Source: Linum tenue
Taxonomy: Eukaryota > Streptophyta > Magnoliopsida > Malpighiales > Linaceae
NCBI GenBank assembly: GCA_946122785.1
Contig: CAMGYJ010000002.1
Location: 22,232,492-22,296,491 of the forward strand
Direction: 5' to 3'
Length of the DNA stretch: 64,000 nt
Under the pieces are notes generated by a model. The model was not told where the DNA came from. It saw only the letters and a program-made list of their open reading frames with translations, and did no database searches. Both the position numbers and the translations under genes were made by a program. Positions 1 to 64,000 of the stretch are shown piece after piece. Position 1 is the first letter of the stretch. Each line of letters starts with the position of its first letter.

Positions 1-36
1 GTCGATGAGCTCTGTTGCTATGCCTACCCTTTTGCG

Positions 37-606
37 TCACAATTTGAATGTGACAAAGTAGCAGTGCCATGTCTGTTTGCTGTTCTGCAGCTGTTCATGC
101 CTGATCCTTACAAATGTGCTTTTTTCTTGGTTTGCAACTTCTTGGTTGTGATTGTTTTCCTCTTCCTCTATAACTGACATGGGGCGTTTCCTGTTATTGA
201 GGGACAAATGACAACTTTTGGCAGGACAAAAGAGTCTGTTTTGGTTGGAGGGTTGTTCTGGATCATTTACTACACCCCACGAAAGAGATGAACTTGTACC
301 GGAAAGTGTTGTTTCACTTGTGAGATAAGTTGCGTATCTTCTTTGATTTCCGGTTTTCCTTGTTTTCCCCACTTTGATTACTTCTTCTGGTTCATCAAGA
401 AACTTGTGTCTACTGAACCATGGCCAGCCACGAGGAGTTGAGGACGTGATAGTCACACGACTGAAGAAAGGGTAGGTATGACTATATGGCAGAGGATCTT
501 GGAGGACGAAAGCCATTAATTTAATGGGTAGGATCATTGTGGTTAGTGTCCTTGATTTTGTTATTGCCCTCAAGTGAAAGGTCCACCCGTGCCGTGACCC
601 GACCAT
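37..606 (-). CDS. Unrecognised open frame, possible exon of a hypothetical protein
   Basis: A 189-codon open frame begins with ATG. I do not recognise the product. The C-terminal half is acidic and Asn/Gln-rich, and no membrane segment or known motif is visible. The frame lies just outside the LINE that starts at 1171, so it is not part of that element. It could be a terminal exon of a gene running in from the left edge, or a chance frame. I see no splice signals that decide between these. Confidence 0.22.
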   Translation of the reverse strand: MVGSRHGWTFHLRAITKSRTLTTMILPIKLMAFVLQDPLPYSHTYPFFSRVTITSSTPRGWPWFSRHKFLDEPEEVIKVGKTRKTGNQRRYATYLTSETTLSGTSSSLSWGVVNDPEQPSNQNRLFCPAKSCHLSLNNRKRPMSVIEEEENNHNQEVANQEKSTFVRIRHEQLQNSKQTWHCYFVTFKL

Positions 607-1153
607 CCAATGGAAGTCTCCTACTCTCTCTATACATACCTAATTTGCACTCCGAAAGAGAACATATTATGGTGTTCTTATTTAGTTAAAATCTGAGGAA
701 CACGAAAAAGGTTAATTGTTAAACTTTGTTTTACGTGGCACTTACATCTACACATATGTATAGGGGCCATGTAACTTGTACAAATAAAACACTTTGAATA
801 TATAGTGTTTATTCAGGCCTTTAATTTAATGCAAGTTGAATGTCTCATGTCACAAATATGATCAAATGTTGTGTTACAGATCTTATTGTTTTCATAATAC
901 AAGTATTTCGAAGCATCGGTCGTATTAAATTTCAACATGATATAAGTCGTGGTTCTAATAATTGTGTTTATGTAATAAATGTACAAATAAGTCAGCTTTA
1001 TTTTCTTTCAAAATAATAATGCACATTATTGGATAACATCAATAGCGAGCGTTGGTTCAATAATCATGCTCAACATTTTTCGTGGGTGGGATAGACGATA
1101 TGGGCTCTTTTGCTGGCTCCAAATATATCAAAAAGCATGGGTGTATCTACAAT
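607..1153. other. AT-rich intergenic stretch
   Basis: I see no coding frame, repeat termini or RNA gene here. It is the left flank of the LINE insertion. Confidence 0.5.
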
Positions 1154-1170
1154 GTTGTCTGTAGTGAGTC
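1154..1170. repeat. LINE target-site duplication, left copy
   Basis: The 17-mer gttgtctgtagtgagtc directly precedes the T-run that is the LINE poly(A) tail on the other strand. It recurs exactly at 10818-10834, beyond the LINE 5' end. A long perfect duplication plus a poly(A) tail is the signature of target-primed reverse transcription. Confidence 0.92.
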
Positions 1171-1224
1171 TTTTTTTTTTTTTTTTGACAAAAGATAATC
1201 TTCATTGATCAGAACAAAAGATAG

Positions 1225-1385
1225 TTACAACCTGGAGAGCAGCCAGGACTGAAAATTAAAGAAACGACTTGCAGTCGGGTACAAAGAGAGGGCCTTACGA
1301 GCCACTAAATGGGCTACCCTATTGCTACCCCGACCTACAAATCTAATACTAAACCCTGGGCAAACCGCCACATAGTGAATAATTT
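1225..1385 (-). pseudogene. LINE ORF2 C-terminus, end of the RNase H domain
   Basis: This carries the conserved RNase H tail, with the motif IRFVGRGSNRVAHLVA followed by the ORF2 stop. It is the 3' part of the domain found at 3591-4251 and is separated from it by the nested Mutator-like element. The element plus its 9-bp duplication is 2214 bp, a multiple of three, so both halves are in the same frame. Confidence 0.85.
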
Positions 1386-1470
1386 GGAAAAAATCCCACT
1401 GTACACACGTTATTAAAAAAAATTCCCAAAATACATAAGTTATAAAAAAAATTCCCAAAGTACACATGTT
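1386..1470. repeat. Mutator-like element, left terminal inverted repeat
   Basis: It matches the reverse complement of 3506-3590. Shared blocks include the terminal ggaaaaaatccca, A/T runs before ttcccaaa, and tacacatgtttggcat at the inner end. Confidence 0.85.
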
Positions 1471-1476
1471 TGGCAT

Positions 1477-1891
1477 TCACCGTTTTTGACAAACGCAGTG
1501 AAGGTAATCACCGCGTTTGATAAAAACGGTGAACATTTCACCGTTTTAAATAAAAACGGTGATGCCTTCACCGCGTTTAATAAAATGGGTGAAGGCTTCA
1601 CCGTTTTAAACAGAAACGGTGAAGACTTCACCGTTTTTATTAAACGCGGTGAAGGAGCTGACGTGGACAAACGCGGGGTATTCACCGCGTTAGACAAACA
1701 CGGTGAATACCCCGTGTTTGTTTACGTCAGCAATCCGGGCCAATTTGCTATCACCGTGGCCGTTGGATGCGGTGAGGCGCGGATCGTGGTTTTCTTCCCA
1801 CGATCCGACGCCTCACAACACGCCACGTCCCCTAGATATACACCGCGTTTGTTGACAGCGGTGAGTTCACCGCGTTTGACTAACGCGGTGA
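1477..1891. repeat. Left subterminal array of TCACCG-N13-CGGTGA dyads
   Basis: Ten 25-bp units read TCACCG, 13 variable bases, CGGTGA (two with one arm mismatch). They start at 1477, 1508, 1538, 1568, 1598, 1628, 1682, 1751, 1840 and 1867. The first six are spaced 30-31 bp apart, with a degraded unit near 1658. The arms are conserved while the spacer varies in sequence but never in length. A separate near-perfect hairpin lies at about 1773-1813. This looks like an array of protein-binding sites, possibly for transposase; that function is inferred. Confidence 0.85.
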
Positions 1892-2134
1892 AAGCCCTCC
1901 AATTGAATGCAGCGCAGGCTCCTCCCCCCTTCCCCTTTCACTTTCAACTCACCCCACAAACAATTCACTTCTTTCTCCCTCAATTTATCCGCTCTAGTCT
2001 CGTTCTAAGTATGCTCTGTGGTTGCGGCTAAGTCCGATCTTCCACATCAGAAAGAATTACTAGAGTTTGACCCTAAAGCCCCCGTCCCTTACAAACCTAA
2101 AATCGTCGAACCTCTGTCCGGCCTACGCCAAAAA

Positions 2135-3258
2135 ATGGACGAAGAGGCTCTTCGTGTAGGTTTTTGGTTTATGAATTTTTTTAATCGAAACAATTTGATT
2201 TTTTGTTTTTTTATCAAAACAATCTCTGATTTCATTACTTTTTTATAGATGGGTGCCGTGATATACGATCCTCGATTGTATATCCATTATGGCCCAAGGG
2301 ATGCGAGTCTCTTAACCGATCAAGAAGCTCATCGCTCCCGTGCTATTTGGGATAACTATCCGGTAATTTTTTGAGTATTCTTGCTTTATTTTATTATTTT
2401 CTAAGGTTTTATTTTGCTTTATTTAATCTAATAAATTGTTATTTTTCCTATTTGTTTTAGGAATCGCTTGTTCCCGTGGTTCATAAAGGGACCAATAACT
2501 TGCCCGCTTGGCATCCAAGGTTGGAGCCCTACATAGCGAGGACCGGTTTGGGAATGTTGCGCCATTTCTTGCGGATCGAGATCGACAACGATCTGCTTAC
2601 GGCAATGGCGGAACGATGGCGTCCCGAAACCCAAACATTCCACCTTCCGGAGGGGGAAATGACGATCACCCTCAAAGACGTGGCGATCCTCACCGGGCTT
2701 CCTATTTCTGGAGATGCAATCATTGGTTCCACGACCAAACCCGAAGGAGGTTGGGGGCCGCTCATACGTGATCGTTTGGGCTTCGACATGCCGACCACCA
2801 CACCAATTCAAGGACGGGGGCATCCACCGTTGAATGCGGGGCAAGTGTCGGTCCCGTGGCTGGTATCTCACATCCAGCAAGAGGTGGAAATCAATGACGA
2901 GACACCGGAAGAACAAGTCGAGCGCTACGCCCGCATCTACCTCATCGGTTTGGTGGGTGGATTTTTGTTCCCCGACAAGTCCAACCGGTGGATTCAAGGC
3001 ATATGGTTGCCATTGCTCACTGGTGACTGGGATGCAATTGGAGAGAAGAGTTGGGGATCGGCCGTGCTAGCGGGCGTATACCGGGAGCTGTGTACTTGCT
3101 CGAAGGTTGGGGCAAAGCAAGCTGGTGCTGCGATGTTCATCCTGCAACTGTGGGTATGGGAGCATCTACCGATGTTCGCACCTGCCGACCCACGTCCATA
3201 CCGGAGAAACGATGATGAACTCAACTTTCTGCAAAATCTCCCCTACGGTGTCAAGTAA
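2135..3258 (+). CDS. Plant mobile domain (PMD, MAIN-like) protein, transposon-borne
   Basis: A three-exon model: a short first exon from an ATG at 2135 (or further upstream; the donor near 2156-2160 is uncertain), exon 2 at 2249-2362, and exon 3 at 2461-3258. Exon 3 has the PMD hallmarks: PRLEPYIARTGLG, a WRPETQTFHLP block, LKDVAILTGLPISG, and a later LIGLVGGFLFPD segment. This family (PF10536) includes the host proteins MAIN and MAIL1 and many copies inside plant transposons; its biochemical role is poorly defined. The last exon either stops at TAA or is spliced at the GTAAGT overlapping it. The frame is intact and the start is unsure. Confidence 0.75.
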
Positions 3259-3353
3259 GTTTATTTCGTACTGAGCCCAATTTAATTTTGATTGTGTACT
3301 TAGCTAGATTTAAATTGAATTTATTCTGTACATAGCCCAATTTTATTCTGTAT

Positions 3354-3499
3354 TCACCGTTTCCAACAAACGCGGTGAATATATCACCGTTTTAGGTTAA
3401 AGCGGTGAATACGTCACCGTTTTGGTCTTAAACGGTGAAGTATTCACCGTCTTTGACAAACGCGGTGATAAACTTCACCGCTTTTGTCAAACACGGTGA
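3354..3499. repeat. Right subterminal array of TCACCG-N13-CGGTGA dyads
   Basis: Five perfect units start at 3354, 3384, 3414, 3444 and 3475, a 30-bp period. Each has the same 13-nt spacer length as the left array. The array directly precedes the right terminal inverted repeat. Confidence 0.87.
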
Positions 3500-3505
3500 T
3501 GCCCA

Positions 3506-3590
3506 AACATGTGTACTTTTGGAATTTTTTTTATAACTTATGTATTTTGGGAATTTTTTTTAAAAACTAGTGTACTTTGGGATTTTTTCC
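3506..3590. repeat. Mutator-like element, right terminal inverted repeat
   Basis: The reverse complement of the left repeat, ending gggattttttcc directly against the second copy of the 9-bp duplication. Confidence 0.85.
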
Positions 3591-4251
3591 GAATAATTTC
3601 AGCAAGAATAGCCCCAATCCGACTATCACTACTATCCGCCTGGTTGATTTTATCAATAACGACCTTGGCATCGCCCTCAAAACACACCTCCAAAATCCCC
3701 TGCGTCTGGCACCACATAATCGCTTCCCGGAGTACCAAGGCTTCAACTACCATGGGCTCATCAATACCCGGAAACTGAAAACCCCCAGCCATAAGGATCT
3801 CTCTAGATGGCGTCAAGAGAACAAATCCCCCCGCTGAATGAGACCCCTTCCTCGTAGCTCCATCCCACATGCACACCAGCCTACCAGCAGCCCCTACCGG
3901 CTCCGGCGGAGAAGTAGGAGTACCTGAGGTGCGAGACTGATCCACAGTGAGACCAGCCCACTCCTCATACTGCTGATTATACTGCCGCATCAGCGCAGGG
4001 AACCCGAACTGCTTGCCCTCAAAGACCCAGTTCCGAGAACGCCAGATTCGCCATAACACAGCAACAACTGCCATGAGAACGGATGGCTGGGTAATCAGAG
4101 CCATTAATCTCTTAAGAAACAGGGGAAAAGTGTGTTTGGGTAATCCTTCGCCCAGAGAAGCCAGCCCCGAATAATCCCAGAGCGCCCTAGCAACCGGACA
4201 GAAGAGGAAAAATGTTCCAGAGTTTCCGATTCCGCCCAGCAAACCGGACAC
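3591..4251 (-). pseudogene. LINE ORF2, RNase H domain (interrupted)
   Basis: The RNase H domain shows its acidic residues: D in WDGATRKG, E in VVEALVLREA, and D in FEGDAKVVIDKI. The domain breaks at AEII, where the nested Mutator-like element begins, and resumes at 1385. The frame differs from that of the upstream zf-RVT segment, so a frameshift lies around 4190-4250. Confidence 0.88.
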
Positions 4252-4760
4252 CTAGGTAGGACCGGGACATCCTTGGCAATGAGGGCTTCCGTCGTAGGAA
4301 GCAAGCGATTCAGGATTTGCCAAACAAACACATTCAACTTAGGGGGAAGATTAGCTTCCCATAACCTGATCCAACTGGCCTTATCCATCCAGCTAACCTC
4401 AGACCTCCAACGACCCTGTCTCCTATCAAGGGTAACAGCTAAATGATAGGCCGACTTCACAGTAAAAACACCCTCCGGAGTATAATGCCAAACTAATCTG
4501 TCCATAATCGGCAGCCGAGGAAGGGGGATTGTCTTAATAGCCGCACAAGTTGGTGGGTCAAACCATTGTCTCAACTTTTGGTCACACCATTGGCCTCCCT
4601 CTGGTCTAATCAATTCTGCCACCACCAGGTCTCCCTCCCTTGGTAGGATTCGAGGGTTATACCGAGGAGGATCCAGTTGTAGATGAGGTATCCAGTTCGA
4701 ATGTAGCAAGGGAGCAGACTTTCCATCCCCAATTTGCCAACGGAGTCCTGCCTCTAACAA
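4190..4760 (-). pseudogene. LINE ORF2, connector and zf-RVT segment
   Basis: A linker between reverse transcriptase and RNase H. It has the zf-RVT pattern: SWIRLWEANLPPKLNVFVWQ, then CPVCWAESETLEH with its Cys and His ligands. It is in a third frame relative to the flanking ORF2 pieces, so there is one frameshift at each end (near 4760 and near 4190-4250). These are disabling lesions independent of the nested insertion. Confidence 0.85.
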
Positions 4761-7528
4761 CTGACGGCCATACAGAATACTCTGTCACCCCCAAGAAGGA
4801 CGAGATCGCGCCGTTGCCGAGAGGAAGGACCCATTAGGAAAATACTTGCCCTTATAAACCTGGGCCAGAAGGGAGTGGGGATCTTGCAGGAGCCGCCAAC
4901 CAATCTTAGCCAACATCGCTTGGTTAAAATGCTCAAATCGGCGAAACCCCATTCCCTATCATGCTTACTCCGACACATGTTCCTCCAAGACATCCACCGG
5001 ATTCGAGGTTGCCCCTCCTCAGCCCCCCACCAGAACCGAGCCACATGTTTGTCTAGTAAGCGACAAAGAGAGAGGGGAAGCCGGAAACAGGACACCACAT
5101 GCAATGGCAAAGCCAAGGCAACAGATTTGATAAGCGTTTCCTTGGCCGCCCAGGACAACGTTCGTTGCTTCCACCCTTGGAGCCTCTCTAGCAGTTTCTC
5201 CTCCAAATATCTGAACGTTTCCATCTTAGACCGAGCAATGAGCGTAGGCAAGCCTAGGTATTTATCTTGAACCCCCACTGCCCCTACTCCCAGAATAGCA
5301 GCCAAGAATTCTTGATCTGGCAAAGCAATATTTCTACTAAAGCACACTGCTGATTTATCCAGGTTAACTCTCTGGCCACTGAGCTCCTCATACTCATTCA
5401 AAACCTCAATCAAATTTTCACACTCCTGCAGGGACCCACGCAGGAACAAGTACGAATCATCGGCGAAGAAAAGATGAGAGATCCGCGGGGCCCTAGGCGC
5501 AACCTTGACTCCACCAAGCTTCTTGTCAGCGATAGCTTTCCGCAGGAGCGCTGCAAACCCCTCCGTACAAAGTACAAACAAAAGGGGAGACAGAGGATCA
5601 CCCTGGCGAAGGCCTCTAGAGGGGGTGAAATATCCCGAGGGGGTACCATTCATTAGAACGGAGAAAGACGCAGACCGAAGACACTCCTGTATCCATCCCC
5701 GCCAGGTAGAGTTAAACCCCATTTTTTCCAAGACAGCAAGCAGAAAGGGCCATTCAACCCTATCATAGGCCTTTTCCATGTCAACCTTCAGAGCCATGAA
5801 GCCTTTCTTCCCACGCGTCTTGATTTTTAAATAGTGCATTAACTCATGCCCCAGGAGAATATTCTCAATGATTTGCCGATCCCGAATAAAAGCGTTTTGA
5901 CCCTCCGAGACAATCAAAGGAAGAAAATCCGCCAGTCTCTCGGCCATGATTTTAGTGATAATCTTATACACGAACTGGCACAAGCTGATTGGCCGCAATT
6001 GCCTCATATTCTCCACCGAATCGACTTTAGGAATCAAAGTGAGCCACGTATGATTGAAACTACGGAGCATTTTGCTCGTCTCAAAGAAAGAGCACACAGC
6101 TTCAACCACCGAAGTGCCCACAATATCCCAAAAGGCTTTGAAGAATTTCCCCGTAAAACCATCGGACCCAGGGGCCTGCTTCGAACCCATGCGAAAAACT
6201 GTTTTGCGAACCTCAGCAGGCAACACAACCGCCGTAAGGCTGTCATTCATTTCAGGGGTAACGGTGCAGTTTATGGGCAGGCCCGCCACTCTATCAGCCA
6301 TGTTCTCAACCTGGTTCTCTGAATTAAAGAGGTTTCGATAAAAATTGGTCGCAATTCCCGCTTTCCCGGGTTCATCTGTGATCCAATCGCCCTCATCATT
6401 ACGGAGACCAGCCACAAAATTCCTCTTACGGCGCGCCCGGGTCACCGTATGGAAGTAAGAGGTGTTCTTATCACCTTTTTTTAACCAGTGAACCCTAGAC
6501 TTTTGCTGCCAATACAGCTCCTCCGCCTCCCACTGTCTATTAAGCTCTCCTTCCATCGTCCGGACTGAATCCCAATCAATAGGATGGGACCGCTTGATAG
6601 TTTCAATTTCATGCTGAAGCGTGTTTATATTCCGGAGGGAGTTAGTGGTACCTGCCCTACTCCAATCATAAAGCAAGTGGCGGAGCTTCTTAAGGCGTTC
6701 CCAAAGGCGAAACATAGGCGTACCCTGGACCTCCTCCTGCCAGACATACTGAACCATCGCTCTAACCTCGGGATTATCCGCCCACCGAGCATCAAATCGA
6801 AAGAGAGGGCGGCAATTACGGGCATAAGGTTTGTCAGCAAGCAGGAGCGCCCTGTGATCAGAACCCTGATCAGTAAAATGTTTAACCAAAGTATCAGGAA
6901 AGTGATCGATCCACGATTGCGAACAGAGCGCTCTATCGAGACGGTCACGAATGCAAGCAGTACCCATCCTTTTGTTGGTCCAGGTAAACTGCTCCCCCTG
7001 ATACCCCGGGTCATGAAGCCCTAAGGTATGAATAAACTCACGCAAACTAGCAGACTGCGCAGCATTCCAGGGATTCCCTCCCTCTTTCTCACTTTCATGA
7101 AGAATCGTGTTAAAATCCCCAATGACAACAAACGGACAATGAAGGGTTGCACAAACAGCATTAAGATGGGCCAATTGGGAAGTCCTGGTAGTCGCATTGC
7201 AACTAATGTAAACACACACCACAACATAAACAAAATCTCCTTCATTAATTTGAACGCAAATACAAAAATTTGAATGATAAAACACCGAAGCCACAACTTC
7301 GGGGGACCAAGCAACAACAAGACCACCGGAAGCGTCAACCGCATCCACAAAGAAACAATTGGAAAGATCAAAAGATAAACCCCGCATACGGCGAGAGACA
7401 ACACGCCGGCTCGATCGTGTTTCCGAAAAAAACACGAGATCCGGTTTATTCGACCTAACTAGCCCTACAGCTGTTTGGAATGTGAGAGAAGGACCAATGC
7501 CTCTCACATTCCAGGCCAGAAGCTTCAT
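4754..7528 (-). CDS. LINE ORF2, AP-like endonuclease and reverse transcriptase
   Basis: A long open frame of 924 codons. Residues 1-230 form an endonuclease/exonuclease/phosphatase domain (MKLLAWNVRG start, SETR, VVIGDFN, GSDHRALL). The reverse transcriptase follows at about 440-720, with LIPK, LRPISLCQ, DMEKAYDRVEW, RGLRQGDPLSPLLF and the catalytic HLFFADDSYLF. The protein nicks target DNA and primes cDNA synthesis there. The ATG overlaps the ORF1 stop as ATGA. The catalytic motifs look intact, but a frameshift near 4760 cuts off the C-terminal domains. Confidence 0.93.
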   Translation of the reverse strand: MKLLAWNVRGIGPSLTFQTAVGLVRSNKPDLVFFSETRSSRRVVSRRMRGLSFDLSNCFFVDAVDASGGLVVAWSPEVVASVFYHSNFCICVQINEGDFVYVVVCVYISCNATTRTSQLAHLNAVCATLHCPFVVIGDFNTILHESEKEGGNPWNAAQSASLREFIHTLGLHDPGYQGEQFTWTNKRMGTACIRDRLDRALCSQSWIDHFPDTLVKHFTDQGSDHRALLLADKPYARNCRPLFRFDARWADNPEVRAMVQYVWQEEVQGTPMFRLWERLKKLRHLLYDWSRAGTTNSLRNINTLQHEIETIKRSHPIDWDSVRTMEGELNRQWEAEELYWQQKSRVHWLKKGDKNTSYFHTVTRARRKRNFVAGLRNDEGDWITDEPGKAGIATNFYRNLFNSENQVENMADRVAGLPINCTVTPEMNDSLTAVVLPAEVRKTVFRMGSKQAPGSDGFTGKFFKAFWDIVGTSVVEAVCSFFETSKMLRSFNHTWLTLIPKVDSVENMRQLRPISLCQFVYKIITKIMAERLADFLPLIVSEGQNAFIRDRQIIENILLGHELMHYLKIKTRGKKGFMALKVDMEKAYDRVEWPFLLAVLEKMGFNSTWRGWIQECLRSASFSVLMNGTPSGYFTPSRGLRQGDPLSPLLFVLCTEGFAALLRKAIADKKLGGVKVAPRAPRISHLFFADDSYLFLRGSLQECENLIEVLNEYEELSGQRVNLDKSAVCFSRNIALPDQEFLAAILGVGAVGVQDKYLGLPTLIARSKMETFRYLEEKLLERLQGWKQRTLSWAAKETLIKSVALALPLHVVSCFRLPLSLCRLLDKHVARFWWGAEEGQPRIRWMSWRNMCRSKHDREWGFADLSILTKRCWLRLVGGSCKIPTPFWPRFIRASIFLMGPSSRQRRDLVLLGGDRVFCMAVSC

Positions 7529-9674
7529 TTATCCGATTGGGGCCACTTTAGGCTGGCTTCCTCCACCTGTTCCAGGTTATCAGCAATCTCCACAAACAGC
7601 TTTTTGGGCGTGGGAGTATCCCCCAGCTCCCCCTCCACTTCCTCGATGGGTCTTTTGCGCGTCCCTACATCTGGGTTCACGAAATTTGAGCCATACTCAT
7701 CCAACTCCAACGTCTCATCCTGCATTGATCCCTTGACTTTTCCATTTGAATTTGCCTCTCCATCCTGGTCCTCCACGACAGGGGTCTTCACTGGGGTAAT
7801 GGTAAACCCAGCCTCAAAGGCAGCCACAACTTGGCCTACCCTTCCCTTCGTAGTAGCACATGACTCCCGAGGCTTTTTGGCTGGACCCCGTTTTTTGATC
7901 TCAAAACAGTGGGTTTCTTCCTCAGAGTCCGAGCCTGCCGAGACTAGGGCTCGCACCTCCTCAGTCTTTGGGCCAGACTTTCGGACCCCACTGGGTCAAC
8001 ATTGCCCATTCGACCTGTAAGGTCCAGTTCCTCCTCCCTTTCTTTCTGCACACCATCAGACGGGCCCGAGGCCTTTCGCAGTCTGCCCCCCGGCCCGCCT
8101 GGGCCTTCTGCTCCCCTCTGCGGCCCAGCCCCTTTTCTTGTATAGGGCCGCTTTCACCTGCTAGGTTAGGCCCGGGGCCACTTGGGCTAGAGAACTTCAC
8201 AGCCCGCTGCTCCCCTTTTCTACCACCCTTGACCTGGGTTTTTGCCTGCTGGGCCGGCTTCAAAGCCACCCCCCTGCCGAGACTTCCCTTCCCCACTGCC
8301 AGGGATCTTCTCCGCCTGCTTTTGCTTCGCAGGCCTAGGGACGGGAACTGGTTGAACGACGAACTCTTCCTCCGATTCGTCTTCAAGGATAATCCGCCGC
8401 CGATAGGCCGTCTTCAGGTCCTCCGCCCAACTGTCCCCCACTGGATCAGGCAGAGGGGATCCCGCCCGTTGTCGATCAGTTCAACGCGAGGTAGGAATCT
8501 TTTCCGCCGCCAGAGCAGCATTCGCCCCAATAGTTTTACGGGGAGGCTTTGAAAGGCGGGTCGCCTGCTGGGGCAGCTCATCCACCTCCATTGAACTCCC
8601 TCGCCCATCCTTCCGGGGTTTACCATGGCGACCACGGCAACCAATATTCAATTTAGGTGCTTTTGCCATTGGGAAGCGGATGGGGCTTCTACCATTAGAG
8701 TTCCCCGGCTCCGTCGTCAGGAACGGTCTTGTTGAGGTACCCATCCAGAGCGGGCTGGTCCCCACCGCAGCCGGGGTCTCCTTTGGCGGCTCCCTTCTCT
8801 CCCTCTGTCCAGCTCCGTTTTTCGGCTGATCCTTCATCACCTTCCCTGCACGAATATTATTATTGATCCAAACTGAATGCGAGTTTCGGCGAAACTGCTG
8901 GTCATCAGCTTCATCCTCAAATAGCTTCATCCCCATCTTCTTAGTGGACATGTGAGGACCATACTTCTCCTGTCTTGAAGGTGGATCATAAGAGCAGCCC
9001 TGTCGAAAGTGTCCCACACGTCCACAGTTATAGCAGAAACTTGGCAGGTGTTCGTACTTGAATCGGATCCAAAAACGCCCCGTCTCCACATTGTTGGCCA
9101 TAATTTGGGACCACAGTGGTTTAGAGAAATCCAGCACTGTTTTTACTTTGACGAATTTCTGGTTCGTGTCAGAGCAAGAGAAAACCCCCGCCTCAAGGAC
9201 ACGGCCAAGGGTGGCAGCAGCTATTTTCCTGCCAAAGTGCTGTGTACAGCAGTCTTCTTGTACGTCCCACATTTGGACGCGAAACGGCGCCACCGCCAGC
9301 TCCTCAAAGGTTCGGTGCGAGACGTGTTGGGTCCAAGCTCGAACATTCAGGATCCTATCATTAATGACCCATGGAGTACGCTGGAGCACCCATGTTTTGT
9401 CCGCTTCGGTAGGAAGGACGAACTCAAACAGCCCATAAGCTATCTGTTTTACGATGATTCGGCCAGCCCCCTGCCAAGGTCGGTTAATCGCGTCCCGAAG
9501 CTCAGCAACAGACATCGCATCCTCCGCAAACAGGCGGCCGATCAGAATCCTGGACCTGCATACTCGGGTCGATCGGACTTCTTCCAACGAGAATTCCACA
9601 ACCTGATCATTGGCTCCGAGCGCCATGGTGCCTAGCTGCAAAATAGGCAATCCCACTAAACCCCTATCACCCAT
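7525..9674 (-). pseudogene. LINE ORF1, DUF4283-like protein with CCHC zinc knuckle
   Basis: The start is likely the ATG at 9624-9626 (MALGANDQVVEF) or 9672-9674 in the same frame. The N-terminal 200 residues resemble DUF4283, the RRM-like domain of plant LINE ORF1. A CCHC knuckle follows (CYNCGRVGHFRQGC), then a low-complexity tail. A stop near 8481 and at least two frame changes (about 8390 and 7960) break the frame. The terminal segment, ending SLKWPQSDK, stops at TGA 7525-7527. ORF1 proteins coat the LINE RNA to form the transposition particle. Confidence 0.85.
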
Positions 9675-10205
9675 CGTGGAATAATGGAAGTTTGGAATCG
9701 ACCAGGGAAAGCAAGCATGCAAGCTAATTATACACAATAATGGAAAAGCTTTAGGCCAGGCCCCAGCCACAGGCTCTATGCAAAGGGTGATCCACTCACC
9801 TGGATTACTCCCACGCCTTACGATAATCGCACCACCTACCCAAGTAAGAGCTCCTTTATGTTTCTGTAGCAATGGAGACTTACTTTGGAGGCCATCCCTT
9901 AAATAGGAGTGTGATTCCGCGTCAACCACCCGAATTGGCTGGTGTACTTGGAGTGGGAGACTTTGGGAATTATCTAAACAAAACTGCTTTTTAGATAACC
10001 TCCCACAGTTGAGTATCCGTTGGAGAGGAGAATCGTAACCCCCGCCCCGCAAATTACGGGCTGCAGCACAGCCGTTGGGGATTTGATTTCGGGCGCTACG
10101 CCGTATCGGACGGGGCCGGCAGAAAAACGCCGGTCGGCCTGTCCACACCGGCCAGGCCTGGGGAACGTCGGTCAACACCAGACGCCCATGAAAAAGATCG
10201 AGAGA

Positions 10206-10433
10206 CCTCGCCCCGTCCCGGGGTCTGAGTCCTGTGGAGGTATGAAGGGGAAATGGGGGAGTGAAACTATCCCCCTTTCCCATCTCCTCTGGCGCTGGGA
10301 GGTAGAATCGCCACGAAGGCCTCGCCCCATCCCGGGGTCTGAGTCCTGTCGAGGTATGAAGGGGAGATGGGGAAGTGAAACTATCCCCCTCTTCCATCTC
10401 CTCTGGCGCTGGGAGGTAGAATCGCCACGAAAG
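10206..10433 (-). repeat. Tandem 114-bp duplication in the LINE 5' untranslated region
   Basis: Two head-to-tail copies, at 10206-10319 and 10320-10433, differ at only a few positions. They sit between the 5' end and ORF1. The period is a multiple of three and the region is GC-rich. Mammalian L1s carry repeated 5' promoter monomers in this position; a promoter role here is only an inference. Confidence 0.85.
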
Positions 10434-10817
10434 CTTCGGAGATCTCCGCAGCCGCTTCCATCGATGGCCACTTTGTGGTTTGTCCACCGCCAATTTCAGT
10501 CCTCTTTTACGATTGCACTGCTCCGAATCAGCGTCTCCGCCACGGCCGGGACGATTTTTCTTTTCCCGGCCGTCCTCCGTGTCACGAAACGCCACCGGGC
10601 TACGATGGGAGCTCGGTTTAATAACCAAGGCAGGCTGATTTGTGCTCCTTCGCGGGTACTGAAGCCCCTGGTTAGCTAGAGCTATTTCTAAAATCACTGC
10701 AAGAAAGCCATGGATGGTATTTCCAGCAAGTCGGCATAGCTGAAAGAAGCAAAGAACAGTCGAGCCTCCAAAATGGAGGAGAGAGGAGAGAGCTCTCCTC
10801 ATGGTTTTTTTTTTTAG

Positions 10818-10834
10818 GTTGTCTGTAGTGAGTC
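10818..10834. repeat. LINE target-site duplication, right copy
   Basis: An exact copy of 1154-1170 next to the LINE 5' end. It fixes the full extent of the insertion. Confidence 0.92.
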
Positions 10835-11324
10835 CATTTAGAAGAAAAAAAATATACATAGTAAAATAGTTTATGTCAACTTTTTTTTTTTATCATCCAT
10901 TATATAATCTCATATTTTGAAGAAATTTGGTAAATCAAAATATTTTAATAGTCGAAACTATCAAAAATATTACTTCGTGTATCAAACAATTATTCATGAT
11001 TTAATTTAATTGTTGGTTATTTAATGGTGAAATTATTGTTGTTGATATTGCATACATATACTTTAGATTTTGAGTGATATGCACTATTGTCATTTGAATA
11101 TAACTCATTACAAAATAAAATTGAGTATGTCAATAAACGATTTGTAAATCATACGTCCAATATGTGTAAAACCAATTTTTCTCAATTTGACGCACCTTAA
11201 TTTTTTATTCTCAATTAATTATTAAATCTAATTTACTAATTGTCCTCTAGATATCCCAGAAATGACTCTCTTCCTCTCCCTTCGCCTAGTTGAGAAGAAA
11301 CTCATCATCTATATGCTAATTGGT
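10835..11324. other. AT-rich intergenic stretch
   Basis: I see no gene or element termini here. It separates the LINE from an older LINE tail fragment. Confidence 0.5.
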
Positions 11325-11598
11325 TTGAAGGCGATGCGAATGTGATTATTGACAAGATCCTGCGGGTTGATACTAGAGACAGTTGAATGGGGGCAATTTT
11401 TCGTGAGGCCATTTGGTATTTTGATAGTTATCCGGGATTTAGTGTGCGATTTGTAGGTCGGCGTAGCAATAGGGTAGCCCACTTAGTGGCTCGTAAGACC
11501 CTTTCTTTGTACCCAACTATAAGGAGTTTGTTTGATTTTCAAGTTTGACTGAACTCTAGGATGTAACTATCTTTTATTTGAATCGTTGGAAAAAAAAT
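11325..11598 (+). pseudogene. 5'-truncated LINE tail (RNase H C-terminus)
   Basis: The plus strand encodes GDANVIIDKI, then after an in-frame TGA the block VRFVGRRSNRVAHLVARK, as in the RNase H end of the LINE at 1171-10817. It ends at a short A-run near 11590-11598. It is in opposite orientation to the large LINE and clearly diverged from it, so it is an independent, older insertion. Confidence 0.8.
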
Positions 11599-11901
11599 TG
11601 TATTAATTAGTTTTATATTTGCTGTTCCGTTTTTTGGTAGGACCTTTCCCGTGATCATCTGCTCCAAGTCCGAGTTTGAAGCGAAGAAGCCAGAATTGGA
11701 AGAGATTTAGTCCACTCTTTCTTTCGCTCTAATTCAACCGCTACCCACGTAGCTAGCTGCCGGTAAAAGTGAACGAGAAAAAAGAAAACAAAGAAATGCC
11801 AGACTCTCCCTCTTTCCACCTCATTAGGCAAATTTTCGTAAAAAAATTGCAAGCGCATGCACAACAGAGAATAAGAAGCAGAGGACAGAATCAGGATCAG
11901 G

Positions 11902-12894
11902 ATGGTGCAGCCATCTCCAAAACTCCAATCTTTCTGGAACCACCCTGCCGGCCCTAAAACCAGTTAGTAGCCAACCCTTCTTTCGCTAATCTCTCAAATC
12001 CCTCCTCTTCAATAATCATTTTAACTGTAATTGTTTTCTGGGTAGGGCACTACATGCAGTGGGAGAGAATTGAGGAAGATGGGTTGTTTATTATACGAGT
12101 TTTAACAGGATTAGGATTCATTTTTGGCCGTGGGCTTAGGGTTATTATTAGGGTTTCGAGTGTTCCCCTTGTTTAGTACCAAGGAGATTAACAGAACAGA
12201 ACAGCAAACAAGTTTCCCCTGCTAGTTAAACGCCCCAGTAATTAGTATGCGGTGGAGGAAGAATGAATATGAGGAGATAATAGTGTACAACCTGATAATG
12301 TATGCAGTTCATTTCTGGGCGCCCACTTTCAAATGGGCAATCAGCCTTGCCAACGTTGCTGACTTCGTCAAGCCCCCCGACATGGTCTCTTACCCGCAGC
12401 AGCTTGGTATACAATATATCCATCTCTGTGTTTTTTTATCAAATGGATGAATTCTGCTTTCTAATTGAGGATATAAGTTGCTGACAAACGTAATCAATTT
12501 GATGCAGCTGTTGTGGCCACTGGTGTTATATGGTCTCGATACAGCATGGCCATTACCCCGGTATGTAATCAATCCTGTTCTTCTGTTTTTGGAGTATAAT
12601 ATGAACTGATCTGCAAGAAACTAGTTGTGTGTTTCTGACTGTTCATCACTGGACATGCATATCTGCAGAAAAATTGGAACTTGTTGAGTGTGAATGTATG
12701 TCTGGCTGGAACTGGGTTGTATCAGTTGTCACGCAAGATCAGGTGAGTGTAATCTGTGACCATAATTCATGAATGATAGATTGCCATGAAGTGATCATCT
12801 CATTATTTGTGATGTGTTTTTGGCCTTTTGGGGCATATTTCTCAGGCATGGTTCTATGGCAAAGCCAGCAAAAGCAGCCGAGCCCAAAGACTGA
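11902..12894 (+). CDS. MPC: Mitochondrial pyruvate carrier subunit (MPC2 type, plant MPC3/MPC4-like)
   Basis: Five exons at 11902-11962, 12308-12406, 12508-12560, 12669-12742 and 12846-12894, all with GT-AG introns and matching phases, give 111 residues. Family motifs run in order: FWNHPAGPKT, HFWAPTFKWAISLANVADF, YPQQ, TGVIWSRYSMAITPKNWNL, and NVCLAGTGLYQLSRKI. The length matches plant MPC2-type subunits (about 108). These small inner-membrane proteins pair with an MPC1-type subunit to import pyruvate into mitochondria. The start is the ATG of MVQPSPKLQS, where relatives begin. The gene looks intact; its left neighbour is a LINE fragment. Confidence 0.93.
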
Positions 12895-14372
12895 TTCTGT
12901 GATTCATACATGGATATCAGAAGAATTGCCTCTGATCTGTTCTGTCGTTGGTCGTGTTTTCTTGGTTTTCCATTTTGAAGGGAATATGTATAACTATGAA
13001 CACAAGTTTTGTACTGCATTTTGCAAGGACGACTCCATAAAAACATCAGCAGCCCTTTACATTTACTCATTCAGAAAGCCAATCTGTATGATTGTATCAG
13101 CTGCTTACTGTTATGGGTTGACCTGTTATCTTCGTGTGCTGAACTCCGTTACGATGGAAGAGTTATCTGTGTCAGGTTTCTCCATATATTACATTACATT
13201 AGCCGCAAGCATGAACAGAGAGACTTGCTAGCTAGCTCTCACCCTTACTAGCCCTTAATCGGCCTCCTCCTATCTTTAATGATGAACAAGTTGTTGGTAA
13301 TAGCCCAGATGGCTGTCGTATCAGCCAGTTGGGTGCTCTAAAATGTCTAGCGGTGCTAATCGGTTCGGTTTCCGTTAATTATTAAGTACAAAATAAATAT
13401 CGAAAACTGAAATGATAAAACTTTTTGGTTAACCACTTGTTTTCGGTTAGCGGTTAGATTTTCAAATGAATTCTTATATTTGGTATATGTCATATTTCGA
13501 ATTTTAGAAATAAAATAAATTTGAATTCCCAAATTATGGTTGGCATACATTCATAATTGAATTAAATTAAAAGTTTCCAACTATATTCTTATTAATTTCT
13601 GACAGACACAATATTCATTGAAAATTCATCTTCTAAAAAAACACAAGTGACAAAGTTATTATCTAAGCATTTGGAAATAGCAGGAGAGTTGGTCTTATTT
13701 CCAAATAGCATATTGTTGCTTAGTCCTCATAATGGAATTTTGAGTCACCTTCAATTGAGGGTTTAGGAGGAATATATATTAGGTTAACATACCGGGCGGA
13801 AAGAGGAGGGTTAGACATGCATAATCTGTGTATTGGCGCGAAGTAATTTAGTTAATAAATGAGTATAATTATTTTATTCTCCTATAATTAGTAGTGTACT
13901 TGTAGAATTTATTTAAAATTTCATCTCAATTACTCGGAATAGCTATACTAGTTCCAATTTTGTAGAATTCAAAATTTAGAATTGAAAATGAATTTCTTTA
14001 AATACCAAACACAAAAAAAAAATTTCTTTTCAAAATTGAATTCCTCAAAATTTATGGAATTCATTTATACCAAACGATATGGTAAACGTATTTGAGAAGT
14101 TTGATGAAGGGTTGATTGCAATGGAAGTGAGTTGAGATATTTAAAATTGTTACTTTAGTTGGTTTTGAATATTGAAACCTTTCTTTTAGCCGAAGCCAAA
14201 AACTATGTGGTTATACTAATAGGCGGTTCTAAATTTTCTTATTGATTAACCAGTAAACAAAATTCAGCTAAACAAAACCAAAATGCTAAAAAAAATCAAT
14301 TATGGGTAAAAACTACTCTTCGTTATCGGTTTAAATAGATAACCGACTAACTGTTACCACCTAAAAATGCCA
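12895..14372. other. Pyruvate carrier 3' region and AT-rich intergenic DNA
   Basis: The carrier 3' untranslated region probably occupies the first few hundred bases. The rest is AT-rich and I recognise no gene or complete element. Confidence 0.5.
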
Positions 14373-14580
14373 TTAGAGCATCCACATCAATGGTATTTGC
14401 TCAATTGCAAATCCTACATGGCACTCAATATGCAATTGTAAAGGGGATTGCACCAATATAGTGGGCAATTGCAAATATGCAAGCTTGCATTAAATGAAAT
14501 TTAAAATGCAAGCCACATAGGAAAAATAAACAAAATAAAAAAATTGTTCTCTCTCTTGATTTATTTATTTTATCTATCTA
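14373..14580 (+). mobile_element. MITE end, probably PIF/Harbinger (Tourist-like)
   Basis: TTA is followed by GAGCATCCACATCAATG at 14376, and the mirror image of this end occurs at 23356-23373 followed by TTA. A TTA duplication and GAGCATCCACA-type termini fit PIF/Harbinger MITEs. I find no right end here. The sequence runs into the putative Helitron start at 14581, which may have cut it. Confidence 0.45.
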
Positions 14581-14929
14581 TCTATAAAATTATTAAAGGG
14601 CTTTTAGATTTGGACCACTGCCACTTACTCCTCCCTGCACGTTGAAGCTATCCATGTCAGTCTCCCTTTCGCACATAAACCCTTCGTTTCCTTCCCTTTA
14701 CAATTTCGCCGCTTTCCTTCCGCCAGCGCCAGAATATGAAATTGTAACTGCCTCGCGCCTACCCTATCTCCCGCTCTTCTGCCACACCCTATCGCCGCTC
14801 TCGATGACTCGGTTGCCCACTCCATTGATTCCTTTTGCTTGATTTCCTCACTTAACTCATAACAGTATCCTCTTGCTTGTACGGCCTCAAATGCTCATGC
14901 GTGCTAGCTTTCTACTAAATCATTGATCG

Positions 14930-15300
14930 GGAAAGGCAGCAACGCGGCCTAACCGGCCGAATCTGCGGCCGAGAAGGAAAAAAAATACTAAGCCCTCAAA
15001 ATCTTTACAGTAATTTCGAAGCCCCATTCTTACGAGTTTGCTCAGCCTTTGTCCTGCATATTTGCTTTCTGATTGACATTTGTTGGATCATTCTATGCTT
15101 CATCACTTCTGTTGTTGATCGAGAAAGGCAACGACATGGAAAAACTATGGCGACTGCGGACTGAGAAGCAAATAGTCTCTTGGTAAGCCCTTAATATCGC
15201 CTCAATGATCATTCTTGAAGCCACATTCTTACGAATTTGTTCAACCCATGTTTTGCAAGTTTGCTTTGGATCACTCTCTGCTTCCATTGTTTACAAGTTC
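14930..15300 (+). repeat. Diverged direct duplication of about 185 bp
   Basis: Sequence from about 14930 (ttgatcgggaaaggcagcaa) recurs from about 15115 (ttgatcgagaaaggcaacga). Both copies later contain ccattcttacgagttt-type and gcatatttgcttt-type blocks. No coding function is recognised; it may be captured intronic or untranslated sequence. Confidence 0.6.
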
Positions 15301-15418
15301 CAGACTTATTGATTAAACACAGTCCGATATATTGAATTAATGATTCTCGACGCTTATGTGTTGATTGTTTTAGTTGGGGTTGAGTAGAAAGCGACACTTT
15401 TGTTTGAATTGTTTGTTA

Positions 15419-15423
15419 GTTTG
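15419..15423. repeat. Tat element target-site duplication, left copy
   Basis: GTTTG precedes the TGTTAGGGGG start of the 5' LTR and recurs at 22264-22268 after the CA end of the 3' LTR. Confidence 0.8.
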
Positions 15424-15554
15424 TGTTAGGGGGCATAGCTCGAGATCTAGCGCATCCACCAACGTATCAGAGGACGTAATACCTCATGGGTCTTTCCGCG
15501 CCCATTCCAACCCGCTCTACGAGGACACAACGTCGCAGTATTCACTACGAGGAC
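15424..15554 (+). repeat. 5' LTR stub of the Tat element
   Basis: It aligns to the first part of the 3' LTR from 21671 (shared gggggcatagctcg and ctacgaggacacaac). Homology ends abruptly near 15554, where Mutator transposase sequence begins. The rest of the LTR and the primer site are gone. Confidence 0.8.
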
Positions 15555-15558
15555 ACAG

Positions 15559-16760
15559 TTGTCGATGCTTAATTTAGATGATATGTTGGCTGAGATGGGG
15601 CTCCCTCTTCATGGTTTGGGTTGGTATTGGAGGGTTCCAGGGGAGCCCTTACGGTTACCTAACTTGAAGGCAATAAAACATGACAGTCATTTACTGGATA
15701 TGGGACAACTAATCAACAAGAAAAGTAGAGTGGTGGATACTTACTTGATGGACCACAATTATGTGGAGCAGTTGAGTGAAAGAGTTGGAAGAGGACGACC
15801 AGCACATGCAACAAGTCAGATGGCTAAAAGTGTACAAAGTGAAGGTCAAAGAAGTCGAGTTAGAAGAGAAAGAGTTAAAGATTTTGAGGAAGAACGTGGT
15901 GACTCTTTAGAAGATACAGATTCTGATGATGAATCATTTGTAGATAGTGATAATGATTTGGATGATAAGGAAGATGACTTGGCCTTTGATCAATATATAG
16001 AGGATGAATTTAGGGCAGGTCGTCTAGGGGGACATTCAGAAATCATTTATGAGGGTTCGGAGAGCGACTATATGGACCCAGATTATTTACATCATGTGGT
16101 AGAAGAGGGTGAAAAGGATGAAGTTCAATACCCTCAGTTCAATGCAGAAGCAAATATGAAAGACCCTGTGTTCTTCAAATCACAGACATTCGAGTCATTT
16201 TTGGAGTTTAAGGAGGCTGTTCGTCATTATGCTATCAAGAATAAAAGGGACATAAGATTTTCAAGGACTGACAAAACAAGGGTTGAAGCTGTTTGACATA
16301 AGGGATGTCCTTGGAGGATATGGGTCTCGTATATGTCTGATCAAAAGACTCCTCAAATAAAAACTTGTTGCGTGGATCATGCAGATCATTGTCCAAGGGT
16401 AAAATCGATTTTGCACGGCTTTATGGATAGCAAAGAATTATCTAACTCGTTTTAGAGTTTATCCAACTTGGTATGTCCCTTTGTTGAATCAAACGGTCCG
16501 AGAAGATCTTGGTGTCAACATAAGTCAATTTAAAGCACAAAGATGTAGGTGTACAGCTTGGTTACTTCTTGGTGGAGAAGAAGAGGAACAATTTCAGAAC
16601 TTGTACAGGTATCAAGATGAGATTTTAAGAACTAACCCTGGATCTACAGTCATAATAGAGCAGTCGGGTGGCGTTTTTGCAAGGATGCATGTGTGTTTTG
16701 AAGCATGCAAAGTGGGTTTCAAGGCTGGTTGTAGGAGATTTATAGGCATTGATGGGTGTA
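15559..16760 (+). pseudogene. Mutator-family (MuDR) transposase fragment
   Basis: An N-terminal acidic region (DDESFVDSDNDLDDKEDDL) is followed by the MuDR DNA-binding block, FKEAVRHYAIKNKRDIRFSR, and a GCPWRIWVSYMSD motif after an in-frame TGA. Further on, AGCRRFIGIDGC is the start of the catalytic core. It stops there, before most of the DDE domain, and fuses to Ty3 RNase H within the shared string ggtgt. At least two stops disable it. No Mutator terminal repeats flank it, so it is a fragment. Confidence 0.8.
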
Positions 16761-18580
16761 GTGGTACGAACCCCCGCCGGTGTCGTACACGAAATCTCCA
16801 TACGATTTCGTTCCCTAAAAACAAATAACGCAGATGAGTATGAAGCAATTCTGGCAGGACGTACAGCCGCCAGAGAGATGGGTGCAAAAGTTATAAGGGT
16901 GTTGTCTGACTCCGCGTTAGCAGTAAATCAATTGAACGGAATCTTCGACGCAAAAGCATGGTCCATGAAACCGTACCGGATATCGTACCGGAAAAGCCAG
17001 CGGTATGGTATTTTATGATAAAACCGTGGGTTAACCGTAGTTCAACCGTTAGACCATTAAATACCGTCTACCGGTTTAGTCTCCGATACTGATATTTTGT
17101 GGTTGAACCGCCGGTACGGTACGGTTTCATGGACCATGCGCAAAAGAAGACACACTCACACTCTACATCGAACGGGTGAAATAGCGAGAGGCGCTATTCG
17201 AGGCGGTAACTTATGTGCAAGTACCGCACGAAGAGAACATCCATGTTGACGCACTGTCAAAGCTGGCGACCCCCGCCGACTTCGACTCAACACGCTTAGT
17301 GTCAGTACATAAGGAGGATCCAGAACCCCAACAGGTAACCACAATAAACACAACACGCGAAAGAAGAAGATTGGCATACGCTAATAACAAGGTACCTAAA
17401 TGATGGATCCACTCCAGATGACCCGAAAGAGGCATGGGCGCAGAGGCAGAAAGCGTCGCGTTGCACCTTTATTGGTGATGAGCTACACCGCCGTGCATAC
17501 TCAGACGTATACCTTAAATGTGTAGGTCCAACGGAAGCAAAGAGCATAATACAGAGCGTTCGCGAGGGACTGTGCGCCATGCACGGCAGTTCCCGATCCA
17601 TGGAGCACACCATCCTACTCCACAGATACTACTGGCCACGGATAAAAAAAAGATACGAGAAAATTCGTGTCCCAGTGCCACAAGTGCCAAGTAAACGCTC
17701 GACAGCATCACCTACCATCCACTGATCTTCAAGGCTATTTAAGTCTGTGGCCATTGCACAATGGGGGGTGGACCTTCTAGGCCCCTTCCCAACGACAAAG
17801 GGGAAACGCAAATACATCATTGTGGCGGTTGATTACTTCATGAAGTTGATCGAAGCAGAGGCGCTAGCATCCATCACAGCGCATCAGGTCATCCGCTTCC
17901 TGAAGCACAATGTACTGAAGCGGTTCGGCGTACCAAGCGCGTTCATTTTTTTACCATGGAAAACAGTTTGACTGCGCTGAAGTCATCGACATTTGCAATA
18001 AAGTCAACGCGATCGCTCGTTTCGTTTCAGTAGTGTACCCTCAAGCCAACGGCTAAGCAGAATCCGCGAACAAAGCAATCCTTCACGGACTTCACACTCG
18101 CTTAAGCGAGGCACACCGCACCACGTTCAAAGCTGCCACATGCGAAACACCATTTGCACTCACATATGGCACTGACGCGGTTATTCCCATTGAGACATCA
18201 ATGCCCACGTACCAGATCACAATGTTTAACGAAGAAAGTAACGACGCGGCACGCTTAATGGATCTGGAGCTGGCAACGGAAAGACGCGAATTAGCATCCA
18301 TCAAACTAGCCGCGGCGAAAGTTCAGATAGCCAAATACTACAACACGAAGTTAGTCCCTCATAACATCAGCCTGGGAGACCAAGTGTTGAGGCGGAACTT
18401 CCGCCCAGACCCCAGACATGGCAAGCTAGCATCCACTTGGGAAGGGCCATATCTGATTCACGAAGTAGTTGGACCAAACGCGTTCAAGTTGCGAGATTTA
18501 GCGGAAGCCAAGATCCCAAGAACATGGAACGCTCAAAATTTAAGGAAGTATTGTAACGCCTCTTTCCACGCAAACATACG
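16753..18580 (+). pseudogene. Ty3 pol remnant: RNase H and integrase
   Basis: RNase H starts mid-domain (GVVVRTPAGVV, then the ADEYEAILAG motif and LSDSALAVNQLNG). A 182-bp MITE interrupts it, after which VPHEENIHVDALSKLA continues. Integrase shows the zinc-binding segment around 17540-17700, the core start WGVDLLGPFP with GKRKYIIVAVDYF, and the C-terminal part GDQVLRRNF with STWEGPYLIHEVVGPNAFKL. The second catalytic Asp lies in a frameshifted, mutated stretch near 17950. Several stops are present. The lineage is Tat-like. Confidence 0.85.
16957..17138. mobile_element. hAT-type MITE, copy 1 (182 bp)
   Basis: Termini CATGGTCCATGAAACCGTAC and its inverse are flanked by an exact 8-bp duplication, cgcaaaag (16949-16956 and 17139-17146). 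Eight-base duplications are typical of hAT elements. It is inserted inside RNase H of the Tat element and is nearly the same sequence as 27887-28069. Confidence 0.9.
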
Positions 18581-18845
18581 AGCAATGGCAATACAAATAT
18601 TGCAACGTAACCGCGCAATCATGAATTGTACAAAAGAACCGAGATGGTACTTACTCAATGCAAAAGCGGTAGTCAAGAATTACTGCGACATGAGCAACAA
18701 AAATATTACCATATATGGTATATATATAATAATGGAAAGTTGCAATTTTGGATTACTTATCAGGGATACAGGGGCACTCAGCCCCAAGGAATGCTCAAAC
18801 ACTTAGTCCCAAATTAACCAAGCAGTTTTACAAAACACAGGCGTC

Positions 18846-21122
18846 TTAGTCTATTACAACTCTACCATCTTCACCCGCCCCGCTCACGTCCCTCTCTTCA
18901 TCAACTCCAAGCTCGGAGTCGGGGTCCAACGACCGATTTTCAATCAACCAGCATTGAACGTGGCGTATCATATTCACGGTATTCCACCACACGCTAGGGT
19001 TGCTGGGGTGAACCTTCTTGCGGATGGCTATGACCGCATTAGTCATACAGTCCGTTAGGATCTTGTCAAAGGCGACCGACCCTTTGTACTTATGTACCGT
19101 GGCAACCTCCGCATTACGAACAGCCTCAACTTTTGCCACCTCATGCAGGCGCACAAGCTCCCCCTTCTCCTCACAAAAGTCATCGCGGAGCTTCTGCATT
19201 GCCTCATCGTGCTCCAATTCGAGCAGCTTCGTCTCTTCAGCCCGCTCGTCAGCAACCCACTGCATCTCTTGATCAAATTCTTTTCGCATCTCCTAGCGTG
19301 TGGCCTCCTGTTCTTTGGCTCGCGTCTTGTCCTTCGCCGCGGTGATCTCCTCGTCCAACCGACTCTGCAATGTGCCTAGCCTCTCCAAAGCCTCATTGGC
19401 CTTCTTGGTTGCACTCTCCGCCCGACTTCCTGTGCTCTCGACCTTACCCTCTAGCATGAGGGACTTACCAAGTTCGGCCTTCAATGTCGCGGTATAATTC
19501 GCCCTCTCTTGTTGGACGCAAAAAGTCGCGAGCAACCCTTATGTTATAAATCCGCACGTTAACTTGTAGAAACTATAAGAGAGAAAGACAGAAAGAAAAA
19601 GCCAGGCGGGGCAATGAGCAGGAAAAACCGCGGAAGGAAGGACACTCACGGCAAAGTGAAGTTGCGCCAGATAATGCAGCGAGTTAGCACCATCCAAACA
19701 AGGAGGGATGTGGAGAACTGGAGCTACCATTTGCAAAGAAATTTGCGCGGCATTGGTGGATGAAGCGGCACGAGAATGCAGACGTATGTCCCGAAGGGGC
19801 GTCTGAGCCAAAACTTGAAACCCCGGCATATCGGGCAGAATCTGCTGCACCGATGAGCTAGTCGCGGCTGCCTTGTCGGGATGCGGTGGCTTACCAACCC
19901 GAGGGTCCCGCTCAACAACTTGTTGCGGCACAGTCACCGCCACTTTCACGGCCTTGCTCGCTCTTTCAATGGCCGCGGTTGGGTCCACTTCCTTCCTCTT
20001 CTTCTCCACGCGAGGTGCTTTGGTAACTTTGACAACGTTGTCAACGGACATCATTGTCACCACAGATGAATAGCCCACCCCCACAACAAAAAAGTGTAAG
20101 AGAACCATTAATACTACAGAATGCAAAGACAACAGAGAAAAACTAACCATCATCAAAAATTTCTTAGAGGCGATCCGCGCGGACGCCACTATGGTACAGA
20201 TTAATCTTCTCCTCCAACAGCTCCTCCCCCTCATCATCCAAGCCGTCATACTTGCCCACGTGCGACTCAAACCCCTTAACGCTAACATTCTTCCAAATCG
20301 TGGGCTCCTCTGCATATTCTTGAGCCCACTCACCGAGAGCAGGTTTCACAAAAAAGAACCGTTCGAACAGTCCTTGTCCAACTTTGGCGAACCGTACACA
20401 TAGTCATAAGTTCGCTTGTCACGCCTCCGCAAAGACAAGCAGTCACTCTTCACTTTCTCGATCGGCTCCTTGAACTTATAGAATGCACGAAACAAGCCAT
20501 AGGTAGGCGAAATTCTGTGACGCTTGCAGGCGAGGCAGAGCATGGACACATGCATTATCACAGAGGGAGACAAGCGTGCAACAGAGAACTGCAGTCTCCA
20601 CAAGATGGCACACAATAAGGGGTCAAGTGGGAATTGAAAACCCATCCGCCAATACTCAGGGTATATACCGAGCCACCCAGGGGGCAATTCCCAATATATG
20701 GCTCCGCTCGCTAGGCACCGCGTACTACCATGAGGGGGGCAAACCTAGCTCGCGTACAAGATCTGTGACCTCCTTACGCCCCAACACGGAATAGTGATCT
20801 GGGCTCCGCAACAAGTTATTGTTGGGCACGGCCAACGAACTCGTCTCAAACATCTCCGCCCAGTCAAGAATGGTGTACTGGGCATCGAGATAACGGGGGC
20901 CGAGCTGGCTCATAGCCTCCGATACGCGTGTTTGAGGAGGACGGCGTCGACGGATTCCCACCAGCAACCGCTCCGCCATTCCCACCGGCGCCGGACATCC
21001 AAATCCAGAGATGGATCGGTAGAAACAGAAGAATGAGAAGAGAGATTACCTTCTTCGTCGATGACGACCTTGATCTCCGCATTGTTAGCACTACTGGCCA
21101 TTGAAATAAGGATCGAAGACAC
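18846..21122 (-). pseudogene. Antisense spliced ORF of the Tat element (putative gypsy-type transposon protein)
   Basis: Minus-strand coding sequence in several exons and frames. The N-terminal part has SQLGPRYLDAQYTILDW, then a YPEYWRMGFQFPLDPLL block resembling Pfam Transposase_28 (putative gypsy type transposon). A basic PRVEKKRKEVDP region follows, then a long coiled coil rich in E/K/A. Introns are visible: donor GATGATG|gttagt at about 20147, and donor TTTGCC|gtgagt at 19649 with an acceptor near 19563. Frame breaks near 20985 and 20700 show decay. Its function is unknown. It would need an antisense promoter in or near the 3' LTR. Confidence 0.65.
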
Positions 21123-21662
21123 GAGCAGGAGAAATAAGGTTGCAAATGAAGGGGAGGAATCTCACAAGATGGATTTTCTCTCAAAGAAAAGATGAACGCT
21201 GGGGACAAAAGTGAATCCTAAAACCCCGAAAACACTAATTTTAAGCCTTGAAGTGAGAGAACAAACAGGGCGAAACCACCTCGAGAAGTGCAAACGTCAC
21301 ATCAAAAATTTGAATTTCAAAATTCAAAATATCGAGGAATAACCGCCACAACGAGCGAACAGGAAGCTGCCACATGGATAAGTGACACCAAGAGACATGA
21401 GGGGGGCAAGCATCAGTAATGTAGAGACAAGGCGGCACCGCCCACTAGTCTGCGCACCGCCTGGGGGTCATGATACCCCAGCGTATGGAAAAATGACACC
21501 GTAAAATAGAAATAAAAAAACAAGAGAAAAAAACCACCCCGTGTCGGAGAGCACTCACGGAATGTATCTTCAGCATGCAACAAACAAGAAGAAAAGAACG
21601 CCCGAGCTATTGCGCATTTACACAACTCATACCAGGCGGCATTCGCGGAATACCCCCTGATG

Positions 21663-21670
21663 GGGGGGAA
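21663..21670 (+). other. Polypurine tract of the Tat element
   Basis: A purine run, gggggaa, directly precedes the 3' LTR, where plus-strand DNA synthesis is primed. Confidence 0.65.
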
Positions 21671-22263
21671 TTTTTGGGGGCATAGCTCGGGCTCTAGCGC
21701 GTCCACCAACGCATCAGAGGACGCGTAATACCCCATGGGTCTTTCCGGGCCCATTTCAACCCTCTCTACGAGGACACAACATTGCAGTATTCATTACGCG
21801 GACTAAGCCGCCCATCCCGCGAACTCCGCGAAAAGAGAAGACCAAGACGACGTCGTACAGCATATCTCTGTGGTCAAGTCGTGGGAAGCCTCTCGTGATC
21901 CGAATCCGCGTGACCCAACAGACCCGCGGAATGTGAAGACCAAGACGATGTCGTATCCCTGACATGCAGTCACTTCTCACTTGTAGACCTAATTATACCC
22001 TAGTTATGTGTCTTGTCCGAATGTCTTGTCACCTGAGATACCCACCCACCGAGGGGAGCTTATAAATAGAGTATTTACCCCGGTGGGTGAGTGATCCATT
22101 TTTCCTTTCTCACTCTAAGAATTCAAGAAGTTTCTCTCTCTAAAACTCTCTCCTTGCCTTACTTGATTACCTCCTCTCTCTAAGTGTTTGAATGATTCCC
22201 ATACTCCTCACTCGCACCCCAATCTCTTCGTGTCTCACTCCTACTCTCAGTTAGACATAAACA
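21671..22263 (+). repeat. 3' LTR of the Tat element (593 bp)
   Basis: It aligns with the 5' stub from its first base; the expected TG start has become TT. It ends CA against the GTTTG duplication. A TATA box lies at 22061-22068. Confidence 0.8.
22061..22068 (+). promoter_or_regulatory. LTR TATA box
   Basis: TATAAATA sits about 200 bp before the LTR end, a usual position for the U3/R promoter. Pyrimidine-rich leader sequence follows. Confidence 0.6.
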
Positions 22264-22268
22264 GTTTG

Positions 22269-23355
22269 TTTACCTCTTCAGTGACATTATTTCCCCTTTC
22301 TAAATTCACTATTAGCTATTGCATATGGTGAAATTTCTCAAATCTGGCTTCACTAGTTTATATTTGCTGGTGTTGTGGTAGTCTTTGACCTTAATTTACC
22401 AGTTACCGTGACGTAATTTAGAGTTTTGACTCCAAACATAGCTAACATAGTCATAAGCAACTACTCATCAATCCACCATGAAACACACACCAGCATAAGT
22501 GCATAACATAGGCGACTATTGCCTATTGAACCTTCCAAGGAAGGGTCCTAAACTCCTAATAACCTTCTGACCACTCCTACTATTTCTCCACTGTCAAACG
22601 GACCTCATTGTGGGTAATCAAGATTTAGCCCTCCTGCGTTAGTTTAGTTTCGATTCTTTCTAATTTGATAGTTGTAATTGCTTTAGTAACTCTTAGTAAT
22701 ATCCTTTGCCTGGGCTAAAACATTTAACATGTTTTCAGTTGGTGTACTTTCCCGGTTTTGTTGTTGTCCTCGTCAACTCATATCCTTTCCTACAACTGAA
22801 ATGGCCAAGAAAGGTAAAAGACTGATGATACCCCAACAAAAGAACTCGACAATACAACTGGAATTCTTCCACCCAATACGTTCAAGTTGTACTTTACCAC
22901 TTTATATTTTTAATTTTATACGTTCTTTCACAGATTCATATTGCTCAGTTAGGGGACATTGTTACGGGACATTGTTATTCTGAAAACAGTTTTTCTTATT
23001 TTCTCTCACCAGATACCTCTTATAGTCTAATGCTTCTAAGTTCTACCTCTTATTCCGCTTGAAATAGACTCCTATTGTTGAAAGCATTTTAATCCAAATA
23101 TAGACATAAGTGATGTATATGCTTTTTAACTGAACACATTATAAATTAACGGCAAAACAACAGTAACAATAAAACCAATACTAGAGCTAACTGCGTAATG
23201 CGCAAGGTCTAAGCTAGTAATTATAAATTCATTTAAACTCTCATATATGTCATTGCAAGTGAATTGCATTGATGTAAGAGCAATGCAATAAAAGTGAGTT
23301 GGATTGCCTAATGTTTGAAAAAAAATATAAATAATATGAAATTAGTTTTACAATT
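22269..23355. other. Non-coding stretch, former continuation of 14.6-15.4 kb
   Basis: Without the Tat element this joins directly to the sequence ending at 15423. I recognise no exon or RNA gene. A short frame at 22801 (MAKKGKRLMIPQQ) has no recognisable domain. Confidence 0.4.
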
Positions 23356-23376
23356 TCATTGATGTGGATGCTCTTA
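23220..23376 (-). mobile_element. MITE end, same family as 14373
   Basis: The right edge cattgatgtggatgctc followed by TTA is the mirror of the end at 14376. Internally, gcattg/caatgc-type blocks resemble the other copy. The left edge is not found, so the start given is approximate. Confidence 0.45.
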
Positions 23377-23639
23377 CTATTCTCTCATTCAACCCCTATA
23401 GCAAGTGTTCCGGGAGTCCGGATCTGGTGACTAGGGGGGTCCTTAGCCACTTGACTAAGCCCACCTTAGCCTTTAGATTGATCTAATGGTCCAGATAAAG
23501 TGATGAATTATTATTAAATAGAAGAGTAGTTTTGGCATTATTAGAAATTCATTAATTCCTGATTTCGATTTTGTTTTATTTGTTATTATTCATTTATTTT
23601 TTCCTCTCCAACAGTCTCCTCATTTCCCCTTTCTTGTGA

Positions 23640-24040
23640 TGTCCAGAGAGAGAGAGACATGGCGGAGGAGAAAGATTGCAACGCCGGTGGAGGAGAGAGA
23701 GGCGACAACGTCGATGGAGAGTGAGATGGCGGCGACGAAGGTGGAGGAGAGAGAGGTGATGTCCACGATGGTGGTGGAGGAGAGAGAAACGCCGCCAGAG
23801 GCGGATTGTCAGAGAACGGCAGCGGCGACAATGATGGATTAGAGAGAGGCGGCGATGAGAGATAAAGAGAGGCAGCAACGGTCGTCGTCGTCGAGAAAAA
23901 GAGGGGGGAGAGAGAGGGACGATGGTGGAGAGAGAGAGGTGGCGCAATGATGGAGAGAGAGAGGTGGTGACGGCAGTAGAGAGAGTCGGCAGCAGCATCG
24001 GTGGAGAGAGAGTCGACGGCGGCGAAAACGGTGGAGAGAG
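23640..24040. repeat. Purine-rich GAGAGA low-complexity tract
   Basis: About 400 bp dominated by GA repeats mixed with GGCGGCGA-type blocks. Long open frames on either strand here are products of the low complexity (Ser/Leu/Pro runs) and not evidence of a gene. Confidence 0.75.
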
Positions 24041-24059
24041 GGAAGAACAGTGATTTGTA

Positions 24060-24790
24060 TTGCAAGTGTTGTCGGTTTGTATTGTTAGTATTTTTGTAAA
24101 TAATGTCAGTGTGATTTGTATGGTTTGTAATATTAATTTGTATACTTTATATGTATTGATTTGTGATGTAAGTCGTGTCATTTTGTATTGTAAGTACTCA
24201 TACTTTGTACTCTTAGTATGTTTTTGGGTACTTTGTCACTATATTTTCATTACAAAGCATGATGTTTACAAATCAGCCCTATAAATATTAGAAAGCAGAT
24301 TGATAACCATTACAAACTATAGTGTAAACCATTAATAAGACGAACAAACATTACAAAGTCAACCAGGTTGTTTTTTAGACATAAAAAATGACAAACATGG
24401 TTCACAAAAATGACAAACATGGTTCACAAAAATAACAAAGCTTACAAACATTGCAAAAGAAACCGACAAACATTACAAAATTAATAAACCTTATAAACAT
24501 TATAGAAGAAACCGACAAACATTACAAAGAATACTAACATTACAAAATAACTCTACTTACAATACAAATCGGTAAAATTGTATTACAAATCAATGAATAC
24601 AAAGTATACAAATCATAACATAAAAGTATACAAACTAGAGCAACAAATATTATAAATCAAAATGTATACAAATTAGTCATGTAAACATTACAAACACAAC
24701 AGACAAAAATGACAAAGTAGAATGATAAACGATACAAACCGAAATGGTAAACATTACAAAATAGGTTGACAAACATCACAAATCCAACAC
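24060..24790. repeat. Degenerate ACAAACATTACAAA repeat tract with inverted left part
   Basis: From 24290 onward, variants of acaaacattacaaa recur every 15-40 bp. The stretch at 24060-24240 is rich in the reverse complement (tttgtattgtaagt, tttgtaatat), so the two can pair as a large imperfect hairpin. Confidence 0.65.
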
Positions 24791-24878
24791 TGTCGCCAGA
24801 AAATCAGTCTCCGCGGGCTCTGCTCGCCGAACTCCTCCACCGTTGCCGGAAAATCCACAGAAAATATCTCTCTCTTTA

Positions 24879-24885
<7 letters not shown>

Positions 24886-24911
<26 letters not shown>
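24886..24911. repeat. (TC)n microsatellite
   Basis: An uninterrupted run of 13 TC units inside the right arm of the foldback element. Confidence 0.9.
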
Positions 24912-25269
24912 GGGTGTGTGGGTAGCCGACACAAAACCAAAATGGGGAAGGGATGCAAAATCCCTCGCACTGCCGGTAGTTTTACGGGAATCCCTGGACG
25001 GCGGAATCCAAACAGGGACACCGGGATGAAAAACCAGCCGAAAATCCAGCATTCGACAGCGGTTGTTCGTATGTCGCAATCAAACGGTGGGAAAATCCAG
25101 AAAGATTTTTTTAATTTTTAATAATAAATCTGCAGTTACTATATTACCCTTCATTAAATGAGATCAATTACAATCCTCAGATTTAAATGAGACTCAATGG
25201 CTGAGATTGACTTAGTCATGTGATTAAGGGACGGACCATTGTACACGAAATGGTTGTTTAGAAACCGTA

Positions 25270-25660
25270 TGGCTGTGACGGGTAATTACAGATTTACAGT
25301 CAAAACCCGCCACCATATTAGTGCCACAAACAGATTTTCCCTCCAAGCAACAAAATCCAATTTCCCTTCAAATACCTCAAACCTCTCTTCTTCTTCTTCT
25401 TCTCCAATCTCATGCCTACTCTGTTTCCTCCTCTCGTCCGACGTTTTCATCAATCGATTGCCATGTTCTTGTCTAGGGTTTAGCCACGCGTCTCTGGGAA
25501 TGCCGGCGGCCGACGTTCCCTGCTTCTTCACTCCTCTGCCTTCCCCAAGCAGCAACAGATTCCAATTATCTGCAATGGGGTTCAGCCTCTGCTTCCCGAG
25601 CACGTGAGTAGCATAGAGAAATTTCCCACTTTCTATCATTAGGATTCTGCTAGGCATAAT
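25270..25660 (+). pseudogene. Broken copy of GrpE 5' region, exon 1 and part of intron 1
   Basis: It aligns with the GrpE gene at about 34240-34610: the shared leader cctccaagcaa, the exon 1 blocks ttgtctagggtt and cacgcgtctc, and the donor context cacgtgagtagc. The copy then jumps to attaggattctgctagg, which in the gene lies about 600 bp further into intron 1. The ATG at 25463 is kept, but a lost T gives a stop at codon 7. The pseudo-exon is 141 bp against 150 bp. It lies just upstream of the EHD-like pseudogene on the same strand. Confidence 0.85.
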
Positions 25661-26001
25661 TACTGTAATTGACTCGAGATTTAGTTTATAAACATCGTAT
25701 ATAGTTTCCTAATGGATACCTTAGAATCAATGTTTTATCTGCATAACCTTTGTGACCTATTACAATTTTACAGCAAAAGTGACAAAGTATCACATAAATT
25801 TATAAAGTTTATTGAGATTTCTAGTGGATCTTTCGATTTCCAGTGGATCTTTCTTAGGCATTAGAAGTTTTTGGGCATAAGAGAAACATGTCGACCTCCA
25901 GCTCAAGTGATTTTGATGCTAATGGTGAGGAAATCTGGTAGTGATGCATGTTTGTGCCCTGGTTTATGCTTGTATGCTGACATTGATTGGTGAAAATGCA
26001 G

Positions 26002-29000
26002 GTACTCCTCAGGTTGAAACATCACCTTTGTTACGTTGGTTTCCTTCTTTAAAATCTGCAAAGAAGGTTTGTTTTGTTCCAACTGTACATATTTATTATG
26101 TTGGACTGTTCTTCTTTTGTGATAGTGATGCTATTAGCTTTTTCAAAGGTACTGAGATAGTTTTTGCTCAAGATTATCGTACCAATTGCATTAAGGAGAA
26201 ATTGTGCGCTTGCTTTCTGTAGCTTAAGTGCTTATCCCTCCCATGTAGACCTTATATCTATAGCAGTGTCAAGTGGTTCAGCAGGTTGAATTGCATGGCT
26301 ATCCTGAAGGTTCTATGTTTTTAGATACTGTTATACAATCCCTTTGTATTCAAGGGTTCCCATGAAGGCGGATTTTCTGACTAGTGTTGTCTTTGGATAA
26401 CCTCCATTCCTCAATTTCTAATTGGATCTTGAACTGTCTTTGAGTAGTGGTTGAGAAAGCGTGTTACTCATGCGTCACTGTCTTTTCCTCGGAATCCCTT
26501 TGAAGGGGATCTATGGATATCTAATGTTTTGGCTCCTAGCGTTCATGATTCATGCAATCCTCTTCCAGCTGTATTTCTGCATCTCTAAGTTGCATATATG
26601 TTTTTGGTTGATATCCATGTTACGCTTGTGTTTTCTTCAGTAGATCATCGTAACAACTGTCCTTGACCCCTTCCATTTTCTTATGCATTGATTATCATGC
26701 AATGGTCAGGTCTCACCTTCCTCCGAGAAATCCATAATTGATGGTTTGAAGAAGTTGTATCGTCAAAAGCTGGAAGTTACTTATGGATATAATGGCTTTG
26801 TATCTCCACTATTAGTTAGTACAAATGTCACTCATAGTTTTGATATGTCTTCAAATGCATGTTTTTGGATAATTCAAACCTTTCTAACTTATGATCGGAA
26901 TATCTTATTGATGTGTTGTTTATTGCAGACAAATAATGATTTTGATGCCAAACCCATGGTTATGGTATTGGGTCAGTACTCCACAAGCAAAACAACGTTC
27001 ATAAAACATCTACTTAAACATAGTTATCCAAGTTAGACTGGTTTGCTTTGGAGCGGTCTCTTGAAGGCTTCATTTTCCCTCTACTAAGTATTATTCCCTT
27101 TTTCCTGGGATTTCCTGCAGGAGCTCGTATTGGAACTGAACCTACCACGGACAGTTTTGTGGCAGTTATGGTACTGGGAGAGCCCTTTCATATCTTTATG
27201 TTTTAACAAATTTGACTGTGTGCATGTTTTGCTTACTCTTGGGTATAAATAGCTCGTCTTTAGCAAGTCATTCTCTTGTCTGACCCCAAAAGTTCTGATC
27301 TTGAGTTCAAGTTCCTGTTAAGTCCTTAGGAGTTATGAGGCAGCATTGCATGGGCTGTGGATTTTTTTTTTCTTGTCCTCTCTTTGAAAGTTTGTAGCTT
27401 TATATTTCAGAGAAGCTACCCTTACAACTTAGCATCAGGCTTTTAAAACTTCATTACATGTTTCAGGAGTTTGATCTTTCTTTTCTGTATTGAATGCTTT
27501 CTGGTGTTCCTAATTTTTCCCTTTTAATGCTTCAGAGATCTATTTGTATAAATCTAACTTCTATAGATGCTTTGGCACGAAACTAGGAGAATGTAAAATG
27601 TTTTATGTATTTGGCGTTTGTGTTGCTAGCTAAATTGACATTTCATCTATTACCCATTCAATTGTTGAGATGATAGGTTTACACCTGTGGCTTCTTATGC
27701 AGTCTGGACCAGATGATAAAACTATTCCAGGCAATAATATTGCGGGTCAGCCAGACATGCCATTCTATGGAATAACAGCCTTTGGGAAAGAATTTATGTC
27801 AAAATTCAAATGTTCTCAAATGTCGCATCCTGTAAGTCCCTCACTATATTAGGATGGATGATGCTATCTTCAGGTCACCTTTTAGTCATGGTCCATGAAA
27901 CCGTACCGGACACCGTACCGAAAAAGTCAGCGGTAGGGTATTTTACGGCAAAACCGTGGTTTAACCGTAGTTCAACTGTTAATACCGTTAAATACAGTCT
28001 AGCGATTTAGCCTCCGATACTGGTATTTTGTGGTTGAACCGCCGGTACGATACGGTTTCATGGACCATGCTTTTAGTGTGTGAGACATGGTTTTTTCTTT
28101 TGGTGAAGCTGCTGGAGCATATCACATTTGTAGACACACCTAGAGTGTCTGGTGAGCAACAAATCGAACGGTCTTATGATTTTGCTAGTGTGATGTCATG
28201 GTTCGCATCCAAGTGTGATCTTATCCTCCTTCTCTTTGATTATCGCACACTTTTTCTTAGCCACGAGTTGAAGTGCATCATTTAATCTCTACACGGGCAT
28301 GATAACAAGATCAGGGTAGTTTTGAGCAGGGTAGACGAAGTTGTTAAAGAACTAGTAAGAAAGCTTCCAAGTACCTTGTATTAGATTGTCTGTCCAGTAT
28401 TGTAATTCACTTGTTATCTATTTTGCAGCTAATAAAAGTTCATGGAACCTTGTTGTGGTCATTGGCGAGAGTCCTCAGTACTCCTGAAGCTATCCGTGTC
28501 TATACATGGTATGCTTTTCTAGTAGTAATATGTTTTACCACATATAATGTGATGTCAATTTGGAACTTCAGCTCAGCTGCACCATAACAAGAAATGCAGG
28601 TTTTTTCGTAGTTATGTTTCTTGATTCATATTCACTTATAGAGCCTTCGGTTGGGATTGTAGACTAGTATATATTGAATCTGGTATGAAATTAGCGTAGC
28701 TAATGATGAACTTGATGCCTAAGTAGTAGAAAACTTTACAAGCTAGTTGTAGCTAGAAGTAGATCATTGGAATCTGTAGCTACTTGTAATTAGTACACTT
28801 AGGTAGATCTCTTGTAATTAGTACACTTGCTAGCTGGCAGAAGATAACAAGATTCTCAAAAATTAGAACGTAAAAGATCAACCTAATTACAAGATTACAA
28901 GAGATGTGCTGGTAACAATATTATTTTGTGGCCAGTTGTAGCTAGAAGTAGATCATCTTTACAAGCTAGGCTTGTAGTTTTTGGGAATGACTCCACCAAA

Positions 29001-29982
29001 AACGAGCTCATTTCATGTTTTTGATTTCTTAAGAACAAATTATTGCCTTGTTATGCTCTTATGTACCTCCATTGTGTTGCACAGCTGACTGTAGTTTGTT
29101 TCAAGATTATGTACTGCTATCTTGTTCCTTATCAGTGCTGCCTTTATGTACGCTGTTGATTCTTCTCATTGGTTGGCAGCTCATTCGAAGACAACCCAAT
29201 AGATGAAAATATTGTTGGGCCACTTGGGAAAAAGATGATCGAGACGGACCAGTCTGACCTTCTCTCCGATATAAAATATATACCTAAGAAGGTTTTTTAT
29301 CACAAAGTGAGTTCCTTGTCTCTCTTTGCAGGTTTTAAGACATGACCTGGTTCACGGATGTTACATAATCGTTGTTCAAACTATATGCCTTTATTCCAAC
29401 CTTTACCGAGTGCCTTAAATGCCACACAAATCTCACAACCATATCAACCATTATAAATACTGCAAGTCTTTTACTTTAGCGAAGATCGTTTTCTGGATTG
29501 GATATAATCATTTAGGTTGAGTTTTAGGTGTAAAGGAATAACTAATGATGGTTGCTTGTGACAGATCAACGAATTTGTGAAGCGCGCAAGAGCTGCAAAG
29601 ATATATGCTCACATTATTGGCCACCTTAAAAAGGAGATGCCATTCATGATAGGTAAAGCAGAGGCTCAGCGAAGACTAACTGATAATTTAGCAGACGAAT
29701 TTTTAAAGGTCTCCCTCTCCCTAAATGCCTCAAAATAATTGACCTTTTCATTGCTTGCGCCACAAGCTCACCAGTCGACCTTGAATGTTTTTTATAGGTT
29801 CAGAAGGATTTTCACTTAGCTTCAGGTGTTTCCCAAATGTAGAGCAGTTCAAGGAGGTTTTAAGGGGACGCAACTTTACCAAGTTCCCGAGGTTGAAGCC
29901 CAAGATGATCCAAGCTATTGATGACATAGTCGCATATGAAATCCCTAATCTCTTGAAGAAAGCCAGAGACTCTTACGACTAA
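26002..29982 (+). pseudogene. EHD: EHD (EH-domain/dynamin-like ATPase) pseudogene
   Basis: Exons at about 26002-26067, 26710-26814, 26929-27031, 27121-27170, 27703-27831, 28109-28371, 28429-28508, 29180-29306, 29565-29708 and 29798-29982 match plant EHD proteins in order: IIDGLKKLYRQKLEVTY, FDAKPMVMVLGQYS, IGTEPTTDSFV, DLILLLFD, INEFVKRARAAKI, and LKPKMIQAIDDIV. EHD proteins are membrane-remodelling ATPases in endocytic recycling. Lesions: P-loop GQYSTGKT reads GQYSTSKT, DTPGV reads DTPRV, a stop at about 28283, and a small deletion/frameshift near 29828. The N-terminal EH domains are absent. An hAT MITE sits in one intron. Confidence 0.88.
27887..28069. mobile_element. hAT-type MITE, copy 2 (183 bp)
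   Basis: It has the same termini as copy 1 (CATGGTCCATGAAACCGTAC and its inverse) and an exact 8-bp duplication, cttttagt (27879-27886 and 28070-28077). It lies in an intron of the EHD pseudogene. Confidence 0.9.
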
Positions 29983-31275
29983 GGGGAATCTCATGAGTTG
30001 CTGAATCGAAAGAATGTTCTTGGGAAGACCAAACCTTTTGCTTAACAACAACCGCCGCCGAAGAGCCTCTTGTGAGTAAGTCCACATCCCCAGCTAAAAA
30101 GAAAATGACAAGGAGGTTAAAATGCTCTTTTAGCCTTTGAGTTGTGGTTAGCACTTAGCACTAGAGGTGGTTACTTAGCGGTCGGTTGCTTCATGGATTT
30201 AAAAATGAAGGTTTTTTTATTTAAGAACCCAAGGATTTGAGGCATTGTAGATTTGAAACAATCCTTTGTTTGTTAAAATGTTTATCATATTCATGATCAT
30301 GGATTGAAGGGTTTGGGATTTAGAAAGTAAAGCTCAAAATTACCTTACTACCCTTCTCTATTTGTTTATCATATTTTTTATATGTACTCAAACAAGGACA
30401 ATACATACTAAAAAGTATATATTGTCACGAGTATAATAATAGTAAACAAGAAAATTATGTTCAATTTTAACGTAACTTATATTAGTTACCAATTTCTTGT
30501 CTTCCATTTCAAAAGTAACATATGGCAGTATATATTAGAATCGGGAGAACAAAGAATTTCACGTTCCAGGAAAAGATCAAAGGAAACTACAACACAAAAT
30601 GGGCATAGATAATCTATCTCATGTTTGCAATTTTTTGAATATTTATATTATTGGTTTGTTGTTAATTAATTGATTAATTGAAAAAAGAAAACCTACAACA
30701 TAGCCATTTCCTGTGCAGCAAGATACCTTTTACTATACATTGTGACTCATTTATACTATTTCAACTCGGAAGGGGATTGAGTGTGGGCAGGTGCAGGGAA
30801 GTTCTAGTTGGTTCCCAACTCAACTTGATGGTTCAGTCGCGTTTGAACTATTGTTTAGCTTCTGGTTAGGGACTCTTTTCGTTACTATCGCACGCGGTGA
30901 TTGCTCTGAAAAGGAGAGGCAGCCTACTTGGTTTTGCTGCTTCATCGATAAGTGTATCCGGTTAGAGGAAGACTGTGGTAGGTGCTTAATGGGCTAGGTG
31001 TGCCTTTCCATGTTTTCATGTCAGTCAGACGTCACTTTTGCACTCGAGTGACCGGGAGAAAAAGTTGTTAGCTTGGGTGGGTTTATTTCCACCACATGTT
31101 TATGGTGCAGACATGGACACGAGACCCCATCACTCACTTATTACCTTCTCGCCTATGCCTCTTCTTTACCTCAATACAGTTTTCTTTATGTCTCTGTATT
31201 TGCTCCAGTTTCTCTCTCTAATTCCGAGCTTCCTCTGTTCGCAGATTAATTCTTCACCAATTGAAGCTGCTGTGA
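29983..31275. other. Non-coding stretch after the EHD pseudogene
   Basis: I recognise no gene or RNA. The part from 30180 to 30660 is AT-rich. Confidence 0.4.
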
Positions 31276-31990
31276 TGGTGAACTTGGACGGAGCTATTGG
31301 GAGAAGTGGCGATCAAGAGAGAAGTCTCTCGGCAGCTAGGTATTGATAGATTAGCTTCTTTTGGTTTTATATTTTTCTTCCTTCGTTATTTTGTGGAGGC
31401 GATTTCAGCGTTAATAATTTCTTTTGCTTTTATTTATCGGTTGTTCCAACATCGGCGACCGAGTTACAACAACTACTGAAGCTGCCGCAACGCAAGTCAG
31501 TTCTTCAATATGTTCTATGAAGGAGACAATCTGGTGCTATAGGTCCGATTCGGGTTCAAGAATTCCCGTAAACACCCAGAATCCCTTCATTAAGTCATCT
31601 CGATACTCTTTTTTCCTTACTTTGCTGTGAGTAGCTCATTGTTTTTCTATTTTTCTCAGATTTTCCAGGGCAATGACGGGAGAATCGGGTGTCGAATATC
31701 CCAGATTTACGATTGTGATAATGGTAGGATGAAAGCCAACAGGTATGCTATTTAGTTCTTTTCAATCTATGTTCAATCTTTAGTTCTTTCCAATCTATGT
31801 TTTTAAGCCCTTACTTCTTCTCCGGCTTAGGCAACAGAGATGCATTGTTGTGCTTCAATTTCTTTGTCGGAGATCCTCAAAGCCACCAGGGATCGTGGAG
31901 TTCCGGTGACGAAAAACGAGAATCGACTGCCTCCGCTGGAGAGAACCTTAGTTGCACTCGCGTTGAGTAATCCGCTCTATTTCTCTCTCG
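31276..31990 (+). other. Exon-like pieces of an unrecognised gene, possibly captured
   Basis: Three pieces have plausible splice borders: an ATG at 31276 (MVNLDGAIGRSGDQERSL) with donor CTAG|gtattg near 31340; ctcag-led sequence at about 31661-31740 with donor AACAG|gtatgc; and a cttag-led piece from about 31830 beginning GNRDALLCFNFFVGD. The middle piece carries a stop in the joined frame. I do not recognise a product. It may be a fourth captured fragment in the Helitron-like block, or chance. Confidence 0.25.
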
Positions 31991-32391
31991 CTTTGATGCG
32001 ACTTTCTTACTTTTTTAAGGGTTTCTGCTAATTGGATTTTGGGTAGCCTCTTTCTTTCTTATTTTTGCAAATTGTGGATTTACTTATTTTTCCAGTAACT
32101 TAAACGATTTTGCTCATCCTTTCCTTGCTTATTCATGCTTCATTTGTGCTCAACCAAGTCTCCATGGTGGATTCTGATTATTTTTGCTCTGAACTCTTGG
32201 TAAATAAGTCGTTAGAGTAGGTGGCTTCTTTCCTGCTTTTACTGTCTTCAAACATTACCTTTCTAATTAATTTGTTTATTGGAGTCTATTTCATTGGCGG
32301 ATTCCTTTTAGTATTTGAGGTCCTTTCGTGGAGCTGAATTTAATTTCGTGGCTCTTTTGTTTTCGGATTTGGTGAAAGATATTCATGGAAG

Positions 32392-32828
32392 CAATGTTGT
32401 TAGAACCGAACCGGAGCATGACCCGGTAATGCGAACGGCTCGCACTTTAGTGGTCCAACCGGCATTAGACCGTTTAAAAACCGTTAGAGAACCGGTACCT
32501 AATAAACGTTATTAGTATAAATAGTGGACATTTCTTAATCAGAGCTCGTCTCTTTCCTTCGAAATTGTGAAATGGAAATAAGGATTCAGTTTGAGAGCCC
32601 GACGTTTTTGGTTTATTTCGATTTTTTATTTTCTGCAATTTTTTTAATTAAATTTAACGGCTGAATGGCAAAAACCGGATGAACGGCTCGAGCGGTTAAC
32701 CACCTTGGCCGCTCGTCAACCGCTACATAAAACCGGAACGACTTTTAGACTATTCTGAACTGATTTTGTGACCGGGTGGCGGTTTTACCGGTCGGGCCGA
32801 GCGGCTCGGCTCGGCTTTAATAACACTG
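32392..32828. mobile_element. hAT-type MITE, a second family (437 bp)
   Basis: The ends read CAATGTTGTTAGAACCGAAC and, inverted, CAGTGTTATTAAAGCCGAGC. The 8-bp flanks catggaag (32384-32391) and catggaat (32829-32836) match at seven of eight bases. The interior is non-coding with repeated aaccgg/ccggtt motifs. Confidence 0.75.
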
Positions 32829-33262
32829 CATGGAATTCTTCAGGTGGAGTAAGCATTTTCTTTTTTAAGTTTTCATTTCTCTTTGATGTTATAGGTCTTG
32901 ATTTAGGAGATTTGTGGTCCGAATGGAAAATGAAGTATATGGTTCTGCTGGTTGACGAGACTTGGTCTCCAATGAAAATACTAGCCAATCACGGTTGGTA
33001 TTCTGTGAAATCCCTTTAGTATGGCTCTCTATCTGGATACTCGGTTGGTTTTGATGAGTGTTTTTGACAGTTGCAACGATTAAACCTACCATATCCCACG
33101 TTCTAATTGAGTAATTGGTATACCTGTTGGTCACTCAGTTTCTTGGTATGCCACAGTTATTTCATTTTAATTGGTCTGTACTGATTATGTAAGGCGTTCA
33201 TGTATCCTTTTATACCGATCGTGTCTATGATTTATTTTCTCTTAACAGGAAAGGGACGAAGG

Positions 33263-33400
33263 TTTGTGAGAACAGAGGAGAAGAAGAAATAGTTTCTTTA
33301 TGCATTGGACACATGGATATCTGCTCTTTTATTTTGTGAGAACAGAGTAAAATAAGAAACATATTATGCATTGGACATCTGGATATCCACTCTTTTATTG
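33263..33400 (+). repeat. Tandem duplication, about 70-bp unit
   Basis: Two copies start tttgtgagaacagag at 33263 and 33333. Both contain tatgcattggaca and ctcttttatt. Confidence 0.75.
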
Positions 33401-33643
33401 ATCCTACATATGTACATTTTTTTGTAATAATTATTTTTTGTTTTTGAGTATTACCTCGGTAGATAATTAGGCAGCAAACTGTAACTTGATTTGTTCCAAT
33501 AAGTTGCTCAAGGCTTTTACCTCAAGGTTTCTGCACTAGGAATGAAATTTACTCGAATCAACATGAAACAACATAAATTGTAGTAAAACATATATTGATC
33601 TCCAAACACATCCGGTCTATTTTGCCAAATAAATCTCAAATCC

Positions 33644-33671
33644 CAGCGCGGAGCGCGAGCAATAAAACTAG
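33644..33671 (+). other. Helitron 3' terminus: hairpin and CTAG
   Basis: A GC-rich palindrome, GCGCGGAGCGCG, stands in AT-rich DNA 11 nt before CTAG and is followed by T. This is the standard Helitron 3' architecture. Confidence 0.7.
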
Positions 33672-33956
33672 TTATAATGTAAAATAGGTAAAGGTGAGGT
33701 AAATCTTGAAATATTAAAATTTCATAAGGGCAGATGGGTAAAATCCCATCATGGATTTGTGGCATGTAACAAATCACGCATCAATATTAGGGATTTACAA
33801 GTCCGTGGGGTGCACGGATTTGGACACTTCAAATTCGTGGGTCCCACGGATTTGATCCTTACAAAAATTGCAAACAAATGATGGATTTTTCTAAATCCAT
33901 GATGGATTGAATTTATGTACCAAATCCATCATCCAAATCAACGAAGCAAACAACCC

Positions 33957-34165
33957 CTTAATGAATTGTTACATACTATTGTCACCCCGTTTATATGGTT
34001 TAACAAGTGAAAGATTCGTTCGAGAAAGGATGCTATTTTTTGAATTTTTCGAGATTGGTTGCTATTTTTGTAAAAAAAAAGTGTTGTTTCTTGGAAAAAT
34101 CCCCAACAATTTCACTTGTTAAACCATATAAACCGATTGACAATAGTATGTAACGATTCATTAAG
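33957..34165. mobile_element. Palindromic MITE with about 55-bp inverted arms
   Basis: The left arm cttaatgaattgttacatac, continuing to gtttaacaagtgaaa, is mirrored at the right end with few mismatches. A flanking TA on each side would fit Tc1/mariner (Stowaway-like), but the duplication is ambiguous. It lies about 250 bp upstream of the GrpE start and so could affect that promoter. Confidence 0.7.
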
Positions 34166-34421
34166 CCACTTAAGTTAAGGTTACCACGGTAATTACGGCC
34201 CTTAAACACCCCGCCATACCCACCATTCGTGTTCGTCTCTCACGAGTCACGATAAACCCTTCTTCCCCTCCAAGCAAACACTTCTGACTTCCCCCTTCAA
34301 AACCCCCAAACGGCCATACACCTCTCTTCTACTTCTCTCAGCTCCTCAATCTCGCGGCGGTTCAGTTTAATCTCCGGTTTCTTTCAACCATCTCGTTCGG
34401 CCTTTTCGTCAATCAATCACT

Positions 34422-37010
34422 ATGTTGTTGTCTAGGGTTTTGTCACGCGTCTCCGGGAACGCTGGCGCCCGACGCTCCCTGCTTCTTCTCTCCTCTGCCT
34501 CCACCAAACAGCAACAGATTCCAGTAATCTGCAATGGAGTTCAGCCTCTTATTCATCAGGGTCTCGAGCATGTGAGTAGCGTAGACGAAAACTTTCCCCC
34601 TTTCTTTCTTTAGTTGAATTTTTGGCTTCGGGGTTTTGCTAGGGTTTAAGAACCTCGTCTGAATTACTGGTTGGATTTTGCTTAACTGAATAATTGTTCC
34701 TAGTTTCGATTGTAACTTTGAATTGCGTTTGTTTTATTTTAGCTCTCAACTTCATTCCTTGAGCGCCATTCATGTGCTATTTCTCTTTCAATAGTGGGTG
34801 GCTGGTGGGCCGGTGGTAATGGTTTCAGGAGCGGACTTTTGGTTTTGAGGTTTAAATTTGAGGCTCGGACCTTCTGGCATTAATAAAGGATCTGTGTATA
34901 GAAACTGTTTTGGCTTGCGTTTTATTTAGTGAAGGTTTCGTGTTCTATGTTTCCTGTCAAAAAAGTGGTCTACAATGAAGACATCGATCTAAAGAACGTA
35001 GTTTATGCTGTCCCCTTGATAGTGATATGATGTCTTGTAGCAAGTAATGCCAGGTGCCCAGGTTTTGGGTTGTTTCTATTCCTGTTTGGTGATGTAGTTC
35101 TTGAGTTTTGTTCGCCTTCTTTATCAGTGTGAAGCTTCTGTACAATTGTTAAAGTAGATGATAAGTGACTTTCCAAACGAGATATTTAGATCCTGTAGCA
35201 TTAGGATTCTGCTAGGTGAAATCAATGTATTTGGCTCAATTTTGAATTATAATCATGTTCAAATTCAGATAGAAATTTGAATTGGATTACCTTGATAAAA
35301 TCCTATCTATGTCTGGCTTATTTTTGTTTGGTGTAACTCAGGTGTCTGGGTTTCATCAATCAGCCTCTAATTCTTTTCCCTTTGGGAAGTTTGGATTTGC
35401 TTCATCTGCGTCGCCCGAGCCAACAGAAAAGGAACAAGGTGCTACAGAGAGCAATGGTCAAGGGAAAATAAACGGAGATGCGGACTCAGGTACCCATTCA
35501 GAAGATTCAGGAGAGAGCAAAAAGCCAGGTTCTTATCCAGAATCTCAAGCAACTGAGCCTGTGCGTGATAAAAGGAGAAGGGGTAGTACTAATCGAACTG
35601 CATTTTCTGATTCAGATTCGGACGAGGATGCTGCTGATCTCTCCAGAGATGACTTGGTGAAGCTTGTTATTGAGAAGGATGAACTTTTGAAGTCGAAGCA
35701 GGAAGAATTCCATACGATGAAAGATAAGTTTCTCCGTGCCTTGGCAGAGAATGAGAATGTCATGGAAAGGACTAAACGTGAAGCGAAGAACTCTAAAAAA
35801 TTTGCCATTCAGGTCTTTTTTTTTGTTTTAATTCAAATACATAGTTCTTTTCCCGTCTTTGGTTTGCGCATTTTGATCAATCTTTGTGTGTATGTATCTG
35901 TAGAATTTCGCGAAAGGTCTGTTGGATGTTGCGGATAATTTGGGAAGGGCTTCTTCAGTGTTCAAAGAGAGTTTTGCCAAGATTGATACATCTAAAGATA
36001 GTGCTGGAGTCGTGCCACTTGTGAAGTCACTTTCAGAAGGAGTTGATATGACGGAGAAACAACTTGGGGAGGTATGATCTGTACTTCCTTGGAACATCAT
36101 ATGGCTCTCTGATTGATGTTTGTTTATCTTTGATTGTTGACATTTTATTTTGTTCTTCTCTACGAATGACAGGTATTTAAGAAGTTTGGTCTGGAAAGAT
36201 TTGATCCAATAAATGAGCCTTTTGATCCACATAGGCATAATGCTATGTTTCAAGTACCAGATGCTTCTAAACCTCCAGGCACAGTTGCTCACGTTCTGAA
36301 GGTACTACAATAACTCAAACTAGTTGCTATGCTATTATTAAATTGATAACCAGCAATACATATTACTATTTTGTTCTCAGATTTGAGTTCCTTCTTAACA
36401 CCAATATTCCAATTGCAACAATTTCTCACTTAAAACATTGTGGGAGTAAATGTGTTCATTTGTATAATTGACATGGCTGCATCTTGCTTGCATATATTCT
36501 CTTTGATCAGGGACTCAGGTTTGTATAAATAGTAACGGTGTGGATATTATGCAAGAGCTATGATAACTGAGGAGTGTGCAAACATTTTGCTGATGCTCAA
36601 GGACCTAATTAGCTTTTACTAAGGGGGTGCAGTAAAACTGTTGGCATATTAAGTTTTGGATACTACGCAAGGATGAATTCTCAGCTTGTTCGATGTCCAA
36701 AATGAGTGTTGGCATCTTAATGGGACTTGATGGGTTGATTTTTTTTTTTTAATGGAGTGAATTCTAACGTTCTTTTTTATAACTTTGACTGCTTCCTCCT
36801 GATGTGTATGTAGTTTCCTTGCATGAGTGACATGTGCTAAGTTGTCTCTAATTTAGGAGTGTCATTATAGGACCACCTTTTTCTGCAGAACTGAGTTTCT
36901 GAGTTTCTTATCTTTTGTATTCTGAAATGCAGCCAGGATACATGCTCCATGAACGGGTGATTCGACCAGCAGAAGTCGGTGTTACTCAAACAGCAGAGGC
37001 CGACTCTTAG
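34422..37010 (+). CDS. MGE: Mitochondrial GrpE nucleotide-exchange factor (Mge type)
   Basis: Five exons at 34422-34571, 35342-35812, 35904-36071, 36173-36301 and 36933-37010 are all in phase and give 331 residues. The N-terminus MLLSRVLSRVSGNAG is Arg-rich without acidic residues, typical of mitochondrial presequences and very close to plant Mge proteins. Residues about 110-200 form the acidic linker and long coiled-coil dimer helix (LLKSKQEEFHTMKDKFLRAL). The C-terminal beta domain ends YMLHERVIRPAEVGVTQ. GrpE dimers open the nucleotide site of mitochondrial Hsp70 so ADP leaves. The gene appears intact. A decayed copy of exon 1 lies 9 kb upstream. Confidence 0.95.
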
Positions 37011-37793
37011 GAGAACTGATTCAATTGTTATGATAAAAAGAGGCACACTCTTGGGAGAAATCCTTCTTGTCATCCGGTGTTCTACATCACTTCAGGCATT
37101 CACGTGTCTGTTTCATTTATCTGGGATAATTTATAAGATGCTCGAAAGCTATGATGAGAAGATACTTCTCACGGTGACCGGAAATGTTGTAGATTTTAGG
37201 GGTTGTTGGTTATGTGCTTCCTTCCCCAATATGCTGAAGAGAGATTCATTTTGTTCTTACCCTCCCCATTTACTCGCTAATCAAACACGATAGCATTAGC
37301 ATATACACAATTGTAACTCGTTGATTTACGAGCATAATGAGGGTATGGCTGAGGTCGTATACAATAAGCAAGAATTGACTTCGTCCTTTTGCAGCAACAG
37401 GGTTTGCACATTCGGTTCTAGATCAACCAGGGCTGCTATCATGTTAGCCATGCTGCTGTTGATGTGCCACAAGTCTGGAAACAGTTGAAATTTGGAAACT
37501 AAGATTATGCGCACCCACTACGATACTTACATAGGGATCAGTGAATGTATGTCTCGAGACCTTATGTCTCGAGACCTTGGACGGATACATACTAACACCA
37601 AACAACATAGACAATGACGAACTACAACCAGTTTCTGCCTAGGCAGGTTGGTAACACAGAACTACAAGCCATATACAATACGATACAATCATGGGTCTCT
37701 GAGTCTTCTCCTACTGATGAGACTATTACTACTGCTACTGCCATAATTGATCCCTCACTACCTTCTGAAATGGCATCCCCAGCTTCCTGGTGC
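37011..37793. other. Convergent 3' regions of GrpE and the EAR-motif gene
   Basis: The two genes face each other here. The only structure I see is a direct repeat of tgtctcgagacctt near 37548-37577, each copy with a palindromic core. Confidence 0.5.
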
Positions 37794-39417
37794 TTAACCA
37801 AACGCCCATGCCCTGCTTGAATTCGCTTCCTCCATTGCTTCCTCCTTGTGCTGGTTGGGGGACTCATTGTTCTCATTGTCTTCGCCTTTCAGGCACAGCC
37901 CCAGGTCCAGCGTACCACCATTGTCCGGATCCTGAAAAGCAGAAAATTGGGAAACCAGAAAAAATCAACCTCTAGACAAGTGTGGAAAGGATTTTCATAT
38001 CAGAGAATAGCAGATGCTTGACCGTTGCATCATGCATGCATGTATCCTCAGGAGTGATTCACTCTACATTGTTGCTGTTCTATGCAACAAACCTAAGTTG
38101 ACGAGATATTGATCAAGCTTAATAGATTGTCAGATTCCCAAGAAGTAATGCACGAACTTCACCAAATGTTTCCTCTGGATTTAATCAAACCAGTAGCAAA
38201 GAGAAAAGTCCATGAAATTGACCCCAAGTCAAAGTGAAAGTTATGTTCCAAGCTGTAAACTGCCAACTATCTCACATCTTCCACTCATCATGCCTACATG
38301 CAACCCTAGCATATAACAGTTTGGACAAAACCAGCGCAATTACTTGCATTTTGCAGAGCATGCAGCTGATCTCTACTGTTCACTATAACAAAAACCTAAG
38401 CTGACCGATTCAAAGCAGTAGGATTTGGCTCCTGACTCCTAGTCATTTCACAGGACAGAGGAATACAAAACTGGAAATACATGAGCTTCCCACTAAGTAT
38501 AATCTGTTTAGTTATCACAATCCCAGTTCACCAAATGATAATTGCATCTCATTGCCCCTCTCCTGATCTTTTTTCTTCTTCTTCCACATCATCCATGTAG
38601 TTGGTCTTGTCACAAAAGCAAACATTTCGCAACCAGTACGACTAAGGAGATGTCAAAGCAAGAAACAAACAAGGGGAGAAGCCAAAATACCAGTCAAAAT
38701 CAAGGCGGAAAAACTAGCCCACCCCATCCCACCAATACAAAGGGTTTAGTGAAGTGATACCTGTGTCTCTTCCTTCATAGTCTCATCATCATCCTCCGGC
38801 TCGTCATCCTCGGAAGCCTTGGATTCAGTAATCTGATCTTCTTTGACTTCAACATCAACGCTCTTCGCTGCCTTCGTCCTCTCCTCCAGCGCTGCAATCT
38901 ACAATTCCACCCAAAAACAATCATAATCCACATCCAATTGGCTTACAGCTGAAGCAACCCCATCTGCAGCAGCTGAATTGAAACCCTAGAAGCACCAAAA
39001 TTCGATAGAAAAGAAGAACCAAACAGCGGAGAAGTATAACAAGAAGCAGAAAGCAAGGCCAATAACAGAAGGTTGAAGAAACAGTGACATACTCACCGGA
39101 GTGTAGCGGATTCTCCGCTTTGGAGGCTCGTCCGCGGCGGAAGAATCATCGCCTGCGCCTCCTCCGGCGGCGAGAGGGGTCCATCGACACAGCAAGAGGC
39201 GAGAGCTGTCGCTATTGCTGCTGTTGCTCATCGCGGCGCTGTGGAGGTGATGGCCGTTGGAGTGAGCGCGCGAGCTGGCATTATTAGCGGCCGGAGGTGG
39301 AGAAACGTGGACCCACTTCTTCTTCCACTTCCTCACCGGACCGTTGAACACGTTCGCCGTAGCTGACGGGCCGTACCGAGACGACGCGCGGCCGAGCCGA
39401 GACCCCACGCCTTCCAT
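37794..39417 (-). CDS. Conserved plant protein of unknown function with EAR-like motif
   Basis: Three exons at 39097-39417, 38761-38898 and 37794-37931, with GT-AG introns at codon boundaries, encode 198 residues. The N-terminus has GPVRKWKKKWVHVSP and LLLCRWTPL, which I recognise as recurring together in an uncharacterised plant family. The middle is Ser/Asn-rich, then comes basic PPKRRIRYTP followed by an acidic segment. The C-terminal exon contains LDLGLCL, which fits the LxLxL repression motif that recruits TOPLESS-type corepressors. A nuclear regulatory role is inference from the basic patch and that motif. The gene appears intact. Confidence 0.8.
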
Positions 39418-39969
39418 TCTTTCCCCTTTTTGGGTTCCTCTTTCCCTCGCCTCGACTGAAAACCCTAGTGAGGGCTAACGAAAGAGAGAGCTCCGGCTAC
39501 GATTTAACGAGCGGAGAACTGGGCTCCGTGCAGTCTGCGTTCCTTGGCTGTGACAGTGATAGACATTAGACAGCAAGTAAAAGAGTCGGAGACGGAGAGT
39601 GCGACTGACAACTGACAAGAGGACTATCAGTAAGTGGAAGTAAGGCCGGAGTTTAGTCATTTTAATCATCGGATTTATGTATTATGGTTTGGGAAATATT
39701 ATATTCAAACCTATCCAAAAAATTTAAATCCTAAGATTTGTTTCTAATTGGATTGGATCGAGGTGGCGATATTCTTAAGAAAAACTCAACTCAACACAAA
39801 ATATGTAATTATTCAACACCATAAAATAATAGCCAAACTGTTAACTTTCCGTCCGGTCAACCATTAGTTGACTCTGACGTGGCAAGAGTTGAATGATTTT
39901 TTATGACGTGGGAATTTGTTAGTTTTAAGTTTTAACCAATCACTTAAGTACATACGCGAAAGGGGATTG
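39418..39969. other. Upstream region of the EAR-motif gene
   Basis: This should contain the promoter and leader of the minus-strand gene. I see no repeats or coding frames. The right part is AT-rich and borders the LINE. Confidence 0.5.
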
Positions 39970-40205
39970 AAAAAAAAAAAAATTCCCAGGTCGTGCTCTC
40001 AACTTCGTGCGAAGTGGACCTGGTAACCGCCATCGTGCGCATGCGCCGTTCCGGGCGTTCCGCCGTCGTGCGGTGCCGGAGCCCGATCCCTGGGGCTCTG
40101 GAGTGTATAAATCCCCCTCGATTCGAATCTGGGACCATCATCTGTCCCTTTGATCTAGTATCTTGTGGCTTGCTTGCTGTTTCCGCAGGTCCTATCTCGG
40201 CAATC

Positions 40206-41336
40206 ATGGCGGTTGTAGTCCATTTCAACGATGACGACATGGCGGCTGGAGTGGCGCGCGTCGATTTGACACTGCTTGGGCTGGTGATTGGAACTTCGCC
40301 TCCGTTGCACACGTTGAGGACGGTCCTAGCTAGGGTTTGGCGGTTTGAAGGGGATCTCTCGATTTCTCAATTGGACGGCGGGCTGCTGCAGTTCGTCTTC
40401 TCCCTTCAATCGGATTTACAGGCGGCGGTTTCGGCTGGCCCATGGATCTTTGACAAGTATATGCTGACTTTACAACCCTGGGCGGCGCCATCGGAGGAAG
40501 TGATTGGAAACCTGCGTCGGGCTCCCCTTGCTGTTCATATCTGGGGGGTTCCCTTCGATTGCTTCACCAACAAAATGGCTCTCCGGTTGGGTTCTGCTTT
40601 GGGGGAAACCGTCACCCCTACTCTGCACCGGTCTGATGTCTCGGGTGGGTTATACGTCAGGGCAGAGCTTGTGCTGAATCTGTTGGAACCACTGCCGGAC
40701 TCGATCTCCCCTGGACATATCGACCCACAGAAAGGTACCTTCTCTGCTAAAATCAAGTTCGAATTAGTTCCTCACTTCTGCTTCCTTTGTGGTGTGATTG
40801 GGCATGTGAAGGATGCCTGTCCTCGTAAGGAAGAACTTGGAGCCTCGCCGGAGAAGTATGGCAAATTCACCATGGCCACTGAGTCGGGTCCCCAAGTTAC
40901 TGAAGCCATGCTTGCAAGGCGGCGCCGCCGGTACACCTGGATCCGGGCGAACTTCCGCAATCAGAGCAAGCCTCGTCGGGGAGGTAGTTTCCGTGTCCCA
41001 GCACCGCCTCTGTCCCTTGCTCACAGGGCTGATGATACTGCTTTCGGGCCAGGGGGTACTTGGGAAGATTCCCGGCGTCCGGGGGCGGGGATCATGGGGT
41101 CTCGATTTCAGTCCCTCTCGCTCCTCCACCCCTCGACTGATTCTCATGCTCATCTGGCCAGAGATGGTCACATCACAGATGGGAGCAGCAAGCTTCCCAT
41201 CGTGGATTCTTCCCCTGTTTCCCCGCAATCGGCAGCCAAGCGCCTCCGATTTGGGACGGTTTCGGACACTTCCTCTGCTCCAGTATCTGACAAGGTGGCG
41301 GGCGCCAGCCTCAACTGGCCCCCAGCGGATCCATGA
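40206..41336 (+). CDS. LINE ORF1, DUF4283-like protein with CCHC knuckle
   Basis: An intact frame of 376 residues from ATG 40206. The DUF4283-like fold occupies about residues 10-170 (SISQLDGGLLQFVFSL, VHIWGVPFDCF). A CCHC knuckle follows (CFLCGVIGHVKDAC), then a long disordered tail ending ASLNWPPADP. It binds the LINE RNA. The stop TGA overlaps the ORF2 ATG as ATGA. The frame is open further upstream, but MAVVVHFNDDD is the natural start by comparison with the other LINE. Confidence 0.88.
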   Translation: MAVVVHFNDDDMAAGVARVDLTLLGLVIGTSPPLHTLRTVLARVWRFEGDLSISQLDGGLLQFVFSLQSDLQAAVSAGPWIFDKYMLTLQPWAAPSEEVIGNLRRAPLAVHIWGVPFDCFTNKMALRLGSALGETVTPTLHRSDVSGGLYVRAELVLNLLEPLPDSISPGHIDPQKGTFSAKIKFELVPHFCFLCGVIGHVKDACPRKEELGASPEKYGKFTMATESGPQVTEAMLARRRRRYTWIRANFRNQSKPRRGGSFRVPAPPLSLAHRADDTAFGPGGTWEDSRRPGAGIMGSRFQSLSLLHPSTDSHAHLARDGHITDGSSKLPIVDSSPVSPQSAAKRLRFGTVSDTSSAPVSDKVAGASLNWPPADP

Positions 41337-43235
41337 GTTTCATGGTGTGGAACTGTCGAGGGATGGGCTCCCCCTTGACCATTCCCTCACTTGGTGGAGC
41401 AATTGCACGGTTTCGTCCTTCATTGGTATTCCTTAGTGAAACAAAGAGAGACGATGAGTTTGTGTTGGCGAAGTTTTCGAGTCTTGGGTTTCGATCTGTT
41501 CGCTGCTTTAGTGCGTCAAATGGTAGTGGAGGGTTAGCTGTAGCTTGGTTGGATCAAGTAGTATGTACAGTTCACCACCTATCCTCATTTCTTTGTTTTG
41601 TTGAGGTCAGTTTACCGCTAGTAGGGCGACTGGTCATCCTCTTTGTACATATGTCATGTGATGTTGCCTGTCGCCAGCAGCAGTTTAATGAGATTATTGG
41701 TTTCGTTTCGTCGGTGTCTCTTCCTGTTTTTGTGGTTGGCGATTTTAACTGTTTGCTGTCCTCCTCAGAAAAGGTAGGAGGGAACCCCCTCTCGTTTGGT
41801 GCGTTGGATCAACTCAATGCCTTCATCACCCATGCTAATCTGTTAGACTTAGGTTTCCAGGGGTCACCATTCACTTGGACCAACCGGAGATCGGGTAGTG
41901 CACATATTATGGAGAGACTAGACCGATGCCTTAGTGACACGGCGGCTCTTGCAGAGTGGCCTGATGTTAAGGTAATTCATCTTACTGATTTGGGGTCTGA
42001 CCATAGAATGTTACTTGTGCAGCTAGTCAAACAAGGTCCTCTTCCTCATACGCGGTTTCAATTTGACTGCCGCTGGATCACCAACCCCGAAGCATTGGAA
42101 GTAATCAAAGCTGCATGGGTGAAGCAGGTTCGGGGCACCATTCAATTTAAAGTATATACCTTACTTAAACTGGTAAGGCATGACTTGGTTGAGTGGGCGC
42201 GCTTAGGGACGTCCAATTCAGCCAGGAAAATAAGAGAGTTGAAGGATGCGTTTGAGGAGGCCAGAGGGGAGGTTACCGTGGATTGGGCCGTGATTCAGAA
42301 CCTCGAGATAGAGCTGGCAGCGGCGTATGTTCAGGAGGAACTCTTCTGGCGACAGAAGTATCGTGTTGGGTGGCTGAGAGAGGGGGACTCCAACACGAAT
42401 TTGTTTCATCGTGCTGTGATGCAACGACGACGGTACAACCGGCTATCGGGGCTAAAAGACGACACGGGGGTGATTCACCACGATGAGGAGGGTATGGGGA
42501 GTATTGCTGTACCCTATTTCCAGGTATTATTCACTTCTTCGAATGTGGATACGGCTCAGTTTGTCGCAGACTTAGGCTTGCAACGGAAGGTTACGAGCCA
42601 GATGAATGCTATGTTAGTTGCACCAGTGACTGATTTGGAGATCAAGGAAGCCGTGTTTCGCATTGGGGCGTCTCAAGCACCCGGTTCTGATGGCTTCACC
42701 GCCGGATTTTTCCACGCTCATTGGGACATTGTTGGACCGGACATTAGTGCTGCGGTGCATACCTTTTTCCGGACTGGTAGGCTGCTGCACAATTTTAATC
42801 ATACCCTGATTTCACTGCTGCCAAAGGTAACTAATGCTGATTCGATGCGCCAACTTAGACCGATTGGCTTATGTCAGGTTTTTTTATAAAATTTTGGCTA
42901 AGATCATGGCGGCTAGGTTAGGGAGTATCCTTCCTCACATTGTTAGTTCTTCTCAAAATGGGTTTGTTAGAGGTAGGCTGATCTCTGACAATATCTTAAT
43001 CGGGCAAGAAGTTATGCAATTCTTGAAAACTAAAGTGCAGGGTCGTGAGAAATGGATGGCTGTAAAACTAGACATGGAGAAGGCATACGACCGCGTCGAA
43101 TGGTCTTTCCTCTTACAGATCATGGACAGCCTAGGATTCTGCTCGGAGTGGCTACGTTGGGTACAGACTTGCATCTCCACTGTTAGCTTCTCAGTCCTGA
43201 TCAATGGGCGACCGCATGGATACTTCAAACCCTAA
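41333..43235 (+). pseudogene. LINE ORF2 fragment: endonuclease and N-terminal reverse transcriptase
   Basis: It starts MSFMVWNCRGMG, with endonuclease motifs LSETKRDD, VVGDFN and GSDHRMLL. Reverse transcriptase begins with SQAPGSDGFTAGFF and LLPKVTNADSMRQLRPIGLC. An indel in the T-run near 42880 shifts the frame. The sequence continues KILAKIMAARLG through KLDMEKAYDRVEWSFLL to GRPHGYFKP and stops, before the FADD catalytic loop. It cannot encode an active transcriptase. Confidence 0.88.
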
Positions 43236-43557
43236 AGTTGGCAGGCTGCTGTGGACGATGAGTTGTGCATATATATGGTGATAACGATGTACTCGCATAT
43301 ATGTTGCCAGGAGAGTTTCTGATTCCATTCAAATCTCAGCGAAAGTAGTGCAAGATCTCCAAATATTCTCAAGTAGTACGATTTCTCTACAGTAGATGGT
43401 TATTGAAGTATTGAGAGTATATAGATTTTGACTTTCTACTTTGATTTCTTGTTAGTATATAATTTTATTACCGTTGTAATGGGTTGACATTTTGAGATGG
43501 AGGATGCGAGTTGTACCTTTCCGGGCTTCAATACAATTTTGATTAACAAAAAAAAAA

Positions 43558-44122
43558 TGAGATTAGCTAACAAAATAAATCATATGTATCCTGATATACA
43601 AAATGAAGTACCAAATAAAAGTCAAGATTTTAGTAAACAAGCTAGCTCAAACTCGACTCGACTCGACTCTTTAATAAATAAGGGGAGCTCGAGTTTGACT
43701 CGTTTATTAATTAGCCTAACGCAACCTGGGTTTAAACTCGGCTCTCATTTTCATACCTAAAAGAAAGGGCAAAAAACTCACTTTTATACGCATATTTTCT
43801 TAGTATTACTAAATGAATCCTTATATTTCAAGTTTTGATTAATTGCATCCCTAATTTTGTATCTTTGCGGCTGTTTTCGCGGAATCAAAGATCTGTTCAT
43901 TTTGATTAATAACCCGGGAAACGTCCGCCTAACGCCCGTCGTTTCGAAGCCAAACGCAGCGTTGTCTGCCTAACGCGCGTCGTTTAGAAGCCAAACCAGC
44001 GTTAAGAGAAGATAATTTTCGAATTTCTGATAATTGTATTTTTCTTTTCTTTTTGACTCTTCAGCTTTCGCCATATCCATTTCCGTGTCAGTTGCAGTCT
44101 TGCAGATAGAAGGAGAGCAGCC
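43558..44122. other. TIG upstream region
   Basis: This should hold the TIG promoter and leader. A short actcg repeat lies near 43655-43672. Two similar copies of gcctaacg, then cccgtcgtttcgaagcc or gcgtcgtttagaagcc, lie near 43928 and 43970. I recognise no named regulatory site. Confidence 0.45.
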
Positions 44123-44470
44123 ATGGAGCTCTGTATCAGTTCGACGACGGCGACGAGACTTCTACCTGCAAGCCGTCCGTGCGGAGAATTTCGCTTCTAC
44201 AGTTCTCCATCTGCTTCACTCCGGCTTCCTTTTCTCCAGCTGAATAAGAGAAGTAATTGCTTCTTAAACTATCGGGAACCGTCCTACAGTTTCCGAGAAA
44301 TTCAGTCTGGGTTAAGGCAATGCCCATGGAAACTTGCTGCTGCTGCTTCTACTTCCGTAGCAGTTGAAGAAGAGAAGGACACTCTCCCTGCCGAGCTCAG
44401 AGTGACGGAGACCGAGGAGCCTAATTCAAGAGTGAGTAATTGAGCTCGTGGCTTTCGTTTTCTTCTTCTT

Positions 44471-44501
<31 letters not shown>

Positions 44502-47500
44502 TGCGGCTGTGATTACGCTCGAGTTTTGTTAATTTGATTCTCTCTGGATGAATAGGTGAGGTTGGGCGTGGAAGTTCCGCCAGAAGTTTGCGAGGATTGC
44601 TACAAGAGAGTCATCAGGGAGTTCATGAAGCAGGCGAAGGTGGGTGGTTCTTTCTTCCCCGTTGCGGTTCGTGTAGAATTATTCTGGCACTGACGAATTC
44701 GATTCCTGGATGAACTAGGTGCCAGGGTTTCGTCCTGGAAAGAATGTTCCGGAGGGTGTTCTTGTGAATTACGTCGGCAGGCAAAGTGTTCAGAAGGCTG
44801 CTGTTGAGTCTATCTTGCAGAGGACTCTCCCTCATGCACTGGCTTCGGTATTGATTTCATCACTTATGGCTTCTTCACACTTGGAAGTTATATACGAATG
44901 ACGGGCATTCCTGTTGTTTTGACCTGGGAATTCTCTTTTACCTTTTTTCTGAATTAGGTGAATGAAAGGGCTTTGAAAGATTCAGTTCGCATTGCGACCA
45001 ATTACTCTGAGATGGAGAAGACTTATTCATCTCTTAACATCCTTAGGTTTGTCTCAGTTGTACCTTCGAAGTTGCATTGATGCATTCCCCATCCACATGC
45101 AGTTTAAGCTTGTGTTCATCTTAGTCACTAGTAAAGTCTAGAATGCAATTGTGTGAGTGGTGACTAGAAGTTAAATTTTTTGCGCAGATATGATATCATT
45201 GTTGATGTGGCTCCTGAACTCAAATGGGTCCCTGAGGATGGATACAAACAATTGAAGGTTGTTGTGGAGATAGACAGTGATATAGATGCACAGGTAGCTT
45301 CTGAACAGGAATTTAGACGTCGTCACAAGTCCCTTGGTGCTATGAGAATTGTAACTGACAGAGGACTGCAGGTAAGCGTTTGGGAATCTGTGTTCTCTAT
45401 TTCTTTCCTCTGGGTCTTTAGGTTGAAGTCCTTTTGTTCGTTTATTGCTGGACAAGATGTCCATTTTGTGGTGTTTCCAGTTGGCGAAAATTTATTTATC
45501 TCCCTCCGTGAAGTCGTGATAGCCTGATAGGTCTCCAAATTTAATGCAATAGGAAATAATTTCTATTATGAAATGTAGTTCTTGTGAAACAACTTTATGC
45601 AGTTTTGCAATATTTGATCTTCTACTATATGTGATTAGTTGAATTTCTGCACCTCCTGTATGTTTATTATACGTGCATTAAAAGATTTATCTATTAGCAG
45701 TTGTAACCAATGATTGTATCTAATTGAGGATTAGGGCTTGCTTTTCATACCTGCTTATCACTACTTACTATAGATGAGGCAACTTTTGGAACTTGGAGGA
45801 ATGCGAACTTGAAATGATTTTGTTGCATTAAGTCATCCATTCCCTTGCCAGATTGAAATTTGAATTGAATTCTGCAGATTGGTGATGTTGCGGTGCTTGA
45901 TATATCAGCAAAAAGACTTGAGAGTGAAGGATCGGACAGTATTCCAGATGCTGAGAGTAAAGGTCTGTCAATGTATCCTCAATTATGTTCTGTACTTAGT
46001 TTCTAGGTGATGCAGTAACAATTTACCTGTGATGGATGTGCATAATCAATATGATAGCAACTCATACATGGATGGCGTAATTGATGTTGGTATTCTGGAG
46101 GCACAAAATTAAGAATCGCAAGTTTCTTGTGGAAGATGGCTTCTTTGGGATAGATTGAGTAAATGTAATACTTCTGTGCTCCCAGGATTCAATTTTGATA
46201 CAGAGGATGGTGACAAAGTACTCCCAGGATTTCTTAATTCAATAATAGGGATTCGACCAGGTGAAGTAAAGTCTTTTCCACTTGCGTTTCCTGAAACATG
46301 GAGACAAGAAAATCTTCGTGGTGTTCATGCGGAATTTTCTGTAAGTTTCTTTCTGCTTAAACTCATAGCTCCAATCATTAGAATTGGAAGTATAAGATCT
46401 TGGGTACATGAAGTCATAAGATGATAAACCAGCAATATTAATATAAGTTATTTTGGTTGCTGTACTATTCTAGGTTGAATGCAAGGAATTATTTTATAGG
46501 GATTTGCCACAGTTGGATGATTCTCTTGCTGAGAAACTTGTTCCTGGATGCACCTCTATACAACAGGTGTTTTCCCTCACATTGCCTTTAACTTCATTCA
46601 CAACCTAGAACCTTAAAACCTACATGCAGCCCAGGCTAAAAAATCCTCATTCAACCATGTATAGGTCAAGGATTTGTTGTTGGAGAAGTGCCTGGAAGTT
46701 GAGCAAACAGCAAGAGAGCAAGCAACTGATAATGCAATTCTTGACCAGCTTTGTAAGGTTAGTTCATCCTTTGTAAACTTAGCAAGACCTGTTGGTGATA
46801 CATAGCTGAATGGATTTTTGCGTCTTTCTACTGATAACATTTGTGCTCTGTGGTCCTTCATGCACGAGGCAATACTTTCAGTCTGTTGGTCTTTAAAATG
46901 GTCCTACATTTTTTGCTTATTTGCCTGTTGTTTGTTGTACCAAAATGATCAGATGGTAGAGGTTGATATTCCCAAGTCCTTATTCGAGGAACAAGGTAGA
47001 CAACTTTATGGAGCCAAACTTCTCCAGATCCAGGTGGGTCCTGTTGTTATGCTGGTGTTGATGCGGTCTAAATAGTGAGAGAAAGAGAGAGTTGAGAGAA
47101 ATGTGGCAATTGTCATCATTGATTCATTTCTTTTGGTGCAGGCAAATATGAAACTTAATGAAGAGCAGTTGGCTAGGCTGTCAAGTCCTAGGGCAGTAAA
47201 TGAGTACCTGGAAGGCCAGAAGGAGAACATAACCAGAGTGATAAAACAAAATCTGGCAGTTGGGGATATCTTCAAACGAGAAAAACTGGAGGTAAAACGT
47301 TATCATATATTCGCCCGAACTGTATTTATCCACCCGTCCTCTGATATCACTGATTCAATATCCATTCATTCAACTGGCCACAGTTTGCAACGGAAGAACT
47401 GCTGAAAGAGGTTGAAAACTCTATAGCTGAGTTCAAACGTACTCAACAAGAATACGATGAGGACCGTGTGAAGGAACAGGTCCGTCCTCTCCTTTTCTCC

Positions 47501-47772
47501 ACTTCTCACTGTTTCTGCCCTCATAATACTTTTGGATACAGCTTGCAGGGAATACATCCCAATAAGATGCTACGTTTTACTGCCGATGTAGTTAGTTTTG
47601 CAACAAGGCGATCTTATACTGATTGTCTTCTGTAAGCGGTGATGGAGGAGACTGTAATAGTTGTGAATGACAAATTGTTTGCAATGGGACGCAGGTTCAG
47701 GAGATACTAGAAGGAGCTAAAGTGCTGGAATGGTTGAGAGAGCATGCCGACATTCAGTGCATTACCAAGTGA
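44123..47772 (+). CDS. TIG: Chloroplast trigger-factor-like protein
   Basis: Thirteen exons: 44123-44431, 44556-44639, 44719-44847, 44958-45046, 45188-45371, 45878-45962, 46186-46340, 46474-46566, 46665-46757, 46953-47033, 47142-47291, 47384-47479 and 47695-47772. All are in phase and give 541 residues, close to Arabidopsis TIG. The Ser/Arg-rich N-terminus of about 90 residues is a likely transit peptide. The ribosome-binding domain follows with VPGFRPGKNVPE (bacterial GFRxGKVP signature), then a PPIase-like domain (VAVLDIS, DKVLPGFLNSIIGIRPGE) and the helical chaperone C-terminus. It helps fold nascent plastid proteins. No lesions seen. Confidence 0.95.
44458..44500. repeat. (TTC)n microsatellite in TIG intron 1
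   Basis: About 14 uninterrupted TTC units shortly after the exon 1 donor. Confidence 0.9.
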
Positions 47773-48439
47773 TTGCAGAAGGAACCGTTTCTTTCCGACG
47801 CGGTAAGGGAAGACTTGTTCCACAAGGAACCAGCATAGCATCAGCCATGATGAATTGGTGGTCGGTCGGTCGTTCCATCCATCCATCCATCATTCCCGGC
47901 AATGAAAAAGGAAAAGCAGATAGGAAGGGCTTCCTTCCAAAAGAGGAGGAAAGATTCTCTTTCCGGTGAGGGATGGTCAAATTTTGGAGGAACAGATGGG
48001 CCGAAACCCTAGATAAGGATATTGGGCGGTGAGATACTACAATCAAGTAATTAATAATCAGATAATTCTTGTTGTATAATTGTGCGTAGTGATGCCGTAA
48101 TGCGGGGGTTAACGAGTAATTTACAAAATTATTGTTGGTTAATCTCTTACCTAGGCCACCTAACCTAAGTAAACGTGAAACGTAGCACCGCAGCTGAGGG
48201 TTTCGCACGATGGACGAGGGCCACCAACTCACCAAGTCCTTAAACGTGAAATGACACCAATTCTCTCCTTGGTCTCTCGTAGTCGTAGATCAAATTGAAG
48301 AGCATGATAAGCTCCCTCCTTTCTTTCTACCTCTCGTCTCCATTCAGCGGTTACATGACCATTAGTCGGTTAACACCTCTAATCATTCTTCATTAATTTT
48401 GTTTTTAATCCAACGAATGGTTTTAGTAAGATACTCTTT
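47773..48439. other. TIG 3' region and intergenic DNA
   Basis: It includes the likely TIG 3' untranslated region and a short run of ccat units near 47876-47892. No gene recognised. Confidence 0.5.
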
Positions 48440-49330
48440 TTGGAACGGATCAGATCAGTAATCTTAGGGAGCAGATCCGATGAGTAACCTTATAGTGAGT
48501 AACCCAATGCATAACCCAATAAGAATTTGCCATATCAGCGCCTCCTTCTCTCTCCTGAAAAAATTATTAATTTTCTTTCCCTTAATCTTTAACGGACGAT
48601 TTCTCACTCGTTTTAACTCGGAATTTAATTTTTTTTGCACAGTTAGATCAGATTAATTGTGCTCTTCAAAATGATATCCACTTTGATATTTTTTGGAACA
48701 AACAAAATTTGTCAGTTATTACCAGTCTATACCATATGGTATAAGTCAATACCATATGGTATTGACTGATATTAAATAACAACATACCATATGGTATGAA
48801 AAATACCAGCCAATATCATATGCTGTTATTTAATACCAGTCAATACCATATGGTATTAAATAACAACATATCATATGGTATGAAAAATACCACCTCATAC
48901 CAGAGTGGTATAGTATGGTATGGAGTTGGTAACGAGAGGATTGAAATTTTTTCCCCCAGAAAATTCTGAAATCCAATAGATCGTGATTAAATCGTTCTTT
49001 TTGTGCAAAAATTTTCGAAAATGACTAAACAAAGAAGGAGATACCATATGGTATGGAGTTGGTAACGAGAGGGATGCAATTTTTTTTTTTCTCAAAAAAT
49101 ATTGAAAATGGATATCATTTTGTAGAGCACAACGAACTCGTTCCATCTGTGCAAAAAAAAAATAATTTGAAATCCGAGTTAGAACGAAGAAGATATGATC
49201 CAATAAAGAAAACTAGGGAAAATAAATGTCTTTAATTCTCCACCCTTAGATCTGCAGTCACTTAAAAGAAGGGTCCAGATTTGGTTACTCATTGTTACTC
49301 ACCCTAATGTTACTTACCCTATCTTGAGCC
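48440..49330. mobile_element. Inverted-repeat element with internal palindrome array
   Basis: The left arm (gcacagttagatcagattaa, then gctcttcaaaatgatatcc) is mirrored by the right arm (ggatatcattttgtagagc, then ctgtgcaaaaaa). The outer blocks, with gtgagtaac and gtaatctta-type sequence, also pair. The arms exceed 200 bp with moderate divergence. No coding sequence is present. Ends and target duplication are not fixed. Confidence 0.55.
48735..49065. repeat. Array of ATACCATATGGTAT palindromes
   Basis: The perfect 14-bp palindrome, or near variants, recurs about eight times. It is separated by partly repeated spacers such as attaaataacaacat and gaaaaatacca. Confidence 0.85.
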
Positions 49331-49501
49331 GTAATCTTATGCCGAGTAATTATGACTAACCCGTCCACATCAGTATGACATCAGCATCCCTCTCTCTCCT
49401 GGAAAGCTTTTAATTTCCCCTCATAAATCTTTGACGGACGATTTCTCACTCGTTTTAAATCGAAATTTAATTCTTTTACACAGTTAGATCAGATTAATTG
49501 T
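49300..49501. mobile_element. Partial second copy of the inverted-repeat element
   Basis: It repeats the left arm of the preceding element in the same orientation (gacggacgatttctcactcg, cacagttagatcagattaat). It stops at the Copia LTR, where the first copy reads on as tgctcttc. The Copia element therefore landed inside it. Confidence 0.65.
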
Positions 49502-50202
49502 TGTTAGGAACGGAACAACAACAAGAACTAGGTTACCGAATCTGGAGCTGAGTCGCGGACTAGGTCACTCTCTTTAAGACGTTCGCGGCACTGCCCTCGA
49601 TGCGCACGACAGACTATCAAGCGGTCGTCTCCAGGATAAAATAACTCCTTTGTGTACTCGCGGTTTTGTGCGAAAACCGGAGCTCTCTGAACACTCTCTC
49701 TATTCTGTTTATGCTCGTTGTGGTGTCTTTAGAGGGGCTGGGGAGGCGGCTATTTATAGGAGCTGAACCCCTAGGAATATACCCTCTTGCTTGGGGAATA
49801 AGTCGGATTAAGTAAGGAAGATAATTACTTCCTTAATTAAAACCGTCGGTTAAGATGAATCCTGCAGGATTATCCTTCGAATATTCCTTTTTAATCGATT
49901 ATCCTTAGAATATTCCTCAGAATAACCGATTAATAATTAATTATTAGATAATTAATTTCGTTCGGAATTTCTCCAAAAAATATGTATATAGTCTCAAGTG
50001 AACCAACAAATCGACGACGCGCGTGTGTATGGTGGTCCGTTAGGTCCTCCCTCTCCCACAAAAGTGGGTCACCCCAAGGGGCATGCCCTTAGGAGAGAGG
50101 CTCCTATCTTTATACACATTTCACCAAGTAAAACTACCAATGTGGTAGTTTTTCCACTTGAGACTCTATAGCTTTCAAAGCTATTCATACATATTTCCAA
50201 CA
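49502..50202 (-). repeat. Copia-type LTR, probably the 3' LTR
   Basis: On the minus strand it starts TGTTGGAAATATG and ends CCTAACA, with a TATA box at 49751-49759. Sequence just upstream on that strand is a purine run (AGGGGGAT), as expected before a 3' LTR. The internal region is cut off about 8 bases later by the Athila composite. The target side reads ATTGT at 49497-49501. Confidence 0.7.
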
Positions 50203-50209
50203 ATCCCCC

Positions 50210-51564
50210 TGACACGCCAAAACACAACATCAAACTGCGACCAAGTGTAATCGCAGTCCGGGAATGCAGTAACAGGCAAGTTCAATTATCAACCCGGGGT
50301 CTAGATCTACTGATTACTCCGTGATTCTCTATTATCTAGCAAACTAGTTCGAGTGATTGTTGTTAAAAGTAAAAGCAACAAGAAAGCAGTAAATTGTTCG
50401 GTTTTCAAAGTCAAGAAAGAGTCACTCGGGATTGAGTCCCCCTAGCCCCTTAGTTAGGTTCAATTGTAATTCCCTGGGTTGATTTACTGTTGATTAGACT
50501 GCGGAAGATCCGACAGTAGCTTGGAATCTCTTAAGCTGACCAAGCCCTCTCAGTCTAACTACCCGGCAGACGACTAGTCTTCACCGGGATAGAAAGCTGA
50601 GGCTATGAACACAGAACTCCACTACTGGAATTGAATTCCAGTACAAAGCAGTAAACTGGCTAACTCTCGTATAGCCAATCTCCTACTATCGAATGAAGAG
50701 GCTCTAACAACCTAATCAGATTCTATCTATCTCAGGTTGCAGCAGAAATTGAGAAAAGCTGATCAGACTCAAATCAATTCAATAAACATGCATCATTCGA
50801 TTAAAATCAAACAGTAATATCATCCCAAGTCATTACAATCAAATCCCTAACACAAGGAACTAGGGTTCTTCATACCCAAGTGAGAGAAGGGTTCTACTCC
50901 ATAGAGAGAGAAGAGAAAACAGTAATCGGATTAGTCATACTCATAACGATGAGGAAAATCTGCTCCGGGACGATGATTTCCACTCCTATGACGATCTCCA
51001 AGCTCGATTCGATGAAATCCAGCTCTAAGATAGCTTCTAGGATGTGTTCTTCGTACTTTCTCTCTCTAGGGCTCTCTTTTTGCTCTGAAAACACGATTCC
51101 CTCCCTTTTGCCTCGGAATAGGCTCTAAAATCAGGATTTCCCGACTCGCACGGCCAGGCCGCACGGCCGTGCAGATCACCACTTTGGGCGTGCGACTCAA
51201 AACGCAGCGTGTCGTTTAATCGATCTTCAGCCATCTCACACGGCCAGGGTTGCACGATGGCACGGCCGTGTGAGAATTCTGGCCTGCCCGTGCATGCTCT
51301 CGCACAATTCCGCACGGCCTGGATTGTCCTTCGCACGGCCGTGTGATGCCATGGTCTGCCCGTGCAGCTTCCTTGAAATCTCGCCATTCGTCCGATCTTC
51401 GTCCAATCGACCCCAGACTCGCTCCCAAGCCTCCATTCACGTACTTGGACCTGAAATATCACAAACAAGCACAACCTAGCGTGAAATCGGCCTAAAACAC
51501 GAGAATCGACACCTCAAACGGTGTAAGAACGAGGGTAAAAACATGTGTAAATAACGGTCTATCA
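50210..51564 (-). repeat. LTR1 of the composite (3' LTR)
   Basis: On the minus strand it runs TGATAGACC to GGCGTGTCA and is 1355 bp long. A polypurine tract adjoins its start. It contains a cluster of GCACGGCCGTGC-type palindromes (about 51145-51345). Confidence 0.88.
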
Positions 51565-51580
51565 AACTCCCCCACACTTA
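51565..51580 (-). other. Polypurine tract next to LTR1
   Basis: The minus strand reads TAAGTGTGGGGGAGTT directly before the LTR start, the usual Athila form. Confidence 0.8.
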
Positions 51581-53422
51581 ACCGTTTGCTTGTCCCCAAG
51601 CAAACCAAGTCAGACACCAGGTAAGCTTACATATTTCAATCAACCAACATTGGGGACAAGTCATAAAGGCACAGAACACGTGAATCGCACTGGTTTTCAA
51701 ACATCAATACATGAACAACCTCAATAACAACCTGGACAACCACCACAAAGGACATTCGAGTGCAGCAAATCGAGTAGAGGAAGAGTCTCCCTTCTGTTCA
51801 CTGGCCAACCTAGACTTGATTCAACCACTTACTCAAAACAGTCAACTCATGCATCCAACTCAAGACATCAGAATAGAGACCGAGCAATCTAGGTCCTCAC
51901 CGGGGTACAAGAGCATATAGAAAATGAAAATGAATCACTCACTCTCGACCAGTGGGGTCAGGACAATTTGATGCGAAAGATGCGCATGCTATTTCTCTCA
52001 ATCCCTATCATCTCTTCACCATGATGGCAGCCTCTAAATGCTAGAGTTCACATATGGGGTGTCACCACTAACTAATCAGGAGGTCTTAGACACAGGTTCA
52101 AATGACTGGCTAGGGTCTTGGACATGGGGAAAAAGCCTTTTAGGTGGTGGAAGTATTCATAGCAAAAGGTTCCACATTTTCCAAACACACAATCACAGTC
52201 AAACAAACCGGTATTTTCTTTCTGCTATTCTGCATTACTCAATATCTCAAGAGCACAAGAGCGAAGGAGGCATAAACATCAGCATTTCCAAGCCAGACTG
52301 CTAAGAAACACTACTTAATGGGCATTATTCAGATTTTTGGTAGTGGCTCTCTTTTGCTTTCAATTTTTCTTTGTTTTTCTTTCATTTTTCTTTTCATTTC
52401 TTAAGAGAGCCACCACTTCCGCACATATTTCAAACATCTGCCCAACTTTTAAGCACTACCTCCAACACTCACATAAACTTTAGCAGAAACAGCAGAGAAT
52501 ATGTAAAAACCACTCTGTGGAACCTTCTAAAAGATGCAACAAGGGTGATTTTTTTCGTTATAGACCAAAAGAAAGGATAACACACGGCTCAAAGGGGCTG
52601 ACTAGGGGATATGACACATCAGGACAGTCAGTTTTGGGCGTGGGCTAATCCTATGCCCCCATCATCTTAGCTAGTGACAACGTGAATGCTACACATCATG
52701 GAAGAGGGATCTATCGCACAAGAAAGAAACGAGCAGACTCAAATCTCACATGGCTACCTATATGCTCTATCTCACATTCTGATACCCTGAACTAGATGCA
52801 TAAACGACTGTCAAGAACACGTAATCAGATCAAGTCACATTTGGCAAGCAAACAGTTGAAAAACTGAACCCCTACATCGTTCTACTGCACATCTCAGTCC
52901 TCATCATAGGTTGTCCTAGTCGCAAACAAGTTGTCATGCATTAATCCGAAAACCAATCAATTCATCCATCAAAACACAGTGCCAATATGATCAAACATCA
53001 GTACTTGGATCCCTCAAATCGTAAGATTCGGACAGCGGACTAGGATCCAAGCACCCAAATAAATATTCCAACCGATACAAAGCACCCCCCCACACTTAAG
53101 CACGACATTGCCCTCAATGGAGTAGAGGGAAAGATAAGGGGAACGATGTTACCGGATTGGAACACTGCTGGGGGACTGGAAGTGGACCAGTCAGCGAGAA
53201 ACAAACGGGAGAGTGGACAATGCTGCACAATTCGAACACCAGAAACACACTAGCACACTATGCGTTAGGGATAAGTGTTAGCCCAGACGGCTACATCAAA
53301 CCACAAAGGAAAACCAAAAACAAAAACAAACGACACTAAGTTCAAGCTCCGCACACATGGAGCAAACACACAAGAGTCTAAAACGAAAAAGAAAACACAC
53401 TGAGACGGGCAACGAGTACAGC
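51581..53422 (-). other. 3' non-coding region of internal region 1
   Basis: I find no coding frame. A second purine tract at about 53083-53098, followed on the plus strand by cacgacattgccctcaatgg, is shared with internal region 2 (61520-61556). The two internal regions therefore have a common origin in their 3' parts. Confidence 0.65.
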
Positions 53423-54808
53423 CTACTCGTCGCCAAGATCGTCGAGGTCGATGTCGTTCATGAACGCGTCATCATCAGCAGAGCCAGCAGCACCATCATC
53501 ACCGTTAGCTGGGGCATGTGGAGGTGGGGAGTCATCCCATGGAGTCCTCCAGACAGGTGGCTCGCCCGGTAGCAGCTGGAGCAGGTGCTGCTGAACCTCC
53601 TGCATGCGCCGTGAACGGCGCTTCTCCCGCTCGATGTGGGCGAGAGTCACTCCCTGCTGTGTCTGGAGCATGTCCAGACGCTCATCATAAGCATCCATCC
53701 TACGCTGGTACGTGGCCTGGTGCTCTGCGTACTGCTGATGGAACTGTAGCTGCTGGTCGAGGATCTGCTGGTTCTGGATCCGCAGCTGCTCGAACTGGGA
53801 GGAAAAGTAATCCTGGCCCGGGAAAGCGGAGCTGCTACCCCCGTAATGGAAGTCAGTCTGTGGTGGATCATCAGCAGCATCATCCACATCCTCTGGGTGA
53901 ATATCCTCACCTGCCTCCTCCTCCTGGCCCTCTGGCTGGTCCTCTGGCTCGGGCTCCGCGGGGATCGGAGGTTCCGGAAACCCGTCGACCCACAGAACAC
54001 CGTTCCTCTCCCGCAATAGCTGCATCTTCCCGATCGTCTTGCTGCCAAAGATGAGGGTGTCCCCCTCCTCGGTGCACCCCTGCAGTGAAAGGCCAAAGAA
54101 GGTGGCCAGGCGGGTGATGAGGGGGGCGCAGTGGAGGCTCTTCAGCTCTGTAGCAGTCTTCTCGAAGGTCTTGGCCACCACCGAACCCAGGTGGAGAGGA
54201 TGGTTGCGCTGGCGGATCGAATGGATGAAGTACAGGGTCCTCTTCGTGATGGCGCTGGCACTGTCTGCTGCAGGGGTGTAAGACTTCGCCAGCAGGTGGT
54301 GGAGAAGTCGGTTGTCGAGCAGCAGGGTGGATCCCTTCGTCCTCCCGGCCCGGAAGGGACGCGTCTGGCCTGGCCGAGCCAGGCTGGTGTACAGCCTCCC
54401 GAAGTCCACCTCCGGCGGATCATTGACCTCGGTGATGTAGTGCCGACGGTCGTCGAGGTCGAGAGCCTCGGCCAGCTCGTGGTAGCTCATGGACCGGGGG
54501 ACACCGCCCAGCCTGAATTGGACGGCTGTACCGTCCTGCCAATCGGTCGTGGAATTGTGCTTGAAGGTCGTGTAGAACTCCCACACAGGCTCGTAGTAGA
54601 CCTTCTCGCAGAGGATGAGCAGACGACGCCATGCGGTGTTGGCGACGGCGGCGGAGAGCTGCTCGTAGCAGTGCAATCGCCGAAACTCCCGTTTGGACCA
54701 GCAATGGTGTGACCCAAACGGGGTTTCCAGGACCTCCTTGAAGCGCTCTGCGGTGGGGCCCCTCCTTAGATCCCGGATGAACGGGTGCTGGAGATTCGGC
54801 TTCGCCAT
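53423..54808 (-). CDS. Athila env-like / ORF1-family protein
   Basis: An intact 461-residue frame starting MAKPNLQHPFIRDLRRG. The N-terminal 280 residues resemble the Athila ORF1 family (Pfam ATHILA): YEPVWEFYTTF, VQFRLGGVPRSMSYHELAEAL, LYFIHSIRQRNHPLHLGSVV. A Pro/Glu-rich stretch and a Gln-rich coiled coil follow, with an acidic end. No signal peptide or membrane helix is evident, so an envelope role is only positional. A splice acceptor (ttcttttgcag|GGCA) stands just before the ATG, suggesting expression from a spliced RNA. Confidence 0.7.
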   Translation of the reverse strand: MAKPNLQHPFIRDLRRGPTAERFKEVLETPFGSHHCWSKREFRRLHCYEQLSAAVANTAWRRLLILCEKVYYEPVWEFYTTFKHNSTTDWQDGTAVQFRLGGVPRSMSYHELAEALDLDDRRHYITEVNDPPEVDFGRLYTSLARPGQTRPFRAGRTKGSTLLLDNRLLHHLLAKSYTPAADSASAITKRTLYFIHSIRQRNHPLHLGSVVAKTFEKTATELKSLHCAPLITRLATFFGLSLQGCTEEGDTLIFGSKTIGKMQLLRERNGVLWVDGFPEPPIPAEPEPEDQPEGQEEEAGEDIHPEDVDDAADDPPQTDFHYGGSSSAFPGQDYFSSQFEQLRIQNQQILDQQLQFHQQYAEHQATYQRRMDAYDERLDMLQTQQGVTLAHIEREKRRSRRMQEVQQHLLQLLPGEPPVWRTPWDDSPPPHAPANGDDGAAGSADDDAFMNDIDLDDLGDE

Positions 54809-54829
54809 TGCCCTGCAAAAGAACAATCC

Positions 54830-56139
54830 AAAGTGGAACCAAAAGAGCCAAAGAAAAGGTCAAGCACACCCCCACACTTAAGAACAGAAAACAACCTAAC
54901 CATGGTTTCATCCATAGTTCGGGGGTCAAAAACTCGATAAATCAAGCATAATCTGGGTGGGGGTGCACATTCACAAGAAAATAGGCAACTCAAGGTTCAC
55001 ATCCATAGCAAATACACCCTCAAACTACATCATTAAGGGCCCCAACCGGTGGCCACAACATGGCATGAAAGACAAGCATTTCATCGAACACCTTGTGTGC
55101 ACTATTAAGTTAAGCATGAAATTGGCCAAATTCTTGCACACAAGGGCTCAAACAAGAAAATGGTACTATGCCCAACACAATTCATTCACATTCCATGCAT
55201 TCCCCTCAAACAATTTCACAAAAAGCACATGATTCAATAAGGTTCTCTAACATACACCCTACACACTCAATTCTCCACAATTGACATAGTTAAGGGCAAA
55301 ATCAAACCTGGAGACTCAAGTAGAGGTGTAGGGGATGAGGAGGGGAAGGCAATGGAAGCGACGAAACGCCGAAAAACTGGCCGGAAGTGCTCGTCGGAGC
55401 CTCGCCGGAAATTGCCTCCGGCGACAAAAACGTCGTCCAAACTCGCTCAAAATCGAGGGATAGGCCGCTTTGGGTGTAGAAAGGGTGGGTTTGATGGTGA
55501 TTTGGTGAAAAAATGACCCAAAGTGGCCGAAAAAATCGGAAAAAGGTGGTTTTGTCGCGGTTTTCCGGCGAGGGCAGAGGATTCCGGCGAGGTTTTTGGA
55601 AATTCTGACCAGACTGGCCGTGCTGGCCGAATAAATAGGCCGTGCTTCGGCCGCACGGGCAGGCACGCACGGCCGACACGGCCTGGCCGAGGAGCTTCGC
55701 ACGGCCGTGCACTTGGCACATTTGGCCGTGCGATTATTGCCGAGAGCTCGCACGGCCAGGCGGAAAATTCCGCACGGCCGAGCGAGTCAGGTTTTGCCCG
55801 TGTTGGCCACACGGCCAGGCCAGGCTGAGTCACACGGCGGTGCAACATGCACTTTTGGCCGTGCGCTTTTCACCGAGAGCTTGCACGGCCAGGGGAAAAT
55901 TTGGCACGGCCGTGCAAGTTGGTGGCCTGGCCGTGCACAGTTCTGGAGCCCTGAATTCAACCTGTTTCACTCAAAAACCGACACATGACTCTGAATCAAC
56001 GTCTCAAGACTCAAAAAACACCAAAAATCAAAGGAAAAAGAGTAAGAAAATGCAAACCTCGGTGGGGTTGCCTCCCCACAAGCGCTTCTTTACCGTCTTT
56101 TAGCTGGACGCCAGTATGGATGCTCAGGGAAGTGTAGGA
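54830..56139 (-). other. Region between pol tail and env-like ORF, with palindrome cluster
   Basis: The part at 55620-55950 is packed with GCACGGCC/GGCCGTGC motifs like those in the LTRs. Near 56060-56078 the minus strand has GGGGAGGCAACCCC; a similar ggttgcctcccaac stretch lies in internal region 2 near 61763. This stretch is the likely intron for the env-like RNA. No convincing protein is encoded. Confidence 0.55.
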
Positions 56140-58899
56140 TCAGGTGCTCAAGAGCGGATCCACATCGCTCTTGAGGTACAGCTTCAAAGGGTGGCCATGC
56201 ACGCGACGAATGTGGCCACCTGCATTTGCCAGCTCGACTTGGCCATCCGGCAGGATGCAAGCGAGTGAATACTCGGATGGCCAAGGTGGGGGCGGGACCA
56301 GCTCGTAGTGGTCTCCGGCGCTCTTTTGAGTAGGCTTAGCTGCCTGCAGTTTCGGCCGCCACTCCTCCTTGATCTGTTCTTTTGATGACGGAGTGGTCCG
56401 GAGTGGCGGCGAAGGTGTGGGAGGCGGGTCCTGCAAAATAGGCAGCACAGAAGGATACACGACAGACTCGTGCTCCTGGTGAGATACAGCATGCAGAGGT
56501 AACGAAGCAGGTATAGTGTCAGCAACTGAAAGCGTTATTCACTCCTCGCCATCCCTCAAAACTACGGTCCCATCATGCACATCTATGAGAGCCTTGGCGG
56601 TGGCCAGGAAAGGCCTTCCCAGTATAAGAGGCACTTCTGTGTCCTCATTGATGTCCAGGATAACAAAATCCACAGGATATGTGAATTTGCCAACCTTAAC
56701 CAGAAGGTCTTCCACTATGCCTTTAGGATGCACTACAGATCTGTCAGCTAATTGAAGGGTCATCCTAGTAGCACGGGGTTCGCCTAGGCCTAGTTTCTTG
56801 AACAGTTGATATGGCATAACATTGATACTAGCACCTAAATCCGCCAAGGACTTCTCTACATGAAATTTATCAATAGAGCACGGGATAGTAAAACTACCTG
56901 GGTCCTTTCTCTTCTGCAGAAGCTTGTTCTGCAGAATAGCCGAGCACTCCTCGCTGAGCTCCACAGTGGCCAGCTCACTCAGCTTCTGCTTCTTTGAGAG
57001 AAGTTCTTTCAGAAACTTCGCATACTTCGGCATTTGCGATAGTGCCTCCAGGAAGGGCACTTGGACGTTCAGCTTCTTAAGCATGGCCATGAAGTTCTCG
57101 AACTCTGCCTCCAGCCTGTCTTTGTGCAACCGAGTAAGGAAAGGGAGTTTAGGGACATACTCCTTCACTACTGGTTGCGGTTTAGGTGCAGGCACCTCAA
57201 CCTCCTTCTCTACTTCTTGTTCAACCGCTGGAGACGCTGGAACAGGGCTCTCTCTTTCCGGTTCCCGAGCAGGGGGGTCAACAGTCATCTTGCCACTCCT
57301 GGTCATGATGGCATTGCAGCGCTCATCCGGGGTCGGCGGGTGAGGGATGGTCTGCCCGGGTAGAGTACCAGGAGCCCTTTGAGCCACTGCCTGGGCCACG
57401 CTCCCCAGCTGGGTCTGGATATCCTGCAAAACAGCCTGTGTGTTCCTCTGACCAGCTTCAAGAGCCAGGAATTTACCCGAGGCCTTCTCCATGAACTGCT
57501 CAAAGGTGTTGAATTTCTGAGCACTAGCACTGGCGAGAGAACCCACCAAGTCCCGCAGTTCAGCCATCTGATCATTCTGCACTGGGGCAGCAGGGGCTGC
57601 ACCTGGCTGCTAGAAAGGCCACGGCTGTGATTGAGCAGTATGCCCCTGCATGGGCTGATAGAGAGACTGTTGTTGCTGCTGGAATTGCCCCTGTCTGGGC
57701 TGATATGGTGGCCGCTGGAAGCCTGGTGGTCCCTGGGGAGCTGGTGGTCTGGGATTTGGCCCAGCCCAGGAGAAGTTAGGATGCTGGCGCCACCCCTCAT
57801 TGTACGTGTTGCTGTAGGGGTCATTGCGCCTGACATTATTGATGAAGTTCACATGCTCCTGGGGTGTGGTTGATTCCTTCATCGCCTGGCAGTCTTCCAC
57901 CGTGTGATGGGTGCTTTCGCACCATTGGCAGAGCATCGCCTGCGGCTGTCCTGTACCTGCAATCAAACCAGAACGATCGATAGCTGAAACCAGCTTCGAT
58001 ACCACCTGCACCAGATCAGATGAATGGGTGCCCACAGCATGCACACCCCGTCCAGGTGCTCGTCTCGATCTCCTGGCAGTGCCCCAGTTGTACCCGTTCT
58101 CCGCCATCTCTTCAAAGAGTTGATTCAGCTGTGGCGGGGTTTTTGTCAGCATGTTCCCGCCACAAACCGAATCAATCAGCTGCTTGTCCTCCAGGAAGAG
58201 GGCGTGATAGAAGGTGCCCACCTTGAATGCATCATTGAAACCATGATTGGGACACTTGAGAAAGAGGCTGGTGTACCTCTCCCAAGCATCCCTGATGGTC
58301 TCATCCTCATCCTGAGCAAAATGTGTAATTTGCTTCTGCAGGTCAGCTGTCTTGGATGGAGGATGGTAGCGGGTGAGGAACTTGTCCGCCAGGTTGGCGA
58401 ACGTGGTGATGGAGCCCGGAGGTCGAGTGTCGAGCCACTCCTTGGCCTGCCCCTCCAGAGTGAATGGGAAGTACCTCAGCTGGATGGCATCTGCTGGTAC
58501 CCCATTGATCTTGATTCCATCGATGAGCTCGTGGAATCGCCTGAGATGTGATCGAGGGCACTCTCCCTCCTTACCATGGAACACCACTGAACCGCGCAGC
58601 ATGGTGATCACTGAGGTGCTCACCTCAAAGTTGTTGGCTGGGACATGAGGGTGTTGAATGGGTGACCTCATGTCTGCAGCCTTAGCGGTCCAGTAGGATC
58701 CCATGGTCTGCTCATCTGGGTTGATCACATCGTGGTTCTGCGGATCACCCATCTCTCCTTCTTCTTCTTCTCCGATCTGCAGCTGTGATAGCGCCTTCTC
58801 CGCAGCCAGTCGCGCCTTTAGAACCCGCTTGGAGTTCCTGCAGGTTCGTTCAAGCTCCTGGTCTAATGGTAGTAGTTCTCCCGACTGGCTACGGGTCAT
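56140..58899 (-). pseudogene. Gag-protease frame with two in-frame stops (UAG 57610, UGA 56539)
   Basis: One continuous 920-codon frame from ATG 58899. Gag covers codons 1-429: the retrotransposon gag domain (RYFPFTLEGQAKEWL, LADKFLTRYHP) and a CCHC knuckle (CQWCESTHHTVEDC), then a Gln-rich tail and UAG-CAG-CCA. Protease follows with LADLGASINVMPYQLFKK and ILGRPFLATAKALID, then UGA. The last part (LPDGQVELANAGG, HGHPLKLYL) may be the integrase C-terminal end, so reverse transcriptase, RNase H and most of integrase were deleted. There are no frameshifts. The stops may be C-to-T changes of CAG and CGA, or the UAG may be read through. Confidence 0.82.
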
Positions 58900-59020
58900 G
58901 CACTACCTGCACACAATCAGCAGAAGCAACCCGTGAAGGCACACAGGTGGAAGAGATAAAATGCAGAAAATAAAAAACTAGAGTAACAAATTCTCACGTT
59001 TCCCCAATAATCTAGAGGGG

Positions 59021-59038
59021 TCCCCGGCAATGGCGCCA
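59021..59038 (-). other. Primer-binding site, tRNA-Asp type (internal region 1)
   Basis: The minus strand reads TGGCGCCATTGCCGGGGA shortly after the LTR2 end. It complements the 3' end of plant tRNA-Asp with one change from the usual TGGCGCCGTTGCC form. Confidence 0.85.
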
Positions 59039-59044
59039 AAAACT

Positions 59045-60425
59045 TGACACGCCAAAACACAACACCTAACAATGGCCAAGTGTAACGAATGAAAGGGACT
59101 GCAGTATAGTGGCACAAGTAATAAATATCGAATCCACGGGTCTCTAGAGTTACTATTACTCAGCTTCAGTTCATTATCTAGCAAACTAGATTAAGGATTG
59201 ATTGATAAACTACTCTACTGACTACTCTACTAATTACAAGTTGGGAACTCACTTAGGTATGATTCCCCCTAGCTCCTCAATTAGGTCCAAGTTGCAATTA
59301 CCTTTGGTTGATCTACTGTTGATTAAATTGCGGAAGATCCTAAATTAGCTTGGAATCTCTTAAGCTGACCAAGCCCTCTCAGACAGAATACCCGGCAGGC
59401 GACTAGCCTTCACCGGGATAGACTGCTAAGGCGATTCACACAGATCTCCACTACTGGAATGAATTCCAGTACAAAGCAGTGAATTGATTGACTCTCGCAC
59501 AACCAATTCACTACTATCAATCAAGGAAGCTCTCTTAACCTAATCAGATTCTATCTATCATAGGTTAAAGCAGAAATCAAGAGAATTTGATCAAGATCCA
59601 ATTGACTCAATAAATCATGACTCAATCGATTATAATCAAACAATATAGCATCCAAAACTTCATACAAGAAAGATCCTAACTCATGGAACTAGGGTTCCTC
59701 AAAACCTAAGTGAAGGGAAGTTACTCCATAGAGAAGAGAGAGACTGCAGAAATCTGATCTAGATCTTCAATCTCCATCTCCAAGCTTGATTCTTGAGCTC
59801 CAATGGCGAAGAAATCCTCCAAAATAGCTCCAAGAATGTTCCCAAGTCGCTCTCTCTCTAGGGTTCGTCCCTTGGGTGTTTGGGATCCAAAACCCCGCTC
59901 TCCCCCTTTCCTTTTGCTGAAAATCGGGTTTTAAACATCAATTCCCGACTCACACGGCCAGGCCACACGGCCGTGTGGCTTTCCCAGCTGCCCGTGTGAA
60001 GGCTCGGTGAATTCCACACGGGCAAAAGTGCCCCTTGCACGGCCGTGTGGGTTGTGCCCGTGTGGCTTGCTCAGCCTCTGTTTAATGCTTTGTTTCTCCC
60101 TCGTCCAGACTCCGAATCAGTCGCCGTTTGATCCCAGACGCTCGTAGTCTCGTCCTCTTTCTTTTCATGACAAGCTTGCATGATTCTTTGTCCATAAAGT
60201 GAGGTAGAAATCCATTCTTCTTCAGGTCATACCCGAGTTTCTTCTCCCGAATCGTCAATTGATCTCTGATTGACTTGAAACTTGCGCCTATGCTTCACTT
60301 TATGTGCTAGGACCTGAAATGTGACAAAGGAACACAACCTAGCATAAAATAGGCCAAAGACACGATAATTCAAGCTGAAACAATCAAGAAACAAACAAGA
60401 AACATGTGCAAATACCGAGTCATCA
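59045..60425 (-). repeat. LTR2, the shared middle LTR
   Basis: The same family as LTR1 and LTR3 (common tgacacgccaaaacacaac end and many blocks such as cttaagctgaccaagccctc) but strongly diverged. It has a primer site on one side and a polypurine tract on the other, so it serves as 5' LTR of one internal region and 3' LTR of the other. Confidence 0.87.
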
Positions 60426-60441
60426 AATCCCCCCACACTTA
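60426..60441 (-). other. Polypurine tract next to LTR2
   Basis: The minus strand reads TAAGTGTGGGGGGATT directly before the LTR2 start. Confidence 0.8.
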
Positions 60442-61813
60442 ACTGTTTGCTTGTCCCCAAGCAAACCTAACTCAAACCAATGCAGCTCTCTAGAGCTCTA
60501 TAGAAACATACAACCCCGATCGTCGGTAGAGGATTTCCTAGATCATATAGCAGCTTACGAGGTCAACTGGTCTTCTAAGACGTTCCCTATCTCTCTCAAT
60601 GCGAGTACTAGACTCAAGCCAGGATCATGAGAAAAAGTAGAAGTAAGACAGTCAGTTCATGGATAAAGGGACTCACACCATTCACAACCAAGGACTCGTT
60701 GTACCGGGGTGCTCTTTCACTTCATTTCACCGTTGGAACCCCTTTTTCTCACTTTCATTTACATTTCTTCTCTTTTTTTTTCCTTTCATTTGGTGGGGTT
60801 CCAACTGCAGTCTTTTGCACGGTCGACCCTTATTAGTCGAGCAAGAGCAATTTCTGTACATCTGGCGCTCGCCAGAGTACTTCTTTTAACTCCTTTTCCT
60901 CAACTCGTGTGGAGGGTCAATGAAATTAAGGGGGGTCGGAAGCTCTATCCGTGCCCTTAAAAACACATCCTCAAGTAGGCAAATCGCTCAACGGGTGGAG
61001 GTTTTACTTGTACTAGAGACAGCTTAGCTTCACCTTGTAGGAGTACCCCACTAAGGATCACTAAAATCTCTTCCAAAACCCGATTTTGTGCAATGAACGG
61101 TGCCACACACGTTGGGCTTTCCCCATGTTTAAGATTTTAATGATTTCGACATGGAGGACCAACTGCTTCCCATTTTCCACATGAGCACCCTGTTCGATAC
61201 ACGAGTCCATAACACAATCCAAACAGAGTCACCATTACCGCATGAATTCAATGGTCTGAGCTCCACTAATTCACAAAATCAACTGGCACAGCAGAGAGCT
61301 AGATAGGAAAAATCTTATACTTCAACATCCTCCATAGTGCTACACTACCTCCCTAGGTTGCACATTACTATAGAGACTGTCAATTCAAAGCATACTGAGC
61401 AGGCAATTTGCAAGGAAACACGTACTTGGAGCCCTCAAATTTAAAAATTTGGACAGTGGACTAGGCTCCATGCACACAAACAGCCAAACATTCACCCGCA
61501 TACATAATCGAACACCAATCCCCCCACACTTAAGCACGACATTGTCCTCAATGGAGGAAAGATAAGGAGGGTAGAACGAAGTTACCAGATCAAGGGTGAA
61601 TGATGATGGACGAGTCAGGCGGTACATTTCAGGAAGAGAGAGTAATCAGAACACAAACACCACACAAAATCTCACAAAGGTTGAGTTATTGACTCTCAAA
61701 TCAAATAACAAAACTGACTCAACCGAGGATAAATAGAGAAAGAAATGCAAACCGACTGGTTGGGTTGCCTCCCAACAAACTCTTCTTTCACGTCGTGAGC
61801 CGGACGATGGCTC
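60442..61813 (-). other. 3' non-coding region of internal region 2
   Basis: It shares the second purine tract and flanking sequence with internal region 1 but carries no env-like ORF. I see no coding frame. Confidence 0.6.
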
Positions 61814-62932
61814 CTAAGTTTCGGTCCATGCTAGAACCTCCTTGAAGTTGAGGTTCTCGTCAATGAGGTGGAGTCGTAAGTCACGAGCATGTGGTATGAC
61901 TGGTGATGGAAGCTCGTGCACTTGATGCAGATGAAGTCTCCACCCTCGAGACCTCTTCTTCTCTTCTCTCGTCTCATTGCCCCAAACCAGATATGACAAC
62001 ATCGATTGGCCACCATCGCGTCCACCAAGAGGGACCGATGTCGATGTGGCCTTGGTCTGGCAAAGAGACACTGCAAATGGGTCCTTGCCAAGCAGCTCCT
62101 CGAAGTTTGGTGGAGATATCACATGTAACTCATGGCCGGTGCAGGCCTCTTCCACCTTAACTCCGTCCTCAGCCTGGACGCCAATTTCTTCTTCAACCTC
62201 CCTTTCTTCTTCATGTGGTATCACCCTTGGGAAATGATCAAGAACTCCTCCTGCTTCACTTTCGTCATCCTCCACAACTTCTTTCTGCACCCTTTCTTGC
62301 TCTTCTTCTTCTAGCACGGATTGGAGAGCAAGTTGCCAAGCAATTTCTTTCATGAGATCTTCTTGCATCTCCTGATCATGATCATCACGAGAGCTCTCCG
62401 TGACAACTTCAGTGTGCTCCACAATGTCCTTGTAGCCTTCTTCTTCCTCCTCCTCTTCTAGTATGGTAACATAAGGGTGATCTGGAGCAGGTTGTGCACA
62501 AGATCGCTCAAGATCATCGACGCTCTTCTTAAGGCTCAGGAGGATCTCCTATGTTTCACGATAGGCCTGGACACAATGATCCATCCTGGAGCATGATCTC
62601 TCACAGTCTCGAGCAAACTGCTCCATGAGAAGCCTCAATTCATAGTTTGGATCTGGCTGTGGAGTGTAGCATGGCTCTGCAGAATGGCCCGTGAAGGCCG
62701 CCATGGGTAACTCCAGCTCCAGTGGCCCCTCTGGTTGTGGGAGAAATTCTTCTCGATAAGAAGGTTGTTCTTGATATGCCCAGGGGTCTGATTGTTCTCC
62801 GTAGAAAGGGGGTTGGTACTGGAACCCGACTCCATAGTCTTCTCCTCCTTGGTTACTCCAGGGAGTCTCGGGGTAATACCACTCGGATGGTGGTGGATAC
62901 CCCCAATGATTGGAGAAGCCATGAGGGTCCAT
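61814..62932 (-). pseudogene. Acidic ORF of internal region 2, one in-frame UAG
   Basis: A 373-codon frame from ATG 62932 is broken only by TAG at 62549. The N-terminus is Tyr/Pro/Gln-rich (MDPHGFSNHWGYPPP). The middle is helical with LLMEQFARDCERSCSRM, and the part after the stop is very acidic (ILEEEEEEGYKD). The end is basic and then reads NLNFKEVLAWTET. It occupies the gag position after the primer site but has no gag domain or zinc knuckle. I do not recognise a function. The UAG context is not a known read-through signal. Confidence 0.55.
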
Positions 62933-63045
62933 GATTCAGATCTGCACCAACAAAAACAAAAAACACCCAAGTGAAAAGCAAGGGCGGAAACCAAAAGAAA
63001 AACGCTAAAGTAACAAACTTCTGCCTTTCCTAATAATCTAGAAAG

Positions 63046-63063
63046 TCCCCGGCAACGGCGCCA
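63046..63063 (-). other. Primer-binding site, tRNA-Asp type (internal region 2)
   Basis: The minus strand reads TGGCGCCGTTGCCGGGGA, a perfect match to the tRNA-Asp form used by Athila and Tat elements. Confidence 0.88.
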
Positions 63064-63069
63064 AAAACT

Positions 63070-64000
63070 TGACACGCCAAAACACAACACCAAACTGCGA
63101 CCAAGTGTAATCGCAGTCCGGGAATGCAGTAACAGGCAAGTTCAATTATCAACCCGGGGTCTAGATCTACTGCTTACTCCGTGATTCTCTATTATCTAGC
63201 AAACTAGTTCGAGTGATTGTTGTTAAAAGTAAAAGCAACAAGAAAGCAGTAAATTGTTCGGTTTTCAAAGTCAAGAAAGAGTCACTCGGGATTGAGTCCC
63301 CCTAGCCCCTTAGTTAGGTTCAATTGTAATTCCCTGGGTTGATTTACTGTTGATTAGACTGCGGAAGATCCGACAGTAGCTTGGAATCTCTTAAGCTGAC
63401 CAAGCCCTCTCAGTCTAACTACCCGGCAGACGACTAGTCTTCACCGGGATAGAAAGCTGAGGCTATGAACACAGAACTCCACTACTGGAATTGAATTCCA
63501 GTACAAAGCAGTAAACTGGCTAACTCTCGTATAGCCAATCTCCTACTATCGAATGAAGAGGCTCTAACAACCTAATCAGATTCTATCTATCTCAGGTTGC
63601 AGCAGAAATTGAGAAAAGCTGATCAGACTCAAATCAATTCAATAAACATGCATCATTCGATTAAAATCAAACAGTAATATCATCCCAAGTCATTACAATC
63701 AAATCCCTAACACAAGGAACTAGGGTTCTTCATACCCAAGTGAGAGAAGGGTTCTACTCCATAGAGAGAGAAGAGAAAACAGTAATCGGATTAGTCATAC
63801 TCATAACGATGTGGAAAATCTGCTCCGGGACGATGATTTCCACTCCTATGACGATCTCCAAGCTCGATTCGATGAAATCCAGCTCTAAGATAGCTTCTAG
63901 GATGTGTTCTTCGTACTTTCTCTCTCTAGGGCTCTCTTTTTGTTCTGAAAACACGATTCCCTTCCTTTTGGCTCGGAATAGGCTCTAAAATCAGGATTTC
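63070..64000 (-). repeat. LTR3, the 5' LTR of the composite (cut by the window edge)
   Basis: It aligns base for base with LTR1 at an offset of 12860, with 6 substitutions and no gaps over 931 bp. By that alignment it should end near 64424. Confidence 0.9.

Follow-up and report, generated by a model that had tools for sequence, protein, structure and literature searches.

TCACCG-N13-CGGTGA dyad arrays at the ends of PMD-carrying Mutator-like elements of Linum tenue: candidate target sites for an element-encoded PMD protein

Which protein reads the rows of short, evenly built dyads that occupy both ends of a small transposable element of Linum tenue? The element lies in a 64-kb window (the whole stretch of DNA that was analysed). 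A preliminary description had presented it as a Mutator-like element that carries PMD and has a dyad array at either end, and a TSD, TIRs and a PF10536 exon were all present. The extent given there (1477..3499) was right for the limits of the array; the element itself is bigger, a non-autonomous Mutator-like element (MULE) at 1386-3590 that is inserted in a LINE and flanked by the 9-bp TSD GAATAATTT (Table 1). When the flanks were joined the LINE frame was restored (...ILAEIIHYVAV...), and the insertion was located in the RNase H part. The host LINE (1225-10889, minus strand) has an ORF with DUF4283 and a zinc knuckle, an endonuclease-reverse transcriptase ORF (4754-7528, minus strand) and an RNase H ORF that is split by the element; a 114-bp unit present twice at 10206-10438 (93% matches) overlaps the open frame holding the first LINE ORF.

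The two TIRs were identical at 196 of 241 positions, and are long, as in MULEs. Each contains three 29-30-bp AT-rich repeats followed by five dyads, and both element ends start with GGAAAAAATCCC. The remaining five left dyads were located between the left TIR and the PMD gene. The window PMD exon is without the C-terminal part of the PF10536 domain, and shows 99% identity to a Linum tenue protein across 88% of its length. The Pfam scan returned PF10536 alone for the window PMD, with a sub-threshold DUF7745 added in the related element L021, and no DUF1985. No transposase was found in the window element using open frames, the Pfam scan and comparison with L021.

Table 1. Coordinates of the dyads, ends and genes of the element, as window positions.
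Feature	Position	Strand	Remarks
Left TSD GAATAATTT	1377..1385		
Left TIR, 241 bp	1386..1626	+	about 85 bp of AT-rich repeats starting GGAAAAAATCCC, then five dyads
Dyad L1	1477..1501		one mismatch, CAGTGA
Dyad L2	1508..1532		
Dyad L3	1538..1562		
Dyad L4	1568..1592		one mismatch
Dyad L5	1598..1622		innermost dyad of left TIR
Dyad L6	1628..1652		immediately past inner TIR end
Dyad L7	1682..1706		middle of 75-bp palindrome 1657-1731
Dyad L8	1751..1775		
Dyad L9	1840..1864		one mismatch
Dyad L10	1867..1891		
N-terminal PMD-gene exon MGAVIYDPRLYIHYGPRD...	2250..2361	+	limits set by eye
PMD exon	2461..3258	+	open frame of 265 aa; PF10536 positions 5-194 of 347, E 3e-43
Remnant 3' of PMD exon	3259..3349	+	deletion junction relative to full-length L021 near 3343-3350
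Right TIR	3350..3590	-	
Dyad R5	3354..3378		
Dyad R4	3384..3408		
Dyad R3	3414..3438		
Dyad R2	3444..3468		
Dyad R1	3475..3499		
Right TSD GAATAATTT	3591..3599		

All 15 TCACCG-N13-CGGTGA units were found at the places originally claimed, each with the 13-bp spacer; 12 have both arms exact and three (at 1477, 1568 and 1840) have a single mismatch. With up to two mismatches allowed, the window held 18 dyad matches, against a mean of 1.37 and a maximum of 5 in 100 shuffles. When exact TCACCG...CGGTGA pairs in the element were scanned for gaps of 0-42, the gap was 13 in 12/12. The starts of the left units step by 31, 30, 30, 30, 30 and then 54, 69, 89 and 27 bp, those of the right units by 30, 30, 30 and 31 bp, and the linkers separating units differ (2, 5, 6, 29, 44, 64 bp). 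Since the linkers vary and the lone units at 1682 and 1751 keep the 13-bp spacer, what is conserved is the 25-bp dyad, not a 30-bp repeat. The proposal that the sites share one helical face holds approximately; exact phasing does not, 30 bp being 2.86 turns at 10.5 bp per turn. The spacer sequence had been called free. This did not stand: the left spacers are rich in T and the right ones in A, with 53 of 90 spacer positions self-complementary (28 ± 4 in shuffles), and the half-site extends to about TCACCGYKTTTR, longer than first reported, so that the spacer is not free. Two structures near the dyads were visible by eye in the L021-L033 alignment, a 75-bp near-palindrome (1657-1731) around the dyad at 1682-1706 and a GTGAGGC...GCCTCAC hairpin (1771-1812) between the array and the PMD gene. 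Elsewhere in the window, the 14-bp palindrome ATACCATATGGTAT occurs six times (five exact, one with one mismatch) in an AT-rich repeat region at 48729-49054, where 0.15 occurrences with up to two mismatches were expected; they may mark a second element that carries palindromic sites.

The host assembly (692 Mb) was searched for the dyad. The exact dyad with a spacer of 13 occurred 6,913 times (control 12). The other spacers were tallied as two pooled ranges rather than length by length, and gave 348 dyads for lengths 0-12 (control 560; about 27 per length) and 1,038 for lengths 14-40 (control 699; about 38 per length). Spacer 13 thus dominates the count by spacer length, run in this pooled form, and the length is fixed genome-wide. 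Among the first 50 dyads listed, 47 fell in nine loci with at least two dyads each, and 3 were isolated. The terminal word GGAAAAAATCCC was found 1,376 times (control 117); it was followed 70-90 bp downstream by TCACCG in 766 cases and by TCACTG in 240 (control 0 for each). Two adjacent dyads were also seen in 3 stretches of bacterial and 2 of viral contigs, which were judged by eye to be short coding-type or other repeats, or chance, and not plant elements. The translated array had no match in the protein database.

Twenty-eight stretches of the assembly were compared (12 around listed dyads, 13 from the odd-spacer listing and 3 around transposase matches). L021 is a full-length two-gene element with PMD on the plus strand and a MuDR-type transposase on the minus strand, in convergent orientation. 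Its PMD covers PF10536 positions 9-194 and 239-347, split over two exons, and its transposase has PF03108, PF10551 and SWIM domains in the Pfam scan; ten dyads lie ahead of PMD and nine ahead of the transposase, the inner ones at both ends being beyond the TIR. The window element, with 88% identity to L021 over 2.0 kb on the left and 84% at the right end, is an apparent deletion derivative of this type. The diverged full-length relatives L033 and L046 have the same layout (PMD exons 64-80% and transposase parts 40-81% identical), and in all three full-length elements PMD and transposase are on opposite strands and unfused. Neither gene was detected in L022, L024, L027 and L028, in which arrays are kept, with five dyads per end in L024 and L027 and two or three in L028 and L022. 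Arrays are likewise kept in L036 and L044, in which the transposase is accompanied by no more than a fragment of PMD. An exact TSD of 9 bp was identified in L023, L024, L027, L033, L036, L042, L043 and L046, and one of 10 bp in L047; that of L044 is imperfect, and none was found in L021, L022, L025 and L028.

In 26 loci chosen for dyads or transposase, at least two dyads lay within 330 bp of 30 of the 31 exact termini; only the right end of L036 departs from this, its array beginning about 540 bp from the terminus. In 21 of the 31 ends the distance from the terminus to the start of the first dyad is exactly 91 bp, and the following step is 31 bp in all 21. Gene pairing was scored using 23 of 155 PMD-exon matches (those reaching about profile positions 2-194) and 56 of 148 transposase matches: a transposase match lay within 7 kb of 11 of the 23 PMD-exon matches, and all 11 pairs were convergent. 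Nine matches were obtained as relatives of the transposase protein, all from Linum save one contig, and none of these length-limited candidates had a PMD annotation. Many copies resembling L046 have equal or near-equal transposase scores and about 80% identity, which suggests a recently amplified subfamily. PMD and MULE transposase matches also lie close together and convergent at C7:17036343-17038482 and C8:16017823-16021616, with PMD in one exon, seemingly another PMD-MULE lineage.

Divergence was compared between arms and spacers, with dyads defined in pairwise comparisons from the first sequence alone. Between the left ends of L021 and L033, differences were counted at 6/120 arm positions, 53/130 spacer positions and 112/325 other positions, with no gap inside dyads. 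Between their right ends the counts were 12/108 for arms and 55/117 for spacers; the 63 gap columns in arm positions there point to a locally faulty alignment. Four further pairwise comparisons went in the same direction, arms differing less than spacers, with gaps in arms and spacers, respectively, of 0 and 30 (window-L021), 3 and 0 (window-L033), 7 and 13 (L021-L044) and 12 and 24 (L021-L041). Within the TIR pair of the window element 2/60 arm, 22/65 spacer and 12/25 linker positions differ. The most frequent arm change hits the CpG, giving TCACTG and CAGTGA. TCACCG is kept in 38/40 half-sites of L047 and in only 18/40 of L046, so the branch of L046 and L033 would read, or tolerate, a looser site. 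The outermost dyad at both ends of L046 is TCACTG-N13-CAGTGA. We read the dyads as recognition sites under selection on arms and geometry. The earlier impression of a binding-site array, as opposed to a plain tandem repeat, was borne out, the arms being conserved while spacers and linkers diverge around a spacer length fixed genome-wide, and the arrays sit at element ends. In the available parts of the open-access literature no described Mutator-like family with such a layout was found.

The candidate readers are the transposase and the PMD protein. PMD proteins are called enigmatic and of unknown function in the sections consulted of one review (PMC8616336), and their use by transposons against silencing appears as speculation only in those of another paper (PMC5418596). 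A sequence search of the PMD protein against solved structures gave no relative, and a profile search gave one weak homeobox chain (E 0.082) that was taken as chance. The sole clear PDB fold match of the predicted PMD model, using Foldseek, was VANC21 with its DNA (9lnj). The match covers VANC21 positions 294-550, and is modest, with E values of 9.8e-3 and 0.11 for the predicted models and an identity of 7%. Interpretation of the first model was restricted to its N-terminal half since the C-terminal half is of low confidence. A shared fold with VANC21 by itself shows no function; the match tips the choice of reader towards PMD.

The reading preferred here, to which we give a probability of about 0.5, is that the arrays are selected and most likely serve as VANC-like targets of the PMD protein that the family itself encodes. 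A DNA-binding protein, in the simplest case a dimer, would read a pair of inverted TCACCG half-sites spaced by about 19 bp. The reader would be the PMD protein encoded by full-length Mutator-like elements of the family; in the manner of VANC it would bind non-coding terminal DNA of copies belonging to its own family, ahead of both convergent genes. Such binding would keep or make copies free of silencing, transposase and PMD would be expressed, and copies would then be mobile, including non-autonomous ones like that in the window. Dimeric binding, PMD as the binder and the anti-silencing outcome are each what we infer. The fuller statement, that PMD is a VANC-type sequence-specific DNA-binding domain and that an element-encoded dimer reads the arrays and lifts the silencing of its own copies, is put forward tentatively, as plausible.

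The most serious competitor is that the dyads are multiple sites for the family's own MuDR-type transposase, the arrays assembling a transpososome at both ends. In other transposons several transposase sites per end do assemble a transpososome, and sites located in TIRs are classically transposase sites, which speaks against PMD. Here the sites are in the TIRs of a MULE with a 9-bp TSD, the first of them at the constant distance of 91 bp in 21/31 ends, and the transposase carries a DBD_Tnp_Mut domain. Persistence of arrays in copies without detected genes (L022, L024, L027, L028), or with the transposase and a PMD fragment at most (L036, L044), is expected if the transposase is the reader; transposase binding explains TIR position and persistence equally well. 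MURA has been reported to bind a conserved TIR motif of about 32 bp (PMC3310237), and that published site, as described there, is one motif and no row of dyads. Five window dyads and the inner L021 dyads lie beyond the TIR, ahead of genes, where end-cutting needs none, and the VANC21-like predicted fold of PMD is left unexplained. Transposase sites are a real possibility, to be ranked below the PMD reading. A further point against anti-silencing by PMD is that the host PMD proteins MAIN and MAIL1 are, in the accounts available, promoters of silencing.

The dyads could instead be promoter or enhancer elements through which a host transcription factor drives both convergent genes. Each of the two genes has an array upstream of it in L021, L033 and L046. 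Promoters and cell-cycle enhancer motifs are described in MuDR TIRs (PMC3310237, in part). A host factor is nevertheless an unlikely reader, given that the geometry is kept in copies without a detected gene, and that confinement to the family where looked for (47 of the first 50 dyads in nine element loci) is not what a host factor requires. A possible likeness of CACCGCG to FHY3/FAR1 or ABI4 sites was also considered. A role of the palindromes as RNA or single-stranded DNA hairpins is very improbable. The units are self-complementary, their spacers partly so, and in a set of 231 distinct dyads (23 loci) symmetric positions were complementary slightly more often than in shuffles at 6 of 12 position pairs, the observed counts being reached by 0 to 45 of 1,000 shuffles (e.g., 157 against 140 expected); this excess is small, and relatedness alone can produce it. 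Partner half-sites within window units are no more alike than randomly dealt half-sites (p 0.38), which favours double-stranded recognition and disfavours a hairpin, and a hairpin has no need of a fixed 13-nt loop. Least probable of all is a neutral, satellite-like tandem repeat carried along by the element. The 30-31 bp periodicity, called by Tandem Repeats Finder, fits it, but it is already contradicted by arms that diverge far less than spacers and linkers, by the spacer of the non-tandem units at 1682 and 1751 and by the genome-wide spacer bias.

If PMD is the reader, an element-encoded PMD protein has a predicted target site, and the host proteins MAIN and MAIL1 may be suggested to act by reading DNA too. 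A fixed 25-bp candidate site that occurs naturally thousands of times, together with the fold link to the VANC21-DNA structure, makes PMD function directly testable by binding. Even with PMD out of the picture, the array offers a MULE transposase a recognition platform of unusual regularity.

Among known systems, maize MuDR has in common with the flax family two convergent genes, TIRs, a 9-bp TSD and a MuDR-type transposase domain; the second gene differs, being mudrB in MuDR and PMD in flax. The MURA site of MuDR is described as a motif of about 32 bp, unlike the flax rows of 25-bp dyads, and MULEs with multiple tandem TIRs share repeated units in their ends, where, as reported, whole TIRs and not 25-bp dyads are duplicated (PMC3310237). 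MAIN and MAIL1 have the same Pfam domain as flax PMD, but are host genes described as promoting silencing. The DOWN motif (CATGCAGTTT, MORC1 promoter), hypothesised in the consulted account to be recognised by the MAIN/MAIL1 complex, was considered as a counterpart of the dyad and rejected, having no resemblance to TCACCG-N13-CGGTGA. The PMD-C MULEs of grasses and Amborella (Ikeda et al. 2017, PMC5418596) likewise hold PMD inside a Mutator-like element, and anti-silencing was speculated there; those elements, as far as described, have PMD joined to the transposase in one protein, whereas flax, a eudicot, has a separate convergent PMD gene, and no mention of cis sites was found in the sections consulted. 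The VANDAL/VANC systems of Arabidopsis (VANC21, VANC6) differ in their degenerate TIRs, as described in part of PMC10398659, from the 241-bp TIRs of the flax element, in a 9-mer motif (YAGTATTAY for VANC21) from the 25-bp dyad of fixed geometry, and in DUF1985/DUF287 domains from PF10536; anti-silencing has been demonstrated for VANC alone. The likeness lies in a transposon-encoded protein with the VANC fold, a trait matched by the predicted PMD model, and in a short motif repeated in non-coding regions, the flax dyad being a candidate target of that kind.
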